From: a virus
IMG/VR virus record: IMGVR_UViG_3300047629_000024
Location: 1 to 37,556 of that record
Length of the DNA: 37,556 nt
Direction: 5' to 3' (one strand)
Shown one piece after another: positions 1 to 37,556 of the stretch (position 1 is the first letter of the stretch; every line of letters begins with the position of its first letter). A model generated the notes under the pieces. The model was not told the DNA's origin, did no database searches, and worked only from the letters and a program-made list of their open reading frames with translations. Position numbers and translations under genes: made by a program.

Positions 1-221
1 GCTCACCTGCGAATACGCGTCCGCAGCTTGGCGCGGCAGGACCATGCAACCACGCGCCGAAAAGGTTTTCACGGCTACTTCTCGAGCTTGCGTAGCAGGC
101 GCGCGTTCTCCGCCAACAGCTGCGTGTTCTCATCTCGCAACCGCTGACACTCATCGGCCAGCATCATACGCGACCGAGCCGCGACGTCGCCATTCAACTG
201 ACCTGTCGGAATCATCTGACG
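1..221. repeat. Direct terminal repeat, left copy
   Basis: Bases 1-221 match 37336-37556 except position 94 (A here, C at 37429). The repeat covers the start of one late gene (37030-37407) and the end of the next (75-392), so reading frames continue across the join. This indicates a circular or terminally redundant genome of about 37,335 bp. It could be an assembly overlap or a true physical terminal repeat; the sequence alone cannot decide. Confidence 0.95.
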
Positions 222-392
222 CTCGCCATACAGCCTCTTCCAGCACGCCTCGCACCCCTCGCAAAGACTGCCTGTAGGCGAGAATACGTCTGCAACTGTC
301 GACAAACGCGGTTTGCGGCACCAACCGCACGGAGACTCGTACTTCATCGCGCACGTTTCGTAGATTGCGCCCGTCGGGGATAACGCGTCCAT
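75..392 (-). CDS. Small Cys-rich protein with C-terminal coiled coil
   Basis: A 105-residue protein of unknown function in the late operon. It has a Cys pair CGWC near the N-terminus and CEGCEAC in the middle, suggesting a zinc site, then a Leu/Glu/Arg-rich tail of about 25 residues with leucines spaced like a short coiled coil. The ATG at 392 is chosen over the in-frame ATG at 410 because GAAGGAG lies 5 bases before it; that ribosome site overlaps the stop of the upstream gene. The stop lies just before the next late gene, whose start is across the contig join (37407). The single mismatch between terminal repeats changes one residue of the tail from Leu to Arg. Confidence 0.8.
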   Translation of the reverse strand: MDALSPTGAIYETCAMKYESPCGWCRKPRLSTVADVFSPTGSLCEGCEACWKRLYGERQMIPTGQLNGDVAARSRMMLADECQRLRDENTQLLAENARLLRKLEK

Positions 393-394
393 CT

Positions 395-643
395 CTACTC
401 CTTCGGCCAATCCAGCGGCCCCGCTGGCGTCAAGTCAAACGCCGCGTCCTCGCAGTTGCGACACTTACCGCTGGTCATCCACTCTGGTCGGAAGAACACG
501 GCGCCACATTCGCACGAGCGGGCCGTCTGCTTCGGTTCGACACGGCTCTGCTTGATCCCGCAGCGCATGCACTCAAACACGCCTGGACCCACGACTCGCA
601 TCTCGAAGTGCGAACAGCACCACTGTTTCAGCCAGTCGATCAT
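395..643 (-). CDS. Small zinc-ribbon protein
   Basis: An 82-residue protein with several Cys pairs: CC near residue 10, CMRC, CEC and CRNC, a double zinc-ribbon pattern. Function unknown; such proteins often bind nucleic acid or act as adaptors, but nothing specific can be assigned. The ATG at 643 is preceded by GGGAG at suitable spacing, whereas the longer frame to 727 has no such signal and would enter the preceding gene. It sits between TerS and TerL in the circular late operon. Bases 644-723 upstream hold no other gene that I can see. Confidence 0.75.
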   Translation of the reverse strand: MIDWLKQWCCSHFEMRVVGPGVFECMRCGIKQSRVEPKQTARSCECGAVFFRPEWMTSGKCRNCEDAAFDLTPAGPLDWPKE

Positions 644-723
644 CGTGTTCTCCCGCGGCATGAGTAGCTGAACAAACCTATGCCTCTGACAATTCGCTCC
701 AGAGGTGCTGGCGTTGTAGATGA

Positions 724-999
724 TCACTTGACACCCGCCGCTTTTGCCGCACGAGCGCGCGCACGCCGCATCGATCGCAGCAGCGACACGTGCACCATCT
801 CCTCTTCACCGCTCACGAGATCCGTGATCAGGATCCACGGGTAGTCGCACCGCAAGTCGTACCCAGGACGCCCATGCTTGCCGGACGACTCGAAGATCTT
901 CTCCGTCGACGGAGACTGGCCGCCGAGCCCAAGTGGCCGGTCCACGGCCTCGAGCAGGACCACTCGCTCGAGCAAGAATCCGCGACGCTCCTCGCCCAT
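724..999 (-). CDS. Late-operon protein of unknown function
   Basis: A 91-residue protein with a basic C-terminal tail rich in Arg and Ala (RRARARAAKAA). The middle has a compact region with YDLRCDYPW and a following Ile/Leu/Val-rich strand. No family is recognised. The start ATG lies 2 bases after the stop of the upstream gene, as expected for translational coupling in this operon. The frame is supported by its tight fit between neighbours rather than by homology. Confidence 0.7.
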   Translation of the reverse strand: MGEERRGFLLERVVLLEAVDRPLGLGGQSPSTEKIFESSGKHGRPGYDLRCDYPWILITDLVSGEEEMVHVSLLRSMRRARARAAKAAGVK

Positions 1000-1001
1000 G
1001 G

Positions 1002-1268
1002 TCAGTGATCTCGCTTGGACTTCGCGCTGTCGGACTCGTGGTGAAACGACTCGAGTTCCTTCGGGTGCCCCGTATTGATCTTCTTGTTCGCGAGCTGCGC
1101 CCCGCGCGTGTGCTCATGGCTGCCGGCTTCACCGTGCAGGTGGTGAATCGACTCCGGGATACCGTCCTTGCCGTGGGCCGAATCATGTGCGTCTCCGCCC
1201 ATGCCGCCCGGCGCGCGCATCGTGCCGCCCTTCGACGCCATGCCGTTTTTGGTGTTGCTCATCTTCAT
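1002..1268 (-). CDS. His-rich, low-complexity small protein
   Basis: An 88-residue hydrophilic protein, unusually rich in His (HH, HLH, HEH, HH), Gly, Lys and Ser, with no hydrophobic core: probably disordered. The His density could bind metal, but this is inference. An internal in-frame ATG at 1262 is an alternative start. It follows TerS by 9 bases and precedes the next gene by 2, so it belongs to the late operon. Confidence 0.65.
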   Translation of the reverse strand: MKMSNTKNGMASKGGTMRAPGGMGGDAHDSAHGKDGIPESIHHLHGEAGSHEHTRGAQLANKKINTGHPKELESFHHESDSAKSKRDH

Positions 1269-1277
1269 GAGCAGAGC

Positions 1278-1733
1278 CTAACGCGACTCTGCAGCCGTCG
1301 CAAGAGCCTTTTGAGCTTCCGCCAGCTCCGCGGCGATCTCCTCGTCGCTCATGGCCGCGATGTCCGCCCCGACGTCCGGCTCGACATACTGCGTCGGCCT
1401 GCGCCATGTCCAGCGCTTGCGCCGCTCGAGCCACCAGGCTTGGCCCTGCCATCCCTTGGCGCCTTCGCGAATTGCCAATACCGCGTCACGTTCCGCCAGT
1501 CCCTCGGCCTCCCGGAAGCGCCGATAGAACTCGATGTAGGCGGGGTCTCCAGCTTTGGCACGACTGAGCCACTTCGACAACGTAGACTGGTCAACATGTG
1601 CCAGCCGGCACACATTCTCGCGACTGTTGCCCTCGCGCGCAAAAGCCACAAGCTTCTGCACCTTTAGATCGTCAGGCGGACGCCCGGATGTATCGCCGCG
1701 CCCCTTGTCAATGTGTGTCACGTTCCAAGGCAT
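1278..1733 (-). CDS. terS: Terminase small subunit (putative)
   Basis: A 151-residue protein. Residues about 36-60 form a helix-turn-helix (SRENVCRLAHVDQSTLSKWL); then comes a helical segment ending AWWLERRKRWTWRR at about 99-112, the Trp/Arg-rich ending typical of HTH-type small terminase subunits, which recognise phage DNA and load it on TerL. The C-terminus is an acidic/Ala-rich helix. ATG 1733 has GGA 6 bases upstream; the longer frame from 1775 would overlap the upstream gene further. TerL is five genes downstream across the contig join. Another HTH DNA-binding role is possible. Confidence 0.7.
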   Translation of the reverse strand: MPWNVTHIDKGRGDTSGRPPDDLKVQKLVAFAREGNSRENVCRLAHVDQSTLSKWLSRAKAGDPAYIEFYRRFREAEGLAERDAVLAIREGAKGWQGQAWWLERRKRWTWRRPTQYVEPDVGADIAAMSDEEIAAELAEAQKALATAAESR

Positions 1734-2173
1734 GACTTTTCCGTAGCACGCGCCTTGGCTCGACGCGTTTCCCAAGTCCTAAACCCCGAACTCTTACTCC
1801 GATGCTCTCGTTTACACGACTCGGAACCGCAAGTACAAGAATATCCAGACTTTGCCCGATACCGCGCACGCCATCCTTTCATGCCCGTCAGAACACACCT
1901 ACAGACGGCGCAAAGATACACCGCCGGGTCCTTTGACGCTGGCTTCTTCTTTAGCCTTGGCGCACACGACTTACACCACGGCTGCCGGTTCGCTCTGCGC
2001 GCACGAAACGTCGTGCTCGCGCTTACTGCTGCACCACAATCGGCGCAGGTTGAAAACTTCGCGTTAGGAAGCACCTTGAGTCCAGACAGCTCACCCAACA
2101 TTTCCAGGGCGTTGATGTCGATTTCCCTGCCGCGTTGCCAGTGTATGTCAATGACCTTCGCACCCGTTGCCAT
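1718..2173 (-). CDS. Basic multi-zinc-finger protein
   Basis: A 151-residue Lys/Arg-rich protein with four Cys clusters: CADC, CKSC, CAVCRC and CTCGSESC, spaced to form two zinc ribbons. The basic charge suggests nucleic-acid binding. Position just before terS makes a packaging or endonuclease accessory role conceivable, but no HNH or other catalytic motif is complete. The start at 2173 has a near-perfect AAAGGAG 7 bases upstream. Its last 16 bases overlap the start of terS in another frame. Confidence 0.75.
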   Translation of the reverse strand: MATGAKVIDIHWQRGREIDINALEMLGELSGLKVLPNAKFSTCADCGAAVSASTTFRARRANRQPWCKSCAPRLKKKPASKDPAVYLCAVCRCVLTGMKGWRARYRAKSGYSCTCGSESCKREHRSKSSGFRTWETRRAKARATEKSCLGT

Positions 2174-2212
2174 CGCGCGTCTCCTTTAGCCTGGCCCTGC
2201 CGCGTCCGACTT

Positions 2213-2722
2213 TTATAGCCCCCAGACGTATGCCCTGTCAAGGTCTGTAGGCACTGGAGCAGCCTGACTCACATCTGCCGCCATAACATTACCTGAAGGG
2301 AGATGTAAGCTGCTGCGTGCCAGTTGATGCCCTAGTTCGTGCGTTACTGTCTGCTGAATCCAGTCGGGGCGGCCGAGCCCATAGATTCGGGCCCGGTATA
2401 TGACAGAGGTCCGCGTCGAAGGGAACGTGGTGCCTACGGCGAAGGCACCCACATCGGGCGCAGGCGAGTCCGAGACCTCGAGGCAGGGCTTGGACCCGTC
2501 ACACGGCCCGTCGACGCCGTAGAGGCCCATTTGCCACGCCGCAATGCCCCGTTCTACGGCGAGCCGTTCCTGGGCCGTCCAGCCGGGAGCCACGGTGATG
2601 GGCCCGACGAGCATGTCCATCTGCGCCCCACCGCACCCGGCGCCCAGGACGAGCACCAAGGCTACCCGCGCGAGCCGGAGATACCGCCTGGTAAGGAGCA
2701 ATGCCGCTGACAGTGCGCACAT
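2213..2722 (-). CDS. Secreted zinc metalloprotease-like lipoprotein
   Basis: Up to 169 residues. The N-terminus looks like a signal peptide: basic RRYLRLAR, hydrophobic VALVLVL, then GAGC followed by Gly-Gly, so a lipoprotein is possible although the lipobox is not canonical. Residues 128-132 are HELGH, the zinc-binding HExxH helix; a third His lies at 140 rather than the metzincin position 138, and NVM at 145-147 resembles a Met-turn. Cys 74 and 80 could form a disulfide. A matrixin-like peptidase is the best reading. The first ATG abuts the -10 box, so translation may instead start at TTG 2701 (leaving the signal peptide intact); the exact start is uncertain. It heads the late operon. Confidence 0.7.
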   Translation of the reverse strand: MCALSAALLLTRRYLRLARVALVLVLGAGCGGAQMDMLVGPITVAPGWTAQERLAVERGIAAWQMGLYGVDGPCDGSKPCLEVSDSPAPDVGAFAVGTTFPSTRTSVIYRARIYGLGRPDWIQQTVTHELGHQLARSSLHLPSGNVMAADVSQAAPVPTDLDRAYVWGL

Positions 2723-2749
2723 TATAAAAACATTACACAACGATTTCAA
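2721..2749 (-). promoter_or_regulatory. Strong sigma70-type promoter, late operon
   Basis: On the minus strand, TTGAAA (2749-2744) and TATAAT (2726-2721) are separated by 17 bases: 5/6 and 6/6 matches to consensus, the best promoter seen in the window. Transcription would start near 2714 and read leftward into the metalloprotease, zinc-finger protein, terS and onward through the structural genes. Confidence 0.8.
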
Positions 2750-2780
2750 GGTACGTGCGCCCGTAATGTCTCTATCCTTT

Positions 2781-2862
2781 AGAGAGAGAGAGAGAGAGAG
2801 AAACCGTGCGCATGCGAGCGCATGGGCGAGCGCGCGTGAGCGTGCGAGCGCGCACGCGCAGG
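2781..2862. repeat. (AG)10 microsatellite plus alternating GC-rich tract
   Basis: Bases 2781-2800 are ten perfect AG units. They are followed by about 60 bases of nearly alternating purine-pyrimidine G/C-rich sequence (GCGCATGCGAGCGCATG and GCGCGCGTGAGCGTGCG motifs), a composition prone to Z-DNA or slippage. The tract lies in the 184-base gap between the primase stop and the late promoter, with no gene inside. TCTCTA and TAGAGA just before and at the start of the AG run can form a small hairpin. Confidence 0.85.
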
Positions 2863-2863
2863 C

Positions 2864-2891
2864 GCCCGTAAGGGTTTTGGGCCCCACGGGC
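2864..2891 (-). other. Hairpin downstream of primase gene
   Basis: GCCCGT (2864-2869) pairs with ACGGGC (2886-2891), with an additional CCC/GGG pairing inside. It lies 16 bases after the primase stop on the minus strand. It has no T-tract, so it is a weak candidate for an intrinsic terminator and could instead be an RNA-stabilising or replication-associated structure. Confidence 0.4.
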
Positions 2892-2906
2892 TTACACATT
2901 CTGGCC

Positions 2907-4946
2907 TCACTTTTTCTTCCAACCCCATGATACAACACCGTTTATGCGTATTGTTATCGGATCATACCCGGACTTACGCATCGCCTCTCCGAAGCGTATT
3001 CCTGTACTTCCGTGTCTGTCTTTTACTTGCACTCCTATACGCCTCCACACATCATCACCCCTGACCTTTTCGGGGAATCCTAGGTCACATAAGGCCACAC
3101 GAACCGACTCACACATACCATCCTCTACCACCTTGGCCTGACGAGCATCAGACAATTCTGCCAGCAGCGGATTATCCACACCCACAAGGTACGACTCTCC
3201 GGCTCGAAAGGCCGCGAGAGCCTCGGCCAATAGCTGCTCACGGTGCTCGGTCAGCCAGCCAATGGCCGCTGCTCGCACCAGGACGGGCCAGAATCGACGA
3301 TTGGCTCCATCGGCTAGGTAGGTAGCGTCGTTGGTGCTCGCGACCAATACAGCCCGTCGTAGGAGCGTTACCCAGTTCCTGGCATAGGGTGCCCTGTATA
3401 CAGATTCCCTACACGTAACCCAGTCCTTGAACCGGTCGACGTTCTGCTTGGCGAGGTTCAGCTCCGGATAGTGCACCACCCAGGACGTGGCAGCGGCCAC
3501 ATCGGCCTGCGCATCGATGCCAGGTCTGTATGTGCCCAAACTCCTTACGTACGGGTCGCTACCGAACACCGTCTCGATTGCGCGGTTTTTACCGATGCCT
3601 TCGGCCCCCTCGAGAATGAGTACTCCGTCGGCCACGCAGCCAGGCTTCAGTGCCCTAGCTACGCATGAGATCATCCAGGCGCGCGCCACCATCCGCGTGA
3701 CCGACGTGTCGTCCGCTCCGAGTCCGACCGTGAGCCACGTCGACAGGCGACACGTCCCATCCCACACTGGCAAGCCCTCCACGAACTCGGTCAGCGAATC
3801 GTAGGAGTGCTCGTGCGCCGCGCGCAGCACCCCGCGGTGCACTTCCTCGATCCCCACCTGCAGCTTCGGTTCGCTCGACCATAGCCACCCCTGAATCTCG
3901 ACCTCGTGCTCGTCGGTGAGTGTCTGCCCGTCAGTCATCACCACCCGCTGCGTGAATCGGTCCCACCGTGGGCTCCGCTCGCGAAGCCGTACAGCAACGT
4001 TGCTCGCAATCTTCGCGAGTTTGCCGTCGTGCCAGATGAGTCCTGACGTGTCACGTGAAGCGGGTTTCGCCTCGAGTAGCTCTCGCTTTGGAGTGTCGCC
4101 GACTATTCGACCGTTTTGGATTTTGTGCAGCAGCTCCACATCGGACCATGGCGGCTGACACCTGGCGTTCCACGCAGCAAGCGCGGTCATCGCGTCAGCG
4201 TCATCCAGCCCAAATCCGCGTACCACGCGCTCGACCACGCGCATCGCGGTGTCGTGACCGCCAGCCCCATCGATGCTCACGTCCGCCTTGGCAAGCCATG
4301 CGCGCGCTCGAGCAACCGCGTCGCGACCCCCCGTAATGGCGGTCAGCGGCCGGACGAGGAGCGGCGTGAGCTCCGTGGCGAGCTCTGAGCACTGGACGAT
4401 CGCGTCGTCTCGCTCAACGCCGTCGACCGTAGCGCGCGGGGTCCAGAGAAACCGCGCAAGGTCTCGCGCGTGCGTATCGAGCACGAGCTCGCCTTCGGTT
4501 GGCGACGGGAGCCAAGCCCCGATGCGATGCGAGAGCGACGACCAGGCAACGCCGTATGCGTCTCGATCGACGAGGGGCCTGTCGAGACAAAAAAACAGAC
4601 GTAGACCCCGCGGGGTCCAGTGTGCGAGCGCGCACGGCGCTGTCGACAGGTCGATGCCGTCGCACGCGGCTCCGCGTGCGTGGTGCTGCCCCTCTAGGTG
4701 ATAGTCGACGTCGATCGCTACCACCTGCTGCGAGAGCCAGTGGTCGCCACGTCTGCGGCTCTCACGGTACTCCGCGCAGGCGACCCACCCGCCCGGCCCG
4801 TCGTGATTGACCAGAGCAACGGCGAGCGAGAGCGGGAGATTTGTTTCGTCGAGCTCGACCGTTACACCCACCGGTTTGTTTTTGCCCCTGCCCAGTGTGA
4901 TTTTTGCCACGGAGCCCAGTCTCAGCAGTCGGTCGCTTGACGTCAA
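2907..4946 (-). CDS. Primase-helicase, VirE/D5-like
   Basis: A 679-residue protein joining an archaeo-eukaryotic-type primase-like half and a VirE-like P-loop ATPase half. Primase-like motifs: AIDVDYH at 77-83 (DxD), AHWTPRGLRLFF at 108-119, and a later Asp/Arg region LDTHARDLARFLWTP. ATPase: GAEGIGKN at 447-454 (Walker A, with Asn where Ser/Thr is usual), HYPEL at 492-496 (Walker B-like), ASTND at 536-540 and NRRFWPV at 549-555. It would unwind and prime at the phage origin. The frame opens at TTG 4946, inside a palindrome; GTG 4910 is an alternative start. It is transcribed leftward, divergent from the early operon. Confidence 0.88.
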   Translation of the reverse strand: MTSSDRLLRLGSVAKITLGRGKNKPVGVTVELDETNLPLSLAVALVNHDGPGGWVACAEYRESRRRGDHWLSQQVVAIDVDYHLEGQHHARGAACDGIDLSTAPCALAHWTPRGLRLFFCLDRPLVDRDAYGVAWSSLSHRIGAWLPSPTEGELVLDTHARDLARFLWTPRATVDGVERDDAIVQCSELATELTPLLVRPLTAITGGRDAVARARAWLAKADVSIDGAGGHDTAMRVVERVVRGFGLDDADAMTALAAWNARCQPPWSDVELLHKIQNGRIVGDTPKRELLEAKPASRDTSGLIWHDGKLAKIASNVAVRLRERSPRWDRFTQRVVMTDGQTLTDEHEVEIQGWLWSSEPKLQVGIEEVHRGVLRAAHEHSYDSLTEFVEGLPVWDGTCRLSTWLTVGLGADDTSVTRMVARAWMISCVARALKPGCVADGVLILEGAEGIGKNRAIETVFGSDPYVRSLGTYRPGIDAQADVAAATSWVVHYPELNLAKQNVDRFKDWVTCRESVYRAPYARNWVTLLRRAVLVASTNDATYLADGANRRFWPVLVRAAAIGWLTEHREQLLAEALAAFRAGESYLVGVDNPLLAELSDARQAKVVEDGMCESVRVALCDLGFPEKVRGDDVWRRIGVQVKDRHGSTGIRFGEAMRKSGYDPITIRINGVVSWGWKKK

Positions 4947-4947
4947 G
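4936..4947. promoter_or_regulatory. 12-bp palindrome between divergent genes
   Basis: CTTGACGTCAAG is a perfect palindrome. It contains a TTGACG -35-like hexamer on each strand and overlaps the first possible codon of the primase. It lies between the leftward primase and the rightward HTH gene, so it could be both a shared promoter element and an operator for a dimeric regulator. A related spaced form, CTTGAC-N9-GTCAAG, occurs at the antisense cassette promoter (34702-34722). Confidence 0.5.
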
Positions 4948-4965
4948 GCCTGGCGTGACTATGTC
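4937..4965 (+). promoter_or_regulatory. Candidate early promoter
   Basis: TTGACG (4937-4942) and TATGTC (4960-4965) are 17 bases apart. The ATG of the HTH gene starts 6 bases after the -10, where transcription would begin, so the message would be leaderless. The -10 matches consensus only partly. The same -10 to ATG distance occurs at the promoter of the antisense cassette. Confidence 0.45.
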
Positions 4966-4971
4966 GCCACT

Positions 4972-5223
4972 ATGCCGCTAAGTGACCTGGGTGCGTTGAG
5001 GCGCGTGGACCGTGAGGCCTGGACGCGAATCGTCCTGCTGGCGCTGCAGGTGGCGGACGGATGTATCCCTGTAGCAGCCAAAGCGTTATCCGTGTCAACA
5101 CGCACACTTAGACGTTGGAGAGAGGAGACAGGCGGCCCGACTTGGCCGCAAGGTGTGCACCGATTGCGTAGGCGAGACAGCAATGTCATAGTAAAAACAT
5201 CGAGAAAAACGCAGACTGGATGA
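4972..5223 (+). CDS. Small HTH DNA-binding regulator
   Basis: An 83-residue protein. Residues about 18-55 form helices with a Fis-like helix-turn-helix (IPVAAKALSVSTRTLRRWRE), followed by a basic tail (RLRRRD, KTSRKTQ). It is the first gene of the rightward early operon and is divergent from the primase, a usual place for an early regulator. There is no ribosome site, consistent with a leaderless message. Repeated TGTCAT sites start inside its 3' end and continue downstream, and are plausible targets. It is too small for a CI-type repressor with an oligomerisation domain. Confidence 0.7.
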   Translation: MPLSDLGALRRVDREAWTRIVLLALQVADGCIPVAAKALSVSTRTLRRWREETGGPTWPQGVHRLRRRDSNVIVKTSRKTQTG

Positions 5224-5328
5224 TTGCTATGACATCGTTGTCATGCCACGGCTGCCGTGTTCACCAGAAAACGCGCACTTAGAAGGCATGACAAAGTTGG
5301 CACGTCGACTGCATTGGTGTTATGTCAT
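5183..5328. promoter_or_regulatory. Cluster of TGTCAT/ATGACA operator-like sites
   Basis: Five copies of a TGTCAT core lie in 146 bases: ATGTCATAG (5183-5191), its inverted copy CTATGACAT (5227-5235), TTGTCATGCC (5238-5247), its exact inverted copy GGCATGACAA (5285-5294), and ATGTCAT (5322-5328). Such paired inverted sites suggest cooperative binding by a dimeric regulator, perhaps the HTH protein encoded immediately upstream. The region covers the gap before the next early gene. Confidence 0.5.
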
Positions 5329-5503
5329 GAACCGCGCAAACAACAAGAAGAGCTACCCGGTCGGAACGGTCATCATCTGCGAAGGCGAGAAGGCAACCGT
5401 CATCGCAACGGGCACCGAATCGGTGCGAGTCGTGTGGAGCAACGGCAGCAAATCGCTCCTCAGCCCCGCGGAACTTGCGGACTGCGAGGTGACGGGCTCG
5501 TGA
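5327..5503 (+). CDS. Small early protein, unknown
   Basis: A 58-residue protein with a predicted small beta-barrel look (VGTVIICEGEKATVIATG, then SVRVVWSNGSKSLLS), similar in feel to KOW/Tudor-type folds but not assigned. The start is uncertain: ATG 5327 overlaps the last TGTCAT site and has no ribosome site; ATG 5288 and ATG 5243 are in frame upstream. It is the first gene after the operator-like cluster. Confidence 0.55.
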   Translation: MNRANNKKSYPVGTVIICEGEKATVIATGTESVRVVWSNGSKSLLSPAELADCEVTGS

Positions 5504-5513
5504 GATAAGGCCC

Positions 5514-5539
5514 GGGCCTGGACCAAAAGGTCCAGGCCC
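5514..5539. terminator. Perfect 11-bp hairpin in the early operon
   Basis: GGGCCTGGACC, loop AAAA, GGTCCAGGCCC: an uninterrupted 11-bp GC-rich stem in the 67-base gap between two early genes. No T-run follows (ACTGGTT), so it is not a classic intrinsic terminator. It may be a partial terminator or attenuator separating the first genes from the rest, an RNA-processing barrier, or a protein site. A second consideration is that TATGAT lies just after it, but no -35 is apparent. Confidence 0.5.
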
Positions 5540-5570
5540 ACTGGTTATGATTGAGGGCGAGGGTGAGACG

Positions 5571-5801
5571 ATGACCAAGTCAAAAACGACGAGTGAAGTC
5601 GGAGCGGCGAGCGGCTTTTTCTGTCAGGAATGCGGACACAAATTCAAGACCATTCGCGCCGCGGAGCGCGCGTCTTTCGGCCCAAACGGATGCCCGAGGT
5701 GCGGGGGATCTGATATCGACATGGGCAACCCAAACGCGCCTTCGCTTACTTTCCAGGTTCCTCCGGCACTTTTTGAAAGTCTGGACAATGGCGACAAGTG
5801 A
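5571..5801 (+). CDS. Small zinc-ribbon protein, early
   Basis: A 76-residue protein with CQEC near residue 18 and CPRC near 41, each followed by Gly, a classic four-Cys zinc ribbon, then a short hydrophobic tail (LTFQVPPALFESL). Function unknown; it could bind nucleic acid or a host polymerase. ATG 5571 is preferred because GAGGG lies 8 bases upstream; ATG 5547 is in frame eight codons earlier. Its end overlaps the next gene by 14 bases. Confidence 0.7.
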   Translation: MTKSKTTSEVGAASGFFCQECGHKFKTIRAAERASFGPNGCPRCGGSDIDMGNPNAPSLTFQVPPALFESLDNGDK

Positions 5802-6018
5802 AGTCGTGACGGCAGAATTCAGGCGGGCCTTCTGGGCCTGCCCGGAGAGTGACATGCGGACGGCGCTCGAGTATGCGCGCAAGGCGGCAGCCTTGTTGAT
5901 ACCGCCCGGCGTCGTGGGTCACTTTGACGACGACGCCTTGATCTTCGAGGCCGAAGGAGAGGAACTGGACAAGGCTACGCTGCGTGAGTTCGGGTTGTAC
6001 TTCGGGGATCAGTCGTGA
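5788..6018 (+). CDS. Small early protein, unknown
   Basis: A 76-residue acidic, mostly helical protein (RTALEYARKAAALL, then an acidic segment FDDDALIFEAEGEELD). No family is recognised. Its start lies within the end of the zinc-ribbon gene and its stop overlaps the next start as GTGA, so it is translationally coupled on both sides. Support comes from operon packing only. Confidence 0.65.
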   Translation: MATSEVVTAEFRRAFWACPESDMRTALEYARKAAALLIPPGVVGHFDDDALIFEAEGEELDKATLREFGLYFGDQS

Positions 6019-6236
6019 GTCACGCCGTCTGGGCTGCGGTAGGGAGCGACGGTACGCGTCCCGTGGTGTGGGCGATCGGCGAGTCGATTGCGGAGATCAG
6101 GTGGCGCGTGATTCTCTCGGGTCAGTGTCCCGACGAGAAGGCGCTGGTCTTCATGCAGGTCGATCCCTACACGGTCGCGCGTTACCGGCGCGGCATTATC
6201 GATGCAAAACGACTCGGACTGGAGGTAAGGCCGTGA
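6015..6236 (+). CDS. Small early protein, unknown
   Basis: A 73-residue protein with a GTG start overlapping the preceding stop (GTGA). It appears to be a small alpha/beta protein: strand HAVWAAVG, strand PVVWAIGES, helix IAEIRWRVIL, strand KALVFMQVD, then a helix with a basic stretch. It has the look of a small phage accessory protein, with no identified function. Confidence 0.65.
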   Translation: MSHAVWAAVGSDGTRPVVWAIGESIAEIRWRVILSGQCPDEKALVFMQVDPYTVARYRRGIIDAKRLGLEVRP

Positions 6237-6463
6237 GTCGTTCACAACTGCGTGAGAAGATTCTTTCGTTCATTGATGATGCCGGAGGACCGTTGTCTAG
6301 CATCATCCTTGCTGCGCTGGATGTCGCAGAAGTTGCCTCGCTCGTCGATAGGTCCTTGCTGGCGGCCCCACCGGACCACGTCCTCGTGGCGTTGCAGGCA
6401 GAAATGGACGAGGCGCTTGGCGTCTATGAGGACGCAAAGATTCAACTGGAGGTGACGCTATGA
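6233..6463 (+). CDS. Small early helical protein, unknown
   Basis: A 76-residue protein, start GTG overlapping the previous stop, stop overlapping the next ATG. It is helical throughout (SQLREKILSFIDD, SSIILAALDVAEVASLV, HVLVALQAEMDEALGVYEDA). No motif identifies a function. An unrelated longer frame from 5984 shares this end but crosses two coupled genes and is rejected as the start. Confidence 0.65.
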   Translation: MSRSQLREKILSFIDDAGGPLSSIILAALDVAEVASLVDRSLLAAPPDHVLVALQAEMDEALGVYEDAKIQLEVTL

Positions 6464-6645
6464 ACGACGAGGAAAAGATCCAGTGGTCGCTGTTGAGCGG
6501 CGCACAGACGATGAGCGGTCCCGCGCCGGAATGCGTCATCTGTGGTGTGCCAACGTGGTACGGCGAAGAGTGTTCGAATTGCCTAACTGTCCGTACGCGA
6601 CGCGAATCTATCTGGCTGCGCCTGGCGCGTTGGGTTGTTCGATGA
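6460..6645 (+). CDS. Small zinc-ribbon protein, early
   Basis: A 61-residue protein with CVICG and CSNC about 14 residues apart (zinc ribbon) and a basic aromatic C-terminus (RRESIWLRLARWVVR) that could be an amphipathic helix. The start overlaps the preceding stop as ATGA, and its own stop overlaps the next start the same way. Function unknown. Confidence 0.65.
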   Translation: MNDEEKIQWSLLSGAQTMSGPAPECVICGVPTWYGEECSNCLTVRTRRESIWLRLARWVVR

Positions 6646-6710
6646 ACGACGACAACGATTGGGACTCCGAGCGACCTGTGGACTACTGGGACGACGAAGG
6701 GAGCCATTAG
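6642..6710 (+). CDS. 22-residue acidic microprotein
   Basis: A tiny frame linked to its upstream neighbour by an ATGA overlap and ending exactly at the base before the nuclease start. Its 22 residues include nine Asp/Glu and three Trp/Tyr (DDNDWDSE, DYWDDE), DNA-mimic-like in charge. It may be a real peptide, a translational coupler for the nuclease, or debris from rearrangement of the nuclease gene that starts next. Confidence 0.45.
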   Translation: MNDDNDWDSERPVDYWDDEGSH

Positions 6711-7580
6711 ATGGGCCGTTGGCTGGTCGAGCACAAGACGACGAGCGAGGACATATCGACTGGTAGTGTGTACTTCCGGCGCCTGCGTCTGGACGCGCAG
6801 ATCGGGGTGTACCTGCAGGCGGAACCGGGTGCGGAGGGCGTCATCTACGACGTGCTACGGAAGCCTGCCGAGAGGCCGAAGGTCGGCGAGTCGGCGGACG
6901 CCTTCGGAGCGCGCGTGCTTGCCAAAATTCGGTCTGACCCGGACCGCTACTATCGACGCGCAAAGGTTGTACGGCTCGAGTCGGACCGCGAGGAGCTCGC
7001 GCGCGATGTGTGGCAGACGTCGCGGCACATCATCGCGGCGCGACGCCTCAAGCAGTACCCGCGTAACCCTGACTCGTGTTTCCAATTTCAGCGCGCGTGC
7101 GACTACCTGCCCGTGTGCACTGGAGAGGTAAGCCTGGACGACGAGGCGCTGTACGTCACGCGAGAGCCGCACTCGGAGTTGTGGGCCGTTGGTGCTGCGG
7201 GCGACGCACTCACTCAGTCCAGTCTCAAGACCTGGAGAGCGTGCCCGCGACGTTATGAGCATCGCTACGTGGATGGCCGCGTGCCTCGTGCAGAGGACGG
7301 CGAGGCGCTCAGGATGGGTCGCTCGATTCATGATGCTCTGGAGAGTCTTTTTCTTGGCAAGAGCGTGGATGACTGCTTGACCGCTCTCGACAGCTCTGAT
7401 ATCTACGAGTACGCAAAGTCAGCGGCCATGGTGGCCGGCTATGTGGAGTACTGGGGACGCCCGTCAAACGTAATCGGTACAGAGGTCGAATTCTGCGTAC
7501 CGCTCAGGAATCCGGACGGGTCCGCGTCTAGGACGTTCGTTCTGCGCGGGAAGATCGATGCGATCGTGGAGGCCGAATGA
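6711..7580 (+). CDS. PD-(D/E)XK nuclease, motifs circularly permuted
   Basis: A 289-residue Cas4/RecB-like exonuclease with its halves swapped. In this family the order is SxxxxxxCP, then GxxxH, GxxD, (D/E)xK, QxxxY and finally clustered Cys. Here the protein opens with VEHKTT (Glu7, Lys9), Gln30 and Tyr34, then Cys123, Cys130 and Cys136; only afterwards come SSLKTWRACPRRY (Cys178), GRSIHDALE (His207) and finally GKIDAIVE (Asp283), six residues from the C-terminus. All conserved parts are present once, and the ends would join naturally in one loop. The four Cys may hold an Fe-S cluster. Coupled by ATGA to the Sak4-like gene, so it likely resects DNA for recombination. Confidence 0.8.
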   Translation: MGRWLVEHKTTSEDISTGSVYFRRLRLDAQIGVYLQAEPGAEGVIYDVLRKPAERPKVGESADAFGARVLAKIRSDPDRYYRRAKVVRLESDREELARDVWQTSRHIIAARRLKQYPRNPDSCFQFQRACDYLPVCTGEVSLDDEALYVTREPHSELWAVGAAGDALTQSSLKTWRACPRRYEHRYVDGRVPRAEDGEALRMGRSIHDALESLFLGKSVDDCLTALDSSDIYEYAKSAAMVAGYVEYWGRPSNVIGTEVEFCVPLRNPDGSASRTFVLRGKIDAIVEAE

Positions 7581-8410
7581 ACGTCATCAGGGGGAAGAAA
7601 GATGTCGCAGATCGGAGTCTGATTTACGGACCACCGGGCGTTGGCAAAAGCACGTGGGCGACGGGCGCGCCGGGTACGCTGGCTATAGATGGTGAGGCGG
7701 GTCTGAGCCAGATCGGGTGCGACCGGGTGGAGCTCGCCAGTGGGTGGGATGAGTCTCTGCGCCTCGTCCGTCAGGCGCTCGCAAGCGACTGTAAGCTGCT
7801 TGCGATCGATACGGTGGATGCTCTCGAAACTCGCGCCGTGGCGCATGTGTGCGCTAGCCACAAAAAAAAGAGCCTCGCCGACTTTGGGTACGGCGACGGG
7901 TTCGAGCTGCTCTCATCTGCCTGGCTCGAACTCCTGGGCCTGCTCGAGCAAGGGCGCGCGCGGGGGACTGAAGTGATTCTCGTCGCTCATGTGCAGCAAA
8001 AAAACGTGAACGACCCGACGATCGGCGCTTACGAGAAGTACATTCCGCAGCTCAGCAAGCGCTGCTGGAATCTTACGCATAGGTGGTGCGACAACGTGTT
8101 TTTTGCTGACTACGAAAGGGGTCTGGTCAATGAGCGTGCGGTACTTACGGGAGCTCGCCAGCTTCATGTGGTGGCTGCGAGTGGGTTCGATGCCAAAAAC
8201 CGGTACGGCGTGGTCGGTCCGCTGCCGCTCGAGAGGGCGGCATGGGACGAGGCAAAGAGGCCGCCGGAGGCTCTGGGGGCGATCGGAGTTCTGGTTGCTC
8301 GGTACCCCGAGCTGGCAGAGAAAGTGACGACAGCGTTGAAATTGTCGCCTGCCAACATGGTGTTGGAGGGTCTGCTCGAATGGGAGAAGGACAAGGAGAA
8401 GAGCAAATGA
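7577..8410 (+). CDS. Sak4-like RecA-family recombination ATPase
   Basis: A 277-residue RecA-like core (AAA_24/Sak4 type). Walker A is GPPGVGKST at 18-26, Walker B is LLAIDTVDAL at 74-83, and there is a later VILVAHVQQK strand with the conserved His region. Sak4 proteins assist single-strand annealing during phage recombination, generally with an SSB. Between a nuclease and a possible ssDNA-binding protein this is a recombination module. Start ATGA-overlaps the nuclease stop; the stop ATGA-overlaps the next start. Confidence 0.85.
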   Translation: MNVIRGKKDVADRSLIYGPPGVGKSTWATGAPGTLAIDGEAGLSQIGCDRVELASGWDESLRLVRQALASDCKLLAIDTVDALETRAVAHVCASHKKKSLADFGYGDGFELLSSAWLELLGLLEQGRARGTEVILVAHVQQKNVNDPTIGAYEKYIPQLSKRCWNLTHRWCDNVFFADYERGLVNERAVLTGARQLHVVAASGFDAKNRYGVVGPLPLERAAWDEAKRPPEALGAIGVLVARYPELAEKVTTALKLSPANMVLEGLLEWEKDKEKSK

Positions 8411-8841
8411 TCGCAGAGGGAACGTATCTGGCAACGGCCGTATCGGCCGCGAACTTCATCAACGCAGGGCAGAAGGGCACGCCAGGCGTGGAGGTTGAGT
8501 TCCAGCTCGACGAGGGGCCCAACACCGGCGAGCTCATTACCTGGACTGGATGGCTGACGGACGCCGCGCGCGCGCGCACATCAGAGGCGCTGGCCGCGTG
8601 CGGCTACGACGGCGCGCATGACGAGAGTGTGCGTGGCCGCAAGGCCAAGTTGGTCATACGGCACGAGGAGTACGAAGGGCGAACGCGTGCAAGGGTCGCG
8701 TTCATCAATGACGTCGATCGCATGAGCGGCGCGAAGCCCATGTCTGCCGTCGAGAAGGCCGCCGCGAAGGAAGCGATCCGCGGGCTCGTGCTCTCTGCGA
8801 AAAGTGCTGTACGTGTGCCGGACACCAAAGTGAGGTTCTGA
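8407..8841 (+). CDS. Putative ssDNA-binding protein
   Basis: A 144-residue protein with a beta-rich N-terminal half (GTYLATAVSAANF, PGVEVEFQL, ELITWTGWLT) and KLVIRHEEYEGRTRARVAFINDV later, consistent with an OB-like fold. Its position directly after a Sak4-like gene is where phage SSB-like proteins usually lie. I see no acidic SSB tail; the end is basic and helical. Function is inferred mostly from context; DUF669-like proteins are the nearest comparison. Confidence 0.55.
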   Translation: MIAEGTYLATAVSAANFINAGQKGTPGVEVEFQLDEGPNTGELITWTGWLTDAARARTSEALAACGYDGAHDESVRGRKAKLVIRHEEYEGRTRARVAFINDVDRMSGAKPMSAVEKAAAKEAIRGLVLSAKSAVRVPDTKVRF

Positions 8842-8845
8842 CACC

Positions 8846-10306
8846 GTGGTCGAACTAAGGCAGTACCAGGCGGCAGCAATCGAGGGCCTGCGTGCGCATG
8901 TTCGCGCGGGGCGTCGACGCATCTGCCTGGTCTGTCCTACCGGAGGTGGCAAAACGGTCGTAGCGTCGGCGATCGTAGACAGCGCGCTGTCGCTCGGCTC
9001 GCGCGTGCTGTTCATCGTGCATCGGCGCGAGCTCGTGGACCAGGCGGTCACGCAGTTCGCGCGATGGGGAGTGATGGCCGGTGTCGAGCGCGGGGACGAC
9101 TCGCGTAGCAATCGACTGCTGCCTGTGCAGGTAGGGACGGTGCAGACGTTGTCTCGTCGGGACAGGTGTCCGGCGGATATCGTGTTCGTGGACGAATGCC
9201 ATCGTGTGGCTGGCGACTCATACGTCGAGCTGCTTTCGTCCTACCCTGAGGCCACCATCATCGGCCTGACCGCGACACCGTGCCGGCTGGATGGCAAGCC
9301 GCTGGGTAATCACTTCGACGCTCTCGAGGCTGTCGCGACGTACTCTCAGCTCATCGCGGATGGCTTTCTCGCGGCGCCCGTGGTGTACGCAGCGAAACGA
9401 GCGCCCGACCTGACGGGCGTACGCAGGCGCGCGGGCGATTACTCCGAGGAGGAACTGGAGCGTGCCATGCTCGACCCACACGTGGTGGGTGACGTGCTCG
9501 AGGCTTGGAGGTCGCGTGCCGAGGGCCGGTCGACTGTAATCTTCGCGGTCGGGGTGGGGCATTCGGTTGCCATGCGTGATCAGTTCCGTGCTGCGGGGGT
9601 CTCCTGCGAGCATCTGGACGCGTCCACGCCAGAGCCCGAGCGGGCGAACATCCTCGCTGCGGTCCGCGGCGGCGAGGTGATGTGCGTGACCAACGTTGGG
9701 ATCCTGACCGAGGGATGGGACGAGCCTCGAGTCAAGTGCTGCGTGATGGCTCGGCCGACGTTGTCTCTGGGGCTCTACATGCAGTGCGTCGGCCGAATTC
9801 TGCGGCCGTGGAACGGCGTGCAGCCCGTCGTGCTCGATCACTCGGGCAACACGTCGCGGCATGGTCTACCGCATGAGGACAGGCACTGGAGTCTCGAGAC
9901 AGCCACCGAACGAGCCCCGCGGACCAAGATTCCGTATCGGATGTGTCCAGCGTGCTACGCGTACGTGCTCAAAAACCCGTGCGAGCACTGCGGCCATCAG
10001 ACAGTCGTTCAGACGCGAGAATTACGTATAGAGGATGGCTCACTGGAGGAAGTCACGTTGACGGACAAGGATCCACGGCGTGATGCGTACGATAAGTGGC
10101 TTTTCACCGCGCTCAACCGTGGGTACAAGCCTGGGTACGCGGCTGCGCAGTATAAGGAAGCCTACGGCGAATGGCCGCCGTACCATTGGTCAACAAAAGC
10201 GAAAGCACTGTTTGAAGGAGACGAGCAATGGCGAAAGCGATTCGAGTATCGGGAGCGGATGCGGGCAGCGTGGGGCAGCGACGAACCCTCGAAGCCGACT
10301 ACGTGA
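8846..10306 (+). CDS. SF2 DNA/RNA helicase (DECH)
   Basis: A 486-residue superfamily-2 helicase. Q-like motif RQYQ at 5-8; motif I PTGGGKT at 31-37; motif Ia HRRELVDQ at 59-66; motif II DECH at 116-119; motif III TATP at 142-145; C-terminal RecA domain with TEGWDEP and motif VI QCVGRILRPW. A zinc-binding pair follows (CPAC, CEHCGH at about 372-391), then a basic tail. UvsW/RecG-like remodelling of recombination intermediates is plausible. Start GTG lies 4 bases after the preceding stop; the end overlaps the VRR-NUC gene by 79 bases. Confidence 0.9.
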   Translation: MVELRQYQAAAIEGLRAHVRAGRRRICLVCPTGGGKTVVASAIVDSALSLGSRVLFIVHRRELVDQAVTQFARWGVMAGVERGDDSRSNRLLPVQVGTVQTLSRRDRCPADIVFVDECHRVAGDSYVELLSSYPEATIIGLTATPCRLDGKPLGNHFDALEAVATYSQLIADGFLAAPVVYAAKRAPDLTGVRRRAGDYSEEELERAMLDPHVVGDVLEAWRSRAEGRSTVIFAVGVGHSVAMRDQFRAAGVSCEHLDASTPEPERANILAAVRGGEVMCVTNVGILTEGWDEPRVKCCVMARPTLSLGLYMQCVGRILRPWNGVQPVVLDHSGNTSRHGLPHEDRHWSLETATERAPRTKIPYRMCPACYAYVLKNPCEHCGHQTVVQTRELRIEDGSLEEVTLTDKDPRRDAYDKWLFTALNRGYKPGYAAAQYKEAYGEWPPYHWSTKAKALFEGDEQWRKRFEYRERMRAAWGSDEPSKPTT

Positions 10307-10623
10307 AGCTCTTCCTTGGCGCCATGGCCGGCGGTGACTTCGCCCTATTCGTTAGGCAGGTTGGAGCTATCAAGGTCGAGGACCGCGTGTTCCGGTCCGG
10401 GATAGCTGGCCAGGCGGACATCTGGGGCGTGCATTTGCCCACTGGCAAGCACGTGGAAATCGAAGTCAAGCGGTACACGCAGCTGAGTGCGGCTCAGGTG
10501 CAGTGGAGATACTGGTGCTGCGAAAGGAATGTCCCGTGGACGATGCTCAAGGTTGAGCAAGGAGAGTCAGTCGAGGAAACGGTACAACGCTGGGTTGACC
10601 AGCTGAAAGGATGGCAAATATGA
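10228..10623 (+). CDS. VRR-NUC nuclease
   Basis: A 131-residue VRR-NUC type PD-(D/E)XK nuclease: GIAGQAD at 58-64 (Asp64), HVEIEVK at 75-81 (Glu79, Lys81) and Gln90 followed by an aromatic helix (QWRYWCCERN). Such small nucleases act on branched DNA, here probably resolving junctions before packaging. The start has AAGGAG 8 bases upstream, and lies inside the helicase gene in a different frame. The stop overlaps the next start (ATGA). Confidence 0.88.
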   Translation: MAKAIRVSGADAGSVGQRRTLEADYVKLFLGAMAGGDFALFVRQVGAIKVEDRVFRSGIAGQADIWGVHLPTGKHVEIEVKRYTQLSAAQVQWRYWCCERNVPWTMLKVEQGESVEETVQRWVDQLKGWQI

Positions 10624-10919
10624 ACATTTTCGCTCGACAGGGTGATCTGGTGATCGAACGAAAGCCCATGACTGGGACTCCGGTCAAGGAAACCGATCCG
10701 GTACTGGCGGGAGGCAGCTCGGGGCATCCGCACATCGTGCGTGGCACGGTGCTCGTACTGCGCAACGTGTCGCATACAGGGCTCAGACTCCTGGAGCCTT
10801 CCGTGCTCGAGCACGGGAAGTCTGGTGGCCACAAGCCGGTACCTTTGCCGGCTGGCGACTACGAGGTGCGTATCCTCCGGGAGCGGTGGGACGAGTCCGA
10901 CCGGGAGGTCTCCGACTGA
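10620..10919 (+). CDS. Conserved RQGD-type small protein
   Basis: A 99-residue protein with RQGDLVIER near the start, GHPHIVRGT in the middle (like GHAH in this family) and LPAGDYEVRILRERW near the end. This pattern resembles a widespread small all-beta family in phages, plasmids and bacteria whose role I do not know. ATG 10620 is chosen because it overlaps the VRR-NUC stop; ATG 10611 is in frame three codons earlier. Confidence 0.65.
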   Translation: MNIFARQGDLVIERKPMTGTPVKETDPVLAGGSSGHPHIVRGTVLVLRNVSHTGLRLLEPSVLEHGKSGGHKPVPLPAGDYEVRILRERWDESDREVSD

Positions 10920-10925
10920 CCGTGT

Positions 10926-10961
10926 CGGCGCGTGCGCGGGCCACGGCCTGCTTGCGCGCCG
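10926..10961. other. GC-rich hairpin before the DUF6745-like gene
   Basis: CGGCGCG (10926-10932) and CGCGCCG (10955-10961) can pair, with some further pairing in the loop (GGCC elements). It lies in the 66-base gap that breaks the otherwise overlapping early operon, just before the strong AAGGAG of the next gene. No T-run follows. It may weaken transcription or set a separate RNA unit for the DUF6745/Arg-Val cassette. Confidence 0.4.
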
Positions 10962-10985
10962 GCACTGCCGGGGAAGGAGCGTACA

Positions 10986-11909
10986 ATGGTAGCTGCGATC
11001 ACCAAGGACCAGACGGAACTGACACCAGATCAGGAGGCCGTGTGTGACGAGTACTATCGGCGTGGAATCAACGTTCTCAATGTGCCACGCGAGACAAATC
11101 GTGACGCGGCGATTCAGTATGCCAAACTGCTGTACTCGGTATCCGAGCTGACCGTTCCCGACTCGTTCGTTTTTGCGCGTTCGCCGTACGAGGCGCTAAA
11201 GCTTGCCGAAAGGTGGGAAGGCAAAGGAACCGGAAAACGTGAGACGTTCCTGGATTCCAACGGGATCTACTATCTGGACTGGGTTATGCGTGACCTGGCC
11301 TGGGCCGCGCTCGGCGTACTTGGTCCGGAGGATGCTGATCTGGTACAAACACATGAGGCGATGGCCAAAGGCCTTCTGTCGGTTTGGGACACGATCATGC
11401 TGGACGATTACTGTGTGATCGTTCAGTTTCCCAAAAAGTTAGCTCTTGATACCGACGGCAACATGCACTGCGCAGATGGTCCGTGTATCGAGTGGCTGGA
11501 CGGTGAAGTAGACTATGCGTGGCACGGCACGTGGGTCGATGCGCGTGTGATCGTCGACACTGGCGCAATAGACCGCGCCTACCTGCAAACGCTAACGAAC
11601 ACGGAGGAGCGCCGGGCTGTTGGTGAGATTCTCGGCTGGAGCAGGTTCGCTGAGATCATGGGGGCAACGTCTGTCAGTTTGTGGGTGGACTTCGATACTG
11701 GACTGTCGTACGAGCTCTTGCGATACGATGGCGGAAAGCTCCTCAGGAAGCTGTCGCCCGTGCTGTCTGACGGGACTCAACCTACGTACCTCGAGCCGGT
11801 CCACGAGGACCTAGTCACCGCGCAAGCCGCGCGTAAGTGGCAGGCTACAGGTCTGTCTGTCGACGAATGCGAGCAAGACCCATCGCTCACGTACGGGTCT
11901 GAGTCGTGA
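10986..11909 (+). CDS. DUF6745-like protein
   Basis: A 307-residue protein. Residues about 155-217 carry a DUF6745-like pattern: DTDGNMHCADGP (156-166), then W170, YAWHG (177-181), and NTEERRAVGEILG (205-217). The N-terminal 150 residues are helical with an aromatic-rich core. DUF6745 has no established biochemical function that I know of. The start ATG has AAGGAG 7 bases upstream; the longer frame to 10932 has no ribosome site. Its stop overlaps the first of five Arg-Val repeat genes (GTGA), so these six genes form a coupled cassette at the end of the early operon. Confidence 0.7.
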   Translation: MVAAITKDQTELTPDQEAVCDEYYRRGINVLNVPRETNRDAAIQYAKLLYSVSELTVPDSFVFARSPYEALKLAERWEGKGTGKRETFLDSNGIYYLDWVMRDLAWAALGVLGPEDADLVQTHEAMAKGLLSVWDTIMLDDYCVIVQFPKKLALDTDGNMHCADGPCIEWLDGEVDYAWHGTWVDARVIVDTGAIDRAYLQTLTNTEERRAVGEILGWSRFAEIMGATSVSLWVDFDTGLSYELLRYDGGKLLRKLSPVLSDGTQPTYLEPVHEDLVTAQAARKWQATGLSVDECEQDPSLTYGSES

Positions 11910-11986
11910 GCATACGCATCTGGGCCCGCGTCTGGGACCTCGTCAGGGCCCGCGTCAGTGACCGCGTACAGAAGGAGCGGACATGA
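11906..11986 (+). CDS. Arg-Val tetrapeptide-repeat microprotein 1
   Basis: A 26-residue frame: about five tetrads of the form R-V-x-x (RIWA, RVWD, LVRA, RVSD, RVQK) and tail QKERT. The GTG start overlaps the DUF6745 stop and its own stop overlaps the next ATG. Its last codons, CAG AAG GAG, contain the ribosome site for gene 2, so the tail residues are partly dictated by that signal. It may be a truncated family member. Confidence 0.6.
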   Translation: MSIRIWARVWDLVRARVSDRVQKERT

Positions 11987-12159
11987 GCGCTCGTGTCTAC
12001 GCCCACGTCAGAGGCCATGTCTGGGACCGCGTCAGGGCTCGCGCATGGGAACGTGTCGGGGGCCGCGTCGGGGTATGTGTCAGGGCCCGCGTCTGTAGCC
12101 GTGTCTGGGGCCGCGTCTACGACCGCGTCAGGGGCCACGTGCGTAGAGAGCAGCCGTGA
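11983..12159 (+). CDS. Arg-Val tetrapeptide-repeat protein 2
   Basis: A 58-residue protein starting MSARV and then made of about 13 tetrads (RVYA, HVRG, HVWD, RVRA ... RVWG, RVYD). The second position is almost always Val; the first is mostly Arg; the third varies among Trp, Arg, Gly, Tyr, Ser and Cys; the fourth is Asp, Gly or Ala. ATGA and GTGA overlaps couple it to both neighbours. Synonymous use of CGT versus CGC and GTA versus GTC supports coding on this strand. Confidence 0.7.
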   Translation: MSARVYAHVRGHVWDRVRARAWERVGGRVGVCVRARVCSRVWGRVYDRVRGHVRREQP

Positions 12160-12374
12160 GCACACGAGTTAGCGACAGCGTCTGGGACCGCGTCTGGGGC
12201 CGCGTCAGGGCCCGCATCTGGGGCCGCGTCAGTTCCCGCGTCAGTGACCGCGTCTGGGGCCGCGTAAGGGGCCGCGTCAGAGACTGCGTCAGGGCCCGCG
12301 TCTGGGACCGCGTCAGGGACCGCGTCGGGGTACGTGTCAGGGCCAGTGCCCGCTCCCAGAAGGAGAAGCCGTGA
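12156..12374 (+). CDS. Arg-Val tetrapeptide-repeat protein 3
   Basis: A 72-residue protein, GTG start, with about 15 tetrads (RVSD, SVWD, RVWG, RVRA, RIWG, RVSS ... RVRD, RVGV), the most regular of the set. It begins MSTRVSDSV, nearly the same as gene 4. The tail SQKEKP encodes AAGGAG, the ribosome site of gene 4. Very basic overall, with Arg paired with Asp at a spacing of three residues. No signal peptide or membrane segment. Confidence 0.72.
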   Translation: MSTRVSDSVWDRVWGRVRARIWGRVSSRVSDRVWGRVRGRVRDCVRARVWDRVRDRVGVRVRASARSQKEKP

Positions 12375-12559
12375 GCACACGAGTTCGCGACAGCGTATGT
12401 GACCGCGTCGGGGTACTGACCTGGGAACGTACCAGGGTACGTGTCAGGGCCCGCGTCAGTGACCGCGTCTGGGGCCGCATAATGGGTCGCTTATGGGACG
12501 GCGTTTGGGCTAGCGTTATCGACCAAGTCAGGGATCGTATCAATGGTGCGAAGTCATGA
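12371..12559 (+). CDS. Arg-Val tetrapeptide-repeat protein 4
   Basis: A 62-residue protein, GTG start, MSTRVRDSV N-terminus. Its first 9 codons are almost identical at DNA level to those of gene 3, pointing to recent tandem duplication. About 14 tetrads; the second half is more diverged, with Ile, Leu and Thr replacing Val (RIMG, RLWD, GVWA, SVID, RING). Coupled to both neighbours by 4-base overlaps. Confidence 0.72.
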   Translation: MSTRVRDSVCDRVGVLTWERTRVRVRARVSDRVWGRIMGRLWDGVWASVIDQVRDRINGAKS

Positions 12560-12777
12560 GCGTCCGCGTCTGTTTCGTTCATGCTCATGTACACGATCTG
12601 GTCCACGCGCGTGTATGCAGCCGCATCAACGCCAGCGTCAGGGATAGTATTGACGATCGAGTATGGGACCGCGTCAGGAACCGCATATGGGATGGCATTG
12701 TCGTCATCATTGTCGTCCGCGTATACAGACGCGTCATTCGGGTAGCACGAAAAGAATCTTCGATGGTGACTCGTTGA
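12556..12777 (+). CDS. Arg-Val repeat protein 5, diverged
   Basis: A 73-residue protein starting MSVRV. The first part uses His (VHAH, VHDL, VHAR) in place of Arg, one 3-residue step shifts the register, and the C-terminus becomes a hydrophobic stretch (IVVIIVVRVYRRVIRV) that could touch a membrane. It is the last early gene; its final 44 bases overlap the end of the endolysin gene on the opposite strand, so the two main transcripts meet here. Confidence 0.68.
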   Translation: MSVRVCFVHAHVHDLVHARVCSRINASVRDSIDDRVWDRVRNRIWDGIVVIIVVRVYRRVIRVARKESSMVTR

Positions 12778-13276
12778 GCGTATCGGCCAGAAGCTCCCCG
12801 TCCAGATCGCGGTAGTGCCTAGCCAGCGCAGCTGCGTAATCCGTCTCCAGGGCAGTGTAGTAATGGGCCAGCTTGAGCGCATGTGCGAACGCGGCGACAT
12901 CTCCGGCCGTGATGGCTGGCCAAGCCGCGGCGAACGTGGTGCGCAAGATCTGGAAGTAGTCTGCCATCCCAGCGTCAAGGTCGGCGAACGCACGGAACGC
13001 TGCGCGCGTCGGCACATATACTCCGCCGACGAGCTCCGTCGTGCGCAGCATCGCGTAGTCACGGCCGTCACCGGGCATGTGCTTGACGCCTGCAAGCGAG
13101 TAGTTCCAACAGCTGCGCCCAGCACCCGTCTCGTGCCAGATCTGCGCAAGCACCACAAGCCACTGCTTGCGTTCGGGGTGGCCGCCAAGCTGGGCGCGCC
13201 ACTGCGTGAGTAGCGCAGCGCGCGTTAGCTCCGCATCGAGCGGTGTCGATGTCGCCGGCAGTTCGTTCTCGGTCAT
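12734..13276 (-). CDS. Endolysin, glucosaminidase-like
   Basis: A 180-residue cytoplasmic or exported cell-wall hydrolase. WHETGAG at 47-53 supplies a Glu (49) as in GH73/FlgJ-type glucosaminidases, followed by NYSLAGVK at 58-65, matching the family's NLFGIK element, and YFQILR plus HALKLAHYYT further on, typical of the helical lysozyme-like fold (GYAT motif equivalent). It would cleave peptidoglycan glycan strands. There is no signal peptide, so it depends on a holin. It ends the late operon, after five small lysis-related genes, and converges with the early operon. Confidence 0.85.
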   Translation of the reverse strand: MTENELPATSTPLDAELTRAALLTQWRAQLGGHPERKQWLVVLAQIWHETGAGRSCWNYSLAGVKHMPGDGRDYAMLRTTELVGGVYVPTRAAFRAFADLDAGMADYFQILRTTFAAAWPAITAGDVAAFAHALKLAHYYTALETDYAAALARHYRDLDGELLADTLNESPSKILFVLPE

Positions 13277-13488
13277 TTGGGCCTCTCCAGTCGTGGCAAC
13301 GTGGGGCGCTCATCGTCCGCGGCCCAGGACAGCTCACGCGCAAACGCGAGGGCCCGCTCGTAGTCTGGGAAGATGACAGCAGGCGAGCGCTGGTACACCG
13401 CCCAGCGTCCGTCCTCCTGCTCGATCAGGATCGCGGTGCCCGCCTGGACCGCGATCGCTCGCGCAACGGGCAGCACCCGATCAATCAC
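13273..13488 (-). CDS. Small lysis-cassette protein, unknown
   Basis: A 71-residue protein with a GTG start overlapping the preceding stop (GTGA) and a stop overlapping the endolysin ATG. It has helix VIDRVLPVARAIAVQAG, a strand ILIEQEDGRWAVYQ and helix DYERALAFARELSW, a compact alpha/beta design. No transmembrane segment is strong enough to call. A longer minus-strand frame to 13746 includes out-of-context sequence and is not used. Confidence 0.6.
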   Translation of the reverse strand: MIDRVLPVARAIAVQAGTAILIEQEDGRWAVYQRSPAVIFPDYERALAFARELSWAADDERPTLPRLERPK

Positions 13489-13670
13489 GGCAAGCCAAAC
13501 TTTTTCCGCTCTGCTATGTCTGCGGCGATGTCCGCGCCTGCCACGGCCGCATTCGCGATCGTTGCCGCGTTGGCCTTCCGTTCGATCAGATCGAGCACGG
13601 ACTTGCCGAGCTTGAGCAATTCCGGCAGGCCCCAGGTGAGCAATGCCTCGAGGATCTGGGCTTCGGTCAT
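13485..13670 (-). CDS. Small amphipathic lysis-cassette protein
   Basis: A 61-residue helical protein. An N-terminal amphipathic/hydrophobic helix (LEALLTWGLPELLKLG) is followed by an Ala-rich stretch (ANAATIANAAVAGADIAADIAE) and a basic end. ATGA overlap with the lipoprotein gene upstream and GTGA with the gene downstream. It could be an accessory holin, antiholin or pinholin-type protein, but hydrophobicity is moderate and this is a guess from position. Confidence 0.6.
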   Translation of the reverse strand: MTEAQILEALLTWGLPELLKLGKSVLDLIERKANAATIANAAVAGADIAADIAERKKFGLP

Positions 13671-13879
13671 TGTCCACCATCCTGACAAGTGCTGAGCGAG
13701 GGGAAGCGTCGACAGAGCGCATCGTGGGACGCCGCGCGGCATGCATCCGCAGCTGGCCGCGCGTCCGCCTGCTCTACGCACTGCATTTGCTCGGCCGTGT
13801 ATGCGGTCACGTCCACGGCGTCAGGCTGCGCACCAGGCGTGCAGGCGGCAAGCAAGATGGCCAGCGGTAGGAGCTTCAT
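13667..13879 (-). CDS. Small lipoprotein, candidate o-spanin
   Basis: A 70-residue protein with a lipoprotein signal, MKLLPLAILLAAC, cleaved before Cys13. The rest is hydrophilic, with four more Cys that could form disulfides (MQC, DAC, ALC, STC). Position between a small membrane protein and the endolysin suggests an outer-membrane spanin component that disrupts the outer membrane in the last step of lysis. No Pro-rich Rz1-like stretch is evident, so the identification is tentative. Confidence 0.65.
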   Translation of the reverse strand: MKLLPLAILLAACTPGAQPDAVDVTAYTAEQMQCVEQADARPAADACRAASHDALCRRFPSLSTCQDGGQ

Positions 13880-14049
13880 GTTTTCACCGACGGTGAAAGT
13901 CCGCCGAACAGTGTCGAGACGGTGAGAGCGGCCCCGGCGATCGATTTGTAGAGCGTTGCGTTGGGCGGGTCTGCGGTAATGAGCGCGCCGGCAGCCGCGG
14001 CGACGGCCCCGGCGACGAGCAGAACGACATGCATCCAGTTGAGTTTCAC
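13876..14049 (-). CDS. 57-residue two-TM holin candidate
   Basis: A GTG-start frame of 57 residues. Helix 1 is WMHVVLLVAGAVAAAAGALI (about 5-24), a turn with DPPNATLYK, and helix 2 is SIAGAALTVSTLFGGL (about 36-51), ending in a short basic tail. This is a class II holin-like layout. Its start overlaps the stop of the XhlA-like gene (GTGA) and its stop overlaps the lipoprotein ATG (ATGA). It would form the hole that lets the signal-less endolysin reach the wall. Confidence 0.7.
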   Translation of the reverse strand: MKLNWMHVVLLVAGAVAAAAGALITADPPNATLYKSIAGAALTVSTLFGGLSPSVKT

Positions 14050-14282
14050 GGGTGGCCTCCTAGAAGTTTGGCAGCGAGCACGGTCCCCACGACAAGGACA
14101 GAGATGCCTACGACGATCTTGCTCACATTCTGCTGCCGTGCACGCATCGAATCCAGGCGGACCGTGAGCGACTCTTCCTTGATGCGCGCCAGGCCCTCTG
14201 TCAGGGCAAGGCCAAGGTTGTGGATGTCATCGCGAAGGCCGTCGATCGCCTCGCGCAGCTCCGGGTGGTCGTGATCGCTCAT
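14046..14282 (-). CDS. XhlA-like membrane protein
   Basis: A 78-residue protein: hydrophilic helical N-terminus rich in charged residues (PELREAIDGLRDDIHNLG, RIKEESLTVRLDSMRARQQ) and one C-terminal membrane helix (IVVGISVLVVGTVLAAKLL, about 56-74). This resembles XhlA-type hemolysin/holin-associated proteins. It sits directly upstream of the 57-residue holin candidate, as xhlA does to xhlB in other phages. It could alternatively be an i-spanin-like protein, though the orientation of the membrane segment argues against that. Confidence 0.65.
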   Translation of the reverse strand: MSDHDHPELREAIDGLRDDIHNLGLALTEGLARIKEESLTVRLDSMRARQQNVSKIVVGISVLVVGTVLAAKLLGGHP

Positions 14283-14521
14283 GGCGTCACAATCGTGCTC
14301 GAACCCGGGGCCCACCCCTGATCGGTTTCGATCGTCGCCTGCACCCACGCTTCCAGCTGCGTTTGGAGCGGCATAGGTAGCGGCGCCGCGAGCAACCGCG
14401 AGCCGTAAAGAATCGTCCCTACGTGCTGTATGAGATCGATCGCCACCGACGGGACAAGCACCGTGGGCGACGTCTTGGTGGGCGGAGTGGTAACAGCAGC
14501 CGAAGGCCCGACAAGCACCAT
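14279..14521 (-). CDS. Small late protein, unknown
   Basis: An 80-residue protein whose ATG shares one base with the fibre stop (TGATG) and whose stop overlaps the next ATG. It is rich in Pro and Thr at the start (TTPPTKTSPTV), then helical (AIDLIQHVGTILYGSRLL, LQTQLEAWVQATI). Function unknown. A longer frame to 14584 would overlap the fibre gene and is not preferred. Confidence 0.6.
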   Translation of the reverse strand: MVLVGPSAAVTTPPTKTSPTVLVPSVAIDLIQHVGTILYGSRLLAAPLPMPLQTQLEAWVQATIETDQGWAPGSSTIVTP

Positions 14522-15558
14522 CAATGCACCCACCTGGATAAAAGGACGTGAGCAACAGAGGACAGCATGACCGCCACAACGCAAATCGTCGCGTACGCCG
14601 TGCGAGATGGCTTGACCGATGTGAGCGCGCCGTGTCCTGGGTGCGCAACGCCCGTAACGAGACGCTTCGCCCTATCTCGCACGATATACGGCTGGTCACC
14701 CAGGTGCGTAGCCACGCAGTTCAAGCACACGGACAGGTACCCGTACTTTTCGTTCTCGTGCTCGGTTACGAAGTCGTACCCACACACCGGGCAGTGCGGG
14801 TCAGCCGGACCGAATGTCGTTATCGTCCCGCTCGAGCCGCGCCACTTGCCTGCACCAGAGTCCGCGTACATGTACCCACTGCCAACCGGGTTCGCGGTCG
14901 GAAGAGCCGTCTGGTTGAAGTGCTGGACGATTCCGGACCCACCATTGAAGTTGAACGTGGCGAAAGCCCCGCTCATGGCCACGTTGGGACCTACGAGCTG
15001 CGCGGTCCCGCTGATGCTCGAAAAGAAAGCCTGCACACTGCCGGCGCACTCCAGATACAGACCGCCGCCCACGCCGTTGACGATGGTGTTGTACGACCCG
15101 TTGGTCGAAATCACCGACTGACCGGCGGCCGGCGCACCGAATCCCTGCGGCACCAGCCATAGACCTGGGGCACCGGAGGATTGATCGTCGCCGATCTGGA
15201 ATGTGGCCGTCCCGTCGGTAATCCGGAGATGCGCATGCGCGCCAGCACCGGTGGGTGACGGTAGCGCAATGACGACGTCGCCAGGCGTACCGTTGACTGC
15301 GGTAGAGGCCTGAGGCGCGATGGTGAGTGTTTGCCCGGTAGCACTCGTCGTGCTCGATTGGCCAATCGTAGGGGTCGCCTGCAACGCATCGAACAGCAGC
15401 GACGACACGTGCAGCGGGACGGTCCCGCCCAGGCCGCCCTGACCGGAGATCGCCGCCACCCATTGGTCGGTGGACGTCGAGCCGAATAGGTCGTCAGCCC
15501 ACGTGACCATGGCCACCAGCCAGAATGCGCGCCGGGACTGATTCGGGCGACGGCTCAC
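14521..15558 (-). CDS. Putative tail fibre/spike with zinc ribbon and C-terminal hydrophobic segment
   Basis: A 345-residue protein. The middle is Gly/Ser/Thr-rich and beta-structured, and GSGYMYADSGAGKWRGSSGT (227-246) resembles the short motif near the ends of many phage tail fibres. Then CPVC at 256-259 and CLNC at 278-281, 18 residues apart, form a zinc ribbon, and AYATICVVAVMLSSVAHVLL (321-340) is hydrophobic enough for a membrane helix. Probably a receptor-binding or tail tip protein. The GTG at 15558 is the furthest start; ATG 15510 is an alternative. It lies between structural genes and the lysis cassette. Confidence 0.6.
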   Translation of the reverse strand: MSRRPNQSRRAFWLVAMVTWADDLFGSTSTDQWVAAISGQGGLGGTVPLHVSSLLFDALQATPTIGQSSTTSATGQTLTIAPQASTAVNGTPGDVVIALPSPTGAGAHAHLRITDGTATFQIGDDQSSGAPGLWLVPQGFGAPAAGQSVISTNGSYNTIVNGVGGGLYLECAGSVQAFFSSISGTAQLVGPNVAMSGAFATFNFNGGSGIVQHFNQTALPTANPVGSGYMYADSGAGKWRGSSGTITTFGPADPHCPVCGYDFVTEHENEKYGYLSVCLNCVATHLGDQPYIVRDRAKRLVTGVAHPGHGALTSVKPSRTAYATICVVAVMLSSVAHVLLSRWVH

Positions 15559-15561
15559 GGG

Positions 15562-15612
15562 TCATCGTCCGCGTCCACGGGTGGATGCATTGCGGCGCTT
15601 GTCGAATCTCAT
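15562..15612 (-). CDS. Possible 16-residue basic peptide
   Basis: ATG overlaps the stop of the preceding structural gene (ATGA), giving 16 residues rich in Arg and Lys, with a stop 3 bases before the fibre GTG. It fills a 50-base gap. It may serve only to couple translation to the fibre gene. There is no homology support. Confidence 0.3.
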   Translation of the reverse strand: MRFDKRRNASTRGRGR

Positions 15613-16094
15613 CGCGAGCTCACCCACATACGCAAGGTAGCCGTCCCGCTCGGCGTAAGCGCTGCCATAAACCGAGCCGGCGAGCTCGAGCCCCAAACTG
15701 CCGTACCTGCACCTGGACCAGTTGTAGGAAACGTCGGCCCGGGCGGCAGCCGGAAGTCGAATCGGGCCCCGGCGGCGATCGTGATCGTCGTGTTCGCGTT
15801 GGCTTGAATGGCGTTGCCTACGACAGTGTTGACCGCGGCAGTGGTCACCGATGCCAGCGCAGCTGCCGTGGCCCCGAACACGACGTTACAGTTCGCATCC
15901 GCCACCATCGTCAGGTACTGGCCAAGCGGATTGGTGTGCTCCGACCCCTTCAATGACGAGGCGGGCAGCATCGGCGTCTGGGCGATCGTGGTCAAGTCGA
16001 CCACCACCACGACCGTAGTCAGCGCGAGGCAGATGGGAAGGATCGGCGGAAGAATCTCGTCGGACTGCCGTGTCGGCTCTGTTTGTCCGCCCAT
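15609..16094 (-). CDS. Structural protein, unknown
   Basis: A 161-residue Thr/Ala/Val-rich protein with beta-strand pattern (TTITIAAGARFDFRLPPG, TATLRMWVSSR) and an N-terminal hydrophobic stretch (PICLALTTVVVVVDL). The composition resembles virion surface or fibre-associated proteins encoded nearby. It starts 9 bases after the ejection protein stop. No specific role. Confidence 0.6.
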   Translation of the reverse strand: MGGQTEPTRQSDEILPPILPICLALTTVVVVVDLTTIAQTPMLPASSLKGSEHTNPLGQYLTMVADANCNVVFGATAAALASVTTAAVNTVVGNAIQANANTTITIAAGARFDFRLPPGPTFPTTGPGAGTAVWGSSSPARFMAALTPSGTATLRMWVSSR

Positions 16095-16103
16095 GAGCTC
16101 GCC

Positions 16104-18983
16104 CTACTTTCCGGTGCCCATCATGGCACGCTCCGTCTGGCTTTGCATATTTTTCATGATGTCGTTCGATGCCTTACTCGTACGCTCCGATGGTTTCGCG
16201 TGCTGCGCTTTGGCTGCGCTTGCCGCATAGGCTGCCTGCGTGTGAACCGTGAACGCTGGCGTGAAAAGGGGGTGCTCGGCGGCGCCGCCAAGCATTGCCA
16301 AGTTGATGCGCTTCTGCAGCGGGATGGTACCCTTGGCTGTTGCGGCCTTGCCAAGGATCGTCGTACGAAGCGCCTCGTACGACTTACCGAACACTGCCTT
16401 GTTGGCTTCGATGTCCTCGCGCGTGACGGTGCCGTTGGCCACGCGCTTCGCCAGGCGTTGTGGTCCGCCCTGGACGGCATCCACGTACCGCAGAAACTCG
16501 GCTTGCATCGGGGCGGGCACTCCGGCTGTTTTCGACAACGATGGCTGTACGGGAGGCTGCGGCGGCAGTTTGCTTGCCAGGAAGGCTGTTCCTGTCTTGA
16601 CGGTGCCGGCAACACTCGCGGCAAGTGCCGGCGCGTGGGTGGCGAGCGGAGCATTCTGCTTCTTTAGGTGGGCATCCAGGAGGGCTGGGGCTACTGCTGC
16701 CACCTGTCGCACGCGCGCGGACTCGGTGTCGTACCTGTCGCCCGTGTCGTCCCGGTGAAACGCCCGCGCGCGCAGCTTGGGCATGACAATCGGTTCGCTC
16801 GACACGGCTTCGCTCGCGTGCCGCTCGATCTGGGCGTCAACCTCCGCAGCGGCACGCGAGACTCCGCCCCAGGTGGAGAGGCGATCGAGCATGATCGCAC
16901 TGTACGCGTTGCCGTGTTCGCGCAGAAACTTGTGGCCGAAACTGGACGCCAGCGCACCCGCTGCTGCCAGCGGATGCCCGGCCATGATGGCCGCCGGCGC
17001 ATGGGCTGCTCCCATCATGTAATCGGTGAGCGACAGGTTTCGGTTGGTCGCGTATCGCGCGAGATTCGTTTCGCTCGCCCGCTCCGCGATTTTGAGCTTC
17101 TGGTACTGACCGTTCAGTTCCTTCAACCGATCGCCCGCCAGCTTGGGCATGCCCCTGCTCGCTTCGTTTAGCGCCGCCTCTTCCGTGTCGCCCCACGCTC
17201 GCGTGACGTCGCGCAGGAGCTCCACGCGCAGGTTTGGGTCGAGCGCCTTGGTCTCTTGGTAAGCGATCTGCTGCAAGCTCCTGCGCTGCTTCATCGCTTC
17301 CGCGAGTGGAACCTCTCCTTCGCCAGTGGCCCTGCCTACCGCTGTTGCTGGCGCGACGTAGTTCGGATCGTGAAGCACCCCAGGGATCATGGTCTCACCT
17401 GCCTCGCGAGCGGCAGCCACGCGATGAATTCCATCGGTCACGATAAGCTCGCCATGGTCTCCAGGCTCGACGCGTATCGGCTCGAGCGGCTGGCCGCCGG
17501 CCCGTGCCTGCCTAACTGCCGCGAGCTTTTCGTCGCTCCAAGGCTCGGCAACCTTTAGCTCGCTGATTTTGAAGTTTGCCGGCGCTGGCGCGGATGGCGT
17601 AAGAAACGCCGCCTCTTCAGGTAGCTTGCCGGTGGCGGCAAGCGACTTGGCTGCTTCTGGGTTCGCGCGCAGATACGCGGCCACTTCTTGCGGCGACCTG
17701 GCGACCTTGGGTGCGGCAGCGACATTGGCGGTTTCCTCCGGTGCACCACCCAGCACGCGCATCACTGAGTTGCGAAGCTTTTGCATCGCGGCAACCTTGT
17801 CTTCGCCACCGACCATCTTCGCGTACTTCGCCTCGAGTGCGTCGATCGGCCCGAGCATCTTCGCGAGCGGCACGGTCGTACCCTCGTAGCCACGGACCAG
17901 GTCCCCGATCTGCGCCCCCTTCTTGTCGATCGCCTTGCGGATTAGGTCCAGCTTTTCTTCATGGTCAACGGCAGCACCGGCAAGCCCCTTCTCCTCGACA
18001 AGCGGACGAAGTACATCGTCAAACAACACGCGACCCACGGCCGCAGTACCGCCAGCGCGCTGCTCCGCCTCCTCACTGAGCTTTTTACCTGCTGCTAGCC
18101 AATTCCACGCCTGCTGACCGGCAGCATCGTCGAGCTTCTCTGCGTTCGCCCCGAGCGCGTGCGCGACGCCAGAGCCAAGCAGACTTCCGCCGGCGCCCAG
18201 CACACCGGCCAAAAACGCTCCGTGCCCTGCGCTCGCAACCACCTTCTCAGCGGTCAGGTCGTTGTCGAGCGTCCCCTGACTGATCTCCGAACCTGCACCG
18301 AATAGCCCTCCCTCGACAATCGACTTGACCGCCGCCTTCGCCGCGCCCTTGGCAGCCGTCGAAAGCGCCCCGTCGGTAGCGGCGCTCCCAAGGAACTGCG
18401 CGGCCATGTGCTCAGCTGCGTCCCCTGCCGCCATGACGCCGCGCGGAGCAGCTCCGAGCGCCCGGACGCCTTCGCCGATCTTCGCCACCACCCCGGCGGC
18501 CTCTGTGACTTCCGCAGCACCACCGGCACCGCCCGTAAGCAGCGTCGGCAGCGCCGCTCCACCGAGTTCGGAGAGAGTCGACGTCCAGGGGTTGGCTTCC
18601 GTCTCTCCTTTCAGGTGCTCGCGGACTTTCTCCGCGCCAGCATCCCCACCAAACAGACGTCCGGCCCCGACGGCGAGCGGATCGGACAGGCCGAGCGTGG
18701 CGCCTCTCACAATGCCCTCGGCGCCGGCTACGACCTGCCCACCAAGGCCGCCGTACTTTGCGTCGACCGTGGCCTTGTGAAGCTCCTGGGCGCTCGCGAA
18801 TCGGCCACCGCCGTCGATAACCGCCTGCGCGTGCTCCGGGTCAACCGTGCCGACCGTGCCATCCGAGCCAACGATCGGGACCGGCGCGCCCCCGGGCAGC
18901 GTGTACTGGCCGGACTTCCACGCCGCAGCCGCCTGCTCCTCGGGCAGATCAACGAGCTCGCCCTTGGGACCGACGAGCTTCAC
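16104..18983 (-). CDS. Large internal/ejection protein with ParB-like domain
   Basis: A 959-residue protein, third of three large proteins linked by ATGA overlaps after the tail gene: the position of ejection (internal virion) proteins. The N-terminal 70 residues contain repeated short P/G-D-G turns (VGPKGELVDLPEEQ, VGSDGTVGTVDPEH). Residues 140-275 are Gly/Ala-rich, membrane-active in style. Residues 471-540 resemble a ParB/Srx N-terminal domain: FKISELKV, LEPIRVEPGDHGELIVTDG, then IHRVAAAREAG. The remaining half is long helices. It is probably ejected into the cell with DNA. Confidence 0.68.
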   Translation of the reverse strand: MKLVGPKGELVDLPEEQAAAAWKSGQYTLPGGAPVPIVGSDGTVGTVDPEHAQAVIDGGGRFASAQELHKATVDAKYGGLGGQVVAGAEGIVRGATLGLSDPLAVGAGRLFGGDAGAEKVREHLKGETEANPWTSTLSELGGAALPTLLTGGAGGAAEVTEAAGVVAKIGEGVRALGAAPRGVMAAGDAAEHMAAQFLGSAATDGALSTAAKGAAKAAVKSIVEGGLFGAGSEISQGTLDNDLTAEKVVASAGHGAFLAGVLGAGGSLLGSGVAHALGANAEKLDDAAGQQAWNWLAAGKKLSEEAEQRAGGTAAVGRVLFDDVLRPLVEEKGLAGAAVDHEEKLDLIRKAIDKKGAQIGDLVRGYEGTTVPLAKMLGPIDALEAKYAKMVGGEDKVAAMQKLRNSVMRVLGGAPEETANVAAAPKVARSPQEVAAYLRANPEAAKSLAATGKLPEEAAFLTPSAPAPANFKISELKVAEPWSDEKLAAVRQARAGGQPLEPIRVEPGDHGELIVTDGIHRVAAAREAGETMIPGVLHDPNYVAPATAVGRATGEGEVPLAEAMKQRRSLQQIAYQETKALDPNLRVELLRDVTRAWGDTEEAALNEASRGMPKLAGDRLKELNGQYQKLKIAERASETNLARYATNRNLSLTDYMMGAAHAPAAIMAGHPLAAAGALASSFGHKFLREHGNAYSAIMLDRLSTWGGVSRAAAEVDAQIERHASEAVSSEPIVMPKLRARAFHRDDTGDRYDTESARVRQVAAVAPALLDAHLKKQNAPLATHAPALAASVAGTVKTGTAFLASKLPPQPPVQPSLSKTAGVPAPMQAEFLRYVDAVQGGPQRLAKRVANGTVTREDIEANKAVFGKSYEALRTTILGKAATAKGTIPLQKRINLAMLGGAAEHPLFTPAFTVHTQAAYAASAAKAQHAKPSERTSKASNDIMKNMQSQTERAMMGTGK

Positions 18984-20707
18984 TGGCCCGCCGGCTTGTT
19001 GTACTGGTCACCGGTACCGGGATCGGGCGGTCGCTGGTACTCGCGGATGATCTGGTACTTGCGCTCCATTTCATTCTTTTTCGCGTTGTAAACGAGCATG
19101 GGCTTGACTTCGTGCTGCGCCGAATTGCGTATGGCGTTCTCGCTCGCGCGCATCGCGCCCGCGTCTATCTGCTTGAGCGCGTCGGCGACGCCCGGAGTGA
19201 GCGTGAGCGTTCGGCCGCCAGCGGCCTTTTGGTACTGTTCGAAGATTCCCTTACCGCCCTTGCCGCCGCCCTCTATCTCGCTGGCGGCCACAACCTTTTG
19301 GGCAGCGTCGTACGCCTTGACCCAATCGATGCCGCGTTGCGTGAGCGGCGTCAGAAGCAGCTTGCCGACGGAGCCTATCGCCTGGTGCACGTCATTGGCC
19401 TTGTTGACTTCTGCAAGCACCTTCTCGCGGTCCTCTTTCGGCACCGTCACGTGCCGGCCATCGGGGAGTGCGATCACTTCGTTTGTGGGCACATCACTCG
19501 CGACCGCTCCGCCTGGGCCTCCAGGCCCACCACCACCGGTCTGCACCGTCTTCTCCGGCTGCCACTGCGTGAGCACGGAATGCATCTTCGCCTGCTCTGC
19601 ATCGATGTTTGCGGCCAGCCCCTGGTACTGAGCCTGCAACATCGGAGAGTGGGCCTTCTTCACTTCGGCATCACCGAGCAGCTTGTACCCCTCGAGCTGA
19701 CGCGCGTACTCCGCCGCATCCGCGACGCGCTCGTCGCCGAACCGGGCGCGCATCTGAGCAAGCCCCTGCGCTGCGCCCTTGGCCGCCTCTTGCTTGCCAG
19801 CGAGATTCTCGCGCTGCACCTGGATGTTTCGCCCGATACTCTCGTTGATGATGTCCATCGCTGCGTTCTGTCTGCCATGGGTGAGACTGCGCCCGAACTC
19901 GCCGATCGCTACAGCGATCGTCGCCAGGGCCTTCGTCCCTAGGCCCCATTGCGTCGTCGGGTCGACAATTTTACCGGTCGCGGCTTCGCTCTGCATGCGG
20001 TCGTAGTCGGCCTGCTGTGCGTCGAGCGCCTTGCGGCGAGCCGCCTCGCCTCCCTGCATGTTCGCGTTCGCCGAAGCCTCTTTCGCGGCAAGGCCAGCCA
20101 TTGCCCCGGCACCCGCCTCGTTCTCCCCAACGGCCGCCTTGCCCTCGGCTTCGTTCGCGGCCTTCTTCTCGGAAAGCGCCGTATCGAACTCGCCGCGATT
20201 CTCCGGCGACACGAGCGACACGCCATGCGCCGGGATGGTCGTGGTCGTGGGCCCAGCAGGAGCCGCAGCTGGCGTCGCGGCTTGGTCCTCCGCAGAACCT
20301 GCGGTCTTATATGGGACGTTCGGGGCTGCTGGCGCGGCAGGCCCAGCATCTGCGGGCGCCGGCGGCGATGCTGTCGGCAGCACGGGCTGCCCACCCATTA
20401 GCCGGCCGGCAAAGCCACCCAGCGAGCCGGCGGCTTGGCCCATCGAACCGCCTGGGATGCCGATTGAACGCAGAAAGGCGTTGGACTGCTGCGGGGGTGG
20501 AGCAGGCGGAGGCGGGGGTGCAGGCGGCGGTGTCGACGGCATCGCGGCCATGGGCATGGGCGTTTGCGGCATGGGCGCCTGCGGCATCTGCGTTCCCTGC
20601 AGCGCTGCGGGAAGGTTCGCGCCGAGTACGTTGCCCTGCTGCGGAGGGATGATCCCACGACGGACAAGGTCCGCGATGAGGGCCGGACTGATTCCTGAAA
20701 AGCTCAT
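18980..20707 (-). CDS. Internal/ejection protein, Pro-rich N-terminus
   Basis: A 575-residue protein. Residues 40-75 are Pro/Met/Ala-rich (PMPQTPMPMA, then a PPP-rich linker), followed by a Gly/Ala-rich region and, from about residue 195 to 400, a long helical, coiled-coil-prone part rich in Ala, Glu and Lys. Coupled by ATGA on both sides to two larger proteins. With them it forms a likely ejection complex. No peptidoglycan hydrolase motif is seen. Confidence 0.62.
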   Translation of the reverse strand: MSFSGISPALIADLVRRGIIPPQQGNVLGANLPAALQGTQMPQAPMPQTPMPMAAMPSTPPPAPPPPPAPPPQQSNAFLRSIGIPGGSMGQAAGSLGGFAGRLMGGQPVLPTASPPAPADAGPAAPAAPNVPYKTAGSAEDQAATPAAAPAGPTTTTIPAHGVSLVSPENRGEFDTALSEKKAANEAEGKAAVGENEAGAGAMAGLAAKEASANANMQGGEAARRKALDAQQADYDRMQSEAATGKIVDPTTQWGLGTKALATIAVAIGEFGRSLTHGRQNAAMDIINESIGRNIQVQRENLAGKQEAAKGAAQGLAQMRARFGDERVADAAEYARQLEGYKLLGDAEVKKAHSPMLQAQYQGLAANIDAEQAKMHSVLTQWQPEKTVQTGGGGPGGPGGAVASDVPTNEVIALPDGRHVTVPKEDREKVLAEVNKANDVHQAIGSVGKLLLTPLTQRGIDWVKAYDAAQKVVAASEIEGGGKGGKGIFEQYQKAAGGRTLTLTPGVADALKQIDAGAMRASENAIRNSAQHEVKPMLVYNAKKNEMERKYQIIREYQRPPDPGTGDQYNKPAGQ

Positions 20708-23700
20708 GCGAGACTCCTTCCGATCGCGCCACCTGCCGCGCCACCTGCCGCCGCGCCGCCGACGGCACCCGCGGGACCGCCAAACGCCCCGACAATACCG
20801 CCCAGTACCGCGCCCGTGCCAGAAGCGATCGCTCCGAACATGTTCGCGTTGTTTGCCGCGTTCTGAGCTGCAATCCCCGCAGCCGTTGACGCGTTGAATT
20901 CGTTCGCGCCGAGACCCGCCTGCTGCGCGCCAAACGCACTCTGCTGGTACTGCGCCATCTGCTGGGCCGCCTCCTGCTCGTACTGAGCCTGCAACGTCAT
21001 CCCGGCCGATGTGCCCTGCATTCCCAGCTGCGCCCCCTGCCCGTACGCCGCGAGCCCCTGATTCTGCGCGGCCAGCTGCCCGGACTGTCCCATCTGCAGG
21101 CCTCCCAGGCCGTAGTTTTCGCCCATCTGCGTCGCCTGCAGGGCGCCAGTCTGCCCGTACTGCATGCCCGCCAGACCGTACTGAGCTCCCAGATTCGCGG
21201 CCCCAAGCTGACCCTGCTGGGCCAATTGATTGCCCGCAAGCTGGTACTGATTCCCCATGTTAGCTGCAGCGAGCTGTCCAGTCTGGCCGTACTGCATGCC
21301 AGCAAGACCGTACTGGTTACCCATGTTGGCCATCGTGGCCTGGCCCTGCTGGCCCATCTGCAGGCCGGCTAGGCCGTATTGATTGCCCATGTTGGCCATG
21401 GCGGTCTGCCCACGCTGGCCAAGGTCAAGCCCAGCGAGGCCGCCCGTCTGCCCCATCTGCGCCGCAGTGAGCTGCCCGGTTTGCCCCATGTTGAGGCCAG
21501 CCATCTCGCCAGCCTGGCCGAGATTCGCGGCCGCCATCTGGCCTTGCTGCCCCAGACCGATACCGCCCTGTGCGTACTGATTCGCCATCTGCGCCGCGCC
21601 AAGCTGCCCTTGCGCGCCCGCGAGCGTCTCGCCCTGCCCGATCTGCTGCTCGGTTTGCCCGAGCCCCGCGACGCCCTGCGCAGACTGCTCGTACTGCCCT
21701 CGCGCCGTGGCCATCTCCTGCGCGCGCAGGATGCCTTGCTGCTGCACGTTCTGCTGCTGCATGGCTGCGCCCTGTTGGAGCGCGTTTCGCTGCGATTGCG
21801 CCAGGCCCGCCTCGCCGCGCGCGCTATTCGCAATCGCCATCTGCTGCTGCACGGCCTGCTCGTTGCCGGCAGACATCGCCAACTCAGCAGCGCTCGGCTG
21901 GGCACCAAACGCCGCGGACTTCATCAGGTCCAGGCCCGTGTATGCGTTGCCCAGCCCAGCGCCGGTTATCCCCTGCCCTACCCCCTGGATGCCCTGGCCC
22001 ATGCGCTGTACGCCGGCCATGTTCTGGCCCTGGGCTTGGCCCGTGTTTATCGCCAGATTCGCGAGGTTTTGCCCCTGCCCCTGGTATAGATTCCCGAGCT
22101 GCTGCCCCTGTTGCAGAGCTGCACCAGCCACTGCATGCCCCTGGGCCTGAGCTTGATTGCCAAGAGCCTGCCCCTGCGCCAGCTGTTGAGCCGCAAACTG
22201 GGTTCCCTGCTTTTCGTACGCGTTTCCAAGAGTCGCAGCCTGCGATTGCGCCTGATTCGAGAAGTTTTGCCCCTGCGCCTGGTACATGTTCCCAAGCGCG
22301 TTCGCCTGGGATTGCGCGGCATTCGAGAATGCGGCCCCCTGATTCGCGTAGGCGTTCCCAAGCGCGGCCGCCTGCGCCTGCGCTTGATTCCCGAAACTGT
22401 AACCGGCGTTCGCGAACTGCGAACCGAGTGCGGCTGCTTGGGCCTGCTGCGCCTGCGAGAATGCGTTGCCTTGCTGCTGAAACTGATTCGACAGACCCTG
22501 GCCGGTTTGCATGGCCTGAGCAGCGAAGTTACCACCCTGATTCTGGAATTGATTCCCTAGGTTTGCGTACTCCGCGCCCAGACCCTGCAGCCCCCTCTGA
22601 GCAGCCGCACCTTGCGCGGCGAGCGTGGCCCCTTGCGTCGCCCCCAAGGCTTCCGCTCCGCCCGCGATCTTCTGGCCGAGGTCCAGGTAGTACCCGGACA
22701 TCGCGTTGGCCGCGCCAGGGGTGCCGCCAAAGTACGCCTTGGGCTGACCCGCGATGTTGCCGAACGGGTCAGTCGTATAGCCCCCCTCCGGAGCTGGCAC
22801 ACCGACTCCTGGATACGGACTGTTCGCGCCGTACGTGTTCGCGGCAGAGGCGTTGATAGAGCCTTGGCTACGTTCGCCGGAGGTAGGCTGAGCGAAGCCG
22901 AGATTCCCAAATGGGTTGGCCGATAAATCCCCCGTAGGCTGGCCTGGCGAGCCAGCACCAGGCGCACCAGACGTATCGGTTGTCGGAACAAAGCTCCCGC
23001 CTTTTTGGCCAGGGACCCAATTCGCCGAAGTATCGTTTGAGCCGCCGCCCATGGTAACGCCACGCGTCGTCATGCTGCCAGGCGTCGGAGGAGTGGGCGG
23101 GCCACCCGGCAGGCCGTTCGGCAAGGTTGCTGAACGCACTTGAGTCGCGTACGAGCTCAGCGGGGGGCCCGGCGCGCCTGCCGGCCAGGGAATGTTCCCT
23201 GGATTGGTCGCGACCGCCGGCGGATTGTTCGTCGTAACGGGCTCGTTGTTGCCACCCGTGCGGAGCGCGTTGTAGCCGATCATCCCGTTGCCGAAGTTCG
23301 GCGTCGGTCCGCTTCCGGTCAGAAACTTGTTCGGATCGAAGTACGGCGCCCCAGTCGCAGACGCGGGACTGTACGCTGGCTGAGGAGGAGGGGGTGCTAC
23401 CGGAGGCACATACGCAGGGTAGGGGCCGGGTATGTAGGCTCCAGTAACCGGAGCTCCGGCGGCGGGGGGCCGAATGTTCGTGAGCAGCGCTGGATCGATG
23501 CCATTGGCTGCCGCAGAACCGGCCGGAAGAAGTCTTGTGGGGGCCGTCCCGTTCGCCCCGAGGTTCGACGGCAGGATCGTGGTCGGCCCAATCGGCGCCC
23601 CCGCGCGCGCGAGAATCGCCGGGTCAATCGCCGGCTGCTGCACCAATCCTACTGGACTTGGGGCCCCAAGTGACGGGCCAGGTAGCCCTCGGGCTGCGGG

Positions 23701-23721
23701 CGTATTTCGGCCGATGATCAT
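20704..23721 (-). CDS. Giant Gln-rich repeat ejection protein
   Basis: A 1005-residue protein of low complexity. Residues 1-330 are Pro/Gly/Asn-rich and disordered. Two arrays follow with a 22-residue period (two hendecads): about 378-556 (units like AALGNAYANQG/FSN) and about 704-890 (units like ANMGNQYGLAGMQYGQTGQ). Between them is a conserved-looking Gln/Ala helix region. The C-terminus (963-1003) is a glycine zipper, likely membrane-inserting. This suggests long amphipathic rods that open into a channel: an internal/ejection protein. Start ATGA-overlaps the tail protein stop. Confidence 0.65.
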   Translation of the reverse strand: MIIGRNTPAARGLPGPSLGAPSPVGLVQQPAIDPAILARAGAPIGPTTILPSNLGANGTAPTRLLPAGSAAANGIDPALLTNIRPPAAGAPVTGAYIPGPYPAYVPPVAPPPPQPAYSPASATGAPYFDPNKFLTGSGPTPNFGNGMIGYNALRTGGNNEPVTTNNPPAVATNPGNIPWPAGAPGPPLSSYATQVRSATLPNGLPGGPPTPPTPGSMTTRGVTMGGGSNDTSANWVPGQKGGSFVPTTDTSGAPGAGSPGQPTGDLSANPFGNLGFAQPTSGERSQGSINASAANTYGANSPYPGVGVPAPEGGYTTDPFGNIAGQPKAYFGGTPGAANAMSGYYLDLGQKIAGGAEALGATQGATLAAQGAAAQRGLQGLGAEYANLGNQFQNQGGNFAAQAMQTGQGLSNQFQQQGNAFSQAQQAQAAALGSQFANAGYSFGNQAQAQAAALGNAYANQGAAFSNAAQSQANALGNMYQAQGQNFSNQAQSQAATLGNAYEKQGTQFAAQQLAQGQALGNQAQAQGHAVAGAALQQGQQLGNLYQGQGQNLANLAINTGQAQGQNMAGVQRMGQGIQGVGQGITGAGLGNAYTGLDLMKSAAFGAQPSAAELAMSAGNEQAVQQQMAIANSARGEAGLAQSQRNALQQGAAMQQQNVQQQGILRAQEMATARGQYEQSAQGVAGLGQTEQQIGQGETLAGAQGQLGAAQMANQYAQGGIGLGQQGQMAAANLGQAGEMAGLNMGQTGQLTAAQMGQTGGLAGLDLGQRGQTAMANMGNQYGLAGLQMGQQGQATMANMGNQYGLAGMQYGQTGQLAAANMGNQYQLAGNQLAQQGQLGAANLGAQYGLAGMQYGQTGALQATQMGENYGLGGLQMGQSGQLAAQNQGLAAYGQGAQLGMQGTSAGMTLQAQYEQEAAQQMAQYQQSAFGAQQAGLGANEFNASTAAGIAAQNAANNANMFGAIASGTGAVLGGIVGAFGGPAGAVGGAAAGGAAGGAIGRSLA
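21052..21612 (-). repeat. 66-bp tandem repeats, array 2
   Basis: About eight imperfect 66-base units encoding 22 residues each, with the pattern G-Q-x-A-x-A-N-M-G-N-Q-Y-G-L-A-G-x-Q-x-G-Q. Near-identical neighbouring units (for instance those read through 21290-21430) suggest recent copying. Confidence 0.8.
22054..22590 (-). repeat. 66-bp tandem repeats, array 1
   Basis: About eight more diverged 22-residue units with the pattern A-x-x-L-G-N-x-Y-x-x-Q-G-x-x-F-x-x-Q-A-Q. Same period as array 2, but different consensus, so both arrays may derive from one ancestral double hendecad. Confidence 0.75.
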
Positions 23722-26700
23722 CTCTGCGGCCCAGGAACGTTGATGTAGCGGCCGGGCTTGACCCCAAGCTCAAGAGTCAACGTGGCCCACGAAAATCCGG
23801 CCCCAGAAGAGGCGAATGGCCCGCCCGTCGGAGGTGAGTCGGTCAGCGCTACCTGGATGGCTTTGGCCTTCTGGTTGCCGACGATCATCTCGATGTCCAC
23901 CTGCGGGTAGCGGTTGAACGCAGCAATCTTCGCAGCAGTCCACGCATGCGCCTCATTGTAGACGCTCGCGGGGGCGTAGTCGAAGGTCACAACGCAGCTG
24001 AGGTTGGCCGGGTCGACCGCGTCAGACTGCACCTGCAGACGCCAAAAACGCCCAAAACCGCTCAGGGCCGGCTTGAGCCAGGCGCTCGTGAAGCTCGCCG
24101 TGACCCACTGCCCGCCGTCTGTCTTGGCGTTCGTGCCGAGCCCCGTCGTCTCGCGGTACGCCCGCCCAGCGGGCGTCACCCAGTGCATGGCTGGGCCGCT
24201 CGGCATGTTCGCCAGGCAGGCGTGTCGCGCCGGCGCCGTCGTTGACGCCGTGTCGGGGTCTCCGAGCGTATCGGTGCTCCACACGTTCTGCACGTAGTCC
24301 CACACGAGGCGCGTTCCGATCGTGGGCGCGTAGTCGTTATCCACGCATGTGATGTACACGCGCCCCTGCGTCGTATGCGCGACCATAGACGTCACGATCG
24401 GGGTGGTCAGAAACACGGCCTCTACAGGCTTGCCGAGGTAGTTGACCTGCAGGTCTCTCGAGAGCAGGAAGAGCCCCCCGACGCCGTTCGGGCCGCCCAG
24501 GTTACTCATGAAGAGCACGCCCATGGGCAGCGTCACGACGGAGCGTTGGTCGACGGCGGTAGCAGCCGTCGGAATCGGCTGAAACGGTGACCAGTCGGAG
24601 CTGCCGCCCGTGTTGGTCGGGCCGTCTCCTGTCAGATACTCGATGCCAGCATTCTGCCCGCGCCGCACGAACGCAACGAGCTTGTCGTCCAGGCTTGCCA
24701 GGGCGCGAACGGCTCCGCTCGCGTACTGAATGAGCTGCTCGTTGAACCCCGGCACGTACCCGGGCGTAATCGGCTGGCTAGGCCAGACTGCCGTCGGGTC
24801 GTCGCACCCCGCAAGCCACCATCTTTGCCGGTGCGTGACGATGCATCGAGCCGCGGGTGGTGAAAAGTTGTCGAGCTGCCCACCGGTCGTATAGAGCAAC
24901 TGCGCCGTCGCAGGGGCTGTAAGCTGCACGTCCCCGACAACGTCTATGATGACAACGGTGCTTTTCTGGTTGGTCCCCGTCAGGGGCCGCATGATGTTGT
25001 TTATGGTGGGCGGGTCCTGAGGTTGCCTGTAGAACAATGTACCGTTGACGGTTGTGCGGTATATGATTGCGAACGCCTCTATCAGCTCCGTGCCCACGGT
25101 GGAAAGGCCAGACCAGTACAGTGTTGATCTCTTGTAAGTAAGTGCAGGCTGCGGCACCGTCAAAGTCACCTGACTAGTGGCAGCAGTGGTCGTGACAGAG
25201 ATGGCTGGACTCGTCGCCGATTGATGCAGCTGCCCCTTTGCATCGTACCACTCCCATGTACAGATGTACTGATAGACACCGGCAGAAAGGCTGCCACCAG
25301 TCGCAGCCGGAACAGCGCTAAAAATCTCAGGGTAAGTCATGAAGTTCGGCTCAACATCTATCTGGCCATCGAACGTGTGAGGTACGCCGGCGGTTGATAG
25401 GCCCAGGTCACCAAGCTCGCGCATCTCGTGGATGCCCGTCGGGTTCAGGTCAACAGGCACGATAGCGATGGTGGTATGAAACGCCTGCTGCGAGAAGGAA
25501 CATGGGAACGCGTACGTCAATCCGCTCCCAACCCCAGGCAAGAGCTGCGGCGTGGAGGCGACCATGTTTGCGCTGAGCTGCATGGGCGCGGCTATGTTCT
25601 TGGCCAAACGCGTAGCAATCGACGCCACCGCACGGAGAGACGAGACGTTGATCATCGTCCCGGAAAAAAGCTCCAACGCGACAATATAGAAAGTGCCCTG
25701 CAGCGCGCTCGGCGCATGCACAATCGCGTAGGCTGTAGTGAATGGTCCGTAACCGGTGTTTGCGGTGACTAACACCGGCTTGCCGTGCAGCTGAACATTG
25801 CCCGTCGCATTCAGGTTTCCCGTGCCCGCGATGATTACGGTTCCTGCCGAGTCCTTGAGAATCGCATACTGCGTGAGCGCGTTACTCATGGCGGTAGGAC
25901 CGCTTGAGTAGCCTGTAGAGAAGATAAACCCTATCTGCCCCGCGGTTCCCGTTGGGCACATGCCACACTTGCCTACCGGGTCACCGGCTGCCACCAAGAA
26001 GGTGTATATTGTCGCAGCCGTCCCGATGGTGTTGCCGTTCTCGTTCCAAAAGTTTGCCCGAACGACAGGCGACGCGGCATTCTTCGGGACGTATCCAACC
26101 CAATATCTGTCGTTATTCTGCGCAAAAAGACACACGCTACCGAAGGTCGAGAATGACGCTACCGCGTCCCATCCCTTCGTCGTCAATAGCGCAAACGTAG
26201 AAGCGGAATAGATGCAGAGCGTGGCAGCCTGCGCGGCCACGGTGCTTTCGTATGCGATTGCAAACCGTGTCGCGTCGCCTGAGACTGCAGAGAGATCGTA
26301 TACGCCCAGGCCCAGGCTGGCCGCGGCAGCGTTGCCCAAAGTGAGTGCGCCGTGCGCGGACCAAGGGCTTTGAATCGACGTGGTGCTCAATGTCTGGCAG
26401 TTGACCGTACCAGCGCTAATCACCGTGAGCACGACTGTCGTGCCGCATACCGCTAGCTTCGGAGCCAATGGCGTGGCCGGCTGACCGATATTGAATGACC
26501 CAATGGCCTGCACCACGGCATAGGTTGGGTTTGGCCCGCTCACATCAAGTACTGTCCAATACAGCCTCGGTGTATTGGTATTGTCCTTGCCCAGCATTAC
26601 CGCAATCAAGTACCCGTTCGCCACGACCATGTCGTAGTCTGTATAGTTGAACGGCGACTCGGCCATAATAACGCGATCGAGCGCCTTACCTTCCGGTAGA

Positions 26701-27032
26701 AACCCGAGCGGCGTCCAGATGCTTGTGGCATCGGAGTACACCCAGCGCACACGCGGGTTACCTGGACCCAACGTACCACCTAGCACACCCCATAACGCAC
26801 CCTTGTACGAGCCGATTGTGGCCGCAGAGCTGTTCAGTGAGGTTGCCCCGCCACCTGCGTACTGCGTCTTCGCTAGCGCCGTGTGCCCCGCACGCTTCTC
26901 GACGGCGCCATTCTTCTGGCGCACGAGATTTTGCATCGCAACAGCCCCGCTCGTCACGAGCGTGCGCGCGTCATCCTTCTGGCTCAGGCCAGTGGAGAGC
27001 GGCGTTTCGATAAGCTGCCTTTGCAGGGGCAT
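23718..27032 (-). CDS. Tail hub/nozzle protein, P22 gp10-like
   Basis: A 1104-residue, mostly beta-strand protein. The N-terminus (LIETPLSTGLSQKDDARTLV, then AMQNLVRQKNGAVEKRAGHT) matches the opening typical of P22 gp10-type stabilisation/nozzle proteins of podophages, in which a list of entries is followed by a beta-propeller-like body. It would plug the portal-adaptor channel and carry tailspikes. Position after adaptor and before ejection proteins fits. The start directly abuts the stop of the preceding gene. Confidence 0.75.
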   Translation of the reverse strand: MPLQRQLIETPLSTGLSQKDDARTLVTSGAVAMQNLVRQKNGAVEKRAGHTALAKTQYAGGGATSLNSSAATIGSYKGALWGVLGGTLGPGNPRVRWVYSDATSIWTPLGFLPEGKALDRVIMAESPFNYTDYDMVVANGYLIAVMLGKDNTNTPRLYWTVLDVSGPNPTYAVVQAIGSFNIGQPATPLAPKLAVCGTTVVLTVISAGTVNCQTLSTTSIQSPWSAHGALTLGNAAAASLGLGVYDLSAVSGDATRFAIAYESTVAAQAATLCIYSASTFALLTTKGWDAVASFSTFGSVCLFAQNNDRYWVGYVPKNAASPVVRANFWNENGNTIGTAATIYTFLVAAGDPVGKCGMCPTGTAGQIGFIFSTGYSSGPTAMSNALTQYAILKDSAGTVIIAGTGNLNATGNVQLHGKPVLVTANTGYGPFTTAYAIVHAPSALQGTFYIVALELFSGTMINVSSLRAVASIATRLAKNIAAPMQLSANMVASTPQLLPGVGSGLTYAFPCSFSQQAFHTTIAIVPVDLNPTGIHEMRELGDLGLSTAGVPHTFDGQIDVEPNFMTYPEIFSAVPAATGGSLSAGVYQYICTWEWYDAKGQLHQSATSPAISVTTTAATSQVTLTVPQPALTYKRSTLYWSGLSTVGTELIEAFAIIYRTTVNGTLFYRQPQDPPTINNIMRPLTGTNQKSTVVIIDVVGDVQLTAPATAQLLYTTGGQLDNFSPPAARCIVTHRQRWWLAGCDDPTAVWPSQPITPGYVPGFNEQLIQYASGAVRALASLDDKLVAFVRRGQNAGIEYLTGDGPTNTGGSSDWSPFQPIPTAATAVDQRSVVTLPMGVLFMSNLGGPNGVGGLFLLSRDLQVNYLGKPVEAVFLTTPIVTSMVAHTTQGRVYITCVDNDYAPTIGTRLVWDYVQNVWSTDTLGDPDTASTTAPARHACLANMPSGPAMHWVTPAGRAYRETTGLGTNAKTDGGQWVTASFTSAWLKPALSGFGRFWRLQVQSDAVDPANLSCVVTFDYAPASVYNEAHAWTAAKIAAFNRYPQVDIEMIVGNQKAKAIQVALTDSPPTGGPFASSGAGFSWATLTLELGVKPGRYINVPGPQR

Positions 27033-27410
27033 TCAGGTGATCCAGAACTGGTAGGTGCCCGCGTTGGTGCTCTTGAGCGGCAGGATGAGGCTCGCGCTGG
27101 TCCCCACCGGGTAGACCGTATCGATGCCCTGCCAAGGGTTGGTCTGCGCGCGCGTGACCTGGTAGCCAACCCAGGGCCGACCAAGACCGTGCTTGAGATT
27201 GAGTGTCTGTCCGGCCGTGAACGTCGCCGAGAGAGAGACACCGTGAAGCGTCGGGTTGGACTTCAAGGACTCGAACGCGTTGACCGTTGAGCTCTGCATC
27301 AGTATCAGCAGCTGATACAGGCGCGACGGGTCCTTCAGGTCGTCAGCAGTAAAGAAGAGCTTCCGAAGCTTAGTGATCGAGCTCGAAAGTAGGCCAGGCG
27401 CAGCGGCCAT
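27033..27410 (-). CDS. Small structural protein, unknown
   Basis: A 125-residue protein: helical N-terminal half (SSSITKLRKLFF, RLYQLLILMQSSTVNAFESL), then beta strands with GHGLGRPW-like GLGRPWVGYQVTRA and SASLILPLKS. The second half resembles short fibre/tail-tip modules with a conserved GLGR-PW turn. Position among tail genes suggests a minor virion component. Confidence 0.6.
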   Translation of the reverse strand: MAAAPGLLSSSITKLRKLFFTADDLKDPSRLYQLLILMQSSTVNAFESLKSNPTLHGVSLSATFTAGQTLNLKHGLGRPWVGYQVTRAQTNPWQGIDTVYPVGTSASLILPLKSTNAGTYQFWIT

Positions 27411-27413
27411 GGC

Positions 27414-28445
27414 TCAGCACTGGTTGACGATTTGTACAAGCACCGTGCTCGTATCGGTGGCAACCGCAGCCGTAGCTGTCGCGTTCATTGCCGTAATCAC
27501 CAAGCTGGCCGTGCCCAGATTACCGGCCGTAACACCAGTGGTGCCCGCACCGACCTGAGGCGAAAGGTTGCCGGCCGCGACCGTGCCGCCTGTCGTAACC
27601 CGGCTGACGTTGATCTGCACTCTGCCGGCGCTGATGATCGGAGCCAAGGTAATCGTTGAGGTACCGGACACAAGCGCGACTGACGTGACAATGGATCTTG
27701 GGAACCACCCTTGCGTAGTCGCGGTGCCCACCACGATGTTACCGGTGGTGATCTGTACCCACTGAGTGCCGCCGTACGCGTTACCCTGGATTACACGCAC
27801 CTCCGTGCTTGCCGCAAGCACGGAGCCCTGGGCCATATCGGACGCGCGCGTTAGCACGAACGGTGTGCTGGCGGACCCTACGCTCGTCACCTGATAAAGC
27901 CCGGCATCGACTGCAGCAGCAGCGATGCCTACGACCAAAAGGATGTTCATGCCTACGGTCGGAGTTACGCCGTCGACATTGGCCATGACACCGTTCGCGT
28001 TGGCAGTGATGGTGCCGTTCACGTTCGTATAGGCGGCGAGGGCCACGCCTGCCACCAGGTTGGCGACGTGCGTGAAAATCGGCCCGGCCCCGCCCACCGT
28101 CTGGATAAATCCCGTGGCGAACGCGATGGCTTGCACACCGTCGGTGACGGTAGATACGAACTGAACGCCGCGCTGAACGTCCTGGCTCGAGATGGGCTCG
28201 CCAGGCAAGGGGACCTGGATCAGGTTCGCCTGCCCCGCGTACCAGTCGACAGTACGTAGGTGCAGGCTCGGATACGACGGAGCGATGAGCTGCAGCGTCC
28301 AGCGATTCACTCCAGCCGTCGACTGCAGAGAGAAGGTCGCGATGGTGCCCGGCGTGAGCTGCGCGATTCCTCCGTTGGCCACGGCAACGGCCGCGCCTGA
28401 GGCATCCTGGATGTTGACAAGTGCATTCGTTGCGGTGAGCGCCAT
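27414..28445 (-). CDS. Beta-rich structural protein, fibre-like
   Basis: A 343-residue protein rich in Ala, Thr, Val and Gly, with no charged clusters and no Cys until the C-terminal residue. The segment GGTQWVQITTGNIVVGTATTQGWFPR resembles repeat-like surface domains of phage decoration or head fibre proteins. It lies between the adaptor and the tail hub. The C-terminal half repeats the style of short Val/Thr strands. Function unassigned. Confidence 0.6.
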   Translation of the reverse strand: MALTATNALVNIQDASGAAVAVANGGIAQLTPGTIATFSLQSTAGVNRWTLQLIAPSYPSLHLRTVDWYAGQANLIQVPLPGEPISSQDVQRGVQFVSTVTDGVQAIAFATGFIQTVGGAGPIFTHVANLVAGVALAAYTNVNGTITANANGVMANVDGVTPTVGMNILLVVGIAAAAVDAGLYQVTSVGSASTPFVLTRASDMAQGSVLAASTEVRVIQGNAYGGTQWVQITTGNIVVGTATTQGWFPRSIVTSVALVSGTSTITLAPIISAGRVQINVSRVTTGGTVAAGNLSPQVGAGTTGVTAGNLGTASLVITAMNATATAAVATDTSTVLVQIVNQC

Positions 28446-28454
28446 GATTTCCTC

Positions 28455-29171
28455 TCAGTAGCCTGGACGGCCTATCCAACCGTCGTTGATCTGCACGTCC
28501 TGCACGCGCGGAGGATTCTCCGCGTCGCGATGCATCGCCATCCCGAGCACGCGGTCCTTCGTGCGTTCTCGTTCGGCTGCAAGTACCTGAGCATGTTCCG
28601 TCTGCTCCTGCTTGGTCAGGAGTTTCACCGCGGCCGCGAGGACCACGAACTCCTCGAACCCATCGATTCCGTCGAACGTGTCCGCAGCGTTCACGAGCAG
28701 CGGCGCGGTCGGAATGTACCACATCGTGCAGGTAAACTGTCCGTTGGGCTGCGGAATGAACTTCAGCGCGTTGCCGGTCAACCGATAGAAGATCGGCTGG
28801 CTGTAGATCCACCCCGGATACCACTTGTAGCGGTTGCGCTCCGACCACATGAACGGCCGCGCGGTCAGGACGATGTTCTGTCCGAATGTCACATCCACGC
28901 CGCGCAGCTTGTAGAAGTCCGTGACGCTGATCGCCTGGCCCGCGCCGATCGCGTACGTGTCGGTCGACGCGTTCGTGTTGAATACGATCGACTTGAGATA
29001 GTAGCTCTGGTCGTCGGTCAACGTAATGAGGTCGTAGAGCTCGGCAACCCCCTCGTTGACCATGTCGGTCAGCTCCGCCGTCGATACGATCGTCGCGTTC
29101 GACGCGAACTCCACGTTGCATCGCTGCTGCACGCGTGTCTGCAGCGTCGACAAAGTGACCAGGCGCGCCAT
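28455..29171 (-). CDS. Head-tail adaptor, P22 gp4-like
   Basis: A 238-residue protein. N-terminal helices LVTLSTLQTRVQQRCN, then AELTDMVNEGVAELYDLI, strands with YYLKSIVF and a Trp/Tyr-rich region (KWYPGWIYSQPIFY, MWYIP), then helix VVLAAAVKLLTKQEQTEH. This is the typical pattern of adaptors that bind the bottom of the portal in short-tailed phages. Position downstream of the capsid gene and upstream of the tail hub supports it. TAATG overlap with the preceding gene. Confidence 0.75.
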   Translation of the reverse strand: MARLVTLSTLQTRVQQRCNVEFASNATIVSTAELTDMVNEGVAELYDLITLTDDQSYYLKSIVFNTNASTDTYAIGAGQAISVTDFYKLRGVDVTFGQNIVLTARPFMWSERNRYKWYPGWIYSQPIFYRLTGNALKFIPQPNGQFTCTMWYIPTAPLLVNAADTFDGIDGFEEFVVLAAAVKLLTKQEQTEHAQVLAAERERTKDRVLGMAMHRDAENPPRVQDVQINDGWIGRPGY

Positions 29172-29398
29172 TAGTCAGCTCGCTTGTGCATGACGATCTC
29201 GATGAGCGAGACGAGCGCCTCGCAGGCTTCCTTCTTCTTGTCCTCGGGAACGTCAATCCCGGCAGCCCCGAAGAACTCCTCGCACGCGGACTCCTCTTCC
29301 GAGTAGTCCTCATCGCCGTCCGGCTCTTCGCCGTCCGGCTCGTCGCCCATCGCGTCGGGGCGCTTGCCGAAGGCCATGATGAGGTCCGGCTTTTTCAT
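29171..29398 (-). CDS. Small acidic late protein
   Basis: A 75-residue protein with a very acidic middle (DEPDGEEPDGDEDYSEEE) and helical C-terminus (KKKEACEALVSLIEIVMHK). The ATG at 29398 overlaps the preceding stop (ATGA); the longer frame to 29566 is not supported. Several podophages have a small acidic protein in this region, but its function is not known here. Confidence 0.7.
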   Translation of the reverse strand: MKKPDLIMAFGKRPDAMGDEPDGEEPDGDEDYSEEESACEEFFGAAGIDVPEDKKKEACEALVSLIEIVMHKRAD

Positions 29399-29877
29399 GG
29401 CTTGTAGAACTGCGTGGTCGAGTCGCGCATGATGAGCGCGAAGTACAGACGCATGTTTGCGACCGCATCCGTCGGGGTGCCGGCGTTGTTGACGATCAGG
29501 ATCGAAAACACCGGGTTGGCAGTGCTCGAACCGAGATTGGCGATCGGCTCCACCGGCTCTGCCCAAAGAGCGGACCCCGCGACCGGGGCGGCGAGGTCGG
29601 CACTGAAGAGGTTACACCCGATGTACACGTCCTCAGTTGTGAGCGTATAGAGCCCCACGCCAGTGCGCAGGATGCCTGGCGTGCCGAAGGCAGCCTTGGA
29701 GGGGATCGGTGGCTGCAGTGTCATTACGCCAGCGCTGTTTGGGGCGTACCCGAACCCGAAGCCTCGTACCGTACTCGCTACGATCGTGCCGGCACCAGTG
29801 AGCGGAACGAAGCTTCCGGTAATCTCGACGAGCCGCTTGCCGATACAGAAGCTCTGGTCAAAATTTTTGTTGGCCAT
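29395..29877 (-). CDS. Putative capsid decoration protein
   Basis: A 160-residue beta-rich protein with little charge (GTIVASTVRGFGFGYAP, VGLYTLTTEDVYIGCN, FSILIVNNAG, MRLYFALIMRD). It lies 6 bases after the major capsid gene, the usual place of a head decoration or cement protein. No other evidence for that role. Confidence 0.6.
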   Translation of the reverse strand: MANKNFDQSFCIGKRLVEITGSFVPLTGAGTIVASTVRGFGFGYAPNSAGVMTLQPPIPSKAAFGTPGILRTGVGLYTLTTEDVYIGCNLFSADLAAPVAGSALWAEPVEPIANLGSSTANPVFSILIVNNAGTPTDAVANMRLYFALIMRDSTTQFYKP

Positions 29878-29883
29878 GGCCGA

Positions 29884-31122
29884 TCACCACGTGCCGGCGA
29901 GGTTGTACCCTGGCGCTTCGCAGCCGTAATTGTAGTAGCCACCCATGCGCCACTGGTACCCGTCGTTGTTGGACTCGCGGAGCATCTTGAGACCGTCGTC
30001 GTCAAGGATGCGAGGCACGCCCTTGGCACTCTTGAGGATCCAGGTTTCCATGTCGAGCAAGAAGAACCTGCCTCGAGGCACGTTCACGTCCGAGTAGACC
30101 TTGATCGTGCCGTCCGGTCCCTCGATGTTGAGCGCCCTATATCCGATGTCGCCATCGGTCGAAACCGAGGGCTCGTAGATCGCCTTGCTCCCGAGCGACT
30201 TGATTATATCCGCGCGGTCCAGGTTGTTCAGAAACGCGGTTACCTCCTCGGCACCCTCGCGTCCCGCAAGCTCCGCGGCATCGATGAGCGTCTCTTCCTT
30301 ATTCCCGCCGGCCCCGGAGTACCGAATGCCCGCGAGACGAACCGTGTCGACGGAGCGGTCCACGCCGAAGTGATTGTCCCCGGTAACCGGAGCGACAGGC
30401 GGAATCCAGCGGAGCACGCCAGCCGGTCCGAGCGAATAGTCGCCCTGCCGGAAGATGAAGTCGTTGTTGGTCACGCCAGTAAGTGTGTTGACGTTGGCGG
30501 TGAACGTGATCGTCCCGAGCGTGCGGTCGATACTCTGGATGGTCAGCGGCCCGTTACCTCGTACGCCAGCAAGCGCCCCGCCGTTATTGTACCCGTCGTC
30601 CGCCGCGAAGTCGCAGCGCATGTTCACCTCGAACCCCGTGATGTCCGCAGCCTGGAGAAGCGTCGCCGTCGCGCCGGCCACCGAGTAGGTGCCGTTTCCT
30701 TGCGAGCGCTGGCCTCCCCCGTTTCGCCACGACCCGATCTGGATCGAGCGATTCAGGTTGCGCATGCTCCCCTCCATTTCCCCGCGCAACGTGTTGTAGA
30801 TGGTGTTCGCGTCGCCATCTCCGGCAGCGAGTGCCTCGCCGGTGATTCCGCTCACCTGGTAGTCCTTCGAGCGCGTGAGCAAAAACCCAACGTCGCTCGA
30901 GGATGTGACGTTCGCCTGGGCAACCGCATACACGTACGACCCACCCTGAGGCGCGCCGTATCGGAGCGAGATGCGGGCGTTGTTACCACCGAACTGCTCA
31001 TCCTTGTCGATAAGCCCTACGAGCGGGGCCTTGCGATAGAAGAGCTGGTGGAAGACCTTTTGGTCGTAGCGAGTTTTGAGAACGTTGGTCAGCGCGGCAA
31101 TTGTTGCGTCGCCTGCGGGCAT
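29884..31122 (-). CDS. Major capsid protein
   Basis: A 412-residue protein, of HK97-fold type by size, position and overall pattern: N-terminal helix TIAALTNVLKTRYDQKVFHQLFY, long region with GGSYVYAVAQANVTSSSDVGF, and C-terminal strands with RFFLLDMETWILKS and a Tyr/Gly-rich end. It follows the scaffold gene and precedes a decoration-type gene. No obvious processing domain, consistent with a separate scaffold. Confidence 0.82.
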   Translation of the reverse strand: MPAGDATIAALTNVLKTRYDQKVFHQLFYRKAPLVGLIDKDEQFGGNNARISLRYGAPQGGSYVYAVAQANVTSSSDVGFLLTRSKDYQVSGITGEALAAGDGDANTIYNTLRGEMEGSMRNLNRSIQIGSWRNGGGQRSQGNGTYSVAGATATLLQAADITGFEVNMRCDFAADDGYNNGGALAGVRGNGPLTIQSIDRTLGTITFTANVNTLTGVTNNDFIFRQGDYSLGPAGVLRWIPPVAPVTGDNHFGVDRSVDTVRLAGIRYSGAGGNKEETLIDAAELAGREGAEEVTAFLNNLDRADIIKSLGSKAIYEPSVSTDGDIGYRALNIEGPDGTIKVYSDVNVPRGRFFLLDMETWILKSAKGVPRILDDDGLKMLRESNNDGYQWRMGGYYNYGCEAPGYNLAGTW

Positions 31123-31140
31123 GTGAAATTACCTCGTCAG

Positions 31141-32070
31141 TCAGTGGGCTTTGGTACGCTCGATCCGGTCGCGCTCGAACGCGCGATTGATCGCTGCCAG
31201 GTCTTCGGCCTCTTCCTCGCCACGACTCTTCGGACGCCCAGGATGGGGCTTCTTTGGTGTCGCTGGCGGAGTCGTTGCCCGAGGTTTCGTCTGGCTTTTA
31301 CCGTCTGCCGCTGACTTCTCCCCTTCCGGGGGCTTTACCGAGGTGAAGAGACGAGTACGCCTCTCCGCCCGACTATCATGCACAAGTTTTGCTTGTCCTT
31401 CAAGAAAAGATGCCACCTCATCAAATGTGTACTGCGCCCCTCGCTCCTTCGCCCACACATTGATCTTGCGCGCGTGCTCGGCAATCTCTGCCGGCTCGAA
31501 CTCCGCGAACATGTGGGGGAACTGAGCCTGATTCTTTGTCAGCACCTGAACAAAGCCATTGATTAGCGCCTGCTCCACCTGCTCCGCCTGCGCCTTGGTG
31601 AAGGCCACTTTCTCGGCGTCTCGAGCGGCCCGCTCGATGTCGCGTAGCTTTCTCTCTTCGGCCAGCTCACGCTGCATCGCCTGGATGGCCGCCTCTGGCG
31701 TGCCAGCTGCAATAAAACCGCGAATTCCCTCCTCGGGGTCCCCACCACGTTCCTTGGCCAGCCCGAGCGGGTCTCGCTTGAGTCGCTCGAGCTCCTTCTC
31801 CCGATCGGCCTTGATCGCCGCGGCTTCCTCTCGAGCTGCTTTGGCATCGGCCATGAGCCGCTCTTGCTCTTGTCTCCACTGCTGCTGCTGCTGCTCGAAC
31901 GCCTTGCGTTCCTGGCGCAGCCGGAACCCCGCACGGGCTTCGGCTGCAAGCTCCTTCGCCTTGGGTTTTGCAGGGGGCGCCGAATCTGCGCCGGTTATCG
32001 GCGTAGGTGGAGCGCCCTCCGCAGCCACCGACGCAGATTCCGCACCACCTACCTTCACTTCGTCATCCAT
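31141..32070 (-). CDS. Capsid scaffolding protein
   Basis: A 309-residue, highly charged coiled-coil protein: residues about 45-120 are continuous helix (KAFEQQQQQWRQEQERLM, AAREEAAAIKADREKELERL), then a second helical region and a Lys/Arg-rich C-terminus (KKPHPGRPKSR ... RDRIERTK), as needed for capsid binding. Located directly between portal and major capsid genes, its first 8 bases overlapping the portal end. It should direct procapsid assembly and then leave or be degraded. Confidence 0.85.
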   Translation of the reverse strand: MDDEVKVGGAESASVAAEGAPPTPITGADSAPPAKPKAKELAAEARAGFRLRQERKAFEQQQQQWRQEQERLMADAKAAREEAAAIKADREKELERLKRDPLGLAKERGGDPEEGIRGFIAAGTPEAAIQAMQRELAEERKLRDIERAARDAEKVAFTKAQAEQVEQALINGFVQVLTKNQAQFPHMFAEFEPAEIAEHARKINVWAKERGAQYTFDEVASFLEGQAKLVHDSRAERRTRLFTSVKPPEGEKSAADGKSQTKPRATTPPATPKKPHPGRPKSRGEEEAEDLAAINRAFERDRIERTKAH

Positions 32071-34024
32071 TTGGAGCTCCGTTCATGGGTGGGCCCGGCG
32101 GGGCCCCGTTCATCGGTGGGCCTGGCGTTCCTTTGGGCGCCATCAAACCGCCTGCTTGTCCAGGTCCGAGCATCGGCGCGCCAGGGGCAATAGCCTGAGG
32201 CCCTGCAGGCGCAGGGGCTTCCTCAGGCAGCCACGGCGGCTTGTCACACTCGGAGACGAACACGCGTACGAGCTCAAGGTTCTCCTCGGCCACACCCTTC
32301 TCTTCGGCCATGTTGCACATGTCCGTTGCGATGGCCTTGGCCTCTGCGAGGTTCAGGAGCGGATGCGGATGCCACATCACGCCATCCCGCAGCATCTCCC
32401 CCACGCGCTTTTCCACGAGCTTTCGGCTGCTCTGTTTGAGACGCGTTTTCTGCAAGATATCGGGCATCCCTATGATTTCCATCATGTCGGCCGCATCGAT
32501 ATCGCCCAGCTGCATGAGATCGTTGCCGAGCGAGATCTTCCCGCTCGGTGTCGACGGCAGGCTCGATGTCATCGCCACACGGAGCTGGTAGTCGTCGGGG
32601 TCGTCCACCTTGGCCCAATCGATCGTCTCGAACCCGTCATCGGCTTCCGCGCGCACAACGTATCCCCCGCCATGCTTGGCGAGCATCCGCGCCGCATCGA
32701 CAGTGAGCTGGCCGCAGCGACGCACGAACTCGTCGTAGCGCTGACCCTGATCGAGCAACGTCTCCGCCTGCATGTCGCGGTACACGCGCTGCGCTTCGCC
32801 GGAATCCAGTCCCTGGGGCTTCTCCGCCGTCGCCGCCTGCTTGTTCACGCGCACGATCTCGTAGTACTGCGAGACCAGCTGCCAGAGATGCGAGTACACC
32901 TCCGGCGAGATGATGGCGGGGGCAATGTACTTCGGCTCGACGCCTGCGTACCGGATGATTGTCGACAGGTCGTTATTGATGTGACTCGTCATCACCTTCG
33001 AGTTCTGCTCGACCAGCCAATGCCCCTTGATCAGGTGGTGGCCGTTCTGAATCTCTCGCACGAGCTTATTGATCTCGGCCTGAATCCCCGCGCCAAGCTC
33101 GATGATCCCCTGCCCGTAGATATCGAGCAGGCCATCGGTCCACGACCACCACTCGAAGAGCCACGGCCGATCCGGTGGCCCGCCATCCCATGGCTCATCG
33201 AGGAGCGTGCACTCGTGAGTGGCCATGACATGACGCCCATCGGTAGCGCCCTTACCCGCCGGCCGATGCCACGCCTCGTACACGCGCAGTCGACGGGCAA
33301 TCGTCGTGAACCCGAGTTCGGTATCCTCGTCATGGTCCACTGGCGCCGTGCGAATCTTGTCGACCTTGTACTCGTCATCCTGAAACAAGTGCCGCAGAAC
33401 GTCCTTGTCCCAATAACGTGCAGTGTACAAGTTGCGGGGCGCGCCGCACGGAAGCTCGCATAGGTCGAATAGCACCTCCCAAGGCATCCAGCGCTCCACC
33501 AGGACCTCCTTGTCCGTCCAGTCGACGTCGAGCCGGTAACCAGGGTGAATCTTGACGAACCCGGTTCCAAGCCGCAAACCGTCCTTGCCGGCCGTCACGA
33601 ACTTCTTGTTCGCGTCCGTCCTCGAGAACGCGCCAGCGATTCCGAGCTCGAGCTTTTTCGCGTTGTCTTGCTTCTCGAATCCGCCGCCTTCGGTCACGTA
33701 CGTCAGACGCGGCATCGACTTCGAGAAAAGCTTCGAGGCCACGCTGTCGACGACCGTGCGTCCAACGTTGAGCGCGAGGTTGGAGCGACTTCCGGGCGTC
33801 GTACGCACGTACGAATCGACTGCCATCCCCCCGCCCGCCGGCGGGGTACCCCCGCTGTACATCGCACCCCAAAGAAGAAAGTCACGCTTGCGTGGCTGGT
33901 CGCGTTCGATCAGGTTGACGACTTTTGTGAGCTTCTCATGCGCACGCGGGTCCTCTTCGTCTTCGACAGCGCGCACCCACCACGTACGCTCCTCGTCGGT
34001 CATGGCCGAGACAGCGCGGCCCAT
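32063..34024 (-). CDS. Portal protein
   Basis: A 653-residue portal. N-terminal clip region with KRDFLLWGAMYSGG, stem/wing with NVGRTVVDSVASKLFSK, a DVDWTDKEVLVERWMPWEVLFD core, GQGIIELGAGIQAEINKLVREIQNG helix and a long helical C-terminal part, ending in a Pro/Gly/Met tail (PPMNGAPPGPPMNGAPNG) that is a short tandem repeat. It forms the dodecameric entry for DNA. The start shares a base with the previous stop (TGATG). Length fits podophage portals. Confidence 0.88.
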   Translation of the reverse strand: MGRAVSAMTDEERTWWVRAVEDEEDPRAHEKLTKVVNLIERDQPRKRDFLLWGAMYSGGTPPAGGGMAVDSYVRTTPGSRSNLALNVGRTVVDSVASKLFSKSMPRLTYVTEGGGFEKQDNAKKLELGIAGAFSRTDANKKFVTAGKDGLRLGTGFVKIHPGYRLDVDWTDKEVLVERWMPWEVLFDLCELPCGAPRNLYTARYWDKDVLRHLFQDDEYKVDKIRTAPVDHDEDTELGFTTIARRLRVYEAWHRPAGKGATDGRHVMATHECTLLDEPWDGGPPDRPWLFEWWSWTDGLLDIYGQGIIELGAGIQAEINKLVREIQNGHHLIKGHWLVEQNSKVMTSHINNDLSTIIRYAGVEPKYIAPAIISPEVYSHLWQLVSQYYEIVRVNKQAATAEKPQGLDSGEAQRVYRDMQAETLLDQGQRYDEFVRRCGQLTVDAARMLAKHGGGYVVRAEADDGFETIDWAKVDDPDDYQLRVAMTSSLPSTPSGKISLGNDLMQLGDIDAADMMEIIGMPDILQKTRLKQSSRKLVEKRVGEMLRDGVMWHPHPLLNLAEAKAIATDMCNMAEEKGVAEENLELVRVFVSECDKPPWLPEEAPAPAGPQAIAPGAPMLGPGQAGGLMAPKGTPGPPMNGAPPGPPMNGAPNG

Positions 34025-34308
34025 CAGAGAGCCTCGAGCTGTCGCGGGTCGATGTACCGGTCAATCTGCTCGTCGGAGTAGTCGTAGCCGTTGGGCAGCA
34101 TGTCACGCACGCCGGCGCGCAGGCTTGCCAGGCGAGTACGACGCATCTCCTCGGCGAGTTCCTGCGTGAGCGCGGGCTTGATGTCGGGCGGCGCGTACGC
34201 GACTCGTGCCGCGAGGGTCGGCTCAGGACCAAGCACGATGCCATCACACGAGAGCACGCCGAGCTCGCGCATCGTAGCAACCAGCGCGCGGAGCTCGACG
34301 GGACTCAC
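34024..34308 (-). CDS. Small late protein, unknown
   Basis: A 94-residue helical protein starting at GTG 34308, which overlaps the preceding stop (GTGA). Helices SPVELRALVATMREL, KPALTQELAEEMRRTRLASLRAG and DEQIDRYIDPRQLEAL. It lies right before the portal gene. The upstream extension to 34380 is excluded by the overlap with the preceding gene. Confidence 0.65.
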   Translation of the reverse strand: MSPVELRALVATMRELGVLSCDGIVLGPEPTLAARVAYAPPDIKPALTQELAEEMRRTRLASLRAGVRDMLPNGYDYSDEQIDRYIDPRQLEAL

Positions 34309-34649
34309 GTCCAGAGCACCGAGAGGGTTTCGATGCCCGTCGACAGGATGCCGAAGCTGGCGATCTGTCCCGCGGTCCACTTGAGAAATACCGGACCCGC
34401 CGGATCCATGGCGATGCCGGTATCTCCGGTGATGCCCTTGTACGTCTTGACGAACGTCGAGCCCGGAGGCGAGACGATGAGCGCGCCTGTTGCCGTCGCC
34501 GGGACGGCTACAGAAACGAAGCCGACGGCAGTGATGACTTGGGAAGGCACGACCCCGGTGAGATTGGTCACGGTAGTTTGGAACGCCGGGCCGGCGAATC
34601 CGTCGCCCGACAGAGCCATCGTGACCGTCAAGGTCGCAGTTTTTGCCAT
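34305..34649 (-). CDS. Beta-rich late protein, unknown
   Basis: A 114-residue uncharged, beta-rich protein (ATLTVTMALSGDGF, VTAVGFVSVAVPATATGALIVSPPG, KGITGDTGIAMDP, VFLKWTAGQIASFGILSTG). This resembles small virion surface proteins that sit next to portal genes in related soil phages. It is the first leftward gene after the antisense cassette, so it needs read-through from TerL or a separate promoter in the 88-base gap; TTGCGC-N17-TAACAG on the minus strand (34690-34662) is a weak candidate. Confidence 0.65.
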   Translation of the reverse strand: MAKTATLTVTMALSGDGFAGPAFQTTVTNLTGVVPSQVITAVGFVSVAVPATATGALIVSPPGSTFVKTYKGITGDTGIAMDPAGPVFLKWTAGQIASFGILSTGIETLSVLWT

Positions 34650-34702
34650 GCGCCGGCTAGACTGTTACCTCTTTGCGTAGCTTAGCGCAAGTTTTGCGAA
34701 TC

Positions 34703-34731
34703 TTGACTCATCCACGGTCAAGCGCTACAGT
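34703..34731 (+). promoter_or_regulatory. Promoter of the antisense cassette
   Basis: TTGACT (34703-34708) and TACAGT (34726-34731), 17 bases apart. The -35 lies within CTTGAC-N9-GTCAAG (34702-34722), an inverted repeat that could be an operator. ATG 34738 follows the -10 by 6 bases, so the transcript should be leaderless, as proposed for the HTH gene at 4972. Confidence 0.55.
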
Positions 34732-34737
34732 CTTGCC

Positions 34738-34953
34738 ATGAGCAAAAACCAAGGGTTCGCATCGTTGTCACCAGAGCAGAGATTCGCAGTCGCCAGCAAG
34801 GGCGGGAAGGCCGCGCATGCAGCTGGCGTGGCGCACAAGTTCACATCAGAAGAGGCCCGGCTCGCCGGCGAGAAAGGTGGCCTCGCCTCAGCCGCGAAGC
34901 GGGCCGCCGCGTTCCGCGAAGAGACCAAGAAGGCCAAGCAGGCAGGCAAATGA
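34738..34953 (+). CDS. KGG-repeat protein
   Basis: A 71-residue Lys/Ala/Gly-rich protein with two KGG-type motifs (ASKGGKAAHAAG and GEKGGLASAAKRAA), the pattern of small stress-associated KGG proteins such as GsiB/conidiation-like repeats. It has no signal peptide and is very basic and hydrophilic. First gene of a rightward four-gene cassette inside the leftward late region. Probable DNA-associated or protective small protein; function in phage unknown. Confidence 0.75.
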   Translation: MSKNQGFASLSPEQRFAVASKGGKAAHAAGVAHKFTSEEARLAGEKGGLASAAKRAAAFREETKKAKQAGK

Positions 34954-35189
34954 AACTCTGCCTGCTCTGTCTGCTCATCGCTGCACTCACATGCAGCTGC
35001 GCTCCGGCCGTCATCGTGCCTCGCACCGCAGAGGGCATGGCGTGCGTTCGAGAGTGCATGTCACTCGACACGCAATGCAGGTTCTTGCAACCGCCACTCT
35101 ACTGTTCATGGCGTGACCACGACTGTCGGCTGACTTGTCCAGGTGCAGCTGAGATGCAAGGAGAGCCTCATGCCGCTCAAGTCAGGTAA
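34950..35189 (+). CDS. Cys-rich lipoprotein
   Basis: A 79-residue protein with a lipoprotein-type signal ([17 protein letters not shown]; Cys15 or Cys17 as the lipidated residue) and five further Cys in the mature part (ACVREC, TQC, LYC, HDC, LTC pattern), so probably disulfide-linked and periplasmic or outer-membrane bound. Start overlaps the KGG stop (ATGA). A superinfection-exclusion role, as for other phage lipoproteins, is possible but not shown. Confidence 0.7.
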
Positions 35190-35301
35190 GAGCCGCAAGG
35201 CCATCAGCGAGAACATCAAGACCGAGATGGCGGCCGGTAAGCCGAGGCAGCAAGCCATCGCCATTGCCCTGCACAAGGCCAAGAAGGGCAAGAAGAAGTG
35301 A
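35170..35301 (+). CDS. Small basic DUF6496-like protein
   Basis: A 43-residue protein, [20 protein letters not shown] followed by a Gly-Lys-Pro-Arg-Gln-Gln helix and a Lys-rich end. This is a recognisable small phage/bacterial family (MP-x-KSGKSxKxxSxNIxxEMxAGKPxxQAxAIAL). Function unknown; likely nucleic-acid binding by charge. GGAG lies just upstream (35160-35163). It overlaps the end of the lipoprotein gene by 20 bases and the next start by 4. Confidence 0.8.
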
Positions 35302-35648
35302 ACACTTCGCGTGAAGAATGGCGCCTACACTGGCGAGAGATTCGCGCCAGCAGGAGGACAACGCCGACACTGGAGAACACGCGGGACACCATTCGCCTGA
35401 GCTACTGCAACTTTACATACCGATCGCGACCACTCGAGGATGTCATTCGGCTGAACTACTGCGACTCGACATACCGGCAACGGCTCACCGTGCACGAGCT
35501 GATGCGGTACGATGCGCGGCGCGGTACGCGGCGCAGCATACGGGAGCTTGCTGCGGCGGTCGGATTCGATATCGACAAGGCGCGCGTTTTTCGATCGCTC
35601 ATCTACGACAACAGGCCGTTATTCATGCTGCTTCCCAAGAAGACCTAG
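35298..35648 (+). CDS. Putative HTH protein with 18-residue duplication
   Basis: A 116-residue basic protein, GTG start overlapping the preceding stop. Residues about 30-65 contain a tandem 18-residue repeat ([16 protein letters not shown] and [16 protein letters not shown]). The C-terminal half has a helix-turn-helix look ([22 protein letters not shown]). It may regulate the cassette promoter. Its stop overlaps the TerL stop on the other strand by 4 bases, so this cassette fits tightly against the late genes. Confidence 0.65.
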
Positions 35649-37033
35649 TACCCGATACGCTCCCAAGGGTCGGCACTTTCCTCGGTCGTGAGCTGCCGCT
35701 CTAGCTCTCGCTCTTCTCGCTCCCACTTCTCGATCATCGTCCGTGGCTTGGGCGCGATGGGCTCCTCGAGGTACGCAAAAGTTGCACGCCACCCGTACAA
35801 CGCAGCGTCTGCACAGTGATTCTCGTGTCCAGGCGCCTCATGTTCACCCTTCTCGTCCCACGGCAGGCGCAGCCATTCGTCGATGAGTGGCTGGCACGTA
35901 GGCGCACACACGACGAGCTCGCCACGGGAAAGCACGCCATTCAGCAGGCGCACGTAGCCGTACTTGTTTACCTTCTCGGCCGGCTCAATCGGCAGGCTCT
36001 TGCGCCGTATCAGCTCCTCGGCGATGCCCTTGCCGAGTCCACCGACGTCCCCCACGATCTTTGTGAACGGGTACTTGGCCTGCAGCGGGACTATGTCGGC
36101 GTGAATCTCATCCACGCTCTGGCCAGCCCGTTTGAAGGCCTCGAGGACATACACGCGGCGCTCGCCCGTGGCCCACCCTAGCACGACGTAGCCGTTCGGG
36201 GAGGTCACACCGAAGTCGAGCCCCAGGACGAAATTGCCGATCCCCAGGCGCTTGCACAGGCTCGCCGGCGTCTCGTCGATAACGTTCCGAGCTTCGTCAA
36301 ACGCATACACGTTGCCGATGCCGTCCTGAATCCACTCGCCCAGCATCTGACGGCGCGTGATGGGGTCCGCACGGTCCAGCTGCCTCTCGTAGTCCGACTG
36401 GTCCACGCTGGGGTTGTCGCGGAACGTCGCCGGAACGAACGCGCATCCGGGCGCCGGCTTCTGTATAAACCGCTCGTACACCCACCGGTGACCGACGCCC
36501 CCGGGATTGGTCGCCCCACGCATCGCGCTCGGCACCGCGAACCCAGCCAGACGGCGGATGCGGGTGAACATGAACCTGTACCAGTTCTCGGGGAAGTGCG
36601 TAAGCTCATCAAAATACACGCGATTCCACTCTGCCGATTGGTACCTCGAGCGGTCCTCCCACCGATCGAAGTACCCGAACTCGAGAGTGGCCCCTGAGGG
36701 GAACGTCCAGCGAGAGTCGCTGCCGCTCCAACGCGCATCCGTCGAGTCGAGCCATTCGTGCGACCGGTCCAATAGCGCGCCCGCGAGCACAAGCTCCCGA
36801 TGTGTTCGCCTCAGGATGAGCGCCGAATACCCCGGCACATTCACATACTTGAGCGAATCCATAAGAATGGCATCGCTCTTGCCACCAGCCGCGGCGCCCC
36901 CGTACAGCGCCTCTAGGCAATCCAGCGCGAGAAACCTCTGCTGCGTCGGCCAGGGCTTGTGGACCGCCCAGTCTCGCCCCGCAGTCAGCCTACGCCGCTT
37001 CAACTCCGCAGCGAGCAGCTGCGCACGGCTCAA
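35645..37033 (-). CDS. terL: Terminase large subunit
   Basis: A 462-residue DNA-packaging motor. ATPase: GGAAAGGKS at 45-53 (Walker A), VYFDELTHF at 139-147 (Walker B with catalytic Glu143), ATNPGG at 174-179 (coupling motif). Nuclease (RNase H fold): GLDFG with Asp273, VGDVGG with Asp329, and HCADA with Asp409. It pumps DNA through the portal and cuts concatemers. Full family length. Start ATG overlaps the preceding stop (ATGA). The gene ends tail-to-tail with the antisense cassette. Confidence 0.95.
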   Translation of the reverse strand: MSRAQLLAAELKRRRLTAGRDWAVHKPWPTQQRFLALDCLEALYGGAAAGGKSDAILMDSLKYVNVPGYSALILRRTHRELVLAGALLDRSHEWLDSTDARWSGSDSRWTFPSGATLEFGYFDRWEDRSRYQSAEWNRVYFDELTHFPENWYRFMFTRIRRLAGFAVPSAMRGATNPGGVGHRWVYERFIQKPAPGCAFVPATFRDNPSVDQSDYERQLDRADPITRRQMLGEWIQDGIGNVYAFDEARNVIDETPASLCKRLGIGNFVLGLDFGVTSPNGYVVLGWATGERRVYVLEAFKRAGQSVDEIHADIVPLQAKYPFTKIVGDVGGLGKGIAEELIRRKSLPIEPAEKVNKYGYVRLLNGVLSRGELVVCAPTCQPLIDEWLRLPWDEKGEHEAPGHENHCADAALYGWRATFAYLEEPIAPKPRTMIEKWEREERELERQLTTEESADPWERIGY

Positions 37034-37407
37034 TGCAACAGGCCTTCAGCGGTCAACGTCTGCTCGACGTCGCGCGTACCCTCCCCGGCAGGCGCGAAGA
37101 AAGTCAGGCGGCGCAAGATGTCCGTGAGCCGGTTCGAGCTCCACCCCGGTCCCTTGCGGATCGTCACGCTCGACTTCAGCATCTCGTGTTTGCGTGGCGC
37201 GTGCCCAACCGTAAGACCCGTAGATGGGTCAACCTGCACGCCGTCGCAGCGCGCCCAGACCTCGATGGCGCGGTCCGTCTCGTTCTCGACGCCGTACGCG
37301 TCCACGTTTCGGCGACAGATGAGGCACTTCGGCCAGCTCACCTGCGAATACGCGTCCGCAGCTTGGCGCGGCAGGACCATGCAACCACGCGCCGAAAAGG
37401 TTTTCAC
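37030..37407 (-). CDS. Late protein upstream of TerL, Cys-containing
   Basis: A 125-residue protein with CLICRRNVDAYG near residue 28 and one more Cys at about 54, possibly a partial metal site, and a C-terminal half with basic residues (KSSVTIRKGPGWSSNRLTDILRRL). It follows the coiled-coil protein (stop at 37410, left copy at 75) and is coupled to terL by ATGA. The start codon lies inside the terminal repeat, whose left copy holds the same bases at 70-72. Function unknown; perhaps a packaging accessory. Confidence 0.7.
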   Translation of the reverse strand: MKTFSARGCMVLPRQAADAYSQVSWPKCLICRRNVDAYGVENETDRAIEVWARCDGVQVDPSTGLTVGHAPRKHEMLKSSVTIRKGPGWSSNRLTDILRRLTFFAPAGEGTRDVEQTLTAEGLLH

Positions 37408-37556
37408 GGCTACTTCTCGAGCTTGCGTCGCAGGCGCGCGTTCTCCGCCAACAGCTGCGTGTTCTCATCTCGCAACCGCTGACACTCATCGGCCAGCATC
37501 ATACGCGACCGAGCCGCGACGTCGCCATTCAACTGACCTGTCGGAATCATCTGACG
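37336..37556. repeat. Direct terminal repeat, right copy
   Basis: Copy of bases 1-221 with one difference (C at 37429, A at 94). The truncated 3' part of the coiled-coil gene (37410-37556, minus strand) is included, incomplete because the window ends. See the left copy for interpretation. Confidence 0.95.

Follow-up and report, generated by a model that had tools for sequence, protein, structure and literature searches.

The gene at positions 6711-7580 of the window, a 37,556-nucleotide stretch of viral DNA, very probably encodes a circularly permuted PD-(D/E)XK exonuclease of the RecB/AddB/Cas4 type, with a predicted Fe-S cluster and a presumed role as end-resecting partner of the Sak4-like protein encoded directly downstream. 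The two half-domains of the family are both present and are encoded in reverse order: the half that is C-terminal in unpermuted relatives (half B) comes first and the half that is N-terminal in those relatives (half A) comes second. The relevant features of the locus are as follows.

6697-6703, plus strand: AAGGGAG, a Shine-Dalgarno-like sequence 7 nt upstream of the nuclease ATG (sequence).
6711-7580, plus strand: circularly permuted (type I, order B-A) PD-(D/E)XK Fe-S exonuclease, predicted, 289 residues (profiles and predicted structure).
6711-7181, plus strand: half B, residues 1-157, equivalent to the C-terminal half of unpermuted relatives (half profiles and conservation).
7182-7208, plus strand: linker, residues 158-166, between the ancestral C- and N-termini (linker comparison and flanking short strands in the model).
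7209-7577, plus strand: half A, residues 167-289, equivalent to the N-terminal half of unpermuted relatives (half profiles and conservation).
7577-8410, plus strand: Sak4-like single-stranded-DNA-annealing ATPase (phrog_124, E 4e-30; AAA_24, E 7e-34).
8413-8841, plus strand: open reading frame at the position of the annotated single-stranded-DNA-binding protein (SSB) gene of phage Tunturi_2, assigned by position and without a family match of its own.
8846-10306, plus strand: DEAD/DEAH-type DNA helicase (phrog_16, E 7e-87).

The start codon directly follows an in-frame TAG and the stop overlaps the start of the next gene (ATGA). The deduced protein matched Pfam PDDEXK_1 (PF12705) with an E value of 2e-13 (51.2 bits against a cut-off of 22) and phrog_1218, an exonuclease family, with an E value of 1e-24, in both cases as two stretches. 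Since the best phrog_1218 stretch aligned residues 167-287 with profile positions 10-149 of 364, the start of the profile is located at the C-terminal end of the protein. Profiles were also built for half A (CP, GxxxH and GxxD motifs) and half B (ExK, QxxxY and three cysteines), and these assigned residues 4-157 to half B and residues 167-286 to half A (E 2e-37). Half B contains the ExK strand (E7, K9), QxxxY (Q30, Y34), C123, C130 and C136 and the HxEL motif at residues 154-157; half A contains LTxS, C178, GxxxH (G203, H207) and GxxD (D283). The placement of the catalytic and cysteine motifs had been read correctly from the sequence alone. The complete catalytic set of GxxxH, GxxD, (D/E)xK and QxxxY (H207, D283, E7, K9, Q30 and Y34) is thus present and conserved across relatives. 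The four cysteines are likewise present and invariant, with chain positions reversed relative to the family norm of one N-terminal and three C-terminal. Since the motif order is B then A and not the CP, GxxxH, GxxD, ExK, QxxxY, Cys3 order of the family, the protein is classed as a permuted variant and not as an ordinary family member.

Two other assignments were considered and set aside. The Cas4 of CRISPR adaptation does not describe the gene: the cas4 profile TIGR00372 left the window nuclease unmatched and matched only one relative, at locus L005, weakly (20.5 bits against a cut-off of 65), and the neighbours are a Sak4-like gene and a helicase. An NCBIfam radical-SAM match (16 bits against a cut-off of 400) was regarded as noise.

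Among phage genomes, the best tblastn match was Tunturiibacter phage Tunturi_2, with 30% identity to window residues 3-214 in an unbroken alignment that runs through the Cys cluster and on as far as the CP and GxxxH motifs. Gp56 of that phage (345 residues) has its N-terminus after the GxxxH helix and its C-terminus just behind that helix, so a permuted relative with a different cut point exists in a cultured phage. Single-sequence scans of viral contigs returned no relatives; alignment-based scans of the contigs did find them and, together with one scan of bacterial genomes, yielded approximately 270 loci (numbered with the prefix L), in which element order was read for each open reading frame with the half-A and half-B profiles. 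Distinct reading frames comprised 95 of unpermuted order A-B, 11 of order B-A (type I) and about 77 (at least 76) of order A2-B-A1 (type II, in which the cut follows the GxxxH helix), proportions that depend on the queries and do not represent abundances; the few remaining frames were truncated or odd in element order. Type I consists of the window gene and those at L004, L005, L065-L068, L070, L213, L225 and L233, and type II includes the cultured Acidobacteriota phages Tunturi 1 and 2. The bacterial-genome scan gave five loci. One of them, L166, was type II and seems to be a viral contig that was binned into a metagenome-assembled genome; the others were unpermuted or broken. The unpermuted form sought in related phages was therefore found in many of them, the closest to the window nuclease being that at L008 (46% identity), and against these homologues the window protein has each element once in a shifted order, the pattern of a circular permutant. 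The sequence-only reading had treated the permuted nuclease as a lone oddity, which proved too modest given that permutation recurs within the family. These relatives also bear on the possibility that assembly scrambled a gene of ordinary order. As the window comes from a virus record of metagenomic origin, such an error is conceivable; against it stand ten other type I sequences on other contigs, dozens of type II sequences including two cultured phage genomes, the continuity of the Sak4 gene with the nuclease reading frame, intact key residues and purifying selection in the clade, which together leave an assembly artefact hardly credible.

Conservation was scored after the halves had been re-joined in one common order. 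Every type I sequence (11 of 11) and every type II sequence (77 of 77) has the ten key residues (C178, H207, D283, E/D7, K9, Q30, Y34, C123, C130 and C136), as do the close unpermuted sequences (67 of 67) apart from a single change of H to D. Among type I genes of the clade to which the window gene belongs, dN/dS was 0.09-0.28, with the window gene itself left out because its closest pair was too diverged; in the L070 type I group the values were 0.18-0.56. Since the key residues are retained and dN/dS is below 1, these sequence comparisons indicate that type I genes encode enzymes under purifying selection and are not debris. On another reading, a tandem duplication left the permuted gene behind to decay, and its product has lost nuclease activity; in favour of this, most relatives are longer than the window protein, which lacks approximately 36 residues of a variable insertion found at L004 and L005. 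The unpermuted protein at L006 is, however, likewise short in that region, and the full retention of catalytic and cysteine residues, dN/dS values well below 1 in the clade and a confidently predicted fold render decay very improbable.

The structure of the window nuclease was predicted with AF2 from a 105-row alignment into which unpermuted relatives were entered as separate halves. The model is a single compact domain formed from both halves, with pLDDT 95.3 and pTM 0.89, compared with 91.4 and 0.86 for the unpermuted L006 protein, and its element order is a circular shift of that in the L006 model. A turn of two residues links strands 124-140 and 143-152 of L006 into a hairpin; their counterparts in the window model are the last (272-288) and first (2-11) strands. 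The short terminal strands of L006 (7-9 and 314-316) correspond to residues 165-167 and 148-150 of the window model, a pair joined by the linker. Structural alignment with VIA-align matched L006 to AdnA (Z 16.3, 225 residues), to ACE1 (Z 15.8, 234 residues) and to the phage exonuclease 3k93 (Z 9.2, model residues 3-282 on chain residues 3-222); lambda exonuclease gave Z 7.5. The window model reached Z of at most 4.5 against solved nucleases, with one half per alignment, as when residues 161-289 were placed on ACE1 8-160 (Z 4.3) and residues 1-115 on 3k93 104-222 (Z 3.4) by the same program. Since the aligner is order-dependent, matching of half at a time is the behaviour required of a permutant. 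A Foldseek search of the window model against the PDB gave nothing at E below 0.1, which is expected for a permutant and is no argument against the fold. One confident domain, the shifted element order and the half-only sequential alignments support the permutation reading, and the window nuclease is predicted to have the RecB/AddB/Cas4-type fold, with halves that superpose separately on solved structures.

A broken relative raises the question of whether the halves must lie in one chain. At L023 (5098-6135) the TAA that closes half A is directly followed by an ATG, from which half B is read without a change of frame, and the split falls at the hairpin turn that holds the termini of type I proteins; with one case only, a functional enzyme of two chains and a lone nonsense mutation or error are both possible. 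The split suggests that halves may act as separate chains, so that in the window protein they might exchange between subunits of a domain-swapped dimer or ring with active sites combining different chains. Lambda exonuclease, a distant relative of the nuclease fold, is a ring. The single-chain model is nevertheless compact and confident, and such an exchange is considered improbable. Other broken loci are of a different kind. L050 and L056, examined as candidate unpermuted forms, were rejected as frameshifted or cut-off type II genes; at L050 (3310-4330) the type II exonuclease gene is broken across two overlapping frames, probably a sequencing or assembly frameshift since the near-identical gene at L020 is intact. 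At L169 (5508-6616), in a bacterial metagenome-assembled genome, an unpermuted relative lies in several frames adjoining a Sak4-like gene and may belong to a decaying prophage.

The chain order suggests how the permutation could be accommodated. The chain starts at the strand carrying E7 and K9, the second strand of the hairpin of unpermuted relatives, and ends on the first strand of that hairpin, carrying D283; the opening of this surface loop would have created the new chain ends. The old C-terminus, with three cysteines and HxEL, is joined through about nine residues to the old N-terminus, with LTxS and the fourth cysteine. In the RecB/AddB/Cas4 class the cluster is formed with one cysteine from one chain end and three from the other, and in ordinary relatives a cluster of this kind would clamp the ancestral termini together. 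Joining these termini with 8-14 residues would thus be harmless or of low cost, since the shared cluster would hold them in place.

Accepted routes to circular permutation are duplication, and fission with fusion (PMC3320104). The Sak4-like gene lies directly downstream in nearly all loci, permuted and unpermuted, including eight of the eight type I loci checked, and this shared position upstream of Sak4 indicates that the permutation arose in place. The proposed origin is a tandem duplication in place followed by loss of the outer halves. The in-place position and the three-part type II order fit duplication better than fission and fusion, and the split gene at L023 is what a fission route would need. 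A duplicated intermediate was sought, and no full tandem duplicate was present among the fetched loci, the split at the same loop being found instead; duplication followed by loss is for that reason put forward conditionally. A half-profile search of the flanks of type I genes found no duplication remnants, an absence in this sample that is compatible with duplication, and neither half profile scored above chance within 1.5 kb on either side of the window nuclease gene. The tiny frame at 6642-6710, suggested earlier to be a vestige of the event, had no homology to half A or half B in the profile search and is not supported as such. The overlap between the A2 and A1 segments of type II proteins, a possible footprint of duplication, scattered around zero.

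The number of permutation events was evaluated with trees from L-INS-i alignments of the re-joined sequences in sets of 41 and 82 rows. In the 82-row tree the window gene groups with L004, L005, L065 and L066 (support 99/93), and L070, L213, L225 and L233 are placed elsewhere among unpermuted forms (97/92). An earlier pairing of the window gene with unpermuted L006 in a quick 100-row tree (SH-aLRT 91) was replaced, the L-INS-i alignments placing it with L004 and L005 (96/88 and 99/93). A single clade of all permuted forms was rejected (p about 1e-11). It may be asked whether one event accounts for all type I and one for all type II genes, with no repeats within a type. By the AU test, a single clade was acceptable for type II in the 41-row set (p 0.33) and for type I in the 82-row set (p 0.109), but for type I it was rejected in the 41-row set (p 0.013). 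Of 200 bootstrap trees for the 82-row set, 0% united all type I sequences and 1% all type II sequences. The junctions of the two type I groups also differ: the L070 group has an LPLLS-like linker stretch similar to the N-terminal sequence of L017 and other unpermuted relatives, and the window group is without this stretch. A single origin per type is accordingly possible though doubtful. Based on clade placement, the AU tests and the linker differences, at least two permutation events are firmly indicated by the sequences, at least three origins are favoured and four are possible. A more general proposal is that permutation in Sak4-linked phage Fe-S exonucleases has been recurrent, tolerated and perhaps selected, with at least four independent events at two preferred loops, eased by cluster-held termini, and a natural split at the same loop; we consider the case for this evenly balanced.

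The Sak4-like gene overlaps the nuclease stop, the arrangement of an exonuclease-annealase recombination module, to which a possible SSB is added by position only. As a member of its class, the enzyme should depend on metal for its exonuclease activity and carry an Fe-S cluster; by resecting 5' ends it would make single-stranded ends for annealing by Sak4. Elsewhere the window encodes a primase/helicase-like protein (2907-4946, minus strand; phrog_256, E 4e-47) and a terminase large subunit (35645-37033, minus strand; phrog_979, E 8e-49), which support its origin from a tailed phage. The window also contains repeats. A 12-bp tandem array (GGGACCGCGTCA) of about 34 copies with 65% match occupies 11915-12534 and sits inside a 215-bp unit present in 1.8 copies. 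Its plus strand has short reading frames (12156-12374, 12371-12559 and 12556-12777) of VRDR-like tetrapeptides and its minus strand reads as PDA-rich repeats; comparison with PHROG gave no clear match. Repeats of 66 bp, 65-74% alike, lie at 21146-21442 inside a long minus-strand reading frame (20704-23721).

The fold and function assigned here are already known. The phrog_1218/PDDEXK_1 phage exonucleases have the same two half-domains, key residues and Sak4 neighbourhood as the window nuclease, in which the halves are reversed and the chain ends fall within the hairpin that connects the catalytic Asp strand to the Glu/Lys strand. Those of actinobacteriophages are often annotated as 'Cas4 family' or 'RecB-like'. 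The nuclease domains of AdnA and AddB, Cas4 and the Cas4-family ACE1, the nearest solved structures, share the predicted fold class and the four-Cys and PD-(D/E)XK motifs; they have the ordinary motif order, and the window nuclease aligns to them half at a time. Recurrent permutation is known in DNA methyltransferases, natural permutants for which duplicated intermediates are documented (PMC3320104) and which are also present in jumbo phages (PMC7824862). They likewise act on DNA, but their fold and chemistry are unrelated, and the nuclease loci gave no duplicated intermediate. The searchable literature, outside which most subscription papers lie, yielded no description of a permuted RecB/Cas4-like phage exonuclease, of its recurrence or of its split form. 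Permuted nucleases are likely under-annotated since order-dependent searches such as profile HMMs and Foldseek give half matches or miss them. Natural circular permutation that leaves an enzyme's active site complete and invariant is uncommon, and here it seems recurrent, at two loops, among closely related phage genes of a single family. The forms of this family (unpermuted, split and permuted in two ways) share genomic position and partner gene, a natural series for testing by which route permutation arises (duplication, or fission with fusion) and whether a protein becomes permutable when a metal cluster ties its termini. Another close known system is the exonuclease of Tunturi_1 and Tunturi_2, which is likewise permuted, although the paper on these phages makes no mention of it. 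It has in common with the window nuclease the junction of Cys cluster, HxEL, LTxS, fourth Cys and GxxxH helix and, unlike the window nuclease, is cut after that helix (A2-B-A1); as Tunturi 1 and 2 are cultured phages, they make the permutation testable.
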